A stretch of DNA of 64,000 nt from Rhodobacteraceae bacterium HLUCCO18 (GTDB lineage Bacteria; Pseudomonadota; Alphaproteobacteria; Rhodobacterales; Rhodobacteraceae). Position numbers and translations under genes: made by a program. Shown piece by piece: positions 1 through 64,000 of the stretch (position 1 is its first letter; every line of letters begins with the position of its first letter). The notes below the pieces were generated by a model, which was given only the letters and a program-made list of their open reading frames with translations, did no database searches and was not told the DNA's origin. The DNA lies in contig LJSY01000021.1 in assembly GCA_001314805.1 (NCBI GenBank), positions 1-64,000 of the forward strand, in the 5' to 3' direction.

Positions 1-57
1 GCCGTCTCTCTCCAAATCAAACACCTCCGCCACGCACCTGCGCGCAGAATGGCCGGA

Positions 58-987
58 TCAGCTCAAAAATGGCAGGAGGGGGTCGACGTTGCGCTTACGA
101 CGATCCATCCATGCACAAATAATCAAAGTGAGGACGAAAGCTGCTTGATTGATAAGAGTCTGCTTCCAGTCACTTTCGGTTTCGCCCGAATGAATTGCCA
201 CCTTTAGGCTGGCAAATCCTTGCTCTGCCTCCACAGAAACAAACTGAGCAAGTGCAAAGACTCCCACCATTGCAAACAAGACGAGCCCAAAGCATCGCCT
301 CCAAAAGAAAGCTGGGTTATGAAGAAGCATCAACACGAACGACCCAAAACCAGTCATGGCGGTTGCTGCCAGGCGGGCATCAAGAGTCCAAGAGGCCGGG
401 ACAAGAAGTAGCCATGTTATGAGACACGATGCCAATCCCACTCCAGCAGAAATCATGAACCATGCAAAGGAATTATTACGTCTCGCAACTTCTCCAGCAG
501 CAATTCGTTCGCGATGGCGCGCTGTCATCTCTATTTGGAGGTTTTGTTGAAATTCTGGGTTGTCTGTCCAAATGCGGTTGAACTCGTGTCCCGGAACTTT
601 AAGGGCGGCGACTTCATCTGTCAGTGCGTATACGCTTGCCGATCTTTTTCTTCCGAGCTCGATCGCTGCCATCTCGCCGACTTGGTTCGGAGCAACGCGC
701 TTTGAACCAAGCTGGCGCCGGAAAACGATATCCACCTCACCGGACAGAAGGAAATATACATCATTGTCCTGACCGCCTTCATGTATCAAGCAGTCGCCCT
801 TGCGAAAAAACACAACCTCGCCATGATTTATTAATCCGTCCAAAATGGACAAGTTGCCTCGAATTGCCCGGTTCTCACGAAGCGTTTGCCTGACAAGGTC
901 AGCCGCGCTGTCCCCGGAGAACAGCCCAGGCAGTTTGGCTTCATTTTCCCGCCCAATAATTTTCTTTAGCTTCGCCGACCAATACAT
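58..987 (-). CDS. Cyclic-nucleotide-binding domain protein with C-terminal transmembrane helices (Pycsar PycTM-like candidate effector)
   Basis: cNMP-binding cassette 'VGEMAAIELGRKRSASVYA' matches the CRP/PKA phosphate-binding cassette (GE...RSA.V); hydrophobic helices follow (FAWFMISAGVGLASCLITWLLLV, LAATAMTGFGSFVLML, CFGLVLFAMVGVFALAQFV, AAFVLTLIICAWM). Overlaps the WYL gene by 22 nt. Confidence 0.78.
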   Translation of the reverse strand: MYWSAKLKKIIGRENEAKLPGLFSGDSAADLVRQTLRENRAIRGNLSILDGLINHGEVVFFRKGDCLIHEGGQDNDVYFLLSGEVDIVFRRQLGSKRVAPNQVGEMAAIELGRKRSASVYALTDEVAALKVPGHEFNRIWTDNPEFQQNLQIEMTARHRERIAAGEVARRNNSFAWFMISAGVGLASCLITWLLLVPASWTLDARLAATAMTGFGSFVLMLLHNPAFFWRRCFGLVLFAMVGVFALAQFVSVEAEQGFASLKVAIHSGETESDWKQTLINQAAFVLTLIICAWMDRRKRNVDPLLPFLS

Positions 988-1841
988 TCGTCTACTTCTT
1001 CCAGATTTTTGATACAGAGTGAAAAGCTACTCTTGTTGCGGATCATGCCTTCTTCAGTTTCGTGAGGGTTAAATCCATAAAAGCGCAGGTAGTAAAACAG
1101 CATCGCTTGGCGCACTTTTAGCAAGAGCTCTCCGCTGCTCATGTTATATTCAATCTCCAGACGTTCGCGCTGCCTATCACTGAGAGCTGGATCAGACTGC
1201 AAGCGTAAATCTACGATATTCGACCACTCTTCGTCTCTTGGAGGCTCTTGATCGTTACCTTTCTTGGTCGCAATTTTTTCAATGCGCGAAAGTACAAAGT
1301 CTGAATGGCGGTTCTTGTCCCCGTCGAAAGCCCGCATGTGCCAGCGGTGGCCATCGCTGGCAATCGCATGCGGGTATAGGCGACGGGGAGAATCCGACTC
1401 TGAACTTAAAGAATCATACATGACCTCTACGCAGTGGCGATCACGAATTGCCCGGAGCACAGTCTTCAGGGTAACGGGATCGATCTTGCGCGAAGAGGCC
1501 ACCACCGCGTCGAATTGAGGGACACTTGCAGGCCATATTTCATCAGCGGCGCGGTAGCCGTGATGCAGCATCTCCAAGTGTTGAAGGTACTCTGCCGCCT
1601 CTCCTTCGACGAAGGCCGGGCGAAAGTTGGACCGAGCTACGTATGTTCTCTGGCGCGGATCGTACGCCATGTTCTTCGGCACCAAGTCGAGGTAGGAAGT
1701 GAGGTCCAGCGTTGCTTGCTGTAGGGAGATTTCGAACTTATCTTTGAGAAGCTTCCGTCCGACCGTACCCTCCCACATGAGCTGGAACTCAATAAATTCA
1801 TAGCGTTTTCGTTGGCTTGGCTTGATGGTCTCGTGCTTCAT
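966..1841 (-). CDS. WYL-domain transcriptional regulator (CapW/BrxR-like)
   Basis: Likely start MKHETIK at 1841. wHTH-like N-terminus and WYL-like core 'CVEVMYDSLSSESDSPRRLYPHAIASDGHRWHMRAFDGDKNRHSDFVLSRIEKI'. Divergent from the cyclase gene. Confidence 0.82.
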   Translation of the reverse strand: MKHETIKPSQRKRYEFIEFQLMWEGTVGRKLLKDKFEISLQQATLDLTSYLDLVPKNMAYDPRQRTYVARSNFRPAFVEGEAAEYLQHLEMLHHGYRAADEIWPASVPQFDAVVASSRKIDPVTLKTVLRAIRDRHCVEVMYDSLSSESDSPRRLYPHAIASDGHRWHMRAFDGDKNRHSDFVLSRIEKIATKKGNDQEPPRDEEWSNIVDLRLQSDPALSDRQRERLEIEYNMSSGELLLKVRQAMLFYYLRFYGFNPHETEEGMIRNKSSFSLCIKNLEEVDECIGRRS

Positions 1842-1865
1842 GGTGGCCTTGTCCTCCCTCCGAAA

Positions 1866-1909
1866 GACTAGCATATTGACAAATGCTGTAATAGTCCTAA
1901 AATATAGGA
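1866..1909 (+). promoter_or_regulatory. Sigma70-like promoter (TTGACA 1876-1881, N16, TAAAAT 1898-1903) overlapped by inverted repeats; candidate WYL operator
   Basis: Read directly: GACTAGCAT...ATGCT-gtaa-TAGTC (1866-1874 / 1883-1896) over the -35 box; TCCTA-aaata-TAGGA (1895-1909) over the -10 box. Confidence 0.55.
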
Positions 1910-1970
1910 GTACATTAAAAACTAGAATCGGCGCGGCGGGTCATCCGGTGACGCAGAAAGGTAGACCAAG

Positions 1971-3572
1971 ATGGCCTGGAACGAAGCAACAGCGCTTGCG
2001 CGCATCAACAAGCTGAAGGGGGAGGCTCCGGATTTCGACGTTCAGCGTTTTGAAGATTACAAGCGTCTGTATGAGGCCGACATGGCGATCCGTGCAGCGA
2101 GAGATCAGCCCACCACGCCGCCGCTGTTCAGCTTGCCAAGGGGCAAGGCCGTGGTGGTTGACACCGTGCAAATCTACATCGCGATCACCAACTATGACGA
2201 CTTTCGCCTTGAGGAAGGCCGCGAGACGGAAGCCTCGCACGAACGCGCCATGCGGCTCTTGCACCTCTACTACAGCGCGGCTGACCGGGCGATCGAGGCA
2301 TCCGCAGCGCAGCGCGTGGATTTCCATAGCGGCCGCGTTCACGCCGTTGTGCTGGAGCGCGGAAAGCAGGGTGTCAGCCGCGACACTGTAGCTGAGGCCC
2401 TCGCTTTCGTTGATGACTTCAAGCGGGTTGCCGACGCGGCGAACCGCGAGCTTGCCAAGAGCGAGTTCACCGCAGAATTTCGAATCGGCATCGACGTGGG
2501 CACTTGCGTCGCCATCAACAACGGAACGGGCTGCGAACAGGAACCCATGTTCCTTGGCAGCGCTGCCAATCACGCCGCGAAACTGGCCTTCGGCAAAGAG
2601 CCAGGCGTCTTTGTTTCTGACCGCGTGCGGGCGCTTCTCAACCTCCAAGAGTTCGGTGTAATCAGCGAATTTGTGGGCCTCTCCGAGACCGATATTGCCG
2701 TGAATGCAGCGCGCCAGGACGCAGGCGGGCATCTGGTGTTCGGCGTTCAGGATCGCCAGGCTTACACGCAGGATTTGGTGGCCAACTGGAAAGATGAAAT
2801 CCGGCGTGGTGAGTTTCCGAACTTCACCGACCCTAGCTTCAGCTTCTCTCACAGGGAGCCGCCGCTCCGCGAGATCGATTATGCTGAGCTTTCGCCAAGC
2901 CGCTCGATCCGCATGCCCTTGGTCTCAATGTATGCCGACCTCTCCGGGTACACCGATTACATCGATAAAGCTGTCGCGTCTGGAGGAATTCGTGAAGCAG
3001 TCCGCGCGCTTCACGTGATCCGGCAAGAGTTCCAGAACGTGGTGGAGAAGGATTTCGGCGGTCGGAAAGTCAGGTTCATCGGAGACTGCATCCATGCACT
3101 CATCGCCGAAGGAACCCGCACCGAGACCGATGAACGCAAAACTGTATCCTCGGCAGTGCAGTGTGCTGGCGGTCTTCATTCGTCATTCGGTCTGTGCAAG
3201 CTCGTTCTTGGCAACCTAAATAGTCTGGGACTGGCCATCGGTCTGGAGCTAGGGCCGACCCCGATTTCCCGGATCGGTATCCGCGGGGATCGGTCCGTGC
3301 GTGCGGCATCCAGCATCGCAACCACGCTCTCGGAGCAGATGCAGCGCGAATGCAAGGACAACGGCGTCAAACTTGGCCATCGCGCCCTGCGCGTTGCTCC
3401 TGTGGCGCTAGAAGACCTGCTGGATAAGGACGGATATGCCGCCAGTATGGACTATGACGATGTGGCCGTCTGCCTGTCGGTTGTTCCGGCGCAGGTTTCC
3501 AGCCCGAATTACGCCAGAGCGCACGTTCCTAGCCAGTCCCCTCAGCCTCGGGCACATTTCAAGCCCGAATGA
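1971..3572 (+). CDS. Tandem class III nucleotide cyclase (Pycsar PycC-like)
   Basis: C-terminal domain has 'PLVSMYADLSGYTDYI' and 'VRFIGDCIHALIAEG' (two metal Asp). N-terminal domain has 'VVDTVQIYIAITNYDDF', 'FRIGIDVGTC' and 'MFLGSAANHAAKLA' (transition-state-like Asn). Confidence 0.85.
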   Translation: MAWNEATALARINKLKGEAPDFDVQRFEDYKRLYEADMAIRAARDQPTTPPLFSLPRGKAVVVDTVQIYIAITNYDDFRLEEGRETEASHERAMRLLHLYYSAADRAIEASAAQRVDFHSGRVHAVVLERGKQGVSRDTVAEALAFVDDFKRVADAANRELAKSEFTAEFRIGIDVGTCVAINNGTGCEQEPMFLGSAANHAAKLAFGKEPGVFVSDRVRALLNLQEFGVISEFVGLSETDIAVNAARQDAGGHLVFGVQDRQAYTQDLVANWKDEIRRGEFPNFTDPSFSFSHREPPLREIDYAELSPSRSIRMPLVSMYADLSGYTDYIDKAVASGGIREAVRALHVIRQEFQNVVEKDFGGRKVRFIGDCIHALIAEGTRTETDERKTVSSAVQCAGGLHSSFGLCKLVLGNLNSLGLAIGLELGPTPISRIGIRGDRSVRAASSIATTLSEQMQRECKDNGVKLGHRALRVAPVALEDLLDKDGYAASMDYDDVAVCLSVVPAQVSSPNYARAHVPSQSPQPRAHFKPE

Positions 3573-4363
3573 GCGGACTCAACCAACTACTCCAGACCGT
3601 TCCGCATTGGGCGAGTATCGAGGACAAGGAACAGGTGGCGGCGACCGTGTTAGTCTCGCCGCCTGGCGCCCGTGGGCTGAACTCGGGCGGGTTCTGGCTG
3701 ACGCTTGAGGCTTCAAAGCATGGTGGCGTTGCTGTCAAAGAGGTGCAGGATAAGCGCCAACTTCCTGAGTTTTGTCTCGAACGCCACATCAATTCTGACA
3801 GCACATTCTGCGTTTTCTTCCGTTCCGAATATCCGCTGGAGGACTCAGAGGCCGCCAAGACATGGTGGTCTTACCTAGGAATTTACCTCAGCAACCAGCT
3901 CTATGCACAAAGACGAGGCATTTGGCCGCTAGGTTCCGGCCTGAGCCACGGCGAAGCGGCGCATGTTCAGGTCGCCATGGAAGCTCTGGCCGAGCCTTTG
4001 GGATGGAAGGACGATCTGTGGCTTGCGATGTTTCGCGGCAAAGGGTGGCTGGCCAAACCCTTGCCACGCATATCCAGGCAGCGCGACCGCGTCTTGAATG
4101 CGCGCTCGCCCTGTCCACGAGGTTGCACGTGGAAACATAAACTCTTGCGTAAAGAGTCGTGCAGGACTCCCTCTTGCCTTTCAGGATGCAATCGGCTTCA
4201 TAAGCCGATCTTGCGGGCCGAGTGCCCGAATAGAACAACTATCGAGGAATTGGTTTTGCATGAACATGAGCGGCAACGTATGGAATCGGAAATTATTGAC
4301 GATCTGAGAAAGGAAGGAAAAGTTTGCTGCGGCACGATGGAACGCTGCCCGCTAAAATCATAA
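3569..4363 (+). CDS. E2-like, cysteine-rich protein encoded directly after the cyclase
   Basis: 'LPEFCLERHINSDSTFCVFF' resembles the H-x-x-x-D-G-x-x-C core of prokaryotic E2-like folds; 'AKTWWSYLGIYLSNQLYAQRRGIWP'; Cys-rich C-terminus (CPRGC...C....C..C......ECPN...CC.....C). ATGA overlap with the cyclase stop. Confidence 0.6.
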   Translation: MSGLNQLLQTVPHWASIEDKEQVAATVLVSPPGARGLNSGGFWLTLEASKHGGVAVKEVQDKRQLPEFCLERHINSDSTFCVFFRSEYPLEDSEAAKTWWSYLGIYLSNQLYAQRRGIWPLGSGLSHGEAAHVQVAMEALAEPLGWKDDLWLAMFRGKGWLAKPLPRISRQRDRVLNARSPCPRGCTWKHKLLRKESCRTPSCLSGCNRLHKPILRAECPNRTTIEELVLHEHERQRMESEIIDDLRKEGKVCCGTMERCPLKS

Positions 4364-4530
4364 GCCACTTATGACAGTTTTGCATGCGGTCTGTAGCAAT
4401 TCATCCAAAACGCGGAAACTTAAGTGTTAACGGGGTTCTGAGAGTCCATCTCCCTGAAATCCGATTCTAGCATGTGAAAAACAGTTCTCATAGAAAATTC
4501 TCATGAATATTGGTTTTGCTGTGGGCGCAT

Positions 4531-4842
4531 CCGCCCTTGGTTGCGGGCGGACCGGGCTGTCGTGAACCGAGCCCGCCGGTGGCGGTCTCGTCCATCCGGC
4601 GTCCATCCCTTGCGCATCATTGGCCAGCCCTGAGGGGCTGACACCTTTTCTTTTTTGTTTGGGGCCTGCGGCCCCGTCCTCCGTCAAGACCTTAAACGCC
4701 CTTTGGGGCGCACGCGGCGCGTATCCCCATCCTTCCGCGCTTCGCTTGTGCAGGACGGGTGATCCCCCTCACGCCGCGTGGGTCTTGACGGTCCTCCCCC
4801 CGCTCATTGGCGCGGGCCTAGTCCGGTTGCATGCGCAACCGG
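4531..4842 (+). promoter_or_regulatory. Highly structured leader upstream of ardC-like gene (nested long-range inverted repeats)
   Basis: CCGCCC/GGGCGG (4531-4550); CAGCCC-tgag-GGGCTG then T-rich tract (4625-4660); GGGGCC-tgc-GGCCCC (4661-4675); CCGTCAAGACC (4681-4691)/GGTCTTGACGG (4781-4791) enclosing CACGCGGCG (4711-4719)/CGCCGCGTG (4772-4780); CCGGTTGC-atgc-GCAACCGG (4823-4842). Confidence 0.6.
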
Positions 4843-4863
4843 CTAAGCAAGGAGAAAAAGCCA

Positions 4864-5775
4864 ATGAAAAAAGACATTTATCAGAAAGTCACCGACAAGA
4901 TTATTGCCGATCTGGAGCAAGGGCAGCTCACATGGCTGAAGCCATGGAGCGCCGGAAACATGGACGGACGGATCACCAAGCCCCTGCGGCACAATGGCAT
5001 GCCCTACAGCGGGATAAACGTCCTGATGCTTTGGGGCGCAACTCAAGAGGCGGGATATCTCTCCCCGTTCTGGATGACGTTCAAACAGGCCAAGGAATTC
5101 GGCGCGCATGTGCGCAAGGGCGAGCGCGGCGAAACCGTTGTCTACGCCAGCACCATCACCAAGGCCGAGGAACAGGACGACGGCAGCGAGAACGAGCGCA
5201 AGATACCGTTCCTGAAACAGTACACCGTTTTCAACGTCGAGCAGGTGGAAGGACTGCCCGAACATTTCTACACCAAGCCTGAACCGATCATCGATCCGTC
5301 GCAGCGCATCGATCATGCAGAAGGGTTCTTTGCCGCAACAGGCGCGGACATTCGCCACGGCGGGAACAGCGCCCACTATAACGGCGGCAGCGATCATGTG
5401 CAGATGCCGTTTTTCGAGAGCTTCCGTAGCCCGGAAAGCTACTACGCCACGCTGGCGCATGAACTGACCCACTGGACGAAGCACAAGAGCCGCCTTGACC
5501 GCGAATTCGGGCGCAAGCGCTGGGGCGATGAAGGCTACGCCAGAGAGGAACTGGTCGCAGAACTTGGCGCGGCATTCTTGTGCGCCGATCTGGAGCTGAC
5601 GCCCGAGCCGGGCAGCGATCATGCAGCCTATATCCAAAGCTGGCTGAAGGTCCTGAGCGAAGATAAGCGGGCGATCTTCAGCGCCGCAGCGCACGCGCAG
5701 CGCGCCGCAGATTACCTGCACAGCCTCCAGACCAAACACGATCAGCAGCCCCAAGCAGAAGGAGTCGCCGCGTAA
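4864..5775 (+). CDS. ArdC-like antirestriction / ssDNA-binding protein with zinc metallopeptidase domain
   Basis: N-terminus 'IYQKVTDKIIADLEQGQLTWLKPW' and C-terminal 'YATLAHELTHWTKHKSRLDREFG...YAREELVAELGAAFLCADL'; SD aaggag before ATG at 4864. Confidence 0.88.
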   Translation: MKKDIYQKVTDKIIADLEQGQLTWLKPWSAGNMDGRITKPLRHNGMPYSGINVLMLWGATQEAGYLSPFWMTFKQAKEFGAHVRKGERGETVVYASTITKAEEQDDGSENERKIPFLKQYTVFNVEQVEGLPEHFYTKPEPIIDPSQRIDHAEGFFAATGADIRHGGNSAHYNGGSDHVQMPFFESFRSPESYYATLAHELTHWTKHKSRLDREFGRKRWGDEGYAREELVAELGAAFLCADLELTPEPGSDHAAYIQSWLKVLSEDKRAIFSAAAHAQRAADYLHSLQTKHDQQPQAEGVAA

Positions 5776-5806
5776 GCGGCGGCTCCCTCAAAAGGAGGCA
5801 AAACCA

Positions 5807-6067
5807 ATGGAAAAGCACACGATAGTATGGCGCGGCATCGAGATTAAGATCACTTTCACGTCCCAGAAGTTCGGCATGGTGGAGCATGTCGAACTCATGA
5901 CGGAGCCGCGAACGCCGCTGCCCGTCACCGAAACCGGCTACCGCTCGCACTTCATGCCCTACGGCACGGTTGAGAGCCACGGCGGCGCAGTCGCGTTTGT
6001 CACAGCTTGGCTGGAGCATGACGCGAAGCGCGCCGGCTGGAGCGGCGCGCAACTCACCTTGTTCTAG
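5807..6067 (+). CDS. Conserved hypothetical protein, downstream of ardC-like gene
   Basis: 86-aa ORF with SD (aaaggagg) 32 nt after the ardC stop. Confidence 0.6.
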   Translation: MEKHTIVWRGIEIKITFTSQKFGMVEHVELMTEPRTPLPVTETGYRSHFMPYGTVESHGGAVAFVTAWLEHDAKRAGWSGAQLTLF

Positions 6068-6083
6068 GGTAGAAACAAAATTT

Positions 6084-6130
6084 TGCGCCCGCCGGAGAGG
6101 CGGGCGCGAGAGCCCCGTCACGGCGACGGG
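6084..6130. terminator. Two adjacent strong hairpins at a gene boundary
   Basis: GCGCCCGCC-ggaga-GGCGGGCGC (6084-6106) and CCCCGTC-acggc-GACGGGG (6112-6130). Confidence 0.45.
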
Positions 6131-6327
6131 GAAGAACCGCTTGGCGGTTTTGGTGCGAGCCTGCGGCGCAGGATTGCTTCTACGCGCTCCAACGCGGCTT
6201 GCATGACCAGACGCTCGGCTGGTGTGAAGCGGCTTGATGCCAGGGATTCCAGCAGAATCGAACGCAGATGCCTCAAGGCGTGGTCGGACAAGCCACCAAG
6301 AGCGGCCGAGTTGAAGATCGGGGACAT
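6118..6327 (-). CDS. Hypothetical protein
   Basis: 69-aa ORF (MSPIFNSAALGGLSDHALRHLRSILLESL...) with plausible helical composition. Confidence 0.35.
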   Translation of the reverse strand: MSPIFNSAALGGLSDHALRHLRSILLESLASSRFTPAERLVMQAALERVEAILRRRLAPKPPSGSSPSP

Positions 6328-6797
6328 GGGGTGCCTCCATTTTTTCCGGTTTTGACCCGAAAACCGTCCGGGCCTTTCTGGCCCCGGCTGGCGGCACGAT
6401 TAGCGATGGTCGGAACACCTCTTTCGGGCGCAACGGATGTGAAGCAGGGCTTGCCCCTTGTTTCCCTTGGCCTCCGCCTTGTCGTGCGACGACGGAATTG
6501 CCCTTCTTCAAGGGCACCGGACGGGTGCGGCAGCACCGGAAAATACCCGCTGGCACCCTTGTCGATCGGCAGATCAGCCGTCTCTGGCGTGACCCTCATC
6601 ACTGAGCTGCTTTGATCGGGATCTCGCTTCTTTCGTGAATGCCTAAGTTCCTGGCCGAACGCGGCCCCCCGTCAATGTCCTGCCCGCGCCAGTTCGCGCT
6701 ATTCGCTGCTCACCCGTGTTGAACCTGACCGGCGTCCTTATCCGTCCGGCCTGATCGGACCGGCATGAAGCGAAACCCCAACCAAAGGAGATCAGAC

Positions 6798-7040
6798 ATG
6801 GGACGCAATAACGAAACGGGTTCAGCCAATACCGCCGCCAAGGCACCGGATTTTCTGGCCTGGCACGTGGTGCAGAAGGGCGAGAAATCCTTCTGGAACA
6901 AGGTCGGGGCGGCCTGGAGCCACAAGGACGGCCACGGCTACACGATCCAGCTCGAAACCTGCCCGATCAATGGCCGCATCGTCCTGCGCCAGCCGCTGGA
7001 AGATGCAGACCGGGCCGAAAACGGAAAAGAGGGCGCATAA
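6798..7040 (+). CDS. Hypothetical protein (mobile-element associated)
   Basis: MGRNNETGSANTAAKAPDFLAWHVVQKGEKSFWNKVGAAWSHKDGHGYTIQLETCPINGRIVLRQP; good SD (aaaggag) before ATG 6798. Confidence 0.65.
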   Translation: MGRNNETGSANTAAKAPDFLAWHVVQKGEKSFWNKVGAAWSHKDGHGYTIQLETCPINGRIVLRQPLEDADRAENGKEGA

Positions 7041-7130
7041 GCGCCCTCTACCATCTCCGCTCCATAAGAGCGCGCCGCTGATGCTGGCGCGCGAGAGGCA
7101 GCCGATTGCGCACCCCAGAAGATTGCGCTA

Positions 7131-7484
7131 GTGGATTCGCGAACCAAAAAAAGGATCGCGAAACTCATGGCCAAGATCGATCTGAGCAAGATGTCTCTCG
7201 ATGAGCTTAAGAAACTGGAGAAGGATACCGGTAAAGCCATCAAAGGCTTTGAGGAACGGCAGCGGAAAGAAGCCTTGGCCGCCGCAGAAGCAGCAGTAAG
7301 CAAGTACGGCTATTCACTTGCCGAATTGACCGGCACAAGCCGGAAAAAGCCAAAGAGCGCGCCGCCTAAATACGCCCACCCCGAAAACCCGTCTCTCATC
7401 TGGAGCGGGCGCGGACGCCAACCGGCCTGGTTCAAGGAAGCCATCGAAAACGGTAAGTCCGAGCAGGATTTGCTGATCGGGTAA
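7131..7484 (+). CDS. H-NS/HvrA-family DNA-binding protein
   Basis: Coiled-coil N-terminus 'DLSKMSLDELKKLEKDTGKAI' and C-terminal 'KYAHPENPSLIWSGRGRQPAWFKEAIENGKSEQDLLIG', the alphaproteobacterial H-NS/HvrA DNA-binding motif. Confidence 0.9.
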   Translation: MDSRTKKRIAKLMAKIDLSKMSLDELKKLEKDTGKAIKGFEERQRKEALAAAEAAVSKYGYSLAELTGTSRKKPKSAPPKYAHPENPSLIWSGRGRQPAWFKEAIENGKSEQDLLIG

Positions 7485-7534
7485 ATGCATTAAAGCTCAG
7501 CCGTGCGCGGTTTTCACTGCACGGCCGCAGCCCA

Positions 7535-7741
7535 TCAACACCACAGCGATATCAAACCGAAGATGGTCCCGATAACGCCGAGTGCAAGTGCGAATACAGC
7601 CAGCCAGGCGGGGACGTGAACGGCGGGATCGCGAGTGTCAAGATACCAGCAAAGCTTTCCCCAGAGACCGACCTTCTCAATTTTGAAGTTCAGCTTGTCA
7701 TCCGTTTCAACACCGAGGGCTTTCCGGATGTCGTAAGGCAT
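7535..7741 (-). CDS. Small membrane protein
   Basis: 68 aa with one C-terminal hydrophobic helix (PAWLAVFALALGVIGTIFGLISLWC). Confidence 0.45.
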   Translation of the reverse strand: MPYDIRKALGVETDDKLNFKIEKVGLWGKLCWYLDTRDPAVHVPAWLAVFALALGVIGTIFGLISLWC

Positions 7742-7792
7742 GAAGATTGCGTCTTTTCTGTCATGTCCGAGAAATAGAACGCGCTCCTTCTT

Positions 7793-7921
7793 TTAGTTCT
7801 CTTCGTTGATGATCCACGCAATCTCGTAGCGATCTATGCCTTTGCGGTAGCCGATATTAAGATGAACGAGCATACGTCCGGCATCACCAGATGGAAGACG
7901 TTCGACCGGTAGTATCGGCAT
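7793..7921 (-). CDS. Putative 42-aa small ORF, absent from the supplied ORF track
   Basis: Translated by eye: MPILPVERLPSGDAGRMLVHLNIGYRKGIDRYEIAWIINEEN*; sits in an otherwise unexplained gap between minus-strand ORFs. Confidence 0.4.
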   Translation of the reverse strand: MPILPVERLPSGDAGRMLVHLNIGYRKGIDRYEIAWIINEEN

Positions 7922-7970
7922 TTTCTATCCTGATCTCGCAAGTCTGAGTGTTTGCAGCAGGCCTGCTCCG

Positions 7971-8243
7971 TCAGTCCACGTCAATAGCAACAAGGAACCG
8001 GTCGCTCCAGCCCGCACAAGTGCGGGCCTCAACGTACCTCCAGATTTCTCTCCAGAGTTGTTCCTCTTCCGTGCCTTTGGCCGCCAGAAACAGGACTCCG
8101 GCCTGCATATGGAAGTCTAGCCCGCACCGGTCGCAGTTGGCTTCCAGTTCCGTGGCCATGCGCCACGCACGGACAGACATCCGGACGACCCATTCGTCTT
8201 CGACGTCGTTCAATTCTTCTGGTCCCATGTTTTGCATCCTCAC
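7971..8243 (-). CDS. Hypothetical protein
   Basis: 90-aa ORF overlapping the stop of the 8240-8458 ORF by 4 nt; likely same operon. Confidence 0.5.
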   Translation of the reverse strand: MRMQNMGPEELNDVEDEWVVRMSVRAWRMATELEANCDRCGLDFHMQAGVLFLAAKGTEEEQLWREIWRYVEARTCAGWSDRFLVAIDVD

Positions 8244-8458
8244 ATTGGCGAGGGATCGTCCGGCAGGTCAGCCTCCGGCTTCTTCGCTTTCGGCCTGAAC
8301 TCCGGCACCAGCACATCGGGCTTCTGCCTGAAGCGGGCATGCGTCAGGCGGATGGCAAATCGCGCCGTATCCTCTGCCGACAGCCGGAAATGCTCCCGGA
8401 GCTCGTCCAAAAGGCGGGCGTGGTTTTCATCAAGATTTAACATGAGTGTATATCTCAT
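8240..8458 (-). CDS. Hypothetical protein, possibly ribbon-helix-helix-like
   Basis: MRYTLMLNLDENHARLLDELREHFRLSAEDTARFAIRLTHARFR; directly downstream of the relaxase gene on the same strand. Confidence 0.5.
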   Translation of the reverse strand: MRYTLMLNLDENHARLLDELREHFRLSAEDTARFAIRLTHARFRQKPDVLVPEFRPKAKKPEADLPDDPSPM

Positions 8459-8473
8459 GGCGGTCTCCTTTCG

Positions 8474-9769
8474 TTAATTTGGCTCAATCCCACGGTGACG
8501 CGGGCGCTCGCGCTCTGCGCGGCGTTCGGGCTGCGGCTGCGGATTCCTGTCCGGCACGCGGCGCAGTTCCATGGCCCGCGCGACATCACGGTTCAGCGCC
8601 TCGATGGAGCGCTGCTGCTTTTCCTTCGCGGCTGTGATCTGTCGTTGCAGTGTCCGGCGTTCGGAAAGCTGGCGCTGGATGATCTCGTGCTTTTCGTTTC
8701 GGTCACGCTGCTGCGCACGCGCCATGTCGGCTTCGTTTTCCTGCCTGATCTTCCTGTTCTTGCCGGTAACCCAGCCCCAGAGGCCGCGAATGCCCTTCGG
8801 CGTTCGCTCAGCGCGCCTCCGCTCTTCGGCCAGCCAGCGCTGCTCTTGTTGCTGGCGGAGCTGGGCGCGCAGGTGACGGTGGCGCTGCACCATCTGGTCA
8901 CGCTGGAATTTCGCGGCGAGGTTCTGTTTCTCGGCGAGCGCTTCGGCCTCTTTCGCCCAGACTTTGAGCTTGGGCGTCATCCGCTCGCCGATGTAAGCCT
9001 TGGCCTGATCGGTCGATTTCAGCTTGCCGGGATCGCCGAGACGGGCTTGCATTGCCTTGGTCTTCGCGCCGGTGGCCCGAGACAAGGAATAGACTTCGCC
9101 CCGCCAGTCCACCGCGACATAGCCGCGCCGGTCGCCTCTGGCGAGGATGTAGCCCCGTTCCTTGAGAGCACTCTCAAAAGCCTGGCGATTATCAGAGGAA
9201 TCCCAACAGGAACGGAACATTTCTTTCAGGGCCTTCGGGTCTTGCCGCGTGCGCCGGGCTTGCTGCCATTCCTCCAGCGTGAAGCCGCGCGGATCACGCG
9301 CGCCCCGGTCCTTAAAGCCTTTTGGCATCTCCCAGCCATGTTCGCGGTAGAGCTCGCGGGCGATACCGTTCAGCGCGCGTTTGTAATGCGGCAGGTTGAT
9401 CGCCTTCATCTCTTCGCCGTCGATCCGGCTCCAGACGGCGTGGGCGTGCCTGCGGCCTTCCTTTTCGTGGAAGACAATGGCGCGCGGCTGGCCCTCAAGA
9501 CCAAGCTCGCCCTCGATCCGGCCTATGGCCGCCTCGAACACTTCAGCGCGGACGCTTTCGTTCTGGGGCGGGTTCAGGCTCAGCGAGAACAGGTAGTTCT
9601 TGCAGCGCGTGCCCTTGGCGATGGCCTCGCTTTCCTGCATCGCCCCATGCAAGTCATCGGCGGCGAAGCCGCGCAGGTCGTGAAGCTCGATATGTTCGTT
9701 TTCCCGGCCCTTCATGAGATGATTGGCCAGCTCGCGCCCGTTCCCGCGCTCATTGCCCTTCAGGATCAT
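8474..9769 (-). CDS. Relaxase/mobilization nuclease-domain protein (MobA/VirD2-type)
   Basis: 'MILKGNERGNGRELANHLMKGRENEHIELHDLRGF...LFSLSLNPP...AIVFHEKEGRRHAHAVWSRID' carries the HxH relaxase motif (HAHAVW). Confidence 0.88.
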   Translation of the reverse strand: MILKGNERGNGRELANHLMKGRENEHIELHDLRGFAADDLHGAMQESEAIAKGTRCKNYLFSLSLNPPQNESVRAEVFEAAIGRIEGELGLEGQPRAIVFHEKEGRRHAHAVWSRIDGEEMKAINLPHYKRALNGIARELYREHGWEMPKGFKDRGARDPRGFTLEEWQQARRTRQDPKALKEMFRSCWDSSDNRQAFESALKERGYILARGDRRGYVAVDWRGEVYSLSRATGAKTKAMQARLGDPGKLKSTDQAKAYIGERMTPKLKVWAKEAEALAEKQNLAAKFQRDQMVQRHRHLRAQLRQQQEQRWLAEERRRAERTPKGIRGLWGWVTGKNRKIRQENEADMARAQQRDRNEKHEIIQRQLSERRTLQRQITAAKEKQQRSIEALNRDVARAMELRRVPDRNPQPQPERRAERERPRHRGIEPN

Positions 9770-10179
9770 GACGGCCCTCCGTCCCTGCCGAGCGCGCGCA
9801 GCAACTCACCGCGAAGCGCCATCACTTCGCGGCAAGCGTTTTTTAGTTCGTTTTCAGTTTCGGGGGTGACCGGCAGCGAGCCGGTGTTCACAGCGCGGGC
9901 GAGCTGGTTCAGGTTGTTGGACAGGCGTGACTGACCGAGTGAAGCCAGCACGCGGCCCAGAGCCTTGTGGTCTTCCACCGGCCTGGTATTGCGGCGGCGC
10001 ACCTGCGACAGGTCGCCCTCAAACAGCACGGCCTTGATATAGGCCCCGAGCGGAACGCCGTTCGCGGCAGCCTCCAGCCGCGCCCGCTCTTCAAACGTCA
10101 GCCGCAGAGAAAACGGCGCTTCCCGCTTTTTCTTGCCGCTACCGGCTATCTTGTTGAAATCAGGTCGCAATGTCATCAT
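9766..10179 (-). CDS. MobC-like plasmid mobilization relaxosome protein
   Basis: 'FSLRLTFEERARLEAAANGVPLGAYIKAVLF...LGRVLASLGQSRLSNNLNQLARAVNTGSLPV' pattern; 4-nt overlap with relaxase gene. Confidence 0.82.
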   Translation of the reverse strand: MMTLRPDFNKIAGSGKKKREAPFSLRLTFEERARLEAAANGVPLGAYIKAVLFEGDLSQVRRRNTRPVEDHKALGRVLASLGQSRLSNNLNQLARAVNTGSLPVTPETENELKNACREVMALRGELLRALGRDGGPS

Positions 10180-10319
10180 CAGCGCACCTGAGATCGTTCA
10201 GATCAATAGATGCGAGATGGGCTTCCCACTCTTGAAGTACGTCGAAGAGAGAGTTCAAACTTTCTCCCTCTAGGCGCACCATTCCCGACATGCAACAACC
10301 TGTTGATACGAATTTTTGC

Positions 10320-10337
10320 CACCCGCAACGGCGGGTG
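10320..10337. repeat. Perfect inverted repeat CACCCGC-aacg-GCGGGTG upstream of mobC (candidate oriT/element-end structure)
   Basis: Read directly; lies about 140 nt upstream of the mobC-like start on the minus strand. Confidence 0.5.
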
Positions 10338-10446
10338 TTGCCTGCAGAGGCGGAGTGGGCGTGAACCCCGCGGCCGGGGCGTCTCCCCGTTCCCGACGTG
10401 TTTCATCGCCGTGGCCGGTTTTGGGCCACCGACATGGCTGGGAGCG

Positions 10447-11721
10447 CTACTGGGTGATTTGCGGCAGAGCGGCGACGGTGTGCACGGCCTTGGCACTGTC
10501 CCCGCTACGTCGCTCGACGGCAATGCGCGCCTTGCCCAGTCGCGGGTGCAGCTTGCGCGTCAGGACCCATGTGCAGAGCAGACCGACGCCTCCGGCCGCG
10601 AACACGCCGGAAAGCGGCGCGACGAGAAGCACCAGCCATGCGGCGCCGGGCGTCACGATTCCGGAGACATCGCGGAACGTGGCGTAGATCGCGGACATTT
10701 CGGTGCGCTCGGATGGTTTGACGGCGAGCAGAAAAGGCAGGCCCGCCGAGACGTCCAGCAGGATGAGGAACAGGGAGCCCGTCATCAGGAGAATCACCGG
10801 GACAAGAGGCGTGCCGGTCGGAGCGCCGGCCAGAAGGAACAGCAGCCCCGACATCAGAAAGCCCGTTCTGACAGCCGTGCGCACCGAATTCCGCTGCATG
10901 TAACGGAGCATCAGCGGGGTCAGGAAAAGGGCGCCGTTCGATATCGAAAGCGCGATCCCGCCAAGCTGGCTGCCAAGCCCGTTCTGCACGGCATAAATCG
11001 GCAGATACACGACGTAGACCCACCAGCCGCAGGACCTGACGACGGCGAATATCCATCCGGTGACGAGGCGCGGTTGCGCGACGAACCTCTGGCAATAGGC
11101 GAAAGGATTGGCCGGTGGCGCGCTGCTCCTGGTGATGAGCTTTCCGTTTCCGAGGCGCATCACCAGGAAGATGACCAGCATCGCGAATGCCGCGAATGCC
11201 GCGATCAGGAACGGCGCGGGCCGCCACCACGCGTAGAGGAACGTTCCCAGCGCCGGACCGACCGTCCACCCCATCGCGCTGTAGAACAGCCGGGAGGTCT
11301 CGAAGCGTCCAAGTTCGATCCTGGCCACGTGGTCGAGGACATAGGCGTTGAAGCACACGAAGGTGATGACGACGGCGAAGGTGATCAGCGCAAGCCCCGT
11401 GATCACCGCCACGGGCGTCTCGAGGATCGTCACCACTGCGCCGCCGACGAACAGGACCGAGCCGAAGACGTAGACCCAACGCCTTGGGACGAACCGGATC
11501 AGGTAGGGGACAAGCAGGCCGATCAGCAGGGAAATCGCGCCGATCACGAAATAGACTTCCGACACCAGGCGCGCGTCTTTCAGCGCGTTGTAGATCACGA
11601 CCGGAAAGACGGAAATCAGGATGCCTCTGGCGATCGCTTCGGTTCCCGCCAGCACGGCGAAGCCGCGCACACTCGGCGCGGGCGCATGGCGAAGCCACTC
11701 GGGTATACGGCGCTCGTGCAT
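10447..11721 (-). CDS. MFS-type transporter
   Basis: About 12 hydrophobic segments; likely start MHERRIPEWLRH at 11721 rather than 12054. Confidence 0.75.
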   Translation of the reverse strand: MHERRIPEWLRHAPAPSVRGFAVLAGTEAIARGILISVFPVVIYNALKDARLVSEVYFVIGAISLLIGLLVPYLIRFVPRRWVYVFGSVLFVGGAVVTILETPVAVITGLALITFAVVITFVCFNAYVLDHVARIELGRFETSRLFYSAMGWTVGPALGTFLYAWWRPAPFLIAAFAAFAMLVIFLVMRLGNGKLITRSSAPPANPFAYCQRFVAQPRLVTGWIFAVVRSCGWWVYVVYLPIYAVQNGLGSQLGGIALSISNGALFLTPLMLRYMQRNSVRTAVRTGFLMSGLLFLLAGAPTGTPLVPVILLMTGSLFLILLDVSAGLPFLLAVKPSERTEMSAIYATFRDVSGIVTPGAAWLVLLVAPLSGVFAAGGVGLLCTWVLTRKLHPRLGKARIAVERRSGDSAKAVHTVAALPQITQ

Positions 11722-12056
11722 GAGGCTTCCCCAGATGTACGGGGACCAGTCAACCGGGTTTGCCCGATGCTGCTCTCCCACTTGCGACCAGATGTCGTTT
11801 TCCGCTGGTCCTTGTGTCCGCTCGACGAGGCCGGGCGGGCCTTCCCGAGCTTCGTGTCGCGGGCCTTCCGGGGCCGGGGCCGGTCGCACGAGGGCGAGGA
11901 TCGGCACAGGCGCGGCCCGCTGGCCGGCCGAATGCCGTGCCGACTTGATCGAACGCAATCCCGTTGCCGTGTTGACCTGATAGCCTTCGGATTCGGACAC
12001 GCGCGGCCCGTTTGCAGGTGCCGACGCGCCGCGGATACGAGCGAGGAGGGTCACCG

Positions 12057-12491
12057 ATGAGTATCAAGCTTGCCTGTCTGGCCTGCGGTCAGGCGAACCG
12101 GGTGCCGGAGAACCGGCTGGACTCGGGTCCGAAATGCGGCACATGCGGCGCGCATTTGATTTCCGACAGGCCTGTCGAGGTGTCGCTCGACGTGCTGAAG
12201 AAGGCCGAGAAGCTCGACGATCTGCCGCTTGTGGTGGATTTCTGGGCGGCATGGTGTGGGCCCTGCCGCATGATGGCGCCCGAATTCGCCAAGGCGGCGC
12301 GCGAGCTCAAGGGCCGCGCCCGTTTCGCCAAGCTCGACACCGAAGCCTTCCCCGAGGCCGGGAACCGCTACGCCATTCGCGGCATCCCGCTTCTGGTGGC
12401 GTTTCGCGGCGGGCGCGAGATCGGCCGCCGTGCCGGGGCGACGCCGGCGAAGGATATCGTCGGCTGGCTCGGCTCAAGCGTTGGCGCGTGA
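12057..12491 (+). CDS. trxC: Thioredoxin TrxC
   Basis: N-terminal zinc ribbon (CLACGQANR...CGTCGAHL) and WCGPC active site. Confidence 0.92.
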   Translation: MSIKLACLACGQANRVPENRLDSGPKCGTCGAHLISDRPVEVSLDVLKKAEKLDDLPLVVDFWAAWCGPCRMMAPEFAKAARELKGRARFAKLDTEAFPEAGNRYAIRGIPLLVAFRGGREIGRRAGATPAKDIVGWLGSSVGA

Positions 12492-12500
12492 AGGCCCGAG

Positions 12501-13463
12501 ATGCCTGACATGAACGACGACCCCTACAAGATCCTGGGCGTGTCCAGGGACGCCTCCCAGGACGAGATAAGGAAGGCCTACAGGAAGCTCGCGAAATCCC
12601 TGCACCCCGATCTGCACCCCGACGATCCCGGCAAGCAGGCGGAGTTCCAGGCGGTGTCTTCGGCCCATGACCTGTTGCGCGATCCCGAGAAACGTCGCCG
12701 GTTCGACGCGGGCGAGATCGACGCGTCGGGGCAGGAACGGCCGCAGCGCCAGTATTACCACCAGTATGCCGGGCAGGATCAGGGTCGGCGCTACGATGCA
12801 GGCCCCGGACCGGAGGGCTTCGCGGGCGGTTTCGGGGCCGGTGGTGAGGAAGACCTCTCGGACCTCTTCTCGGAGCTCTTCGGTCGGCGCGCCGGGGCCG
12901 GCGCGGGGTCGCGAGAGTTTCATGCCCGCGGACCCGACATGCGCTATCACCTCGAGGTCGAGTTCATGGACGCCGCCCGGGGGGCGAAACGCGCCGTGAC
13001 CATGCCCGACGGCAAGCCGATCGAACTGACGGTGCCCGCAGGCGTGCGGGATGGCCAGACGCTCCGGCTGCGGGGCAAGGGCGGGCCGGGGTATGGCGAG
13101 GGTCCGCCGGGCGACGCGCTGGTGACGATCTCGGTCAGGCCGCACCCGGTCTTTGCCCGCGATGGTGACGATATCGAGATGGAACTGCCGATCACCTTCG
13201 ACGAGGCGGTGCTGGGCACGAAGGTGGACGTGCCGACAGTGCACGGCCCCGTTTCGATGACGATCCCCAAGGGCGCGTCCTCTGGCCAGCGGCTGCGCCT
13301 CAAGGGCAAGGGCATCACGCGCGGCAAGACCGCCGGCGACCAGATGGTGCGGTTGAAGATCGTGCTGCCCAGGACGATCGATGACGAGATGCGCGACCTG
13401 GCGGAACGCTGGCGCGAGACCTCGAGTTTCGATCCGCGCGCTGATCTCAGGAGGATGACATGA
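12501..13463 (+). CDS. cbpA: DnaJ-family chaperone, CbpA-like
   Basis: J domain 'DDPYKILGVSRDASQDEIRKAYRKLAKSLHPDLHPD' (HPD) plus DnaJ C-terminal domains. Confidence 0.88.
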   Translation: MPDMNDDPYKILGVSRDASQDEIRKAYRKLAKSLHPDLHPDDPGKQAEFQAVSSAHDLLRDPEKRRRFDAGEIDASGQERPQRQYYHQYAGQDQGRRYDAGPGPEGFAGGFGAGGEEDLSDLFSELFGRRAGAGAGSREFHARGPDMRYHLEVEFMDAARGAKRAVTMPDGKPIELTVPAGVRDGQTLRLRGKGGPGYGEGPPGDALVTISVRPHPVFARDGDDIEMELPITFDEAVLGTKVDVPTVHGPVSMTIPKGASSGQRLRLKGKGITRGKTAGDQMVRLKIVLPRTIDDEMRDLAERWRETSSFDPRADLRRMT

Positions 13464-13813
13464 GCCTCGGTGAAAAGGATGTCGTCGCCCGGGTGGAGCG
13501 CGTCACGCTCCGTGAATTGCGGCTCTGGGTGCGCGAAGGTTGGGTGCGGCCGCTCACGGGCGAGGCGGGACCGGTCTTCGACGAGGTCGATATCGCGCGG
13601 GTGCATCTGCTGTGCGAGCTGCGCAAGGACATGGCGCTGCCCAACGACGCGCTGCCCACGGTGCTGACGCTGCTGGATCACCTGCACCGGGTCCGGCGCG
13701 ACCTGCGCCACCTGACCGAGGCGCTGGAGGAACAGCCCCCCGACGTGCGGCGGTCGGTGATCGATGCGGTGCGCCGGCGTGCGGGGACCGGCGACGAAGG
13801 CGCTTCGTCATGA
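13460..13813 (+). CDS. cbpM: Chaperone modulator CbpM-like
   Basis: MerR-like small protein overlapping the cbpA stop; 'LRELRLWVREGWVRPL...FDEVDIARVHLLCELRKDMALPNDALPTVLTLLDHL'. Confidence 0.8.
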   Translation: MSLGEKDVVARVERVTLRELRLWVREGWVRPLTGEAGPVFDEVDIARVHLLCELRKDMALPNDALPTVLTLLDHLHRVRRDLRHLTEALEEQPPDVRRSVIDAVRRRAGTGDEGASS

Positions 13814-14907
13814 CCGGGCGGGAGGGATCGGCCGCACCGCCAGATCCGGACGTGACCGGACAAGCGGAAAGCAAGCGCTTCCTCGTGACCGGCGGGGCGG
13901 GGTTCATGGGGATCAACCTCGTGCGCCACCTGCTGGACCGGGGACATTCCGTCCGCAGCTACGACACCGCGCCTTTCGCCTATCCCGAGGCCGCGCGCAT
14001 CGACGAGCTGCGGGGCGACATCCGGGACGCGTCGCTCCATGACCGCGCCTTCGCCGATATCGACATCGTCGTGCATTGCGCCGCGGCCCTTCCGCTGGCC
14101 GATCCGACGGAAATCCACTCCACCAATGTCGATGGCACGCGGATGATGCTCGAGGCGGCCCGGCAGCGCGGGACCGGGCGCTTCATCCATATCTCCTCGA
14201 CCGCGGTCTACGGCATCCCCGACCATCACCCGCTTCTGGAGGACGATCCGCTGACCGGTGTCGGCCCCTATGGCACGTCGAAGGTCGAGGCCGAGGCGGT
14301 CTGCGCCGAATACCGCGACATGGGGCTGGTGGTGCCGGTCCTGCGGCCGAAAAGCTTCGTCGGCCCCGAGCGGTTGGGCGCGTTCGAACTGCTCTACGAT
14401 TTCGCCGCGACGGGCCACAACTTCCCGGTGTTGGGGAAGGGGAACAACCGCTACCAGCTGCTCGACGTGGAGGATCTGTGCGACGCCGTCACGGCCAGCG
14501 CCTTCGCCGATCCCGCGCGCGCAAACTCCGTCTTCAACATCGGCGCGGAACGGTTCGGGTCGCTGCGGCAGAGCTTTCAGGCGGTGCTGGACCGGGCGGG
14601 TTTCGGCAAGCGCGTCATCGCCCTGCCGGAGGCGCCCGCGATCTGGGCCCTGCGCGCGCTGGAGGCCGCGCACCTCTCGCCGCTCTACAAATGGATCTAC
14701 GAGACCGCCGGGACCGACAGCTATGTCGGGATCGACAGGGCAAGGGAGGTCCTGGGCTACGCGCCGCGCTATTCGAACGAGGAGGCGCTGATCCGCAACT
14801 TCGAGTGGTATCTCGAAAACCGCGCGCGCATCTCGACCGAGACAGGCGTGACCCACCGCGTCCCTTGGAAGCGCGGGGCGCTTGCCGTCGCGCGGTGGTT
14901 CATCTGA
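13810..14907 (+). CDS. NAD-dependent epimerase/dehydratase
   Basis: 'FLVTGGAGFMGINLVRHLLDRGH' Rossmann motif and 'YGTSK' catalytic motif. Confidence 0.87.
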   Translation: MTGREGSAAPPDPDVTGQAESKRFLVTGGAGFMGINLVRHLLDRGHSVRSYDTAPFAYPEAARIDELRGDIRDASLHDRAFADIDIVVHCAAALPLADPTEIHSTNVDGTRMMLEAARQRGTGRFIHISSTAVYGIPDHHPLLEDDPLTGVGPYGTSKVEAEAVCAEYRDMGLVVPVLRPKSFVGPERLGAFELLYDFAATGHNFPVLGKGNNRYQLLDVEDLCDAVTASAFADPARANSVFNIGAERFGSLRQSFQAVLDRAGFGKRVIALPEAPAIWALRALEAAHLSPLYKWIYETAGTDSYVGIDRAREVLGYAPRYSNEEALIRNFEWYLENRARISTETGVTHRVPWKRGALAVARWFI

Positions 14908-14922
14908 TCCGCCCGCCGCGCC

Positions 14923-15777
14923 TCAGCGCATCAGGACCACGGGCACCTTGCAGGACCGCACCATCTCGGTCGTTGTCGAACCGATGACAAGGCTGCGGAT
15001 GCGGCTGTGGCCATAAGCGCCCATGACCACCATGCCGAAGCCTTCCGCGTCCACCATCTTGCCCAGTTCGGTCTCGGGCTGCCCCGGCACGATGCGCGTC
15101 TCGGCCGCGATCCCCGCGGCTTTCAGGAGCGCCTTGGCGTCTTCGAGGCCCTTGCGGATCGCGGGCGTCTCGCTGCCCACGGTCACCACGGTGACGGCGA
15201 GCCCCTGGAACAGCGGGCTGCGCGCGATGTGGTCCACGGCCTTCATGGCGGAGGCGCCGCCATCATAGGCCACCAGCACGCTGTCGATGGGCCGGAAGGC
15301 GCGGGCGGCGACGAAGACGGGCCGATGCGCCGCGCGCACGATCCGTTCGAGGTTCGAGCCCAGATGCCCCTTGGCGAAATCAGCCGCCTCGCCACGCTTG
15401 CCCAGGACGATGACGCGGGCCTCGGCCTCGACCTCGCCGATGGCCTCGACCACGTCGCCATGGCGTAGCCGCGTGGTGATGTCGGTCACGCCGTCCTGAT
15501 CCACGATGGCGCGCGCATCCTCCAGGATCGCGCGGCCCCGGTGGCTGACAAGCTTGGCGCGTTGCGCGTCGAGCTCGGCCAGCTCCTCCATCAGTTGCGA
15601 GCGCGCGCCCAGCCGGATCGTGCCGGAAAGGTCGGTCTTGCCGGGCGCCTCGCGCCGGCCCAGAACGTGGATCAGTTCGACCGGCGCCTGCGTGCGCTGC
15701 GCGATCCACGCTGCGTGATGGCAGACGCTTTCGGAATAGATGGAGCCGTCCACCAGCGCGATGATCTTGTCGGTCAT
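14923..15777 (-). CDS. Universal stress protein (two UspA domains)
   Basis: 'IIALVDGSIYSESVCHHAAWIA' and C-terminal 'GMVVMGAYGHSRIRSLVIGSTTTEMVRSCKVPVVLMR'. Confidence 0.9.
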   Translation of the reverse strand: MTDKIIALVDGSIYSESVCHHAAWIAQRTQAPVELIHVLGRREAPGKTDLSGTIRLGARSQLMEELAELDAQRAKLVSHRGRAILEDARAIVDQDGVTDITTRLRHGDVVEAIGEVEAEARVIVLGKRGEAADFAKGHLGSNLERIVRAAHRPVFVAARAFRPIDSVLVAYDGGASAMKAVDHIARSPLFQGLAVTVVTVGSETPAIRKGLEDAKALLKAAGIAAETRIVPGQPETELGKMVDAEGFGMVVMGAYGHSRIRSLVIGSTTTEMVRSCKVPVVLMR

Positions 15778-15790
15778 GGTCGGATCCCCC

Positions 15791-17281
15791 TCAATGGTCC
15801 ATCAGCTTGTCCATGGCGCCGGGCTTGTCGTGGACGGCAAGCCGGTCGACCAGCGTTTCGGTCGCCTCGTTCATGCCCACGACCTCGACCTCGGCCCCGT
15901 CGCGGCGGAATTTCAGGATCGCCATGTCCAGCGCCTGTACCGAGCTGATATCCCAGATATGCGCGCGGCTTACATCGATCACGACGCGTTCGGCGGCCTC
16001 CCTGAAGTCGAAGGCATCCATGAAATCCTCGACCGATCCGTAAAAGAGCTGACCTTCGACGTGATAGGTGCGTACCCGTCCATCGGGGCTGATCTCGGTG
16101 CGGACGGTGAAGAGCTGCGCGATCTTGCCGGCGAAGAAGATCCCCGACAAAAGCACGCCCACCAGCACGCCGATGGCGAGGTTGTGGGTGTAGACCACGG
16201 TCACCACCGTCGCGATCATCACGATGGAGGAGGAGCGCGGGTGTACGGCGAGGTTCTTGATCGAGGACCATGAGAACGTGCCGATCGAGACCATGATCAT
16301 GATCGCCACCAGGGCTGGCATGGGAATGATGCTGACCAGATCGCCAAGACCCACCACGAGGATCAGGAGGAACACGCCCGCCACGAAACACGACAGCCGC
16401 CCGCGCCCGCCGGATTTCACGTTGATGATGGACTGGCCGATCATCGCGCAGCCCGCCATGCCGCCGATGAAGCCCGTGGCGGTGTTGGCCAGACCCTGGC
16501 CCACGCATTCCTGGTTGCGGTTCGACTTCGTGTCGGTCAGGTCGTCGACGATGTTCTGCGTCATCAGGCTTTCGAGAAGGCCCACGACGGCGACCGCGAC
16601 GGAATAGGGGAAGATGATCGCCAGCGTCTCGAGATTGAGCGGGATGTCGGGGATCAGGAACACCGGCAGCGTGTCGGGCAGGGCGCCCATGTCGCCCACG
16701 GTGCGCACGTCGAGCCCCAGGGCGAAGACCAGCGCCGTCAGGACGACGATGGTGACCAGCGGCGAGGGAATCGCCGTGGTCAGGAGCGGGAAGAGATAGA
16801 TGATCGCAAGCCCGGCTGCGACAAGGACATAGGTCAGCCACGTCACGTCCCTCGGATCCAGTTCGGGCAGCTGAGCCATGAAGATCAGGATCGCCAGCGC
16901 GTTGACGAAGCCGGTCATCACCGATTTCGACACGTAGCGCATGACGAAACCCAGCCGCAGCACGCCCGCGCCGATCTGCAGAAGCCCCGCCAGCACGGTG
17001 GCGGCAAGCAGGTATTGCAGCCCGTGGTCGCGCACCAGTGTCACCATCAGAACCGCCGTCGCCGCCGTCGCGGCCGAGATCATGCCGGGCCGTCCCCCGG
17101 TGATGGCGGTGATGACGGCGATCGAGAAACTGGCGTAAAGCCCAACCTTCGGGTCAACGCCCGCGATGATCGAAAACGCGATGGCCTCGGGGATCAGCGC
17201 CAGCGCCACCACCAGACCGGCCAGCAGGTCGCCCCGGACGTTGCGCAGCCATTCATCGCGATAGGCGTGCAGAGAAAACAT
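15791..17281 (-). CDS. SulP-family inorganic anion transporter with STAS domain
   Basis: '[36 protein letters not shown]' SulP signature; C-terminal STAS-like domain. Start [11 protein letters not shown] at 17281. Confidence 0.9.
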
Positions 17282-17473
17282 CGGATATCCTTCCCCGGCG
17301 ACCGCTTGTCGCGGAGCCTGCGCAGCGATGCGAATTGTCCTTCTGGAAATGAACCGGGCGCGTCGCAATGTGCCGTCGCGGACCTGCCCCTTCACGGATT
17401 TCCGCGGCGCAGCATAGGGATTTGCGGCCGGATCGCAAGGCGGTCGGCAACGGGGACGCGCGAAGGGCGGGGC

Positions 17474-17716
17474 TCAGGCCGCCTTCGACAGGTATCCCAC
17501 CGCCCGGCCCGGCGTGGCGATCTCGGGATAGTCCTTTTCGGGAATGTCCACGCCAAGCCTCTCGTGCAGCGCCGCCACGAGGTTCAGGACATCCATCGAG
17601 TCGAGCTCGAGATCGTCCTGGATATGGTCGTCATCGCCGATGCTGTCCGCGTCCAGATCGGGCGCGACGCGCAGGAGTTCCTCAAGGTAAACGGCGCGGA
17701 TGTCGGTGCTGGTCAT
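17474..17716 (-). CDS. Acyl carrier protein
   Basis: 'DDLELDSMDVLNLVAALHERLGVDIPEKD' with D-S-M phosphopantetheine site. Confidence 0.88.
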   Translation of the reverse strand: MTSTDIRAVYLEELLRVAPDLDADSIGDDDHIQDDLELDSMDVLNLVAALHERLGVDIPEKDYPEIATPGRAVGYLSKAA

Positions 17717-18909
17717 GGCTCCTCCGGTGTCTGAACGGATCTGGCGAATTCGGCGATGAAACGGGCGACCTGGCGGCCGTCGCTGACGCGGTGGTCGGCC
17801 GAGACGGTCACGGTCAGGACGCGGCGGGGCACGACCGCGCCGTCCACGACCCAGGGCCGCAGCTTGGGCGCGCCGATGCCCACGAGCGCCACCTGCGGCG
17901 GAAAGATCACGCCGCTCATGGCCTCGGCCCCCGTCTCGCCGAGGCTCGAGACCGTGATCGTGCCTTGCGTCATCTCCGAGCCGCGCAGCCGTCCGGCGCG
18001 CGCGCGGGTCACCAGATCGCGCATGCCCGCCATGGTCTCGGCGAGGCTCATGGCGCCGGCATCCATCAGCGCGGGCGCCACCAGCCCGCCGCCCCGCAGC
18101 GCGATGGCGACGCCGGGGTTCACCATATCGGACGGCACGAAGCCCTTGTCGTCGAGATAGTGGCCGTTCAGCTCCTTGACCTTCGCGGCCGCGAGGGCGG
18201 TCGCGCGCACGAGCACCGCGCCCAGAAGGAAGCGTTCGTCCGGCGGGGCGGTCTCGTTGTGGGTATCGAGAAAGCCGATTGCGTCGTCGATATCGATGGT
18301 CTCGGTCAGGTAGAAATGCGGGATCGTCCGCTTGGACCGCGTCATCGCGGCGGCGATGGCCTTGTGCATCTCCTCCATGGGGGAGGTCTTCTTCGCGGGT
18401 TTCCCGGCCGTCGCATCCTCCACGTCGGAGAGCACGATCGCGCCGCCGGGGCCGCTGCCCTTGAGCGCGGAGAGGTCGACGCCTTTCTCGGCGGCCAGTT
18501 GCCGCGCGGCTGGCGAGACGCGCAGCGCACCGTCGGCGGCGGGTGGCGCAGCGGGCGGCGGCGATGCCGGCGCCGTGGCTGCTGGTTCCGCATGTGCGGG
18601 CTCCGGTTCCGGCTCGGTCGCCGGGGCGGGGGCTTCGGGTGTGGTCGTCTCGGCCGTCTCTGGCACCGCCTCGCCCTCGGCCACCACCGTGGCCAGCGGT
18701 GCGCCGACCGGAAGCTCCCGGCCGAGATCGGCCAGCAGGTCATGCACCACGCCGTCCTGGAAGATCTCGATCTCGATCGCGCCCTTCTGGGTCTCGACCA
18801 CGGCGACCACGTCGCCGCGATGGACGCTGTCACCGGGTTTCACCAGCCATTCGACCAGCTTGCCAACCTCCATGTCCGCGCCGAGCGACGGCATCACGAA
18901 GACGCCCAT
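17713..18909 (-). CDS. 2-oxo acid dehydrogenase E2 (dihydrolipoamide acyltransferase)
   Basis: Lipoyl domain (VVETQKGAIEIEIF), peripheral-subunit-binding domain (VSPAARQLAAEKGVDLSALKGSGPGGAI), catalytic 'SADHRVSDG'. Confidence 0.92.
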   Translation of the reverse strand: MGVFVMPSLGADMEVGKLVEWLVKPGDSVHRGDVVAVVETQKGAIEIEIFQDGVVHDLLADLGRELPVGAPLATVVAEGEAVPETAETTTPEAPAPATEPEPEPAHAEPAATAPASPPPAAPPAADGALRVSPAARQLAAEKGVDLSALKGSGPGGAIVLSDVEDATAGKPAKKTSPMEEMHKAIAAAMTRSKRTIPHFYLTETIDIDDAIGFLDTHNETAPPDERFLLGAVLVRATALAAAKVKELNGHYLDDKGFVPSDMVNPGVAIALRGGGLVAPALMDAGAMSLAETMAGMRDLVTRARAGRLRGSEMTQGTITVSSLGETGAEAMSGVIFPPQVALVGIGAPKLRPWVVDGAVVPRRVLTVTVSADHRVSDGRQVARFIAEFARSVQTPEEP

Positions 18910-18910
18910 C

Positions 18911-20901
18911 TCAGCGGCCCATCTGCGCGCGGGCGGCGGCGACGATCCGGTCCACCTGCGGGATCGACGCCTGTTCCAGATGCGCGGGGTAGGGGATCGG
19001 CACCTCCTCGGAGCAGACGCGGGACACGGGGCCGTCAAGCGACCAGAACCCGCCCTCCATGATCCGCGCCATGATCTCGGCGGAAAGCGAGCCCGTGCGC
19101 CAGCCCTCGTCCACGATCACCGCGCGCCGCGTCTTTCCCACGGAGGCAAGGATCGTCTCGTCATCCAGCGGGCGCAGCGTGCGCAGGTCGATCACCTCGG
19201 CCTCGATCCCGTCCTTCGCCAGTTCCTCGGCCGCCTCCAGCGTCTTGAAGAGCGAGCCGCCATAGGTGATGAGGCTCAGGTCCTTGCCCTCGCGCCGGAC
19301 CGCGGCCTTGGTGATGTCGACCGGTCCCGCAGTCTCGTCGATCTGCCCGCTCATGTTGTAAAGCATGACGTTCTCGAAGATCAGCACCGGGTCGGGGTCC
19401 TGAAGCGCCGTCCAGAGCATCCCGCGCGCATCCTCCAGCGTCGCGGGCGCCAGCACCTTGAGGCCGGGGATATGCGCATACCAGCCCTCGAGGCTGTGGG
19501 AATGCTGCGCGGCAAGCTGCTTGCCCGCGCCGGTGGCCATGCGGATCACCAGCGGCACGCCGAACTGCCCGCCCGACATGTGCCGGATCGTGGCGGCCGT
19601 GTTCATGATCTGGTCGAGCGCCAGCAGGCTGAAATTGACCGTCATCAGCTCCACGATGGGCCGCAGCCCGGCCGCCGCAGCACCGATGCCCGCGCCGGTG
19701 AAGCCCGACTCGCTGAGCGGCGTGTCGCGGATGCGGTCCTCGCCGAATTGGTCCATCAGACCCTTCGATACCGCGTAGCAGCCGCCATAGGCGCCGACAT
19801 CCTCGCCCATCAGGAACACGCGGTCGTCCCGCTCCATCGCGTCGCGGATCGCCTGTTTGACCGCCTCGCGATAGGTCGTCTCCACCATCTTGCCGCTGGG
19901 CTCGGCGGGCGTGGGCGGCTCGGGTTGCGGGCCAAGCACGTGATGCGTCAGGGTATCGACCGGCTCCCACGCGCCCGCCTCGGCGGCGTCCACGGCCTCC
20001 GCGATCTCGGCGGCGACGCGCGTCTCGATTTCGTCCACGTCGGACTGGTGGATCAGGCCGTTCTCCAGAAGCCAGCCCTGGAAGCGGACGATGGGGCCCT
20101 TGCCGCGCCATTCCGCCACCTCGTCCTTGTCGCGGTAGAGCTGCGCGTCGAACATGGAATGCGCGCGGAACCGGTAGGTGGCGCATTCGAAGAAATGCGG
20201 CCGCCCGGTTTCGCGGATGCGGCCGATGGCGCGGCGCGCGGCGGCCTCCATGGCGACCACGTCCATGCCGTCGACGCGCTCGGCCTCGATGCCGTAGGCG
20301 GCGGCCTTCTCGAAGATGTCGGTCTGCGATTCCGTCCGTGCGATGGCCGAGCCCATGGCGTAGAGGTTGTTCTCGCAGACGAACAGCACCGGAAGATCCC
20401 AGAGCTCGGCAAGGTTCATCGTCTCGTGGAACTCGCCCTCGGCCACCGCGCCCTCGCCGAAGAAGCAGGCGGTGACATTGGCCTCGCCGCGCATCCGGTC
20501 GGCCAGCCCGAGGCCGCCCGCCAGCGGCAGGCCGCCGCCCACGATGGCATTGCCGCCGTAGAAATTCGTCCCGGCGTCGAAGATGTGCATCGACCCGCCG
20601 CGCCCGCCGGAACAGCCATTGGCCTTGCCGTACATCTCGGCCATGACCGACGCCATCGGCACCCCGCGCGCCAGCGCATGGCCATGCTCGCGATAGGTGG
20701 CGACGATCCGGTCGGTGTCCTTCAGCACGGGGATGACGCCCGCCGCGATCGCCTCCTCCCCGTCATAGAGATGCAGGAAGCCGCGGATCTTCTGCTGGGT
20801 ATAAAGCTCGGCGCATTTGTCCTCGAAGCGGCGGATGCGGATCATGTGGGCCAAGAGGTCGAGCACGTGCGCCCGGTCGAGGCGGGGTTTGTCGATAACA
20901 C

Positions 20902-20905
<4 letters not shown>
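18911..20905 (-). CDS. Fused E1 alpha-beta thiamine-dependent dehydrogenase
   Basis: E1-alpha '[13 protein letters not shown]...[11 protein letters not shown]...[11 protein letters not shown]...[14 protein letters not shown]'; E1-beta '[32 protein letters not shown]'; 664 aa in one ORF. Confidence 0.92.
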
Positions 20906-22650
<1,745 letters not shown>

Positions 22651-22697
22651 CGTCCATCCTCCCGCCGTCACTGTGCGGGTCAGTGGCGGGCGGGAAA

Positions 22698-22711
22698 ATG
22701 ATTCAGGTCAA
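22698..22711 (-). promoter_or_regulatory. FNR-type box upstream of acs gene (minus strand TTGAC-ctga-ATCAT)
   Basis: 9/10 fit to a TTGA(T/C)-N4-(A/G)TCAA dyad. Confidence 0.35.
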
Positions 22712-22782
22712 ACTACTTGCATTGACAATGAAAGGACCGTGGGCCGGTCCTCGGGGCGCAGGACCGGCCCCGCGCCCCTGGA

Positions 22783-25164
22783 CTAGGTGTCGTCCGCCTC
22801 CGCCGCCGCGACGTTCCGCTTCACGTCGAGGAAGCTGTCGGGCGTGACCGAGATGGAATGGATACCCGCCTTGACCAGAAGCCGCGCGAATTCCGGATCG
22901 TTCGACGGCGCCTGACCGCAAAGCCCGATCTTGGAGCCCGTTTCGCGCGCCTTGGCGATGGCCTGTTCGATCATCCACAGAACCGCCGGGTCGCGTTCCT
23001 GGAAGAGGTCCGACAATTCCCCGCTGTCGCGGTCGATGCCCAGCGTCAGCTGGGTCAGGTCGTTGGAACCGATGGAGAATCCGTCGAAGCGTTCGGCGAA
23101 TTCCTCGGCCCGGATCACGTTCGAGGGGATCTCGGTCATGACATAGAGTTGCAGGCCGTTCTTGCCGCGCTCCAGCCCGTGCTCGGCCATCACCTCGATG
23201 ACGCGGTCGGCCTCCTCGGGTGAGCGGCAGAAGGGCACCATGATGGTGATGTTGTCGAAGCCCATCTCCTCGCGCAGATATTTCAACGCCTTGCATTCCA
23301 GCGCGAAGGCGTCGCGGTAGAAATCGGAGTAATACCGCGCCGCGCCGCGCAGGCCGATCATCGGGTTTTCCTCGTCCGGCTCGTACCGCTTGCCCCCCAG
23401 AAGCTCGGCGTATTCGTTCGACTTGAAGTCCGACAGGCGCACGATCACGGGGTTGGGATACCAGACCGCCGCGATCCGGCCGAGGCCGCGCGCGAGCGTG
23501 TCGACGAAATAGTCCGACTTGTTGTCGAAGCCGCGCGTCAGCTTGGCGATGGCCTCTTTCGTGTCGTCCTCGGGCAGGTCGTCGTAGTTCAACAGCGCCA
23601 GAGGATGCGCCCGGATGACGTTGGAGACGAGGAATTCCATCCGCGCCAGCCCCACGCCATCGGCGGGCAGACGCCACCAGCGCGTCGTCGATCCCGGATC
23701 GGCCACGTTCAGCATGACCTTGGTCTTCGTTTCGGGGATGTCGTCGAGGCTCACGTCCTCGGTGGTGATCTCGCCGATGCCCTCGTAGATGATGCCCCGG
23801 CTGTCGGTGCAGTCCACGGTCAGATCCTGCCCGTCATGCAGATCGTGCGTCGCCGTGCCGGTGCCCACGATGGCGGGCAGGCCCAGCTCCCGGCTGACGA
23901 TGGCCGCGTGCGACGTGCGGCCGCCATGGTCCGTGACGATGGCCGCCGCGCGTTTCATGATCGGCACCCAGTCGGGGTCCGTGATCGAGGTGACAAGGAT
24001 CGAGCCGTCGACGAACTTGTCGATATCGGCAGCCGTCTGGATCAGGCAGGCGCGCCCCGTCGCGGCAGCACCGCCCACCGGCAGACCGCTCAGGACCTCG
24101 GGACCGGCGGGCGTGACGGTGTAGGATTGCAGGACATGGCTGCTCTTGCGGGACTGCACCGTTTCGGGCCGGGCCTGCACGATGAAAAGCTCGCCCGTGA
24201 TGCCGTCCTTGGCCCATTCCATGTCCATCGGCAGGCCGTAATGGTCCTCGATGGTCTTGGCCATCCGCGCCAGCTCCAGCACCTCGGCATCGGTCAGGGT
24301 GAACTGTCCGCGCTCCTTCTTCGAGGTGGGCACGTTGCGCGTCATCGCCTCGCCGGGCGCGCCGTAGATCATCTTGACCTCCTTCGCGCCGAGGTCGCGC
24401 GCCACGATGGGCGACAGATCCGGGTTGTCGAGGAACGGCTTGAACACCTGGAACTCGTCGGGATCGACCGCGCCCTGCACGACATTCTCGCCAAGGCCCC
24501 AGGCCCCGGTGATCAGAACGAACTTGTCGAAGCCCGTCTCGGTGTCGATGGAGAACATCACGCCCGAGGACGACATGTCGGAGCGCACCATCTGCTGCAC
24601 CCCGATCGACAGCGCCACCTCGAGGTGATCGAAGCCGTTGAGGTTGCGATAGGTGATCGCCCGGTCGGTGAAAAGCGAGGCATAGCAGCGCCGGCAGGCG
24701 GCCATCAGCGCCTTGGCGCCCACGACGTTCAGGAACGTTTCCTGCTGGCCGGCGAAGCTGGCGTCGGGCAGATCCTCGGCGGTGGCCGAGGACCGGACAG
24801 CGACCGACAGTTCCTCCTGATCCGCGCGGGCGGACATCTGGGCGTAGGCCTCGCGGATATCGGCGGCGATCTGCTCGGGAAACTCACCGGCCTCGAAGGC
24901 CTTGCGGATCGACGATCCGGCCTCCTGCAGCGTGATGCGATGCTCGTCGAGCGCCTCCATCTTTTCGCGGATCACGCTTTGCAGGTCGTTGGCCTCGATG
25001 AAAGCGCGGTAGGCGTCCGAAGTGGTGGCAAAGCCTCCGGGCACCTTGATCCCCTGCGCGGCGAGGGTCGAGATCATCTCGCCCAAAGAGGAGTTCTTGC
25101 CCCCCACCTTGGCCACATCCTCGCGCCGCAGGTCTTCGAGCCAGATGAGGCTGTCGCTGGTCAT
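22783..25164 (-). CDS. ppsA: Phosphoenolpyruvate synthase
   Basis: 'VGGKNSSLGEMISTLAAQGIKVPGGFATT', phospho-His region 'VTDHGGRTSHAAIVSRELGLPAIVG', C-terminal 'KIGLCGQAPSNDPEFARLLVKAGIHSISVTPD'. Confidence 0.92.
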   Translation of the reverse strand: MTSDSLIWLEDLRREDVAKVGGKNSSLGEMISTLAAQGIKVPGGFATTSDAYRAFIEANDLQSVIREKMEALDEHRITLQEAGSSIRKAFEAGEFPEQIAADIREAYAQMSARADQEELSVAVRSSATAEDLPDASFAGQQETFLNVVGAKALMAACRRCYASLFTDRAITYRNLNGFDHLEVALSIGVQQMVRSDMSSSGVMFSIDTETGFDKFVLITGAWGLGENVVQGAVDPDEFQVFKPFLDNPDLSPIVARDLGAKEVKMIYGAPGEAMTRNVPTSKKERGQFTLTDAEVLELARMAKTIEDHYGLPMDMEWAKDGITGELFIVQARPETVQSRKSSHVLQSYTVTPAGPEVLSGLPVGGAAATGRACLIQTAADIDKFVDGSILVTSITDPDWVPIMKRAAAIVTDHGGRTSHAAIVSRELGLPAIVGTGTATHDLHDGQDLTVDCTDSRGIIYEGIGEITTEDVSLDDIPETKTKVMLNVADPGSTTRWWRLPADGVGLARMEFLVSNVIRAHPLALLNYDDLPEDDTKEAIAKLTRGFDNKSDYFVDTLARGLGRIAAVWYPNPVIVRLSDFKSNEYAELLGGKRYEPDEENPMIGLRGAARYYSDFYRDAFALECKALKYLREEMGFDNITIMVPFCRSPEEADRVIEVMAEHGLERGKNGLQLYVMTEIPSNVIRAEEFAERFDGFSIGSNDLTQLTLGIDRDSGELSDLFQERDPAVLWMIEQAIAKARETGSKIGLCGQAPSNDPEFARLLVKAGIHSISVTPDSFLDVKRNVAAAEADDT

Positions 25165-25254
25165 GATCTTCCCCTGTTCGGTCATCGGTCTGTCTCCCGG
25201 AACAAAAATCCAATGCAGTTGCAACGACCCTGAAGCGCTCCGGGGGCGCTTGCC

Positions 25255-25268
25255 TTGACACGGGTCAA
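25255..25268. promoter_or_regulatory. FNR/CRP-type box TTGAC-acgg-GTCAA between ppsA and LysR gene
   Basis: Perfect dyad read directly, about 90 nt upstream of ppsA. Confidence 0.45.
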
Positions 25269-25298
25269 ACGGGTGGAGGGGAAACCGGGCGGGGCTCG

Positions 25299-25313
25299 AT
25301 TGAATTTTTCAAT
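25299..25313. promoter_or_regulatory. LysR-type dyad ATTGAA-ttt-TTCAAT
   Basis: Perfect inverted repeat about 35 nt upstream of the lysR start. Confidence 0.45.
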
Positions 25314-25346
25314 TGAAATCGGCTGCGATCATCGCAAGAACGGGTC

Positions 25347-26246
25347 ATGATCTCGAAACTCGAAATGTTCCTCGCGGTGGCGAAGGAAGAGCATTTCGGC
25401 CGCGCCGCCGAAAGCCTCGGCATCACCCAGCCGACGCTCTCGACGGGCATCCGCCAGCTGGAGGAAAGCCTCGGCGTGAAGCTGATCTTCCGCGGCCATC
25501 GCTATGGCGGGCTGACGCCGGAGGGTCAGCGCGCGCTGGTCTGGGCGCGCAGCCTCGTGTCGGACGCCCGCACCTTCCGCGAGGAAATGCGCGCCGCGCG
25601 TCACGGTCTTTCGGGGCATATCCGGATGGCGGTGATCCCCACCGCGCTGACCTGGGCCGCGACGCTGTCGGCGCGGTTCGCCGAGGCGCATCCCAACGTG
25701 CGCTTCTCGATCCTGTCGCGGACATCGGCCGAGATCCTCGCGATGATGGAGAACCTCGATATCGACGCGGGCCTGTCCTATCTGGACAACGAACCGCTCG
25801 GCCGGGTCGTGACCGTGCCGATCTACCGCGAACGCTACGTGCTGGTCTGCCGCGCCGACAGCGACATGGCGGGACACGAACGCGTGGCCTGGGGCGCGCT
25901 GGAGGGGCGGCGGCTCTGCCTTCTGACGCCGGACATGCAGAACCGGCGCATCATCAACCAGAACTTCATGGCCGCGGGCGTCACGCCGGATGCGCAGGTC
26001 GAAAGCAACTCCACCCTCGTGCTGGCCGCCCATGTGCGGGAGGGCGACTGGCTGACGATCCTGCCCTCCGACATGGCCGAGGTTCTGGCCGCCGCACCGG
26101 ATCTGTGCGTGCGTCCGATGGAAGACCAGACGGCGGTACATACCGTCGGCCTGATCGCGCCGCATCGCGAACCGCACACGCCGGTGCTCGAGGCGCTGCT
26201 TTCGCAGGCCAGAAAGCTCGCCAAATCCGTCGAATCCGTCGCTTGA
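25347..26246 (+). CDS. LysR-family transcriptional regulator
   Basis: 'MISKLEMFLAVAKEEHFGRAAESLGITQPTLSTGIRQLEESLGVKLIFRG' HTH. Confidence 0.92.
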   Translation: MISKLEMFLAVAKEEHFGRAAESLGITQPTLSTGIRQLEESLGVKLIFRGHRYGGLTPEGQRALVWARSLVSDARTFREEMRAARHGLSGHIRMAVIPTALTWAATLSARFAEAHPNVRFSILSRTSAEILAMMENLDIDAGLSYLDNEPLGRVVTVPIYRERYVLVCRADSDMAGHERVAWGALEGRRLCLLTPDMQNRRIINQNFMAAGVTPDAQVESNSTLVLAAHVREGDWLTILPSDMAEVLAAAPDLCVRPMEDQTAVHTVGLIAPHREPHTPVLEALLSQARKLAKSVESVA

Positions 26247-26365
26247 GAGGTGCGAAACGTCGCCCCCGTTTCATTCGATATCTCTATCAATCAACGGAAC
26301 TGCGATATTGATTGGCGATGAAGTTTCCCGCAGGTTTCCGCGCAGACGACGACCGGAGCAAGCAG

Positions 26366-26854
26366 ATGCCTGCCAGCCAGACCCTGCCGCCAGACACGCA
26401 TGCAGACCCCGACCTCGGTGAGGTCGAAGCGATCCTCGCGCTCCATTCGGGGCGCGAGGGTCCGCTTCTGCCGATCTTGCACGCGTTGCAGGAGGCGTTC
26501 GGCCATGTGCCTTCGGCCTCTCACGCGCCGATCTGCGCCGCGCTCAACATCACGCGGGCGGAGCTTCACGGCGTCATCAGTTTCTATCACGATTTCCGCA
26601 CCGCGCCCGCCGGGCGCCACGTGGTCAAGATCTGCCGCTCCGAGGCCTGTCAGGCCGTCGGCGCCGAGGCGCTTTCGGAGCGCGTGCTGGACATGCTGGG
26701 CCTGGGCTGGGGCGAGACCACGCCCGACGGCCGCGTGACGGTGGAGCCGGTCTATTGCCTCGGGCTCTGCGCCTGCGGGCCCGCGGCGATGGTCGACGGC
26801 GCCCTGCGCGGCCGGGTCCGCGCCGAGGCGCTGGTGGCGGAGGTCGCGCCATGA
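26366..26854 (+). CDS. fdsG: NAD-dependent formate dehydrogenase gamma subunit
   Basis: NuoE-like [2Fe-2S] Cys motif 'CRSEACQAVGA...CLGLCACGPAAMVDG'. Confidence 0.9.
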   Translation: MPASQTLPPDTHADPDLGEVEAILALHSGREGPLLPILHALQEAFGHVPSASHAPICAALNITRAELHGVISFYHDFRTAPAGRHVVKICRSEACQAVGAEALSERVLDMLGLGWGETTPDGRVTVEPVYCLGLCACGPAAMVDGALRGRVRAEALVAEVAP

Positions 26855-28365
26855 AGATCTACGTTCCCCGCGATGCCGCCGCCAAGGCGCTGGGTGCCGA
26901 GGATGTCGTGCGCGCGCTTGAGGCCGAGGCCGGGGCGCGGGGCGTCTCGGTCGAGATCGTCCGCACCGGCACGCGCGGCATGATCTGGCTGGAACCGCTG
27001 GTCGAGGTGGAGCAGGGCGGCGTGCGCCACGGCTACGGCCCTTTCGCGTCCACGGATGCGGCGGCGCTTTTCGACGGAACGCTCGAAGGCCTCGGTCCGG
27101 TGGAGGAGATCCCGTTCTTCGCCCGCCAGCACCGCCTGACATTCGCCCGCGTGGGGCGGATCGACCCGCTGAGCCTTGCCGATTACGAGGCCCATGGCGG
27201 GTTTGTCGGGCTGCGCCGCGCGCTCGGGATGGACCCTGCCGCCATCGTCGCGGAGGTCAGGGAGAGCGGTCTGCGCGGACGCGGCGGCGCGGGCTTCCCC
27301 ACCGGCATCAAGTGGGAGACGGTGCGCACCGCACCCGGCCCCCGCAAATACATCGTCTGCAACGCCGACGAGGGGGACAGCGGCACCTTCGCCGACCGGA
27401 TGCTGATGGAGGGGGATCCCTTCACGCTGATCGAGGGGATGGCCATCGCAGGCCTCGGGACGGGGGCGGAGCAGGGCTATGTCTATCTGCGCTCGGAATA
27501 CCCCGATGCCATCGAGGTGATGGAGCGCGCCGTCGAGATCGCGCGCGACGCCGGTGTTCTGGGCGATGTCCTGGGCTCGGGCCGCCGCTTCGACATGGAA
27601 ATCCGCGTGGGCGCGGGCGCCTATGTCTGCGGCGAGGAAACCTCGCTTCTGAATTCGCTGGAGGGCAAGCGTGGCGTGGTGCGGGCGAAACCGCCGCTGC
27701 CCGCGCTTGAGGGGTTCCTCGGCCGCCCGACCGTGGTCAACAACGTCATTTCGCTCGCCACCGTGCCGGTGATCTTCGAGAAGGGCGCGGCGCACTACGC
27801 GGCCTTCGGGCAAGGCCGGTCGCGCGGGACCATGCCGTTCCAGATCGCAGGCAACGTGAAACATGGCGGGCTTTTCGAGACGGCCTTCGGCATGCCGCTG
27901 GGGGAACTGGTCGAGGATGTCTGCGGCGGAACCGCGAGCGGGCGCCCGGTGAAGGCGGTGCAGGTGGGCGGGCCGCTCGGCGCCTATTTCGGGACCGCGA
28001 AATTCGACACCACGCTGGGTTACGAGGAATTCGACGGGGCGGGCGGGCTGATCGGGCACGCGGGCGTGGTGGTCTTCGACGACACCGCCGACATGCTAGG
28101 CCTCGCGCGCTTCGCGATGGAGTTCTGCGCCATCGAGAGCTGCGGAAAATGCACGCCCTGCCGCATTGGCGCGGTGCGTGGCGTCGAGACGCTCGACCGG
28201 ATCCGGGCCGGCGACGGCGCGGCGACGGAGCTTCTGGTCGATCTTTGCGACACGATGAAGGACGGATCGCTCTGCGCGCTGGGGGGCTTCACGCCTTATC
28301 CGGTGATGAGCGCGCTGCGCCAGTTCCCCGAGGAATTCGCCTGCGCGCGGGAGGCGGCGGAGTGA
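26851..28365 (+). CDS. fdsB: NAD-dependent formate dehydrogenase beta subunit
   Basis: NuoF-like 'GLRGRGGAGFPTGIKWE', 'CNADEGDSGTFADR', 'ESCGKCTPCRIGAVRG'. Confidence 0.92.
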   Translation: MKIYVPRDAAAKALGAEDVVRALEAEAGARGVSVEIVRTGTRGMIWLEPLVEVEQGGVRHGYGPFASTDAAALFDGTLEGLGPVEEIPFFARQHRLTFARVGRIDPLSLADYEAHGGFVGLRRALGMDPAAIVAEVRESGLRGRGGAGFPTGIKWETVRTAPGPRKYIVCNADEGDSGTFADRMLMEGDPFTLIEGMAIAGLGTGAEQGYVYLRSEYPDAIEVMERAVEIARDAGVLGDVLGSGRRFDMEIRVGAGAYVCGEETSLLNSLEGKRGVVRAKPPLPALEGFLGRPTVVNNVISLATVPVIFEKGAAHYAAFGQGRSRGTMPFQIAGNVKHGGLFETAFGMPLGELVEDVCGGTASGRPVKAVQVGGPLGAYFGTAKFDTTLGYEEFDGAGGLIGHAGVVVFDDTADMLGLARFAMEFCAIESCGKCTPCRIGAVRGVETLDRIRAGDGAATELLVDLCDTMKDGSLCALGGFTPYPVMSALRQFPEEFACAREAAE

Positions 28366-28403
28366 GCGGCCAGCCGGTTTCGACGCCTTCGGCGCCGACC
28401 CGG

Positions 28404-28458
28404 GCGAGGGGGCTTTGCCCCCTCGCGCTCCCCCAGAGGTTTTCTGCCAGAATGAAGA
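28404..28458. repeat. Intergenic repeat copy 1: hairpin GCGAGGGGGC-ttt-GCCCCCTCGC followed by GTTTTCTGCCAGAATGAAGA
   Basis: Perfect 10-bp stem (28404-28426) and motif (28439-28458); related copies at 38825-38920. Confidence 0.65.
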
Positions 28459-28474
28459 AGCAGGGTTCGGCAAG

Positions 28475-31372
28475 ATGAGAGATTTCGTCATTCCCACCGA
28501 TGACCGCGATATGGGCACGCCCGCGAAGGTCGGCGCGCCCGTCACGCTCAGCATCGACGGCATCGAGGTGACCGTGCCCGAGGGCACCTCTGTGATGCGC
28601 GCGGCCGCCGAGGCCGGCATCCAGGTGCCGAAGCTCTGCGCCACCGACAGCGTGGAGGCCTTCGGCTCCTGTCGGCTTTGCGTCGTCGAGATCGAGGGGC
28701 GGCGCGGCACGCCGGCCTCCTGCACCACACCGGTGGCCGAGGGGATGGTGGTTCATACCCAGGCCGAGAAGGTGAAGAAGGTCCGCAAGGGCGTGATGGA
28801 GCTTTATATTTCCGACCACCCGCTCGACTGCCTGACCTGTGCCGCCAATGGCGATTGCGAGCTGCAGGACATGGCCGGTGTCGTGGGCCTGCGCGACGTG
28901 CGTTACGAGGCGCCGCCCGAAGCGCCGCTCGCCAATCATTTCGCGGCGCGCGACACATCGGGCGAGGCCAATCCCGAATGGCTGCCCAAGGACACGTCCA
29001 ACCCCTATTTCACCTATGACCCGTCGAAATGCATCGTCTGCAGCCGCTGCGTGCGCGCCTGCGAGGAGGTGCAGGGCACCTTCGCGCTGACGATCGAAGG
29101 CCGCGGCTTCGACAGCCGTGTCAGCGCGGGCGGGCCGGGCGACGATTTCCTGTCGTCGGATTGCGTGAGCTGCGGCGCCTGCGTGCAGGCCTGCCCGACC
29201 GCGACGCTGCAGGAGAAATCGGTGATCGAGCTTGGCACGCCCACGCGTTCGGTCGTGACCACCTGCGCCTATTGCGGCGTGGGCTGTTCCTTCAAGGCGG
29301 AACTCAACGGCGACGAGCTGGTGCGCATGGTTCCCTACAAGCACGGCAAGGCGAACCGGGGCCATTCCTGCGTAAAGGGCCGTTTCGCCTGGGGCTATGC
29401 CAACCATGCCGAGCGCATCCTGAACCCGATGATCCGCGAGACGATCGACGAACCGTGGCGCGAGGTCAGCTGGGAGGAGGCGCTGAGCTTTGCCGCCGGC
29501 CGCCTGAAGCGCATCCAGGAGCGTCACGGGCGCAAGTCAGTGGGCGTCATCACCTCGAGCCGCTGCACCAACGAGGAAACCTATCTCGTTCAGAAGCTGA
29601 CGCGCGCGGTGTTCGGCAACAACAACACGGACACCTGCGCGCGGGTCTGCCATTCGCCCACGGGCTACGGGCTGGGCCAGACCTTTGGCACCTCCGCGGG
29701 CACGCAGGATTTCGACAGCGTGATGGCCGCCGACGTGGTCGTGGTGATCGGTGCGAATCCCACGGACGGCCACCCGGTCTTCGCCTCGCGGCTCAAGAAA
29801 CGCCTGCGGGAGGGCGCGAAGCTGATCGTGATCGACCCGCGCCGGATCGACCTGGTGAAATCGGCGCATGTGGAGGCCGCCCATCACCTGCCGCTTCGGC
29901 CCGGCACGAACGTGGCTGTCGTCACGGCGCTGGCCCATGTGATCGTGACCGAAAAGCTTTATGACGAGGCGTTCATCCGGGACCGTTGCGACTGGGACGA
30001 GTTCGAGGAATACGCCGAGTTCGTCTCGGACCTGCGCCATTCCCCCGAGATGACGGAGATGCAGACCGGCGTTCCGGCGGAGGAGCTTCGCGCCGCAGCG
30101 CGCCTCTATGCGACCGGCGGAAATGGCGCGATCTACTACGGGCTTGGCGTGACGGAGCATTCCCAGGGCTCCACCACCGTGATGGGTATCGCCAACCTCG
30201 CCATGCTGACCGGCAATATCGGACGCGACGGGGTGGGGGTGAACCCGCTTCGTGGCCAGAACAACGTGCAGGGCTCCTGCGACATGGGGAGCTTTCCCCA
30301 TGAGCTGCCGGGCTATCGCCACGTGAAGAACGCCGATGTGCGCGCGATCTTCGAGAACGCCTGGGGCGTGGAGATCGACCCGGAACCGGGCCTGCGCATT
30401 CCCAACATGCTGGATGCCGCCGTGGCAGGCCAGTTCAAGGGGCTCTACTGCCAGGGTGAGGATATCCTGCAATCGGATCCCGATACGAAGCATGTGGCCG
30501 CCGGCCTTGCGGCGATGGAGTGCGTCATCGTCCATGACCTCTTCCTGAACGAGACCGCGAATTACGCGCATGTCTTCCTGCCGGGTTCCACCTTCCTCGA
30601 AAAGGACGGGACCTTCACCAATGCCGAGCGGCGGATCAACCGCGTGCGCAAGGTGATGGCGCCAAGGAACGGCTATGCCGACTGGGAGATCACCCAGATG
30701 CTCGCCCGCGCGATGGGGGCCGATTGGCACTACACCCATCCTGCCCAGATCATGGAGGAGATCGCGGCGACGACACCCTCCTTCGCGGGCGTGACCTACG
30801 ATCTTCTGGAAGACGTCGGCTCCGTCCAGTGGCCCTGCAACGAGGCGACGCCCGAGGGTTCGCCCATCATGCATGTGGACGGGTTCGTGCGTGGCAAGGG
30901 CCGTCTGATGATCACCGAATACGTGGCCACGGATGAGCGCACCGGCCCGCGTTTTCCGCTGTTGCTGACGACGGGGCGCATCCTCAGCCAGTACAACGTG
31001 GGCGCCCAGACGCGGCGCACGGCCAATACCGTCTGGCACCAGGAGGACGTGCTGGAGGTCCATCCCCATGATGCGGAGCTGCGCGGCATCAAGGAGGGCG
31101 ACTGGGTCAGGCTCGCCTCGCGTTCGGGCGAGACGGCGCTGCGCGCGACGCTGACCGACCGCGTGAGCCCGGGCGTGGTCTACACCACCTTCCACCATCC
31201 CGGTACGCAGGCCAATGTCATCACCACGGACTATTCCGACTGGGCCACCAACTGCCCGGAATACAAGGTGACGGCGGTGCAGGTGTCGCTCTCGAACGGG
31301 CCCACGGACTGGCAGAAGGACTACGCCGCGCAGGCGGAACGCGCGCGGCGGGTGCTTCCGGCGGCGGAATGA
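28475..31372 (+). CDS. fdsA: Formate dehydrogenase alpha subunit (molybdopterin oxidoreductase)
   Basis: N-terminal [2Fe-2S] and ferredoxin motifs, 'TTCAYCGVGCSFKAEL', Mo-ligand Cys region 'TDTCARVCHSPTGYGLG'. Confidence 0.94.
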   Translation: MRDFVIPTDDRDMGTPAKVGAPVTLSIDGIEVTVPEGTSVMRAAAEAGIQVPKLCATDSVEAFGSCRLCVVEIEGRRGTPASCTTPVAEGMVVHTQAEKVKKVRKGVMELYISDHPLDCLTCAANGDCELQDMAGVVGLRDVRYEAPPEAPLANHFAARDTSGEANPEWLPKDTSNPYFTYDPSKCIVCSRCVRACEEVQGTFALTIEGRGFDSRVSAGGPGDDFLSSDCVSCGACVQACPTATLQEKSVIELGTPTRSVVTTCAYCGVGCSFKAELNGDELVRMVPYKHGKANRGHSCVKGRFAWGYANHAERILNPMIRETIDEPWREVSWEEALSFAAGRLKRIQERHGRKSVGVITSSRCTNEETYLVQKLTRAVFGNNNTDTCARVCHSPTGYGLGQTFGTSAGTQDFDSVMAADVVVVIGANPTDGHPVFASRLKKRLREGAKLIVIDPRRIDLVKSAHVEAAHHLPLRPGTNVAVVTALAHVIVTEKLYDEAFIRDRCDWDEFEEYAEFVSDLRHSPEMTEMQTGVPAEELRAAARLYATGGNGAIYYGLGVTEHSQGSTTVMGIANLAMLTGNIGRDGVGVNPLRGQNNVQGSCDMGSFPHELPGYRHVKNADVRAIFENAWGVEIDPEPGLRIPNMLDAAVAGQFKGLYCQGEDILQSDPDTKHVAAGLAAMECVIVHDLFLNETANYAHVFLPGSTFLEKDGTFTNAERRINRVRKVMAPRNGYADWEITQMLARAMGADWHYTHPAQIMEEIAATTPSFAGVTYDLLEDVGSVQWPCNEATPEGSPIMHVDGFVRGKGRLMITEYVATDERTGPRFPLLLTTGRILSQYNVGAQTRRTANTVWHQEDVLEVHPHDAELRGIKEGDWVRLASRSGETALRATLTDRVSPGVVYTTFHHPGTQANVITTDYSDWATNCPEYKVTAVQVSLSNGPTDWQKDYAAQAERARRVLPAAE

Positions 31373-32202
31373 AGGCGCGGCCGGATATCGCGCGGGTGGC
31401 TACCGGCGCCCGGGGGCTGGCCCATCTGGGTGCGGAGCGGCGGGAGATCACGCGCGCGCTTCCCGAGGAGACGCCGGTCGCGATCACCGTGAACGGTTCT
31501 ACCCAGGCGGTGATGATGGCGAGCCCGGCGGACATCGAGGATTTCGCGACGGGCTTCGCGCTGAGCGAGGGGATCGTCGAAAGCCTCGCCGAGATCGAGA
31601 GCGTCGAGGCGCTCGAGATCGAGGGAGGGATCGAGGCGCGGCTCTGGCTGGACGACGCGCGCGCCGAGGCGCTTGGCGAGCGTCGCCGCGCGATGCTGGG
31701 GCCGGTGGGTTGCGGCCTTTGCGGCATCGACAGCCTCGCGCAGGCGATGCGCCCCTTGCCCGAGGTGCCGGATGGCGCAGATTTCGACGTGGCCGAGATC
31801 GCGGGGGCGGGCGACGGCTTGCGCGCCCATCAGCCGATGCACGACCTGACGCGCGCGGTCCACGCGGCGGGCTTCCTGCAGCCGGGGCAGGGGATCACCC
31901 ACGCGCGGGAGGATGTCGGCCGGCACAACGCGCTCGACAAGCTGATCGGGGCGCTTGCGCGGGATGGGATCTCGGCGACCGGCGGCGCCTTCGTCATGAC
32001 CAGCCGCGTTTCCGTGGACATCGTCCAGAAGGCCGCGATGGCGGGGGTGGGAACCATCGTCTCGGTCTCGGCGCCCACCGCGCACGCGCTGCGGCTGGCC
32101 GAGCAGGCAGGCCTCACGCTGGCCGCCTTCGCCCGCGCCGGGCGGGTCGAGGTTTTCTGTCACCCCCGCAGGATCATGGAGAGCGAAAGCGATGTCGCCT
32201 GA
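31369..32202 (+). CDS. fdhD: Formate dehydrogenase accessory sulfurtransferase FdhD
   Basis: 'CGLCGIDSLAQAM', 'HAAGFLQPGQGITHAREDVGRHNALDKLIGAL'. Confidence 0.92.
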   Translation: MKARPDIARVATGARGLAHLGAERREITRALPEETPVAITVNGSTQAVMMASPADIEDFATGFALSEGIVESLAEIESVEALEIEGGIEARLWLDDARAEALGERRRAMLGPVGCGLCGIDSLAQAMRPLPEVPDGADFDVAEIAGAGDGLRAHQPMHDLTRAVHAAGFLQPGQGITHAREDVGRHNALDKLIGALARDGISATGGAFVMTSRVSVDIVQKAAMAGVGTIVSVSAPTAHALRLAEQAGLTLAAFARAGRVEVFCHPRRIMESESDVA

Positions 32203-32398
32203 GAAACTCGTGCGCATGGCCAACCAGATCGCCACCTTCTTCGCCAGCCAGCCGGGAACGGACCAGGCCGAGCGCGTGGCGGCGCATCTCAAGGACTTCT
32301 GGGGTCCGGAGATGCGGTCGGAGCTCAAGAGCTACGTGGCCGCCGGTCACGGTGGCGATGTCGACGAGCTCGTCGTCCGGGCGCTGCCGCTGATCTGA
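32192..32398 (+). CDS. fdsD: Formate dehydrogenase delta subunit
   Basis: 'KLVRMANQIATFFASQPG...VAAHLKDFWGPEMRSELKSYV', overlapping fdhD. Confidence 0.88.
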   Translation: MSPEKLVRMANQIATFFASQPGTDQAERVAAHLKDFWGPEMRSELKSYVAAGHGGDVDELVVRALPLI

Positions 32399-32446
32399 GG
32401 ACGAGGACCTTTCGACGGGTCGTCCTGTCCCGGCCTCATCCCGGCC

Positions 32447-33658
32447 CTACATCGCGTCGCGATCAACGATCGTAACCCCGTCGGTGACCGTGTCGCCGGG
32501 ATGGGTGACGATGCGGTCGCCTTCCTCCAGCCCGTCGAGGATCTGCGCCCGTCGCGCGGCGCGCTCGCCCAGCGCGACGATGCGCTCGCGCGCCACGCCG
32601 TCCTCGGCGACGAACACCGCCCAATCCTCACCCCGCCGGAACAGCGCGCCCAGCGGCACCTGAAGTGCGTCGTCGCTTTCCCATTCCACGATCCGCAGGA
32701 ACACCGCGAAGCCATGGCCCAGCCCCGGCCTTTCCCCGGGCGGGGTCTCGATCTCGAAGATCGCATCCACGCGCTGTTCCTCGATACCCAGCGCCGAGAC
32801 CCGCGTCACCGCCGCCGGTTCGATCCGGGTCAGCACGGCCTGAAGCGGATCGGGCCCGCCCCAGCGTTCGACCATGGCGCGTGTTCCCGGACCGATGCGC
32901 ACGGCATCCGAGGACAGAAGGTCGGACACGATCTCGAGGTCCGCCGGGTCGCCCACGGTCACCAGCGGCGCGCCGGCCTGCACGGGATGCTCGGAGATGG
33001 TCGCGATGGACAGCACGACCCCGTCGCTGGGCGCGCGCAGCTCGACACAGCAATCCTCCGTCGCCGAGGCACTGCCGCCAGGCCGGACAAGGGCGGCCTC
33101 GGCGCGTTCCAGCGAGCCTTCGGACATGGCGACGCGCGACTGCGCCGCGGCCACGGCCGCTTCGGCCACGGCAAGGCTCTGGGTCGCGGTTTCCATTTGG
33201 GTGACCGTCGTGACGCCGCGGTCCATGAGCGTCTGTGTGCGGTCGAACTGGAGGCGGGCAAAGGCCTCTTCCTCCTCGGCGCGGCGCATCTCGGAGCGCG
33301 CCACGTCGAGGGCGGCGCGCGCCTCGGCCTCGCTTGCCTCGGCCTGCGCCCGGCTGCGCGCGTCCAGAAGCGAGGGGCTGAGCGGCTCGACACGCGCGAC
33401 CACGGTCTCTCCCGCCACCACGGGGTCGCCCACGGAAACGGGCGCGCGGCGCGCCGTGCCGGCGATGGGGCTGGCCACTTCGTAGATATCGCGGATGCGT
33501 GTCTGGCCGTCGGCGTCTATGGTCACGCGCAGGGGGCCACGCTCCACCGTCACAAGGTCCACCGGCACCGGATCGTCGCGAAAGGCCACGTAGGAAAGCC
33601 CCCCGATCAGCGCGACGCCGGCCAGCGCCAGACCCACGGTCCGTGTGTTCCAAACCAT
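32447..33658 (-). CDS. HlyD-family periplasmic adaptor protein
   Basis: Biotinyl-lipoyl-like 'TIDADGQTRIRDIYEVASPIAGTARRAPVSVGDPVVAGETVVARVEP'; start MVWNTRTVGLALAG at 33658. Confidence 0.85.
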   Translation of the reverse strand: MVWNTRTVGLALAGVALIGGLSYVAFRDDPVPVDLVTVERGPLRVTIDADGQTRIRDIYEVASPIAGTARRAPVSVGDPVVAGETVVARVEPLSPSLLDARSRAQAEASEAEARAALDVARSEMRRAEEEEAFARLQFDRTQTLMDRGVTTVTQMETATQSLAVAEAAVAAAQSRVAMSEGSLERAEAALVRPGGSASATEDCCVELRAPSDGVVLSIATISEHPVQAGAPLVTVGDPADLEIVSDLLSSDAVRIGPGTRAMVERWGGPDPLQAVLTRIEPAAVTRVSALGIEEQRVDAIFEIETPPGERPGLGHGFAVFLRIVEWESDDALQVPLGALFRRGEDWAVFVAEDGVARERIVALGERAARRAQILDGLEEGDRIVTHPGDTVTDGVTIVDRDAM

Positions 33659-33663
33659 TGACC

Positions 33664-36021
33664 TCACTCCCTCGTTTTCATGACGGCCACCAGATTCATC
33701 CGGTCGATCCGGCGCCGAACCAGCAGAACCGAGGCGAGGCTCGTGGCCAGCACGACAAGGCTGGCGCGCGCGAAGATCTCGGGCTCCAGCACCAGCGGGA
33801 TCGCGTAGAGATCGGACGAAAAGCTGTTCGACAGGGCAACGGCGATCCACGCGCCCAGCACCCAGCCCAGCGGCTGAGCGAGGATGGCAAGGAGCATCAT
33901 CTCGCCCACCAGCACCGAGGACACCTCGGCCCGGCTGAAGCCGAGGATGCGCAGGCTCGCCAGTTCGCGGGCGCGTTCGCTCATCTGGATGCGCGCGCCG
34001 TTATAGGCCACGCCGATCGTGATCAGGATGGCGATCGCGGCATAAACCCCGTTCACCACGACGATGTTCTGGCTGATCGTGTCCTCGAAGGCGCGCCGGT
34101 TCTCCGTCATCATGATCAGCCCCGACAGCGCCGGCGTGTCCTGCAGGGCCGCGTGCAGGTCAGGCAGCCCATCGGGGTCGATCAGGACATTGACCACCGA
34201 CATCTGCGGCGCGCGCCGGAACTGCCGGTCGAGAAAGTCGATATCGGCATAGGCGCCAAGGCCGAGATACTGTTCCACGAGGCCGGTGACGGTCAGCGCG
34301 TGGGTCTCGCGCAGGCCGGTCATGAACTCCACCTCGACCCTGTCGCCCACGCCCAGCTCCAGATCCTCGGCAAGCCGTTCGGACAGAAGGATACCGCCGG
34401 GCGGGGCCGTGATGGCCGACCCGTCGGCGCCGATCACCCGGCTCAGCGTGGCGTCGGGCGGGCGCGCCTCGAGCGAGACGCGCTTTTCGCGCGGGCCGTT
34501 GCGCAGCGTGGCGGCATGGAACTGTTGCGGTTCCACCTGGATCACGCCGGGCAGGCGCGCGATCTCGGGCAGCGCATCGCGCGGCATGTCCTGGGAAAAG
34601 AGGATCATCGCGTCACCCCGGTAGGACTGGTTGAACGCGAGGTCGATGATGTGGTTGAGCGAGCCGTTCATGGACCCCGCCGCGATGATCGAGGAGGTCG
34701 CGGCCCCCAGCCCCGCCGCCGTCAGGAAACTGCGGACGGGCCAGCGGATCAGGCTGCGCAGCACCATGATCGTGGTCTGGCGCAGCCGCAGCGCCGCCAT
34801 CAGCCGGTCGATCGCGGTGCGGCGGAACATCGGCGGGGCGGGCGGCTGCATCGCCACGGCAGGCGCAAGACGTGCGGCCATGAGCGCCGCGCGCGCCGCC
34901 CCCAGCATCGTCGTCAGCAGCGCCGCGAGCCCGGAGATCGCGTAAACCCATGTCGGCACGCGAAAGATCAGGTAGGGGAAATCGAAGAACCGCGCGTATT
35001 GCCACGCCATCGTGCGCGCGAGGATCGTGCCGAGGCCCCATCCGATCGCCACGCCGAGGACCGCGATCATCGCGGCGAGCAGCAGGTAGTGCAGGCAGAC
35101 CTCGACATCGGAATAGCCCAATGCCTTCAGCAGCCCGATCTCGGACCGGTCAAGCGCCACGATCCGGCTCATGACCATGCCCACGAGGAAGGCGGAGATG
35201 GCGAAGAAGATCGGCGGGACGACCATCGCCATGCCCTGCAACTGCTCGATCTCGGCGCTCACGAAACTGTCCGAGACCTGGCTTGACCGGTCATAGGCGC
35301 CAAGCCCGCCATAGGGGTCTAGCAGCGTGTCGAGCGCCTCCATCACCGTTTCCGGCACCGCGTCGGCGCTGATCGCGAGCGACAGGTGATTGAACGCGCC
35401 CTCCATGTCGAAGCTGGCCGCGACGCTGGCCTCGGTCATCCACAATATGCCGTAGCCCTCGTTGTCGGGCATCAGCGCGCCGGGACCGATCGTGTAGATG
35501 AACTCCGGGCTCATCGCCGTGCCGGTGATCGTCAGCGCGCGACGCTGGCCGTTGATATTGGCATGGAACACGTCGCCCACGTCAAAGCCGTTGGCCTCGG
35601 CGAAGGCGGTGGTCACCATCACGTCGTCGCCATCAAGCGGATAGGTCCCGGTCCGCAGCACCGGCACGTTCAGAAGCGGGTCGTTGCTGGCCGGCCAGGA
35701 CAGGATCTGGCCCATCGCCACCTCCACCCGGTCCGGCAGATCGAGGATGGCCGATCCTTGCACGCGCGGCTCGGCGGCATAGACGCCCGAGATCTCCAGG
35801 ATGTCGGGCAGAAGCGTCAGCGGCGCGCGGCTTGTGTCGGTGAAGATATCCGCGAACCTGTTGCGCTCGTAATAGGCGTCGCGCGTGTCGGTCAGGGCCG
35901 CGTTCATTCCGAAAGCGGTCAGCAGGATCGCGACGCCGCAGGCCAGCACCACGGCGATGGCCAGCCCCTGAACCCAGAGCCTGCCGAAATCGCGCATGAG
36001 TTTCTTGTCGAGCGCCTGCAT
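33664..36021 (-). CDS. ABC transporter permease (FtsX/MacB-like)
   Basis: Two FtsX-like cores, e.g. 'RARELASLRILGFSRAEVSSVLVGEMMLLAILAQPLGWVLGAW'. Confidence 0.86.
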   Translation of the reverse strand: MQALDKKLMRDFGRLWVQGLAIAVVLACGVAILLTAFGMNAALTDTRDAYYERNRFADIFTDTSRAPLTLLPDILEISGVYAAEPRVQGSAILDLPDRVEVAMGQILSWPASNDPLLNVPVLRTGTYPLDGDDVMVTTAFAEANGFDVGDVFHANINGQRRALTITGTAMSPEFIYTIGPGALMPDNEGYGILWMTEASVAASFDMEGAFNHLSLAISADAVPETVMEALDTLLDPYGGLGAYDRSSQVSDSFVSAEIEQLQGMAMVVPPIFFAISAFLVGMVMSRIVALDRSEIGLLKALGYSDVEVCLHYLLLAAMIAVLGVAIGWGLGTILARTMAWQYARFFDFPYLIFRVPTWVYAISGLAALLTTMLGAARAALMAARLAPAVAMQPPAPPMFRRTAIDRLMAALRLRQTTIMVLRSLIRWPVRSFLTAAGLGAATSSIIAAGSMNGSLNHIIDLAFNQSYRGDAMILFSQDMPRDALPEIARLPGVIQVEPQQFHAATLRNGPREKRVSLEARPPDATLSRVIGADGSAITAPPGGILLSERLAEDLELGVGDRVEVEFMTGLRETHALTVTGLVEQYLGLGAYADIDFLDRQFRRAPQMSVVNVLIDPDGLPDLHAALQDTPALSGLIMMTENRRAFEDTISQNIVVVNGVYAAIAILITIGVAYNGARIQMSERARELASLRILGFSRAEVSSVLVGEMMLLAILAQPLGWVLGAWIAVALSNSFSSDLYAIPLVLEPEIFARASLVVLATSLASVLLVRRRIDRMNLVAVMKTRE

Positions 36022-36027
36022 CCGCTG

Positions 36028-36735
36028 TCACCACGAGATTTCATGCGGGGCGACGCGGGTCTCGTTGACCTCGACGCCCTCGATGCCGCCATCGGCGAAG
36101 AAGATGACACGATGCGCCATGGCCCGGATACCCGCGTTATGGGTGATCACGACCGTGGAGGTGCCAAGCGTGTCGTTGATCTCCTTGAGCACCTCGAGCA
36201 CCTGCACGCCGGTCTTGCTGTCGAGCGCGCCCGTGGGCTCGTCGCAGAGCAGAACCTCGGGCCGTTTCGCGATGGCCCGCGCGATGGCGACGCGCTGCTG
36301 CTCGCCCCCCGAAAGCTCGGCCGGGAAATGGTCGACGCGGTGGCTCAGCCCGACCATCTCCAGCGCCTCGGCGGGCGGCATCGGGTCGGGGGCCACGTCG
36401 GTGACGAGCTGCACGTTCTCGCGCGCGCTCAGCGAGGGGACGAGATTGTAGAACTGGAAGACGAAACCCACGTGATCGCGACGGTAGCGCGTCAGCGCCC
36501 GGTCGCCGAGGTCGGTGAGTTCCAGGTCGCGAAACCACACGCGCCCGGCGCTGGCATGGTCGAGCCCGCCGAGGATGTTCAGAAGGGTCGATTTCCCCGA
36601 GCCCGACGCGCCGAGCAGCACCGCAAGCTCGCCCGCGTAAAGCTCGAGGTCTACGCCGGCCAGCGCATGGACCTGCACCCCGCCGGTGTCGTAGGTCTTG
36701 CGCAGGTCCTCGGTGCGGAACACGAACTGCACCAT
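36028..36735 (-). CDS. ABC transporter ATP-binding protein (LolD/MacB-like)
   Basis: Walker A '[16 protein letters not shown]', signature '[14 protein letters not shown]'; start [11 protein letters not shown] at 36735. Confidence 0.9.
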
Positions 36736-36783
36736 TGCGGTCACCTCCGGTTGCCCATGTCGCAGATTTCGCACGGGCGCGGA

Positions 36784-36797
36784 TTGATCTGGCTCAA
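36784..36797. promoter_or_regulatory. FNR-type box TTGAT-ctgg-CTCAA
   Basis: About 50 nt upstream of the ABC exporter operon start; one mismatch to TTGAT-N4-ATCAA. Confidence 0.4.
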
Positions 36798-36846
36798 CGC
36801 CTGCGGGCGTCGGGAAACGCGTGGGGCCGTTTTCCAAGGGAAAACG

Positions 36847-36882
36847 TGCCGGAAATCGTGTGATTTCCGCGCCCTTGAGACC
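36847..36882 (+). repeat. Repeat family 2, copy 1: TGCCGGAAATCGTGTGATTTCCGCGCCCTTGAGACC
   Basis: Shares hairpin and flank with 52279-52313. Confidence 0.65.
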
Positions 36883-36962
36883 TGCCGCGAAATCCTGTTT
36901 GGTCGGCCCCGTGCGGTCGGCCGGAGAGGCACGGGCCGCGCCCCACGAAAGGCCCCGTTGCA

Positions 36963-38735
36963 ATGTCCAGAGACACCCGCGCCAATCGCCGCTACCGCAG
37001 CCAGGAATGGTTCGACAATCCCAACAACCCGGGCATGACGGCGCTTTACCTCGAGCGCTACCAGAACCAGAGCTTCACGCAGGCCGAGCTTCAGGCCGAG
37101 CGTCCGATCATCGGCATCGCGCAAACGGGCTCGGACCTTGTGCCGTGCAACAAGATCCATGTCTTCCTGATGGACCGGATCAAGGCCGGTATCCGCGACG
37201 CGGGCGGCATCCCCATGGAGTTTCCCGTCCACCCGATCCAGGAGACGGGCAAAAGGCCCACCGCCGCGCTCGACCGGAACCTGCAATACCTGAGCCTTGT
37301 CGAGGTGCTGCACGGATATCCCATCGACGGGGTGGTGCTGACCACGGGTTGCGACAAGACCACGCCCGCGATGCTCATGGGGGCCGCGACGGTCGATCTG
37401 CCCGCGCTGGCGCTCAACGGCGGGCCGATGCTCGACGGCTGGTACAAGGGCAGGCGCGCGGGCTCGGGCACCACGATCTGGGAGGGGCGGCGCATGCTCG
37501 CCCGGGGCGAGATCGGCTACGAGGAGTTCATGGAGCTTGCCTGCGCCTCCTCGCCGTCGCTGGGGCATTGCAACACGATGGGCACGGCTTCGACCATGAA
37601 CGCGCTGGCCGAGGCGCTGGGGATGGCGCTGCCGGGGGCGGCCGCGATCCCGGCGCCGTTCCGCGAACGCATGGAGATGGCGTATCTCACGGGGCGGCGC
37701 ATCGTGGGCATGGTGGAGGAGGACCTGAAGCCCTCCGACATCCTGACCCGCGCGGCCTTCCTGAACGCGATCAAGGTCAACACGGCGATCGGCGGCTCCA
37801 CCAACGCGCCGCCGCATCTGCAGGCGATCGCGCGGCATGTGGGCGTGGCGCTCGACGTCACGGACTGGCAGACCCATGGCCATGACCTGCCGCTTCTGGT
37901 GAACCTGCAGCCGGCGGGGGAATACCTGGGCGAAAGCTTCTTCCGCGCGGGCGGGGTCCCTGCCGTGATGGGAGAGCTTCTGGCGGCGGGGCAGCTCGAC
38001 GGCGGCGTGATGACGGCGACGGGACAGCCGATGCAGGAGGCCATCGGCGGCGCGGGCACCAAGGACAGGGATGTGATCCGGCCCTTCGACGACCCGTTGC
38101 GCGCGGAGGCGGGGTTTCTCGTGCTGTCCGGAAATCTCTTCGACAGCGCCTTGATGAAGACCTCCGTCATCTCGTCGGAGTTCCGCACGCGCTTCCTCGA
38201 GGATGACATCTGCGAGGGGCGCGCCGTGGTCTTCGAAGGCCCCGAGGATTATCACGCGCGTGTCAACGACCCGGCGCTCGGCATCGACGAGAGAAGCTTC
38301 CTCTTCATCCGCAACGTGGGCTGCGTCGGCTATCCCGGCTCGGCCGAGGTGGTGAACATGCAGCCGCCCGACGACCTGATCCGCGCGGGCGTGACCCATC
38401 TGCCGACCGTCGGCGACGGGCGCCAGTCGGGGACGTCGGAAAGCCCCTCGATCCTGAACGCCTCGCCCGAGGCGGTGGTGGGCGGGGGGCTCGCGCTTCT
38501 GCGGACGGGCGATCCGGTGCGGCTCGACCTAAAGGCGGCGCGGCTCGATGCGCTGGTCGACGACGCGGAGTGGGCGGCGCGGCGCAGGGACTGGATGCCG
38601 CCGGAGCTGGACCACCAGACGCCGTGGCAGGAGATCTACCGGACGCATGTGGGCCAACTGGCCGATGGCGGGTGTCTGGAGCTTGCAACGGCCTATCAGC
38701 GCATCGCGAAGGTCCTGCCGCGCGACAATCACTGA
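36963..38735 (+). CDS. IlvD/Edd-family dehydratase
   Basis: '[34 protein letters not shown]', '[23 protein letters not shown]'; likely sugar-acid dehydratase. Confidence 0.9.
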
Positions 38736-38824
38736 GGGGATGCGCCGACCTCGTCGCATCGAAAAGTAGGAAGCGCCGAGGCGGGGCCGGAAGCCCCACC
38801 CCGGCGCTGGCGCCTCCGGCGGGA

Positions 38825-38920
38825 GTTTTTCGCCAGGATGAAGGGGCGGGGCGGTTCCCGGTCTTCATCCTGGCTGAAAACGCTCAGGGGAGTGCAGAGG
38901 GGGCAGACAGCCCCCTCTGC
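38825..38920. repeat. Intergenic repeat copies 2 and 3 (inverted): GTTTTTCGCCAGGATGAAGG and, on minus strand, GTTTTCAGCCAGGATGAAG; adjacent hairpin
   Basis: Motifs at 38825-38844 (+) and 38863-38881 (-); hairpin GCAGAGGGGGC-agaca-GCCCCCTCTGC at 38894-38920. Confidence 0.65.
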
Positions 38921-38961
38921 CCTGAGCACGGCCTGTCATGGGCCGCGGAGGCCTAGGCGGT

Positions 38962-39594
38962 TCAGAACTGCGTCAGCGCAGCTTCCAGATCCCCGTAGCC
39001 GGTGAAGCGCCGCTCGAAGGCGAGGCCGAGGAAGTCGGCGCAGGCGCGGGCCTTTTCGGTCAGCTCGGGGTCGTCGGTCTGGGCCTGGTAGACCAGTGTT
39101 TCGTAATTGCCGAAATACATGTCGCGCAGCTCGGGGTGGCGGTCGAGGCCGAGGGGTTTCGTCACGAAGGCGTCGAACTGCCGGACGAGGAAATCGGTGA
39201 GGTAGAAGGCCGTCATCTCGTCGCGCGCGGCGAAGGCGGCATTGCCTTCGAAGAAGCTGTAGCAATGGGGGCCTTGCAGCATCTCGACCCCGAGTGCCGC
39301 GCAGCGCGCCTGTAGAAGCCCCCCCGTTCCACAATCGGCATAGAGCACGAAGACCCGGTCATAGGCGTCGCCCGCCTCGGTCACGGCGCGTTCCACGGCG
39401 TCGGGGATCTTTTCGGGGTGGTTGTGCAGGATCGCGGGCAGGCATTGCAGGTCCATGTGCGACCAGCCGTTCATGTCCCTCAGTGCAAGAACCTCGCGCG
39501 CCAGCGCGCCGCAGGCAATCAGCAGGATGCGCCCCTGGCCTGCCGCCTGCAGGCCTTCGGTCACAAGCCCCTGGTCGTCGATCCGGTCCATCAT
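38962..39594 (-). CDS. DUF1638-like protein
   Basis: 'ILLIACGALAREVLAL...VFVLYADCGTGGLLQARCAALGVEMLQGPHCYSFFEG'. Confidence 0.75.
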   Translation of the reverse strand: MMDRIDDQGLVTEGLQAAGQGRILLIACGALAREVLALRDMNGWSHMDLQCLPAILHNHPEKIPDAVERAVTEAGDAYDRVFVLYADCGTGGLLQARCAALGVEMLQGPHCYSFFEGNAAFAARDEMTAFYLTDFLVRQFDAFVTKPLGLDRHPELRDMYFGNYETLVYQAQTDDPELTEKARACADFLGLAFERRFTGYGDLEAALTQF

Positions 39595-39655
39595 CCGCCT
39601 CCTGACACATGCCCAATATGGCCCCGACTTCCCGTCGTGCACAGGCCCGGTTGCG

Positions 39656-40519
39656 TCATTGCCGTCGTCGTCTTCCGCCCAGAACCGACAGGGCCAGCCC
39701 TGCAAGCACCACCAGCGCCGCGATCGCCTCGCCCGTCGTCACCGTCTCGCGCAGCACGATGGCAGCCACGCTGAGGCCCACCACGGGGATCAGGAGCGCG
39801 AAGGGCGTGATGGTGGCGGCCGGGTGGCGCGACAGAAGCACGCCCCAGATCGAGAAGCCCAGCACCGTCGAGACGAAGGCCACATATGTCACCGCGAGCC
39901 AGCCCTGCAGAGAGAGCGCGGCGACGGTCGCCCATGGGGCCGTGCCTTCGGTGGCCAGCGAGAGCGCCAGCATCGGCAGGGGTGGTACGAGGCTGGCCCA
40001 GATGAAGAGCGCGGTCATGTTCACGCCGCCAAGCCTGCGCAGCACGAGGTTGCCGCAGGCCCAGGACAGCGCGCCGGTCAGCACCAGCGCGAGGCCCAGC
40101 GGCGTCACGTTCCCGCCGCCGGCCAGTCCGAAAAGCGCGAGGCCCGCGCAGGCCAGCGCGACCCCCATCCCCTGCAGGAGCCGAACCCGTTCGCCAAAGA
40201 CGAGGGCGGCCAGAACGATGGTGATCGGCGCCTGGCTTTGCATGATGAGCGAGGCCAGGCCCGCCGTCACGTCGGCCTCCATCGCGCTGAAGAGAAACGC
40301 GAATTGGCCGGTGTTGATGAAGGAGCCGATGGCGAGGATCGGCAGCCAGCCCGCCGGGCGTGGAAAGAACACGATGAGCGGGACCAGGATGGCGAAACGC
40401 AGGGCGACGAAGAGGATCGGGGGCAGTTCCTCCAGCCCGATCTTCATCGCGCTGAAATTCGACCCCCAGGCCAGCACGACCAGGAGCACGAGACCCAGAT
40501 CGCGGGCGCCGATCAGCCG
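39656..40519 (-). CDS. EamA/DMT-family transporter
   Basis: Ten hydrophobic segments, 'ARDLGLVLLVVLAWGSNFSAMKIGLEELPPILFVALRFAI'; start boundary approximate because the ORF overlaps the next gene. Confidence 0.8.
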   Translation of the reverse strand, partial: RLIGARDLGLVLLVVLAWGSNFSAMKIGLEELPPILFVALRFAILVPLIVFFPRPAGWLPILAIGSFINTGQFAFLFSAMEADVTAGLASLIMQSQAPITIVLAALVFGERVRLLQGMGVALACAGLALFGLAGGGNVTPLGLALVLTGALSWACGNLVLRRLGGVNMTALFIWASLVPPLPMLALSLATEGTAPWATVAALSLQGWLAVTYVAFVSTVLGFSIWGVLLSRHPAATITPFALLIPVVGLSVAAIVLRETVTTGEAIAALVVLAGLALSVLGGRRRRQ

Positions 40520-41235
40520 AGCCTCGCGACCGGCTGCCGGCCCGAGGGGGTCAGAAGCCACGCCTCGCGCCCCTCGATCACCACCGCCGAGATCGGGCCG
40601 TCCCAGCCCGCGCCGGTGTCGATGGCCAGCCGGTTGCCGTGATGCTCGACCGTGGAGACGGGCGTGTGACCGTGCACGACCAACGCCCCGTGCTCGCGCG
40701 TGTCGAAAAGAAACACGTCGCGGATCCACATCAGGTCGGCGGGGGTCTGGTCCTCGACGGGAATGCCCGGCTGGATGCCCGCATGAACGAAGAGGCATTC
40801 GCCCGCGCGATGGTGAAGGGGCAGCGCGTCGAGGAACGCGCGGTGGTCTTCCGGCACTGCGTCCTGCGCCTTGTCGTGCAGCGCGCGGGCCGATCCGATC
40901 GCGGGCAGGCCGTAGGAGGCGAGTGTCGCGCGTCCGCCGATACCGGGATGCAGGTAGCGGCTTTCGGACCAGCGGCCGGGGCGGTTCCCGAGGAATTCCA
41001 GGAACATCGAATCGTGGTTGCCCTTCAGCACGACGACCGAAGGGTCCTGCAGCGCGAGATCGAGCAGATGGCCCACCACGCCCGCGCTGTCCGGCCCACG
41101 GTCCACCAGGTCGCCCAGATGCACCAGCGGCGCCTCCCGCGTTCCTTCGCGGGCGCGGTCGGCTTCGACCAGGTCATGCGCGCCGCGCAGCTTGTCGAGA
41201 TGTCCGTGAATGTCGCCGATGGCATAGATCGTCAT
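40513..41235 (-). CDS. Serine/threonine phosphatase-like metallophosphoesterase
   Basis: 'TIYAIGDIHGHLDKL', 'LVHLGDLVDRGPDSAGVVGHL', 'VVLKGNHDSMFLEF', 'VVHGHTPV'. Confidence 0.9.
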   Translation of the reverse strand: MTIYAIGDIHGHLDKLRGAHDLVEADRAREGTREAPLVHLGDLVDRGPDSAGVVGHLLDLALQDPSVVVLKGNHDSMFLEFLGNRPGRWSESRYLHPGIGGRATLASYGLPAIGSARALHDKAQDAVPEDHRAFLDALPLHHRAGECLFVHAGIQPGIPVEDQTPADLMWIRDVFLFDTREHGALVVHGHTPVSTVEHHGNRLAIDTGAGWDGPISAVVIEGREAWLLTPSGRQPVARLG

Positions 41236-41341
41236 GGGCCAGACCAAACGCTCTGCGCTGCCCGGACGCAAGGGGGCGCGGCGCCGTCAGGGCGGCGGGA
41301 CGACCATGACCTGACGGTCACCGCCGTCGCCGCCCTGGGTC

Positions 41342-42052
41342 TCAGGCCCGCGCGGCCATCTGGTTGTGCTTGCGCAGGACGAATTCCTTGGCGGTTTCCA
41401 CCGCGACGGCGGCATCCCGGCAATAGGCGTCCGCACCGATGGCGCGGCCGAATTCCTCGTTCAGGGGCGCACCGCCCACCAGAACGATGTAGTCGTCGCG
41501 GATGCCCTTTTCCTTGAGCGTGTCGATGACGACCTTCATGTAGGGCATCGTCGTCGTTAGCAGCGCCGACATGCCGAGAATATCGGGTCCTTCGGCCTCC
41601 AGCGCTTCGAGATAGGCATCCACGGCGTTGTTGATGCCAAGATCGACCACCTCGAAGCCCGCGCCCTCCATCATCATCGACACGAGGTTCTTGCCGATGT
41701 CGTGGATGTCGCCCTTCACGGTGCCGATCACCATCTTGCCGATGCGCGGCGCGCCGGTCTCGACCAGAAGCGGCTTGAGGATCGCCATGCCGCCCTTCAT
41801 CGCGTTGGCGGCCATCAGCACCTCGGGCACGAAGAGGATGCCGTCACGGAAATCGTTGCCGACGATGGTCATGCCGCCGACAAGCGCCTTCGTGAGGATG
41901 TCATAGGGCGTCCAGCCGCGTTCGAGCAGGATGTTGACGCCTTCCTCGATCTCTTCCTTCATACCGTCGTAGAGGTCGTCGAACATCTGGCTGACCAGTT
42001 CTTCGTCGTCGAGCTCCGAGAGGACGATGTCGTCTTCTTCCTCGGACATGGG
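41342..42052 (-). CDS. Corrinoid (B12-binding) protein, MtbC/methionine synthase-like
   Basis: 'VPEVLMAANAMKGGMAILKPLLVETGAPRIGKMVIGTVKGDIHDIGKNLVSMMMEGAGFEVVDLGIN' (GDIHDIGK base-off His motif). Confidence 0.93.
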   Translation of the reverse strand, partial: PMSEEEDDIVLSELDDEELVSQMFDDLYDGMKEEIEEGVNILLERGWTPYDILTKALVGGMTIVGNDFRDGILFVPEVLMAANAMKGGMAILKPLLVETGAPRIGKMVIGTVKGDIHDIGKNLVSMMMEGAGFEVVDLGINNAVDAYLEALEAEGPDILGMSALLTTTMPYMKVVIDTLKEKGIRDDYIVLVGGAPLNEEFGRAIGADAYCRDAAVAVETAKEFVLRKHNQMAARA

Positions 42053-42192
42053 CGCGTCTCCTTGTGATGCGGCTTTCGCCGTTTTTGACTTCCTAATCTC
42101 ATTGGGTCTTCCGGCATTGCGTTTTTGCGACATCGGACCTCCGTGGCGCGACCAACGCTTGCCGATGTTCTTATTTCGTTCTAGCTTTGGGC

Positions 42193-43275
42193 ATGTCGAT
42201 CTCTCACCTCGGTTGGTCCAGGGCGCCAAGGGCGCGGGCGGCGCTGTCGAACAGGGCAGGGCGGTTCGAGCGTCACGACCGCGTGGCGGAGCCGGATGGA
42301 TGGGATCCGGCGGAGGATCTGCCGCCGCTGCGCACCGAAGTGACGGACGAACGCCCCCGTTCGGCGATCACGCGCAACCGCTCGCCAGATATCGGCTTCG
42401 ACCGGTCGATCAATCCCTACCGGGGGTGCGAGCATGGCTGCATCTACTGTTTCGCGCGGCCGAGCCATGCGTGGCTGGGGCTGTCGCCGGGGCTCGATTT
42501 CGAAACGCAACTGATCGCGCGCCCCGGTATCGCCGCGGTGCTGGAGGCGGAGCTGCGCAAACCGCGTTACGTGCCGGCCACGATCGCCATCGGCACAAAT
42601 ACCGACCCCTACCAGCCGATCGAGGCGGAGCGGCGCATCATGCGTGGCGTTCTGGAGGTGCTGCATGCTTTCCGTCATCCGGTGACCGTGACGACCAAGG
42701 GCACGCTGGTGGAACGCGATGCCGATATCCTGGGCGAGATGGGGCAGGCGGGGCTGTCGCGGGTGGGCCTGTCGGTCACGACGCTCGACGCGGATCTGGC
42801 GCGCCGGATGGAGCCGCGCTGTCCGTCGCCCGCGCGGCGTCTGCGCGCCATCGAACGGCTGAGCCGGGCGGGCTGTCCGGTGCGGGTCATGGTCTCGCCG
42901 ATCGTTCCGGGGCTCACCGACCATGAGCTCGAGGCGATCCTGACCGCCGCGCGCGACGCCGGCGCGGTGGCGGCGAGCATGATCCCCCTGCGCCTGCCGC
43001 TGGAGGTGTCGGAGCTCTGGCAGGCATGGCTGGCGGAACATTATCCGGCGCGGCAGGGACGCGTCATGTCCAAGATCCGCGACATGCATGGCGGGCGCGA
43101 CTACGACCCCGAATGGGGCAAGCGCATGACCGGCGAGGGGCTTTGGGCCGAGCTTCTGCAGAAGCGATTCGGCCGTGCGGTCAGGGCCTTGGGGCTCGAA
43201 GTTGATCTTCCCGACCTGCGTTCCGATCTTTTTGCGCCGCCGCCGCGCCCGGGCGATCAACTGTCGCTGTTCTGA
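42193..43275 (+). CDS. Radical SAM protein (PA0069-like)
   Basis: 'INPYRGCEHGCIYCFARPSHAWLGLSPGLDFETQL' (CxxxCxxC). Confidence 0.9.
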   Translation: MSISHLGWSRAPRARAALSNRAGRFERHDRVAEPDGWDPAEDLPPLRTEVTDERPRSAITRNRSPDIGFDRSINPYRGCEHGCIYCFARPSHAWLGLSPGLDFETQLIARPGIAAVLEAELRKPRYVPATIAIGTNTDPYQPIEAERRIMRGVLEVLHAFRHPVTVTTKGTLVERDADILGEMGQAGLSRVGLSVTTLDADLARRMEPRCPSPARRLRAIERLSRAGCPVRVMVSPIVPGLTDHELEAILTAARDAGAVAASMIPLRLPLEVSELWQAWLAEHYPARQGRVMSKIRDMHGGRDYDPEWGKRMTGEGLWAELLQKRFGRAVRALGLEVDLPDLRSDLFAPPPRPGDQLSLF

Positions 43276-43326
43276 CGGTCCGTTCCGGTCTAGGGTCGCC
43301 CTCGGATCGCAAGAACGGAGGCCGGG

Positions 43327-43926
43327 ATGAACTGGGACGCGCGTTACGCCCGCGAGGGCTACCTGTTCGGAAAGCACCCCGCCGCGTTCCTGTCGCGCGA
43401 GGCCACGCGCATCCCCGATGGCGCCCGCGTTCTCAGCGTCGCCGATGGCGAGGGCCGCAATTCCGTCTATCTCGCGACCCTCGGCCATGACGTGCGCGCC
43501 TTCGACCTCAGCCCCAATGCCGTGGCCAAGGCCCGCACTCTTGCCGCCGAGGCGGGCGTCGATGTGGCGTTCAACCTCTCCGGCATCGAGGACTGGGACT
43601 GGACGCAGCCTGTCGACGCCATCGTCGCGATCTTCATCCAGTTCCAGGGCCCCGAGGCGCGCGCGGCGACCTTCGCGCGCTTCCGCGAAGGCCTCGCCCC
43701 GGGCGGTCTCCTGCTGCTGCACGGCTATGCGCCGCGGCAGGTCGACTACGGCACCGGCGGCCCGCCCCATGCCGAGAACATGTATACCCTGCCCATGCTG
43801 CGGGAGGCCTTCGCGGGCTGGGAGGTGCTGCATGAGGCCGATTACGACGCAGTGATCGAGGAAGGGAGCGGCCATTCCGGCCAGTCGGGTCTGATCGATT
43901 TCGTGGCGCGCAAACCCGCCGCCTGA
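43327..43926 (+). CDS. Class I SAM-dependent methyltransferase (TehB-like)
   Basis: 'NWDARYAREGYLFGKHPAAFLSREATRIPDGARVLSVADGEGRNSVYLA'. Confidence 0.85.
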   Translation: MNWDARYAREGYLFGKHPAAFLSREATRIPDGARVLSVADGEGRNSVYLATLGHDVRAFDLSPNAVAKARTLAAEAGVDVAFNLSGIEDWDWTQPVDAIVAIFIQFQGPEARAATFARFREGLAPGGLLLLHGYAPRQVDYGTGGPPHAENMYTLPMLREAFAGWEVLHEADYDAVIEEGSGHSGQSGLIDFVARKPAA

Positions 43927-43949
43927 GACCGGACGCGGAGGCCGGGCCA

Positions 43950-44969
43950 TCAGCTCCGGACGCGCCGCCGTCCGCGACGTTCGCGCGTGGGGCCGCCGCC
44001 GTCCTCGGTGCCGTCCGATCCCGAGGAGAACCCGCCCAGTTCGGCCGCGATGACTTCGAGCGTGGGGGCGTCCCCGCGCGGCGTTTCCTCCAGCGCGGCA
44101 CGCATGTGGCGCAGGTGTTCGGGCTGCGTGCCGCAACATCCGCCGATGATCCGCGCGCCTGCATCGCGCGCCAGCACGGCGTAACGCGCCATCAGCTCGG
44201 GCGTGCCGTCGTAATGGATGTGCCCGTCCACGTATTTCGGGATGCCCGCGTTGCCCTTGGCGATGATGGGCCGTTCCGAGCCCGCCGCGCGGAAGCCCAG
44301 CACGGTGCGCAACAGGTCCGAGGCGCCCACGCCGCAATTGGCGCCATAGGCGAGGGGCGGCGGGTCGAGCTTTTCCACCAGCGCCGACAGATCGGCCGAG
44401 GTGAAACCCATCATCGTGCGGCCGGCGGTGTCGAAGCTCATGGTGCCGCACCATGGCATACCGGCGAGGCGCGCGGCCTCGGCTGCGGCCTCGTATTCCT
44501 CATGCGCCGAGATCGTCTCGACCCAGAGCACATCGGCGCCGCCCGCCTTCAGCCCCTCGGCCTGTTCGTGGAACATCTCCACGGCGCGCTCGTGGGTCAG
44601 CGCCCCCATCGGCGCCATGATCTCACCCGTGGGGCCCATGGAGCCCGCCACGATCACCGTGCGCGTCTGGGCATCGGCGACCTCGCGCCCGATTTCGGCG
44701 GCGAGGCGGTTGAGCTCGAACACCCGATCTTGGGCGTCGTGCAGCTTGAGCCGCGCGGCGGTGCCTCCGAAGGAATTGGTCAGGAACAGGTCCGACCCCG
44801 CGTCCACCGCGCCTCGGTAGAGCGTGGCAATGCGGTCGGGATGGTCCACGTTCCACAGCTCGGGCGCGTCGCCCGACTGCAGACCCATGTTGAAGAGCGT
44901 CGTGCCCGTCGCCCCGTCGGCGAGGATCCAGTCACGCTCTGCGAGAAGCGTGGAAAGTTTGTCTGACAT
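43950..44969 (-). CDS. Betaine-homocysteine S-methyltransferase-like protein
   Basis: 'LADGATGTTLFNMGLQSGDAPELWN', 'GANCGVGASDLLRTV', 'IIGGCCGTQPEHLRHM' zinc Cys pair. Confidence 0.9.
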   Translation of the reverse strand: MSDKLSTLLAERDWILADGATGTTLFNMGLQSGDAPELWNVDHPDRIATLYRGAVDAGSDLFLTNSFGGTAARLKLHDAQDRVFELNRLAAEIGREVADAQTRTVIVAGSMGPTGEIMAPMGALTHERAVEMFHEQAEGLKAGGADVLWVETISAHEEYEAAAEAARLAGMPWCGTMSFDTAGRTMMGFTSADLSALVEKLDPPPLAYGANCGVGASDLLRTVLGFRAAGSERPIIAKGNAGIPKYVDGHIHYDGTPELMARYAVLARDAGARIIGGCCGTQPEHLRHMRAALEETPRGDAPTLEVIAAELGGFSSGSDGTEDGGGPTRERRGRRRVRS

Positions 44970-45112
44970 GGGCGCGGGCTCCGGGTTTCATCCTGCGCGC
45001 GGCATGCCACGGGCCGCGACTTGACGCAAATGCAAGTTGCTCATGTTTTTCTTGAGTGTCGTGCATTGATGGGCCTACCGGGCTGGCGACCCTGTCGGCC
45101 CGCGGCCCCCGT

Positions 45113-45583
45113 TTACCCGAGATAGGTGCAGCATTCGGTCCGCAGCTCTGCCTCCGCCACGACGTCGGGATCGTTGAGGTAAAGCTCCCAGCTCGGCGGC
45201 TTCAGGCTCAGGCCTTCCTCCGCGACGTGCCGCATCAGCAGGTCATAGTCGTCGCGCAGCGTGGCGTAGCTGCCCTCATGCACGAAACTCACGACGCGGC
45301 CTGCCGGCAAGGTGTCGTCCCCGATACTGCCCTCGGCGAGACCAAGATGCTCCGGGGTGATGACGATGCCGGCGCGGAAGCGCATCGTCTCGCCCATGGA
45401 GAAATCGTGGTACACCGAGAGCGGCGGGCCCGCGGGCGTGATGCCCTTTTCTGCGGCAAAGGCAAAGACCTCTCCAAAGGCGGCCCCCATCGCCTGAGAG
45501 ATTTCTTCCGGCGATGTGCCGGTTGTCCGTTCGCTGTAGATATACGGGGTTTCCGCCACATCCTTGATCACGAAATCCGGCAT
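45113..45583 (-). CDS. GyrI-like/effector-binding domain protein
   Basis: 'YIYSERTTGTSPEEISQAMGAAFGEVFAFAAEKGITPAGPPLSVYHDF'; start MPDFVIKDV at 45583. Confidence 0.72.
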   Translation of the reverse strand: MPDFVIKDVAETPYIYSERTTGTSPEEISQAMGAAFGEVFAFAAEKGITPAGPPLSVYHDFSMGETMRFRAGIVITPEHLGLAEGSIGDDTLPAGRVVSFVHEGSYATLRDDYDLLMRHVAEEGLSLKPPSWELYLNDPDVVAEAELRTECCTYLG

Positions 45584-45638
45584 CGTGTCCTCCCTTCCGA
45601 CCCGGATGTGAGGCTGCGCCGAAAAGCCGGACCACGCA

Positions 45639-45652
45639 TTGATCTGGCGCAA
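45639..45652. promoter_or_regulatory. FNR-type box TTGAT-ctgg-CGCAA
   Basis: About 60 nt upstream of the GyrI-like gene. Confidence 0.38.
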
Positions 45653-45728
45653 CGGAATGAACACGTCAAAGCCGGCGCCAAAAGGGCGCCCGGCGCAGGC
45701 CCGCAGCGCGTGTCGCGCTATCCCGCGC

Positions 45729-46043
45729 TCAGGTCTCGTCCATCAGCTGCACCTTCGCCACGGCGAGTAGCTCGTCGTATTTCTTGCGCACCTCGGCCTC
45801 GGCCACGCGGCCGTCGAGATCGCCCAGCACCTTGCGCATGACGTCCTCGTGGCCGGCCTCCTCGAAATCGGCCTTCACGACCTCCTTGGCGTATTCGGCC
45901 GCGTCTTCGCCGGTCTTGCCAAGAATGTCGGCGACCCAGAGGCCCATGAGCTTGTTGCGCCGCGCCTCGGCCCGGAACTGCATCTCCTGGTCATGGGCGA
46001 ACTTGTTCTCGAAGGCGTTTTCGCGATCGTCGAAGGTTGTCAT
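45729..46043 (-). CDS. DUF1476 protein (alphaproteobacterial F1Fo-ATPase inhibitory zeta subunit family)
   Basis: '[56 protein letters not shown]'. Confidence 0.9.
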
Positions 46044-46218
46044 CGGGGTCTCCGCTCTGGACTGTCTGCCGGTCGGGGCAAAGTCTAGGCCCGCGGAGAG
46101 GGGCGCCGCAAGGCGCGATCGACGGCGCGCCTTGCGACACAGCGCGCTTTGGCCTATAGCCGCTCGCACCCCGACCGCGGCGCAACGGCGCGCGGAGGTC
46201 CCTGTTTCCGGAGCACGC

Positions 46219-46980
46219 ATGGCACGCCGCAAGAAGGTCTACGAGGGCAAGGCCAAGATCCTGTATGAAGGCCCCGAACCCGGCACTTTGGTGCAGTATT
46301 TCAAGGATGACGCGACCGCGTTCAACGCCGAGAAGCGCGCCACGATCGAGGGCAAGGGCGTGCTCAACAACCGGTTGAGCGAATTCTTCATGACCGGCCT
46401 GAATCACGTCGGCGTTCCGACCCATTTCATCCGCCGCATCAACATGCGTGAGCAGCTGATCCGCGCGGTCGAGATCATCCCGCTGGAAGTGGTGGTGCGC
46501 AACGTGGCGGCGGGCTCCATCTCCAAGCGGCTCGGCATCGAGGAGGGCACGGCCCTGCCGCGGCCGATCGTGGAGTTCTACTTCAAGAACGACGATCTGG
46601 GCGACCCGCTGGTATCCGAGGAGCATATCCTCGCCTTCGGATGGGCCACGCAGCAGGATCTCGACGACATGGTCAGCCTCGCACTCAGGGTCAACGACTT
46701 CCTGTCGGGCCTGTTTCTCGGCGTCGGCATCCGGCTGGTGGATTTCAAGATCGAGATCGGACGGATCTGGGACGGCGATTACATGCGGCTGATCGTGGCC
46801 GACGAGATCAGCCCCGATTCGTGCCGGCTGTGGGACATGGAGACGGGCAAGAAGCTCGACAAGGACGTGTTCCGCCGCGACCTCGGCGACCTCGCGGATG
46901 CCTATACGGAGGTCGCACGACGTCTCGGCGTGATGCCGCAGGGCCCGACGGGGGTGACCAAGCCCACGCTCATCAACTAG
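46219..46980 (+). CDS. purC: Phosphoribosylaminoimidazole-succinocarboxamide synthase
   Basis: '[14 protein letters not shown]...[10 protein letters not shown]', '[20 protein letters not shown]'. Confidence 0.96.
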
Positions 46981-47041
46981 GTCAGAGGTCGGGTTTGCGT
47001 ATTTTCGGAAAGATGAAGGGTGGGTCGCCCTGGAGACGAAC

Positions 47042-47272
47042 ATGAAAGCAACCGTGACCGTGATGCTGAAACAGGGCGTGCTGGACCCGCAGGGGGCGGC
47101 CGTGAAATCGGCGCTGGGCGCGCTGGGCTTCGACGGGGTCGAGGATGTGCGCCAGGGCAAGGTGATCGAGCTCGACCTCGCGCCCGGCACGACCGAAGCG
47201 CAGGTGACCGAGATGTGCGAGAAGCTGCTGGCCAACACCGTGATCGAAAGCTACCGGGTGGAGATCGGCTGA
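47042..47272 (+). CDS. purS: Phosphoribosylformylglycinamidine synthase PurS subunit
   Basis: 'MKATVTVMLKQGVLDPQGAAVKSALGALGFDGVEDVRQGKVIEL'. Confidence 0.95.
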   Translation: MKATVTVMLKQGVLDPQGAAVKSALGALGFDGVEDVRQGKVIELDLAPGTTEAQVTEMCEKLLANTVIESYRVEIG

Positions 47273-48312
47273 TGCGGGCCGCCCGGCTGACGGGCTGGCG
47301 CGCGGCCCTCGAGATCGGCACCGTGCCCGAGCCCGATTGTCCGAGGGACGGCGTGGTTCTCGAGGTTCTGGCCTGCGGGATCTGCCGCTCGGACTGGCAC
47401 GTCTGGACCGGTGCCGATCCGGTGGCGCTGCCCCATGTGCCGGGCCACGAATATTGCGGCATCGTCGTCGCGGCCGGCCCCGAGGTGCGAGGCTGGCGCG
47501 TGGGCGACCGGGTGATCGCGCCCTTCATCCTCGCCTGCGGGGGCTGCGGCGATTGCCGGGCCGGGAACCAGACCATCTGTGCGTCGCAGGTTCTGCCGGG
47601 CTTCACCTGCGACGGGGCGTTCGCCGAACGCGTGGCCGTGGCCCATGCCGACGCCAATCTCACGCGCCTGCCCGAGGGCATGGACCCGGCCCTTGCGGCG
47701 GCCCTGGGCTGCCGCGTGACGACGGCGTGGCATGCGCTGACCGGGCGCGCGGCCCTGAAACCCGGCGAATGGCTGGGCATCTGGGGCGGCGGCGGCGTGG
47801 GGATGGCGGCGCTGATGCTGGGCCGGGCCATGGGCGCGCGGGTGGCGCTGGCCGACGTGGTGGTCGAAAAGCTCGATCAGGCGCGCGCGCTGGGTGCGGA
47901 GGCCGTGATCGACGCCTCGGACGCGCAGGCGGCGGATGCCATGCGGGAGGCCACGGGCGGCGGCGTGCATGTGGCGGTCGAGGCGCTGGGCCTGCCCGTG
48001 ACGACCGCCAACGCGCTCGGTTCGCTCAGGAAGCTCGGCCGCATGGTGCAGGTGGGCATGCCCGCCGGCGACCACGCCCGGATGACGCTGCCATGGGACG
48101 CGGTCTATGGCGGGCAGCTTGCCGTTTATGGTACGCGGGGTATGCCCGCCCATCGCTACCCTTCGCTGCTCGATTTCCTTGCGGCCACGCGCCTCGACCT
48201 CGCGCCGATGATCGCGCGGCGCGTGGCTCTGTCGGACGCTTCGGCCGAGCTTGCCCGTTTCGACGCGCCGGCCCCGCCCGGCATCGCCGTCATCACCGAT
48301 TTCGCCGCCTGA
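47272..48312 (+). CDS. Zinc-dependent medium-chain alcohol dehydrogenase-like protein
   Basis: 'CGICRSDWHVWTG...LPHVPGHEYCGIV' and structural-zinc Cys 'CGGCGDCRAGNQTIC'; TGATG overlap with purS stop. Confidence 0.92.
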   Translation: MRAARLTGWRAALEIGTVPEPDCPRDGVVLEVLACGICRSDWHVWTGADPVALPHVPGHEYCGIVVAAGPEVRGWRVGDRVIAPFILACGGCGDCRAGNQTICASQVLPGFTCDGAFAERVAVAHADANLTRLPEGMDPALAAALGCRVTTAWHALTGRAALKPGEWLGIWGGGGVGMAALMLGRAMGARVALADVVVEKLDQARALGAEAVIDASDAQAADAMREATGGGVHVAVEALGLPVTTANALGSLRKLGRMVQVGMPAGDHARMTLPWDAVYGGQLAVYGTRGMPAHRYPSLLDFLAATRLDLAPMIARRVALSDASAELARFDAPAPPGIAVITDFAA

Positions 48313-48342
48313 GCGCGAAACGACCCCGGAGGATCCGACCCC

Positions 48343-49011
48343 ATGAAAGCCGCCATACTCGTTTTTCCCGGCTCCAACTGCGACCGCGACCTCGCCGTGG
48401 CCTTCCGCGCGGCGGGCTTCGAGACCGAGATGGTCTGGCACAAGGAGACCGAACTGCCCCGGGGCGTCGACATCGTTGGCGTGCCGGGTGGGTTTTCCTA
48501 TGGCGATTACCTGCGCTGCGGGGCCATCGCGGCGCAATCGCCGATCATGCGGGCTGTGGCTGGGTTCGCGGGCAAGGGCGGCCATGTCCTGGGCATCTGC
48601 AACGGCTTTCAGGTCCTGTGCGAGACGCGGCTTCTGCCGGGCGCGCTGATGCGCAATGCGGGGCTGAAGTTCGTCTGCCGCATGCAGGGGTTGCGGGTGG
48701 CGACGACCGACTGCGCCTTCACCGGCGGCTACAAGCCGGGGCAGGACGTGGTCTTTCCCATCGCCCACCATGACGGCAACTACCAGATCGACGCCGAGGG
48801 TCTCGCGCGGCTGGAGGGTGAGGACCGGATCGCCTTCACCTATGTCGGCAACCCGAACGGGGCGACGGCGGATATCGCGGGCATCCTGTCGGAGAACCGG
48901 CGCGTGCTTGGCCTGATGCCGCATCCCGAACGGGTCGTCGATCCGGCGCAGGGCGGCAGCGATGGCGCAACGTTGTTCACGTCGCTGTCCGAGGCGCTGG
49001 TTGCGGCGTGA
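48343..49011 (+). CDS. purQ: Phosphoribosylformylglycinamidine synthase PurQ subunit
   Basis: '[19 protein letters not shown]', '[13 protein letters not shown]', '[11 protein letters not shown]'. Confidence 0.96.
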
Positions 49012-49066
49012 CTCGTCCTGCCCCGCGAGGCTTGAGCGGCGAGGGGCGGAGGCATAGTCTCCGGAC

Positions 49067-50887
49067 ATGAGCGCGAGCGATATCACAGGGGCCTCCACCG
49101 GGAGCCGGCCGAACGGACGGGCAGAGCCCGCCCTGCGGCGCACCTGGCTGCTGCGGATCGCCATGGTGCTCTTTCTGGGCATCGCGGTGCTGGTGATCTG
49201 GATTTCCAACATCTGGCTCACGGACCGTTTCACAGAGAGCACCCGCAACCGGTCCGAGCTGCGTCTCGCGCTCTATTCCGGGTCGGTCATGTCGGAGCTT
49301 CAGCGTCATTCGGTGGTGCCGCTTCTGCTGTCGCGCGATCCGGTCCTGATCCGCTCGCTCGAGCAGAACGATTTCTCGGCCACCTCGCAGCGGCTGATCT
49401 CCTATGTGGAGGAAATCGGCGCGGCCTCGCTGATCCTGCTGAACCGCGAGGGGCGCGTCGTGGCCGCCACCGACCGGCAGCTGATATCCGAATTGCGTTC
49501 CTCGGACCCCTTCTTCCTTGAGGCGCTGCGGGCCGCCGACACCGTCTTCACCACAAACGAGCCGGAGACCGGCCGCTTCGATTTCACGTTTTCGCGGCGG
49601 ATAGAGGTCGGCAACGACCTGCTTGGCGTGATCCTCGTGGAGGTCGATCTGGGCCGCATCGTCGATCGTTGGCGCGGCACGACCGAGGCCGTGTTCCTGA
49701 CCAGTTCCGAAGGCGAGATCATCCTGTCGACCGAGCCGCGCTGGCGTGGCCGGACCGAGGAGGAGGCGCTGGACCTCGAACCCGCACCCTCGGCCATCGA
49801 GCGCGCGATCGAGGCCACCGGCAACTGGGCGTTCGGGGATCAGGGCGCGTTGTTCTTCGGGGCCGAGACGATCCGGCTGGAGGCGCGCATCCCGTTCCGC
49901 GGCTGGCGCATCGTCAGCCACACCGCCTATGCCTCGGTGCGGGAGCGGGTGAACGGGGTTCTGGCGCTCCAGATCATGGGATTCGCGCTTTTGCTGGCGG
50001 GGGGATTCTACGTCCTGAGTCGCCGCGCCCGCATCCAGTCGGCGATGTTCCAGCGGGAATCGGCAGAGCTTCGCCGTCTCAACGCCCGCCTGCAGCGGGA
50101 AATCGCCGAGCGTCAGAAGGCCGAAAAGAACCTCCAGCAGGCGGAGCAGAGCCTCGCGCAGAGCCAGAAACTCGCGGCGCTGGGCGAGATGTCGGCCGCG
50201 GTCAGCCATGAGCTGAACCAGCCGCTCGCGGCGATGAAGACCTACCTCGCCGGGGCGCGGCTTCTGCTCGACCGGCGCCGTTTCGCCGAGGCCGGGTCCT
50301 CGTTTCAGCGGATAGACGATCTGATCGAGCGGATGGGTGCGATCACGCGGCAGCTCAAGTCCTACGCCCGGAAGGGCGGCGATGCCTTCGAACCCGTGGA
50401 TTTGCGGGACGCGCTGAAGGGCGCGATCACGATGATGGAGCCTCAAGTGAGGTCCATGCGCGTGGAGATCACGCTGAATCTGCCGCGCCGCCCGGTCATG
50501 GTTCTGGCCGACCGGCTGCGGCTGGAGCAGGTCATCATCAACCTCCTGCGCAACGCGCTCGACGCGATGAAGGACAACGAGCGCCGCGAGATCGATCTGC
50601 TGATCGCGGAAGGCGACGAGGCAGTGCTTTCGGTGCGCGACAACGGGACGGGCATCGAGGATCTCGAGACGCTCTTCGAGCCGTTCTACACCACCAAGAA
50701 ACCGGGAGAGGGTGTCGGGCTGGGGCTTGCCATTTCGTCAGGGATCGTGTCCGACCTCGGGGGACGTCTGACCGCGCGCAACCCCGACACGGGCGGCGCG
50801 GTCTTCGAGATCCGGCTGCCGCTTCTGGCGGACAGGGCCGACCTGCCCGCCGCCGATCTTTCCGGCGGCGGGCAGGCGGCGGAATGA
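49067..50887 (+). CDS. dctB: Sensor histidine kinase, DctB-like
   Basis: Periplasmic double sensor, H-box 'AAVSHELNQPLAAMKTYLAGARLLLDR', ATPase 'NLLRNALDAM...DNGTGIED'. Confidence 0.88.
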   Translation: MSASDITGASTGSRPNGRAEPALRRTWLLRIAMVLFLGIAVLVIWISNIWLTDRFTESTRNRSELRLALYSGSVMSELQRHSVVPLLLSRDPVLIRSLEQNDFSATSQRLISYVEEIGAASLILLNREGRVVAATDRQLISELRSSDPFFLEALRAADTVFTTNEPETGRFDFTFSRRIEVGNDLLGVILVEVDLGRIVDRWRGTTEAVFLTSSEGEIILSTEPRWRGRTEEEALDLEPAPSAIERAIEATGNWAFGDQGALFFGAETIRLEARIPFRGWRIVSHTAYASVRERVNGVLALQIMGFALLLAGGFYVLSRRARIQSAMFQRESAELRRLNARLQREIAERQKAEKNLQQAEQSLAQSQKLAALGEMSAAVSHELNQPLAAMKTYLAGARLLLDRRRFAEAGSSFQRIDDLIERMGAITRQLKSYARKGGDAFEPVDLRDALKGAITMMEPQVRSMRVEITLNLPRRPVMVLADRLRLEQVIINLLRNALDAMKDNERREIDLLIAEGDEAVLSVRDNGTGIEDLETLFEPFYTTKKPGEGVGLGLAISSGIVSDLGGRLTARNPDTGGAVFEIRLPLLADRADLPAADLSGGGQAAE

Positions 50888-50909
50888 TGACGACGAAAGG
50901 GATGCCGCG

Positions 50910-52226
50910 ATGAAGATTGCGATCGTGGATGACGAACAGGACATGCGCCAGTCGATCAGCCAGTGGCTGGCGCTCTCGGGCTTCGAGACCGAGACCTACC
51001 CCTCGGCCGAGGAGGCCCTGAAGGGGATCGGTGCCGATTTTCCCGGTGTCGTGATCACCGACGTGAAGATGCCGGGGATGGATGGCGTCACGTTCCTCAA
51101 GCGCCTGATGGCGCAGGACAGCGGGCTGCCGGTGATCATGATCACCGGCCATGGCGACGTTCCGATGGCGGTGGACGCGATGCGCATCGGCGCTTTCGAC
51201 TTCCTCGAAAAGCCCTTCAACCCCGACAAGATGACGGAGCTTGCCAAGAAGGCCAGCCAGCAGCGGCGCATGACGCTCGACAACCGGGCGCTCAGGCGGG
51301 AGCTTGCCGACGGCAAGGCGGTCATGAAGAAGCTCATCGGCTCCTCGCCCGAGATGGAGCGGCTGCGCGAGGACATCCTCGACCTTGGTCAGGCCGACAG
51401 CCACGTGCTGATCGACGGCGAGACGGGGACGGGCAAGACGCTGGTGGCGCACGCGCTCCATGCCGTGGGGCCGCGCGCGACAAAGAAGTTCATCACGCTC
51501 TCGTGCTCCGCCTGGGCCGAGCAGCAGTTGTCCGAAAAGCTCTTCGGCCCCGATCCGGGCGACGCGCTGCCCCTGGTGGAGGAGGCGCGTGGCGGCACGC
51601 TCTGCCTCGAGGATATCGAGGCGCTGCCGAACGCGATCCAGGCCCGCCTGCTGACCTTCATCAACGAGCAGGAGACGCCGCCCCAGACCCGCATCATCGC
51701 GATCTGCAACGAACACACCGCCGGCAAGACGCTGGAGGACAGCCTGCGCCCCGACCTGTTCTTCCGTCTCTCGGCCATGACGATCATCTGCCCGCCGCTG
51801 CGCGCCCGTGGCGAGGATATCCTGACGCTGTTCAACCGCATGTCCGAGACCTTCGCCGAGGAATACGGCTGCGACGCGCCGCAGGTCACCGCGCAGGAGG
51901 CCGCGCAGCTTCTGCAGGCGCCATGGCCGGGCAACGTGCGGCAGCTGGTCAACATCGCCGAGCGCGCGGTCTTGCAGAACCGGCGCGGGTCGGGCTCGAT
52001 CACGTCGCTTCTGATGGCCGACAACGAGGCGACGGGGCCGACCATCTCGACCGAGGGCAAGCCGCTCAAGGAATACGTGGAAGCCTTCGAGCGGATGCTC
52101 ATCGACAACACGATGCGCCGCCACAAGGGATCGATCTCGGCGGTGATGGACGAGCTGTGCCTGCCGCGGCGGACCCTGAACGAGAAGATGGCGAAATACG
52201 GGTTGAGCCGGGGGGATTACCTCTGA
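50910..52226 (+). CDS. dctD: DctD-like NtrC-family response regulator lacking a GAFTGA loop
   Basis: Receiver 'IAIVDDEQDMRQSISQWL...VITDVKMPGMDG', Walker A 'GETGTGKTLVAHAL', then 'KLFGPDPGDALPLVEEARGGTLCLEDIEAL' with no GAFTGA. Confidence 0.9.
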   Translation: MKIAIVDDEQDMRQSISQWLALSGFETETYPSAEEALKGIGADFPGVVITDVKMPGMDGVTFLKRLMAQDSGLPVIMITGHGDVPMAVDAMRIGAFDFLEKPFNPDKMTELAKKASQQRRMTLDNRALRRELADGKAVMKKLIGSSPEMERLREDILDLGQADSHVLIDGETGTGKTLVAHALHAVGPRATKKFITLSCSAWAEQQLSEKLFGPDPGDALPLVEEARGGTLCLEDIEALPNAIQARLLTFINEQETPPQTRIIAICNEHTAGKTLEDSLRPDLFFRLSAMTIICPPLRARGEDILTLFNRMSETFAEEYGCDAPQVTAQEAAQLLQAPWPGNVRQLVNIAERAVLQNRRGSGSITSLLMADNEATGPTISTEGKPLKEYVEAFERMLIDNTMRRHKGSISAVMDELCLPRRTLNEKMAKYGLSRGDYL

Positions 52227-52253
52227 GCCCGCTGCCGTTTTCCCCACGGAGGA

Positions 52254-52300
52254 CGGCAGGACAAACCCGGGTTTTTCCTGCCGGAAAACGCGCGTTTTCC
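52254..52300. terminator. Two abutting palindromes after dctD: CGGCAGGA-c-AAACCCGGGTTT-t-TCCTGCCG and GGAAAACGCGCGTTTTCC
   Basis: Read directly: 52254-52283 and 52283-52300. Confidence 0.5.
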
Positions 52301-52313
52301 GCCCCTTGAGACC
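52279..52313 (+). repeat. Repeat family 2, copy 2: TGCCGGAAAACGCGCGTTTTCCGCCCCTTGAGACC
   Basis: Near-identical to 36847-36882 with a compensated stem pair. Confidence 0.65.
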
Positions 52314-52742
52314 GCTCTGGCGCGGGAGGTGATGCGAATTGCCATTGCCATTTCGCGTCCGCGCCCCTTAATGTGACGTAACCGGCGTTTCCGCCGGTTC
52401 GATCAGTTTCTCTGCACTCAGACGGATCGCCGCGCCAGTATCGCCGCGACAGGGGCTGCAGGTCACTCGGATGTCGGGACGCGAAACGCGTCCGGTCCAC
52501 CCTGAACCGCCCCCTTGGGGGCAAGTTGGGCCGCCGATGCTTGTTCATCCGTGGCCGGAGACAGACACGATGCTTGGGCCATGGGCAGTCGAGGCGAGAT
52601 GTGACGGGGCACCCCCCCGCGCAGACCTTGCCCCGTGCCGGCCGTCACGCAGCGTGCTATTCAACGATCGCAACCGCTCGACCCGACCCATGCCCGACCG
52701 GCAGGGTTCGGTGGCTCCGCGCGGTTCGCGGGCAAGGACATC

Positions 52743-55361
52743 ATGGCAAAGAAGATGCTTATCGATGCCACGCACCCGGAGGAGACCCGGGTTGTCGTGG
52801 TTGACGGAACCAAGGTCGAGGAGTTCGATTTCGAGTCGCTGAGCAAGCGGCAACTGGCGGGAAACATCTATCTGGCAAAGGTGACGCGGGTCGAACCCTC
52901 GTTGCAGGCTGCCTTCATAGATTACGGCGGCAACCGCCACGGCTTTCTCGCCTTTTCCGAAATCCACCCCGATTATTACCAGATCCCCGTCGCGGACCGT
53001 GAGGCGCTGCTGGCCGAGGAACGCGAGTATGCCGAGGCGATGGCCGCCGAGGCCGACGAGGAGGCCAAGCCCAAGCGCCGCCGCACCCGTCGGCGCAAGC
53101 CCAATGAAACGAAGGCCGAGGCGGCCGATACGGACTCGGTGACACGGGGCACGCCCGCAGGAATGGACGTGGTCGATCTGGACGCGCCTCACGACGATGA
53201 CGCGTCGGACGACAACGGGCAGGACGAGGCGCTGACCGACGCCGATGACGCGGATGCGCGTTCTGACGAGACCTCCGCCGCCGATGCGTCCGACGCTCGG
53301 GATGACATGTCCCGGGACGAAGATGACGGAGCGGGTGACGAGGATCCCGGCGACGACGGCGATGACGGCGCGCCCGGTGCCGAAACCGTGGCCGATGACG
53401 ACACCGAGGAGGACATCCGACCGGTGCGCAAGCCGCGGCCGCGCAAATACAAGATCCAGGAGGTCGTGAAGGTCCGCCAGATCATGCTGGTGCAGGTGGT
53501 CAAGGAGGAACGCGGCAACAAGGGCGCGGCGCTCACGACCTATCTCAGCCTCGCGGGCCGGTACTGCGTGCTGATGCCCAACACCGCGCGCGGCGGCGGG
53601 ATCAGCCGCAAGATCACCAACGCCGCCGACCGCAAGAAGCTCAAGGAAATCGCGCAGTCGCTCGACGTGCCGCAGGGGGCGGGGCTCATCATCCGGACCG
53701 CCGGCAGCCAGCGCACGAAGACCGAGATCAAGCGCGATTACGAATACCTGCAACGCCAGTGGGAACAGGTGCGCGAACTGACGCTGAAATCGGTCGCGCC
53801 CGCGCTGATCTACCAGGAAGGCGACCTGATCCACCGCACGATCCGCGACCTCTACAACCGCGACATCGACGAGGTGCTGGTCGAGGGCGAGGCGGGCTAC
53901 CGCCGGGCCAAGGACTTCATGAAGATGATCATGCCGTCCCACGCCAAGAACGTGAAGCACTATGCCGACCCGATGCCGATCTTCGCCAGGTACAAGGTCG
54001 AAGGCTATCTGGCCGACATGTTCAACCCGGTTGTCCAGCTCAGATCGGGCGGCTACATCGTGATCGGCGTGACCGAGGCGCTCGTGGCCATCGACGTGAA
54101 CTCCGGCCGGGCCACCAAGGAAGGCTCGATCGAGGAGACGGCGACCAAGACCAACCTCGAGGCCGCCGAGGAGGTCGCGCGTCAGTTGCGCCTGCGCGAC
54201 CTTGCGGGCCTGATCGTGATCGACTTCATCGACATGGACGAGCGGCGCAACAACGTCGCCGTCGAAAAGCGACTGAAGGACAAGCTCAAGACCGACCGGG
54301 CCCGTATCCAGGTGGGCCGCATCTCGACCTTCGGCCTGATGGAGATGAGCCGCCAGCGTCTGCGCCCGGGCATGCTCGAGGCCACGACGCAGCCCTGTTC
54401 CCATTGCCACGGCACCGGGCTTCTGCGGTCGGATGACAGTCTCGGCCTGTCGATCCTGCGCCAGCTGGAAGAGGAAGGCACCCGTGGCCGCGCGCGGGAG
54501 GTGCTGCTGACCGCGCCGGTCGGGATCGTGAATTTCCTGATCAACAACAAGCGCGACTATATCGAGGCGATCGAGGCGCGCACCGGCCTGTCGATCCGTA
54601 TCGAGGCCGACGCGCACATGGTCTCGCCCGATTTCAAGATCGAGCGCTTCAAGACCGCCACGCGACGCGTCGTGGCCGCAGCGCCCGTCTCGTCGATGGA
54701 TGCCTCCCTGATGGACGATGTCGAGGAGGAGACGCCGGTCGAAGAGGCCGAGGTCGTGGAAACGCCCGAATTGCCCGAAGAGGACGACCAGCCCCGGAAG
54801 AAGCGTCGCCGCAGGCGGGGCGGACGCGGACGGCGCAAGGCCGGCGAGGGCGAGGACGCGCAGGACGGTTCGGACCAGGAGAACGGCTCCGAGGATGACG
54901 AAACCGACGAGGCGGAGACCGCCGATGCGGAGGCGTCCGGCGCAGCAGGCAGCGATGACGGTGGCGAGGGCGAGGATCAGCCCCGCAAGAAGCGCCGTGG
55001 CCGGCGCGGTGGCCGTGGGCGAAAGCCCACCCGGGCCGAGGGCGACGAGACGGAAGGCTCCGACGCAGCAGAAGAGGCAGACGCGGCCGCCGAGCCGTCC
55101 GTGGCCGAGGCGCTCGCGGATGCTGCCTCCGACGAGGCTCCCGACATGGTCGAGGAACCGGCGCCCGAGGCGGAACCCGCCGAGATGGAGTCCGTTGCAG
55201 AGCCGGAGCCTGCGCCCGAACCGGAGCCTGACACCGCACCGGAGCCCGAGCCGGAGCCCGAGCCCGAGCCCGTGGCAACGGCGGAGCCCGAGCGAGAGCC
55301 GGTGACGGCCGACGGAGGCGACACAAAGCCCAAGAAACGCGGCTGGTGGTCCATCGGCTGA
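52743..55361 (+). CDS. rne: Ribonuclease E/G
   Basis: 'MAKKMLIDATHPEETRVVVVDGTKVEEFDFES', S1 domain, 'GGYIVIGVTEALVAIDVNSGRAT', Zn-link 'CSHCHGTG'; long acidic/basic insertions. Confidence 0.96.
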   Translation: MAKKMLIDATHPEETRVVVVDGTKVEEFDFESLSKRQLAGNIYLAKVTRVEPSLQAAFIDYGGNRHGFLAFSEIHPDYYQIPVADREALLAEEREYAEAMAAEADEEAKPKRRRTRRRKPNETKAEAADTDSVTRGTPAGMDVVDLDAPHDDDASDDNGQDEALTDADDADARSDETSAADASDARDDMSRDEDDGAGDEDPGDDGDDGAPGAETVADDDTEEDIRPVRKPRPRKYKIQEVVKVRQIMLVQVVKEERGNKGAALTTYLSLAGRYCVLMPNTARGGGISRKITNAADRKKLKEIAQSLDVPQGAGLIIRTAGSQRTKTEIKRDYEYLQRQWEQVRELTLKSVAPALIYQEGDLIHRTIRDLYNRDIDEVLVEGEAGYRRAKDFMKMIMPSHAKNVKHYADPMPIFARYKVEGYLADMFNPVVQLRSGGYIVIGVTEALVAIDVNSGRATKEGSIEETATKTNLEAAEEVARQLRLRDLAGLIVIDFIDMDERRNNVAVEKRLKDKLKTDRARIQVGRISTFGLMEMSRQRLRPGMLEATTQPCSHCHGTGLLRSDDSLGLSILRQLEEEGTRGRAREVLLTAPVGIVNFLINNKRDYIEAIEARTGLSIRIEADAHMVSPDFKIERFKTATRRVVAAAPVSSMDASLMDDVEEETPVEEAEVVETPELPEEDDQPRKKRRRRRGGRGRRKAGEGEDAQDGSDQENGSEDDETDEAETADAEASGAAGSDDGGEGEDQPRKKRRGRRGGRGRKPTRAEGDETEGSDAAEEADAAAEPSVAEALADAASDEAPDMVEEPAPEAEPAEMESVAEPEPAPEPEPDTAPEPEPEPEPEPVATAEPEREPVTADGGDTKPKKRGWWSIG

Positions 55362-55431
55362 CGGAACGAAAAAAGGCGCCCGGGGGTCACGTTTCCCCGG
55401 GCGCCTTCTTCGTTTCCGATGCGGCGATGGC

Positions 55432-56181
55432 TCAGTTCGTGTCCATGCGCACCGTGTCCACGATCTCGAGCATCGCATCGAGCGGGACGTAGCCCCGCAC
55501 CAGCTGATCCCCGAAGACGAAGGTGGGCGTGCCGGAAATCTGCAGCCGCTGGGCGAGGTCGCGGTTGTAGGAGATCGTCTGCGCCACCAGCGGATCGCCC
55601 ATGGCGTCGAGGATCGGCCCCGAGTCGAGGCCCAGGTCGTCCGCGGTGGCGGCAAGCGAGGCCTCGGTCACATCGCCGCGCATGGTCATGAGCGCGTCGT
55701 TCATCTGCGCATAGGCATCGTCGCCGTTGACGATACGTGTGGCGATCGCGAACTGCGAGGCCAGAACCGACTGTTCGCCGAGGATCGGGAATTCCTTGAC
55801 GACGTAGCGGATGTTGCCGTCGAGTTCGACCAGGTCAGCCACCTCGGGATGCGCCCGCCGGCAGTAGCCGCAGCGGTAGTCCATGAATTCCACCAGCACC
55901 ACGTCGCCCTCGGGATTGCCGCCGACCCAGTCGAAGGCCGAGTTGAAAAGCGCGTCGTCATTGGCGGCGATGCCCATCTCGTCCCGCTCCGCGTCGGCGG
56001 CGGCCTGGCGCTGTTCGAGGACGCCGATCGCCTCCATCAGGACCTCGGGATTGTCGAGCAGGTAGGCCCGCACCTCGGCGCGGAAGGCGTCACGTTCCGC
56101 ATCGTCGAGATCGGTCAGGTCCGCCTTGGCGGGTGTTGCGGCCATCAGGCCGGCAAGGGCCAATGGGGCGAGGAATTTCAT
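55432..56181 (-). CDS. DsbA-family thiol-disulfide protein
   Basis: 'VLVEFMDYRCGYCRRAHPEVADL' (CGYC) with signal peptide MKFLAPLALAGLMAATPAKA. Confidence 0.9.
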   Translation of the reverse strand: MKFLAPLALAGLMAATPAKADLTDLDDAERDAFRAEVRAYLLDNPEVLMEAIGVLEQRQAAADAERDEMGIAANDDALFNSAFDWVGGNPEGDVVLVEFMDYRCGYCRRAHPEVADLVELDGNIRYVVKEFPILGEQSVLASQFAIATRIVNGDDAYAQMNDALMTMRGDVTEASLAATADDLGLDSGPILDAMGDPLVAQTISYNRDLAQRLQISGTPTFVFGDQLVRGYVPLDAMLEIVDTVRMDTN

Positions 56182-56185
56182 GCGC

Positions 56186-57529
56186 TCATCTCCGTCGTTG
56201 GGCGGCTTCGGCCACGCGTAGCACATCCTGTGCGCGAATCCAGCCGGGTGATCCTTGCGGCAGCAGACCGACGGCGCGGTTGGCGAGCGCGGCGGCATCC
56301 TCCATCCGTCCAAGAACCGCGTAGCGTTCCGCGGTGACCGTCGCGGCCATTCCCGGCTGGCCGGCGCGTGCATGGGCCAGCGCCAGGTCGCGCAGCATGC
56401 GAGGGTCGAACGGGTCGCGGGCCTGCGCCCGGCTGAGAACATCGAGCGCGCGGGCATTGCTCGCGGCGCTGTCCGGCGCCAGCAATGCCCGGCCATACCC
56501 CGCGAGGATCAGCGGCTCGCGCGGGGCAAGCTCCACCGCGCGGCCATAGGCGGCAATGGCGGCGTCGAAGCGACGGCTTTCGAACAGGATCTGGCCCTGA
56601 AGCTCCTGGTAGAACGGATCGCCCGGCCGCATCTGCAGCAGGCGTCCCACCTCTGCCAGCGCGCGGTCGGCATCCGGCGTGCGGTGATGGGCGATGGCCC
56701 GGCTCAGCGTCGCGATCTCGCCGGTATCGTTTCGGTCCACGCGGCGCAGCGTCCACGAGGGATTGCGCAGGAAGGCCGAAAGCTTGGCGTTGAGCCGGGC
56801 GTACCAGTATGCGCTGGCGGCCGATGGCTCAGCGTCGGTCCCCCGGGTCGCGAGGAAGGCCTGCACGGTGCGGTAGCGGTCGCGCGTCAGCGGGTGGGAC
56901 CGGACGTAGGGGTCCTGCCGGCCGACCGACAGGGCCTCCTGCCCGCGGAAGAGGTCGAGGACCTCGAGCATCGCCTCCGGGTCGATACCCGCCGACACCA
57001 TGTAGCGCAGGGCCGACTGGTCGGCGCTCGCCTCCTCGGCGCGGGTGTGGGCCATCAGGCTGCGCTGCGCCGAACTCATGCCACCGGCGGCAAGGCCGAT
57101 CGCTGCGCCGCCTTCGCCAGAGGCCGCGCCCGCGGCCAGCGCCAGCAACAGCCCCATGCGCGCCGCCGTCTGGGCCGAAGCCGCCGCGGCGGGACGAGCG
57201 GTCAGGTGCCCGTTGGCAATATGCGCCGCCTCATGGGCCAGCACGGCCTGCAACTGGTCGGGACTGTCGAGCCGCAACAGCAGGCCCGAATGGACGAAGA
57301 TGTGCCGCGCGTCGGCCACGAAGGCGTTCATGGAGCCATCGTTGATGATGATCACGCGCGTGCTCTGCGGCAAGCCGGCCACGCGAAAGACGGGAGCCGC
57401 AAGCTCCTGCAGGGCGCGCTCGATCTCGGCGTCGCGGATGATCGACTGCGCCAGCGCGACCACGGGTGCGCAGGCCAGCAGGACCGCCAGCGCGATCGCG
57501 CGCCCGATGATCGGCATCCGACCCGGCAT
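56186..57529 (-). CDS. M48-family zinc metalloprotease with TPR-like C-terminus (BepA-like)
   Basis: 'LQAVLAHEAAHIANGHL' (HEAAH), 'EEASADQSALRYM', C-terminal TPR-like repeats. Confidence 0.9.
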   Translation of the reverse strand: MPGRMPIIGRAIALAVLLACAPVVALAQSIIRDAEIERALQELAAPVFRVAGLPQSTRVIIINDGSMNAFVADARHIFVHSGLLLRLDSPDQLQAVLAHEAAHIANGHLTARPAAAASAQTAARMGLLLALAAGAASGEGGAAIGLAAGGMSSAQRSLMAHTRAEEASADQSALRYMVSAGIDPEAMLEVLDLFRGQEALSVGRQDPYVRSHPLTRDRYRTVQAFLATRGTDAEPSAASAYWYARLNAKLSAFLRNPSWTLRRVDRNDTGEIATLSRAIAHHRTPDADRALAEVGRLLQMRPGDPFYQELQGQILFESRRFDAAIAAYGRAVELAPREPLILAGYGRALLAPDSAASNARALDVLSRAQARDPFDPRMLRDLALAHARAGQPGMAATVTAERYAVLGRMEDAAALANRAVGLLPQGSPGWIRAQDVLRVAEAAQRRR

Positions 57530-57601
57530 TGACGATCCTCTTCCCGGCTGGTTTGACAAAAGCCCGCCCCTCGCGATTTTTCGCAGAATACGGAGTGAAG
57601 C

Positions 57602-58747
57602 ATGCGGCATTCAACCCGATCCGAGGTCGATCCCTTTATCGTGATGGACGTGATGGAGGCCGCCCGCGTCGCCGAGGAGGCGGGCCGCGACATCGTCCAC
57701 ATGGAGGTGGGCCAGCCCGGCAGCGGCGCGCCGGAGGCCGCGCGCGCCCGGCTGCGGCAGGAGATGGAGCGCGGGCCGCTGGGCTACACCGTGGCGCTCG
57801 GCCGGCCGGACCTGCGCGCCGAGATCGCGGCGCTTTACGGCGAGTGGTACGATCTCGACCTCGACCCCGCGCGCGTCGTGCTGACCTCGGGCGCATCGGG
57901 CGGCTTCCTGCTGGCCTTCACCGCGCTCTTCGACGCGGGCGAGAAGGTGGCATTGGGGGAGCCCTGCTACCCGTCCTATCGCCAGATCCTGACGGCGCTG
58001 AGCCTTCGACCCGTGGGTCTGGTGACCGAGGCCGAAACGCGGTTTCAGCCGGTGGCGCGGCAACTGACCGACGATCTGGCGGGGCTGATCGTGGCCAGCC
58101 CCGCGAACCCCACCGGCACGATGCTCGGCCGCGCTGAACTGCAAGATCTGTCAGATGCTTGCGAGGCGAAGCGCATATCGCTCATCTCCGACGAGATCTA
58201 TCATGGCCTGCAATACGAGGGCCGAGCGGTCAGCGCGCTGGAGGTCACGGACGAGGTCTACGTGATCAACTCCTTCTCCAAGTATTTCTCGATGACGGGA
58301 TGGCGGCTCGGCTGGATGGTCGTTCCGCCCGATCACGTCCGCAGCGTCGAACGTCTGGCGCAGAACATGTTCATCTGCCCCGCCCATGCGAGCCAGGTCG
58401 CGGCGCTTGGCGCGCTTAGCCCCGAGGGGCGCGCGGAGCTGGATGAACATCGCGTCACATATACCCGGAATCGTGAGATTTTACTGGCAGGCCTGAAGGA
58501 AGCGGGCCTGACGAACACGGCGCCTGCGGACGGCGCGTTCTATGTCTACGCGGATGTGGGCCACCTGACCGACGACAGCCGGGCGCTGTCCCGGCAGATC
58601 CTTGACGAGGCGGGTGTCGCCGTCACGCCGGGTCTCGACTTCGACAAGGCGCGCGGCCACCGGACGCTGCGGTTTTCCTACGCGCGCGGCACGGCGGAAA
58701 TCGAGGAGGGCGTGGCGCGCCTGACGCGGTTTTTCGCGCGCGGCTGA
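57602..58747 (+). CDS. Class I/II PLP-dependent aminotransferase
   Basis: 'VVLTSGASGGFLLAF', 'NPTGTMLG', 'VINSFSKYFSMTGWRLGWMV'. Confidence 0.92.
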   Translation: MRHSTRSEVDPFIVMDVMEAARVAEEAGRDIVHMEVGQPGSGAPEAARARLRQEMERGPLGYTVALGRPDLRAEIAALYGEWYDLDLDPARVVLTSGASGGFLLAFTALFDAGEKVALGEPCYPSYRQILTALSLRPVGLVTEAETRFQPVARQLTDDLAGLIVASPANPTGTMLGRAELQDLSDACEAKRISLISDEIYHGLQYEGRAVSALEVTDEVYVINSFSKYFSMTGWRLGWMVVPPDHVRSVERLAQNMFICPAHASQVAALGALSPEGRAELDEHRVTYTRNREILLAGLKEAGLTNTAPADGAFYVYADVGHLTDDSRALSRQILDEAGVAVTPGLDFDKARGHRTLRFSYARGTAEIEEGVARLTRFFARG

Positions 58748-58824
58748 GCCCGCGCATCCCGCGCTTGGGAGACGCCGCGCGGTCTGCTAGGGCTTCGTCA
58801 ACGAAACCGATCCGGGATGAGCCC

Positions 58825-60051
58825 GTGCGCCGAGCAGTCCATCTTCTGACCGCCGCCTGTGCGGCCCTCTTTCTCGTCCTGTCAGCGGCGTCGTCCGCAG
58901 CGCAGTCCTTCGGCGCGCTCGCCCGCGTCGTGCCGTCCGAGACCGGGGCCGAGGCGCGGGGTGACGAGGTGATCCTGCGCCTCGGTCTCAGCCAGCCGGT
59001 GCCCTTCCGGGTCTACGCGCTCGACGCGCCGTGGCGGGTGGTGGTGGATTTCCGCGAAGTCCTCTGGGACGGGGTGCCATGGGCGCTCGCGGAACTGCCC
59101 GGCGTGGCCGGCATCGACGTGGGTGCCGCCTTCGAGCCGGGTTGGTCGCGCATGGTCCTGACGCTTGACGCGCCGATGCTGCCCGGCATCGCCGCGATGG
59201 AAACCGACGCGGCCTCGGGGCAGGCCAGTGTGCGCCTGTCGCTGGAACCGGCGACGGCGGAGGCTTTCGCCCGCGTCGCCGGACTGCCCGACGGCGTGGC
59301 CTCGGGGCTTGCACCCCGGTCGGTCGAAACCGCAGTGGCGCCGGACGGGCGGCCGGTCATCGTGCTCGATCCGGGCCATGGCGGTATCGATCCGGGCGCG
59401 GTGCGCGGCGAGCATACCGAGGCCGATCTGGTCCTGACCTTCGCGCGGGAACTGGCCGAGGCGCTGCGGCGCACGGGCCGCGTCGAGGTTGTGTTGACGC
59501 GCGAGGCGGATGTTTTCGTGCCCCTGCCGACGCGGGTCACGATCGCCCGCGCGGCGGCGGCGGACGCCCTGATTTCGATCCATGCCGACGCGCTGGCCGC
59601 GGGGCGGGCGCAGGGCGCGACGCTCTACACCCTGTCCGAGACCGCCTCGGACGCGGCCAGTGCGGCGCTTGCCGAACAGCATGACCGCGCGGACATGCTG
59701 CAGGGGATCGATCTTTCGACCTCCGACGACGTGGTGGCCGACGTCCTGATGGACCTCGCGCGCGTCGAAACCGCGCCTCGGGCCGATGCGCTGGCCGACG
59801 GGCTGGTGGCGGCCATCGAAGAGGACGGTCTGCGCCTGCACCGCCGTCCGCGCGGGGAGGCGGGGTTTACCGTGCTCAGGGCGGCCGACATCCCCTCGGT
59901 CCTGCTGGAGATCGGCTTCATGTCGGACCGGGGCGATCTGGAGAACATCCTCGACCCGGACTGGCGGGCCGCGATGCAGGCGGCGCTGGTGGAGGGCCTT
60001 TTGCGATGGACAGAGGACGACGCGATGCGCGCCGCGCTCCTGCGGCAGTAG
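58825..60051 (+). CDS. N-acetylmuramoyl-L-alanine amidase (GTG start)
   Basis: AMIN-like N-terminus and 'VIVLDPGHGGIDPGAV...LISIHADAL...SVLLEIGFMSDRGDLENI'. Confidence 0.9.
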   Translation: MRRAVHLLTAACAALFLVLSAASSAAQSFGALARVVPSETGAEARGDEVILRLGLSQPVPFRVYALDAPWRVVVDFREVLWDGVPWALAELPGVAGIDVGAAFEPGWSRMVLTLDAPMLPGIAAMETDAASGQASVRLSLEPATAEAFARVAGLPDGVASGLAPRSVETAVAPDGRPVIVLDPGHGGIDPGAVRGEHTEADLVLTFARELAEALRRTGRVEVVLTREADVFVPLPTRVTIARAAAADALISIHADALAAGRAQGATLYTLSETASDAASAALAEQHDRADMLQGIDLSTSDDVVADVLMDLARVETAPRADALADGLVAAIEEDGLRLHRRPRGEAGFTVLRAADIPSVLLEIGFMSDRGDLENILDPDWRAAMQAALVEGLLRWTEDDAMRAALLRQ

Positions 60052-60053
60052 CC

Positions 60054-60683
60054 TCAAGGCGCGTGGCGATACCGCGCCAGCCAGACCGAATGGCCCGTCA
60101 GTTCGGCGTCCTCGGGCCGAAACCAGACCACGTCGAAGCCGTTTTCCGCCAACAGCGTCCGGTAGTCCCCGGGATCGAGTGACGCATGATAGACGTCCGA
60201 CACGCCCACGCGGCCCCAGGCCTCGCTCGCCGCCGGGCCGGTCGTGAAGAGAAGCGTCGCCTCCTGCGCGGCATGTGCGGCAAAGACGGGAAACATCGCG
60301 CGCTGATCGGCGGGACAGAGGTAAAAGAAGGAATTGAACGCCACGATCACGTCGAAGCGCCGCCCCAGCGACAGGCCGCGCATATCTGCGCGGATCGCCT
60401 CGCCCCTCGGAACGCGGGCGCGGAACTCCGCGATCATCGCCGCCGCGCCGTCGACCCCGGTCACGCGGTCGCCCCGTTGAACGAACCAGGCCGCGATCGG
60501 CTCCCCGGAGCCGCAACCGAGGTCGAGAACCGTCAGCCCCGGCGGGCGGGCGTCCACGGCGGCCTCGAGGGCAGGCGCTTCCCAGAGCGTTCGGTTGCGG
60601 TCGCGCGCCCAACCGGGGGCTTCCCGCTCGTAGGCCGGCAGGATCGCCTCGGGACCGGGGCGTTCGGGGTCTTCGGTGTCCAT
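60054..60683 (-). CDS. Class I SAM-dependent methyltransferase
   Basis: 'LTVLDLGCGSGEPIAAWFVQRGDRVTGVDGAAAMI'. Confidence 0.88.
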   Translation of the reverse strand: MDTEDPERPGPEAILPAYEREAPGWARDRNRTLWEAPALEAAVDARPPGLTVLDLGCGSGEPIAAWFVQRGDRVTGVDGAAAMIAEFRARVPRGEAIRADMRGLSLGRRFDVIVAFNSFFYLCPADQRAMFPVFAAHAAQEATLLFTTGPAASEAWGRVGVSDVYHASLDPGDYRTLLAENGFDVVWFRPEDAELTGHSVWLARYRHAP

Positions 60684-60859
60684 GGCTCAGCCTGCACCGT
60701 TCACGATTGCGCGAAAAGCCGCCTCGTGTCGATCACGCCATGTTTTGACCCATTGTGCCTGTCGGCGTATAAGGCCACAGACCCGGCGGCAGACCGGGAT
60801 GGGGCGGAGGCGCGCAGGCGCATGGCAGGTGGCCTGACGGCAGCATAAGGTATTTCGGT

Positions 60860-63472
60860 ATGATCCGTTTCGTTCTTGGGATTTTCGGCGCCACGTTCAG
60901 CGCCATCACGCTGGGGCTGGTCTTCGCCGCCCTGGGGGTGGGTGGATTGCTGTACCTCTACAGCCACGATCTTCCCGACCACGACACCCTTTCGAACTAC
61001 GCGCCGCCCACGATCAGCCGTATCTATTCGCGCGAGGGCGTCGTGGTCGACGAGTTCGCCACGGAGCGCCGCCTCTTCGTCGCCAGCGCGGAAATCCCGG
61101 ACATGGTGGCCAATGCCTTCATCTCGGCGGAGGACCGGAATTTCTGGGAACATCCGGGCTATGACCCGCGCGCCATCGCCGCCGCCTTCGTGGAGGCGGT
61201 GCAGACCCGCGGCCAGTCCGTGCGCGGCGCCTCGACGATCACGCAGCAGGTGATGAAGAACTTCCTCCTCGACGGAAGCCGGACCATCGAGCGCAAGGTG
61301 CGCGAGATCATCCTCGCGGCCCGGATCGAAGGGACGCTGTCGAAGGAGCGTATTCTCGAACTTTATCTCAACGAGATCTTTCTCGGCCAGAACTCCTACG
61401 GGGTGGCGGCGGCCGCGCAGACCTATTTCAACGCGCCGCTCGAGGACCTGACACTGGAACAGGCGGCCTATCTTGCGGCGCTCCCGCAGGCGCCGTCGAA
61501 CTTCCACCCCGTGCGCGACTACGACCGGGCGATCAGCCGCCGCAACTACGTGCTGCGCGAGATGTACGAAAACGGCTATATCGACGAGGCGGAGCTTCAG
61601 CGCGCCTCTGCAGCCCCGCTCGAGACCGTGCAGGGCGGGCATATCGAGCCCTACCGCTCCACCCAGCCGCCGCGGAACTACTTCACCGACGAGATCCGCC
61701 GCCAGTTCTCGGCGCAATACGGCGAGGACGATTTCTTTACCGGCGGTTATGCCGTGCGCGCCTCGATGGACGAGGACCTGCAGCGCGTGGCCGCGCGCGC
61801 GCTCCGCCGCGCGCTGGAAGACTTCGACCGCGATCAGGGCCGCTGGCGCGGGCCGGTCGACCGGATCGATCCCGCGCTTCTGGATGGCGGCGAGGAGGCC
61901 TGGCGCGAGGCGCTGGCCGAGGCCGAGATCCCGCGCGACATCGACGGCTGGCACGCCGCCGTGGTGCTCGAGGTCGGCGAGAGTTCCGCGCGCATCGGGA
62001 TCGAGGACGTGGCCGAGGACGAGGACGGCCATTTCATCCCGGCCGAGGATGTCACATGGGCCCGGCCCGTGGACGAGGACGGGAACGCGGGGTCTCAGGC
62101 CCGCGTCGCTGGTGATCTGCTGAGCGTCGGCGACGTGGTCCATGTGCGCGCCATGACACGCGACAGCGACGGGTCCTTCATGCGCTGGACCCTCCGGCAG
62201 GTGCCAGAGGTGCAGGGCGGCTTCATGGCGATGGACGTCAATACCGGCCGCGTTCTGGCGATGCAGGGCGGTTTTTCCTACCAGCAGTCCAGCTTCAACC
62301 GCGCCACGCAGGCCACGCGGCAGCCGGGATCGGCCTTCAAGCCGCTGGTCTACGCCGCGGCGCTCGATTCCGGCTACGGGCCCAACACGATCGTCATCGA
62401 CGCGCCCATCGAGCTGGAGACGCCCGAGGGGATCTGGAGGCCCAGCAACGCGTCGAACCGGTTCTACGGCCCCGCACCGCTGAGGACCGGTATCGAACGG
62501 TCGCGGAACCTGATGACCGTTCGGCTGTCCCAGGACGTCGGCATGGAGACCGTTGCCCGCTATGCCGAGCGCTTCGGCGTCTATGACGACATGCAGCCGT
62601 TCCTCGCCAATTCGCTGGGCAGCCAGGAGACGACGCTTTTCCGCATGGTCGCGGCCTATGCGATGTTCGCCAATGGCGGCGAGCAGGTCGAACCGACGCT
62701 GGTCGACCGCATCCAGGACCGCTACGGGAGCACCGTCTACCGCCACGACCAGCGGCTCTGTCCCGATTGCGAGCTTGCCTCGCTCGACCCCGGCATGGGG
62801 CCGCGCATCGTGTCGAACCGGGAACGGGTGATCGACCCGGTCACGGCCTACCAGGTCACGTCGATGATGCAGGGCGTGGTGCAGCGCGGCACGGCGGCCG
62901 CAACTGTCGGCGGCGCGCTGATCCCCGCGGCGCTGGCGGGCAAGACCGGCACCACGAACGACGCCCGCGACGTGTGGTTCGTGGGCTTTTCATCGACCAT
63001 CGTGGCCGGATGCTACATCGGCTACGACCAGCCTCGCAGCCTCGGCAGCCGCGCCTCGGGCGGCGGCATGTGCGGGCCTGTCTTCGCCGAGTTCATGCGC
63101 GCGGCGGTTCAGGAGTACGGCGGCGCACCCTTCGCGGTGCCGCCCGGCGGGGTGTTCTACCCGATCGACCGCTATTCGGGCCAGCGCCTGCCGTCGGGCA
63201 GTGCGGGCGAGCATGTCGTCTACGAGCTGTTCCGCGAGGGCGAGGCGCCCTTCGAGGGGCTGTTGTCGGTGATCGACGGCGGCTGGGGCATGGGCTCTGA
63301 CCTGCCGTTGTTCGGGCGTGGAGGGGGCGGAGACGCGGACGCGGAGACGATCCAGCCGGGGGCTGCGTCGGCTCCGCGCGAGGATACGACCGTCACCACC
63401 TCGGGCGGTGGCACCGCGCGGGTGCCCACCGGAACCGGATTCGGCACGCTCAGCGCGGGCGGACTTTACTGA
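60860..63472 (+). CDS. Penicillin-binding protein 1A
   Basis: Transglycosylase 'AFISAEDRNFWEHPGYDPRAIAAAF', 'GASTITQQVMKNFLLD'; transpeptidase region 'RQPGSAFKPLVYAAALDSG' and 'KTGTTNDARDVWFVGF'. Confidence 0.95.
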   Translation: MIRFVLGIFGATFSAITLGLVFAALGVGGLLYLYSHDLPDHDTLSNYAPPTISRIYSREGVVVDEFATERRLFVASAEIPDMVANAFISAEDRNFWEHPGYDPRAIAAAFVEAVQTRGQSVRGASTITQQVMKNFLLDGSRTIERKVREIILAARIEGTLSKERILELYLNEIFLGQNSYGVAAAAQTYFNAPLEDLTLEQAAYLAALPQAPSNFHPVRDYDRAISRRNYVLREMYENGYIDEAELQRASAAPLETVQGGHIEPYRSTQPPRNYFTDEIRRQFSAQYGEDDFFTGGYAVRASMDEDLQRVAARALRRALEDFDRDQGRWRGPVDRIDPALLDGGEEAWREALAEAEIPRDIDGWHAAVVLEVGESSARIGIEDVAEDEDGHFIPAEDVTWARPVDEDGNAGSQARVAGDLLSVGDVVHVRAMTRDSDGSFMRWTLRQVPEVQGGFMAMDVNTGRVLAMQGGFSYQQSSFNRATQATRQPGSAFKPLVYAAALDSGYGPNTIVIDAPIELETPEGIWRPSNASNRFYGPAPLRTGIERSRNLMTVRLSQDVGMETVARYAERFGVYDDMQPFLANSLGSQETTLFRMVAAYAMFANGGEQVEPTLVDRIQDRYGSTVYRHDQRLCPDCELASLDPGMGPRIVSNRERVIDPVTAYQVTSMMQGVVQRGTAAATVGGALIPAALAGKTGTTNDARDVWFVGFSSTIVAGCYIGYDQPRSLGSRASGGGMCGPVFAEFMRAAVQEYGGAPFAVPPGGVFYPIDRYSGQRLPSGSAGEHVVYELFREGEAPFEGLLSVIDGGWGMGSDLPLFGRGGGGDADAETIQPGAASAPREDTTVTTSGGGTARVPTGTGFGTLSAGGLY

Positions 63473-63560
63473 TCGCATCCCTGCGGCGCGGTCGCGCCAC
63501 CTTGAGGGCCCCGGCAGTATTGTCTATCTCATGCGGAACCGCGAGCGAGAAGGCAGGACC

Positions 63561-64000
63561 ATGCGCGCCGAAACCCAGGGCCATATCGAGAAAATTCGCA
63601 AGTCGCTGGACCTTCTGGGCCAGCGCATGGGCCTCGAGACGGTGCAGCACCGGCTGGAGGAATTCAACGCGCGGGTGGAGGACCCCGACCTCTGGAACGA
63701 TCCCGAGCGCGCGCAGAAACTGATGCGCGACCGGCAGCTTCTGGTCGATCAGATCGGCACCTACGAGGCGATCAGGTCGGGGCTGCGGGACAATTCCGAA
63801 CTGATCGAGTTGGGGGAGGCGGAAGGCGACACGGAGGTCGTGGCCGAGGCCGAGGCGGCGCTGGCGGATCTGGCGAAGACGGCCGCAGCCAAGGAACTCG
63901 AGGCGCTGCTCGACGGCGAAGCGGACGCCAACGACACGTTCCTCGAGATCAACGCGGGCGCGGGCGGCACCGAAAGCTGCGACTGGGCCGGTATGCTGGC
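63561..64000 (+). CDS. prfB: Peptide chain release factor 2, truncated by window end
   Basis: 'MRAETQGHIEKIRKSLDLLGQRMGLE...RLEEFNARVEDPDLWNDPERAQKLMRDR...FLEINAGAGGTESCDWAGML'; ORF open at 64000, so not in the ORF track. Confidence 0.92.
   Translation, partial: MRAETQGHIEKIRKSLDLLGQRMGLETVQHRLEEFNARVEDPDLWNDPERAQKLMRDRQLLVDQIGTYEAIRSGLRDNSELIELGEAEGDTEVVAEAEAALADLAKTAAAKELEALLDGEADANDTFLEINAGAGGTESCDWAGML

What the first reader, a model, noticed from the sequence alone, without database searches (positions are those of the whole stretch)
1971..3572. Tandem cyclase with complementary degenerate domains: one predicted composite active site
Seen: the C-terminal domain keeps both metal-binding Asp positions (MYA-D-LSGYT; FIG-D-CIHAL) but its transition-state motif is altered (GDRSVRAASS). 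The N-terminal domain has the first Asp (VVDTVQ) but Arg where the second is expected (DFHSGRVHAVV), and keeps an Asn-x-x-x-Lys motif (GSAANHAAKLA). Inference: an internal pseudo-heterodimer analogous to mammalian adenylyl cyclase C1/C2, unlike homodimeric two-site cyclases.
Basis: partly seen in the sequence, partly recalled or inferred. Interest (0 to 1): 0.7.

Follow-up and report, generated by a model that had tools for sequence, protein, structure and literature searches.

The report
E2-linked tandem Pycsar cyclase
The gene is a known type of anti-phage alarm enzyme (a Pycsar uridylate cyclase made of two fused halves sharing one working site), and its less familiar feature is that it is always followed by a ubiquitin-conjugation-like gene that its conserved tail looks built to serve.

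Summary
The 533-aa ORF at 1971-3572 is a clade A PycC, the cyclase of the Pycsar anti-phage system. It is homologous over both domains to PaPycC (PDB 6YII). The predicted single composite site holds across 30 homologues. The C domain gives metal ligands D323 and D372. The N domain gives N200 and K204, plus H119 and R122, which align with the uridine-recognition residues D94 and R97 of BcPycC. Two details need correction: the second metal position in the N domain is Gly121 (Arg is one residue later), and the N-domain Asp64 is not conserved. NxxxK is the normal PycC motif. The composite site is therefore a trait of a described clade.

The less expected result lies next door. The next gene (3569-4363, 4-bp overlap) encodes an E2-like protein. 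Every tandem PycC found (28 plasmid records, 8 further genomes) has a linked E2 or E1-E2 gene, with or without JAB. The PycC C-terminus co-varies with the module: E2-only systems carry [RKTQ][AP][HY] plus 2-10 residues (26 of 27), while the E1-E2/JAB tails seen end in GF[SA]. I infer that the cyclase tail is the E2 substrate, as in type II CBASS. This is untested, and key primary papers were not readable here.

The parts
1971..3572 (+). Tandem-domain (clade A) PycC, 533 aa, predicted uridylate cyclase
   Evidence: PADLOC PycC PDLC00762 593 bits; phmmer to 6YII E=8e-70 over residues 44-503
2319..2336 (+). N-domain D117-F-H119-S-G121-R122: base-recognition segment; metal position 2 is Gly121
   Evidence: D117, H119, R122 invariant in 30/30; register to BcPycC D94/D96/R97 by hand from the alignment
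2568..2582 (+). N-domain N200-xxx-K204, transition-state motif in PycC form
   Evidence: 30/30 invariant; same form in BcPycC
2937..2939 (+). C-domain D323, metal ligand 1
   Evidence: 30/30
3084..3086 (+). C-domain D372, metal ligand 2
   Evidence: 30/30
3270..3320 (+). C-domain position of the transition-state motif, lost (only R444 kept)
3516..3524 (+). Upstream copy of the tail motif (R516-A-H518)
   Evidence: Present in most Rhodobacterales and sphingomonad members
3549..3557 (+). C-terminal tail motif R527-A-H529, followed by F-K-P-E and stop
   Evidence: [RKTQ][AP][HY] within the last 16 aa in 26 of 27 E2-only homologues; shuffles mean 1.6, max 6; synonymous codons vary
3569..4363 (+). 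E2-ntca + E2-Crich protein, 264 aa; overlaps the PycC stop by 4 bp
   Evidence: Pfam PF20298 E=6e-17, PF20272 E=3e-14; PADLOC E2 462 bits
3773..3775 (+). E2 Cys69, invariant
   Evidence: 28/28
3809..3811 (+). E2 Cys81, candidate catalytic Cys in P..C.eRHIN....FC
   Evidence: 28/28; catalytic role inferred by analogy with the E2 HPN...C motif
966..1874 (-). CapW/BrxR-type WYL repressor, divergent
   Evidence: WYL PF13280; phmmer to CapW 9c5g E=2e-48
58..987 (-). Effector: cyclic-nucleotide-binding domain plus hydrophobic C-terminal segments (PycTM-like)
   Evidence: PF00027 E=2e-11; PycTIR CNBD 8jsk E=1e-15; PADLOC Effector 497 bits; hydropathy segments 173-203 and 226-255

Best explanation
This is a four-gene Pycsar anti-phage operon on a mobile element: CNBD-transmembrane effector, CapW-type repressor, clade A tandem PycC and an E2-like protein. 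PycC folds as an internal pseudo-heterodimer with one working site: the C domain holds the two metals (D323, D372), and the N domain supplies base recognition (H119, R122, possibly D117) and the transition-state pair (N200, K204). Its likely product is cUMP, which would gate the effector. The E2 most likely acts on the PycC tail: its Cys81 would attack within or just after R-A-H529, remove the last residues, hold PycC as a thioester and pass it to lysines, raising cyclase output as E2 and Cap2 do for CD-NTases in type II CBASS. Shown here: homology, residue conservation, gene linkage, tail motif and its co-variation with module type. Inferred: product, catalysis, tail cleavage and activation.
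For: Family: PADLOC and 6YII matches. Composite site: invariant complementary residues in 30 homologues, register to BcPycC. Linkage: all 28 plasmid records with a tandem PycC have a linked E2 or E1-E2 gene (one of them, H11, judged from its near-identical match to H10); all 8 further genome loci have E2. Conversely, the 21 plasmid records hit by the window E2 all carry tandem PycC, and in 299 phylum genomes E2-ntca occurs in 3, the same three that carry tandem PycC. 33 plasmid records have a BcPycC-like single-domain cyclase; the window E2 is found only in those that also carry tandem PycC. Tail: 26/27 against shuffled mean 1.6, 8 of 9 clusters at 60% identity; E1-E2/JAB systems instead end GFS, GFS, GFA. 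CBASS precedents: Cap2 uses the extreme C-terminal Gly/Ala of cGAS (PMC10097602), and an E2 modifies prokaryotic cGAS at Y405 (table in PMC12135389).
Against: No activity, product or conjugation was tested. The motif was defined after seeing the tails, so the shuffle test overstates its significance; L051 departs from it (RSH). The E1-E2/JAB class rests on three complete tails and one cut by a contig end (L068). The Agrobacterium E1-E2 member ends RHA, not GF[SA]. Both AlphaFold models were low confidence, so neither the site geometry nor the E2 fold was verified by structure. The window E2 has no detectable relative in the PDB.
Confidence: 0.7

Rival explanations
1. The E2-Crich protein conjugates some other modifier or acts as a phage-sensing adaptor, and the conserved PycC tail is only a docking peptide that is not cut.
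For: Cys69, Cys81 and the Cys-rich domain are invariant, but the tail motif could equally be a non-covalent binding peptide; the duplicated RAH copies fit multivalent docking.
Against: No ubiquitin-like protein gene is annotated beside these genes in the loci opened. The tail of E1-E2/JAB systems ends at a small residue at the stop, as expected for an activated carboxyl end.
Confidence: 0.3
2. Mammalian-type pseudo-heterodimer whose degenerate second site is a regulatory ligand pocket (like the forskolin site), which is the main control point.
For: R444, R368 and several other C-domain residues stay invariant although the second catalytic site is lost.
Against: No ligand is known; the invariant residues may be structural.
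Confidence: 0.15
3. The tail motif is conserved only because its DNA overlaps the ribosome-binding region of the E2 gene.
For: The motif lies 12-20 nt before the E2 start codon in most loci.
Against: Codons for R, A and H vary freely (CGG, CGC, AGG, AGA, CGT, CGA; CAT/CAC), the motif persists where the genes do not overlap (L050, L058), and an upstream copy lies about 30 nt further away.
Confidence: 0.05

Closest known systems
PaPycC, clade A Pycsar cyclase of Pseudomonas aeruginosa (PDB 6YII)
   Same: Two consecutive cyclase domains, same complementary residue pattern, matched over residues 44-503; E2-ntca/E2-Crich ORF directly downstream in the plasmid locus L009
   Different: Effector there is PycTIR, not a membrane protein; no CapW in L009; tail ends VQPHSRQKVDGSR
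BcPycC, clade B homodimeric Pycsar cyclase (PDB 7R65)
   Same: Metal Asp pair, base-recognition Arg, NxxxK motif
   Different: One domain per chain, two equal sites, no tail motif in related companions, no E2 linkage of its own
Type II CBASS with Cap2 (E1-E2) and Cap3 (JAB), and its E2-only short form
   Same: Nucleotide cyclase followed by E2 or E1-E2 (with or without JAB) genes; C-terminal residue class follows the module (PMC10097602; table in PMC12135389)
   Different: CBASS cyclase is a cGAS/DncV-like nucleotidyltransferase; here it is a class III cyclase fold
Mammalian adenylyl cyclase C1/C2
   Same: One catalytic site from two unequal class III domains
   Different: Here the metal domain is C-terminal and the base/transition-state domain N-terminal; soluble; pyrimidine-type motifs

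Membership tests
Pycsar clade A PycC | Sequence homology to PycC models | tested here: met
   PDLC00762 E=1.5e-178
Pycsar clade A PycC | Two consecutive cyclase domains in one chain | tested here: met
   Homology to 6YII over both domains; clade A definition in PMC11224242
Pycsar clade A PycC | Metal-binding Asp pair | tested here: met
   D323 and D372, 30/30
Pycsar clade A PycC | Synthesis of cUMP from UTP | not testable with these tools
   Inferred from clade (PMC11224242)
Pycsar system | Adjacent cyclic-nucleotide-binding effector | tested here: met
   58-987 minus strand, CNBD plus hydrophobic segments
Pycsar system | Phage defence in cells | not testable with these tools
   Needs experiment
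Type II CBASS | cGAS/DncV-like nucleotidyltransferase | tested here: not met
   Cyclase is a class III (Guanylate_cyc PF00211) protein
Type II CBASS | E2 or E1-E2 (with or without JAB) gene with the cyclase | tested here: met
   E2-ntca here; E1-E2 and JAB in homologous loci
CapW/BrxR regulators | WYL domain protein related to solved CapW | tested here: met
   9c5g E=2.4e-48
Active E2 enzymes | Catalytic Cys in E2 fold | tested here: inconclusive
   Cys81 and Cys69 invariant 28/28; AlphaFold model too poor to place them

The most novel reading that the evidence does not exclude
Clade A Pycsar cyclases are obligate partners of a ubiquitin-like conjugation module, and in E2-only systems the E2 cleaves the cyclase tail at an [RKTQ][AP][HY] motif to form a thioester without E1 or ATP (a sortase-like reaction), so PycC serves as its own modifier; E1-E2 systems use an exposed C-terminal Ser/Ala instead.
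Probability: 0.4. Interest if true: 0.8.

Novelty: new variant of a known kind. Interest (0 to 1): 0.5.

Why it matters
The composite site is known for clade A. The E2 linkage would mean that ubiquitin-like conjugation of the alarm enzyme through its own C-terminus arose in two unrelated cyclase folds, and that Pycsar loci treated as two-gene systems, including the P. aeruginosa type, may lack their activator. It gives a precise tail motif that can be mutated.

Tried and rejected
AlphaFold2 of PycC (4 sequences, pLDDT 42) and of E2 (3 sequences, pLDDT 40) were too poor to use; Foldseek still ranked 6YII first, but with TM 0.36 and rmsd 19.8, so it says nothing on domain arrangement. phmmer and profile searches of E2 against the PDB found nothing credible. 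NCBIfam gave no match for the cyclase. A whole-genome search of 386 class genomes with the PycC model mostly returned ordinary class III cyclases at weak E-values; only strong hits were used. Papers that would settle priority (the 2021 Pycsar paper, the 2015 nucleotide-centric survey, the 2024 lone-E2 CBASS paper) are not held. Of the 18 held papers with both Pycsar and ubiquitin, I checked passages in four; none links an E2 to Pycsar. A ribosome-binding-site origin of the tail motif was considered and rejected on codon variation.

Full report
What was claimed. The finding describes a tandem cyclase at 1971-3572 with complementary degenerate domains and one composite active site. The ORF is there (533 aa) and its motifs are as quoted.

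What it is. PADLOC PycC models match it full length (593 and 560 bits). phmmer against solved structures gives PaPycC of Pseudomonas aeruginosa (6YII) at E=8e-70 over residues 44-503; a profile of 18 homologues matches 6YII over nearly its whole length, though that profile contains a close relative of PaPycC. [quoted passage not shown] The protein is thus a clade A PycC.

Active site. I aligned 30 tandem PycC proteins from plasmids and genomes. Invariant in all: D323 and D372 in the C domain; D117, H119, R122, H124, N200 and K204 in the N domain. Using the alignment of BcPycC (7R65) with the single-domain companion cyclase of L007, I counted BcPycC residues by hand: Y50, D52 (metal), D94, D96 (metal), R97, matching the base-recognition residues Y50, D94, R97 named in PMC11224242. 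In that register N-domain H119 corresponds to D94, G121 to D96 and R122 to R97. So the N domain has lost metal position 2 (Gly, not Arg) and keeps the neighbouring Arg that in BcPycC recognises the base. D64, the proposed first metal Asp of the N domain, is D, H, Q, N, K or E among homologues. NxxxK is the normal PycC form (BcPycC AANYAAKL). The C domain has lost the Asn of that motif. One site is complete (C-domain metals plus N-domain base and transition-state residues); the other lacks both halves.

Neighbours. Divergently upstream are a WYL protein related to solved CapW (9c5g, E=2e-48) and an effector with a cyclic-nucleotide-binding domain related to PycTIR (8jsk, E=1e-15) followed by hydrophobic segments. 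Directly downstream, overlapping the PycC stop by 4 bp, is an E2-ntca/E2-Crich protein. Further on are an ArdC-type protein and a relaxase, and the closest homologues lie beside conjugation genes on plasmids, so this is probably a mobile element.

E2 linkage. A tblastn of the cyclase in 72,556 plasmids found 28 records. A tblastn of the E2 found 21 records, all among those 28. In the other seven, two (Methylobacterium, Acinetobacter) have E2-ntca/E2-Crich genes too diverged or split for that search, and the rest have E1-E2 genes: Agrobacterium L008 (shown) and A. salinitolerans H11, which I did not open but which matches the cyclase with the same score as H10; Mesorhizobium L052 and Cupriavidus L059 with JAB; Sphingobium baderi L069 with JAB. 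I did not open H11, H12, H14, H15, H17 and H27 individually; for all but H11 the evidence is the E2 tblastn hit close by in the same record. The P. aeruginosa plasmid p382 has the E2 ORF downstream of pycC (domains); it is missing from the PLSDB gene table, which is known to be incomplete. Eight further genome loci all have E2. In 299 genomes of the phylum, E2-ntca was found in three, the same three that hold tandem PycC. BcPycC-like single-domain cyclases occur in 33 plasmid records, mostly without E2.

Tail. E2-only PycC proteins end in a short motif, [RKTQ][AP][HY] followed by 2-10 residues, in 26 of 27 (the 27th is RSH); shuffled tails give mean 1.6 and at most 6 of 27 in 2000 trials, and the background in the rest of the proteins is 4% per 16 residues. 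Clustering at 60% identity leaves 8 of 9 clusters with the motif. The pattern was chosen after looking, so these numbers are indicative. Codons vary synonymously. Many members carry a second copy about 8-13 residues upstream. The three complete E1-E2/JAB tails end GFS, GFS and GFA, and a viral-contig relative ends DGFA at the contig edge; the Agrobacterium E1-E2 member ends RHA. Companion single-domain PycC lack the motif. E2 Cys69 and Cys81 are invariant in 28 of 28.

Mechanism. In type II CBASS, Cap2 forms a thioester with the C-terminal Gly/Ala of cGAS, and conjugation raises cGAMP output (PMC10097602). A review table lists an E2-dependent modification of prokaryotic cGAS at Y405 that promotes activation (PMC12135389); from memory, that study also reported processing of the cGAS C-terminus. 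By analogy, the lone E2 here would cut PycC after the H/Y of the tail motif, while E1-E2 systems would activate the native C-terminus. This is inference.

Novelty. The composite site is known for the clade. I found no held paper linking E2 to Pycsar, but read only passages, and the founding papers are not held. PADLOC has E2, E1-E2 and JAB models that fit these proteins full length, and the Pfam name E2-ntca might itself stand for a nucleotide-cyclase association, so the gene linkage may already be noted. The tail motif and its co-variation with the module are what I could not trace to any source.

Noticed in passing
L005:3427-4119, L007:4855-5553, L047:2425-3117, L049:3243-3935, L050:8277-8990, L054:3163-3864: A BcPycC-like single-domain cyclase sits near the tandem PycC and E2 in several loci (two-cyclase Pycsar islands); whether the two cyclases cooperate is unknown.
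   Followed up: partly
L008:4887-5987: A cyclic-nucleotide-binding domain fused to a cyclase domain in one 367-aa protein lies directly upstream of the tandem PycC and E1-E2 genes.
   Followed up: partly
L043:662-1848: A relative genome keeps an intact E2 gene next to a PycC remnant of about 129 aa.
   Followed up: no
L052:6542-9660 and L069:1796-4966: Tandem PycC followed by E1-E2, JAB and TIR genes: a full Cap2/Cap3-like set on a class III cyclase.
   Followed up: partly
window:4831-5775 and 8474-9769: ArdC-type anti-restriction protein and MobA/VirD2-type relaxase close to the operon, indicating a mobile element.
   Followed up: partly
L054:3867-4786: In a Xanthomonas plasmid the CNBD and TIR parts of the effector are annotated as two adjoining genes, possibly a split or broken PycTIR.
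   Followed up: no
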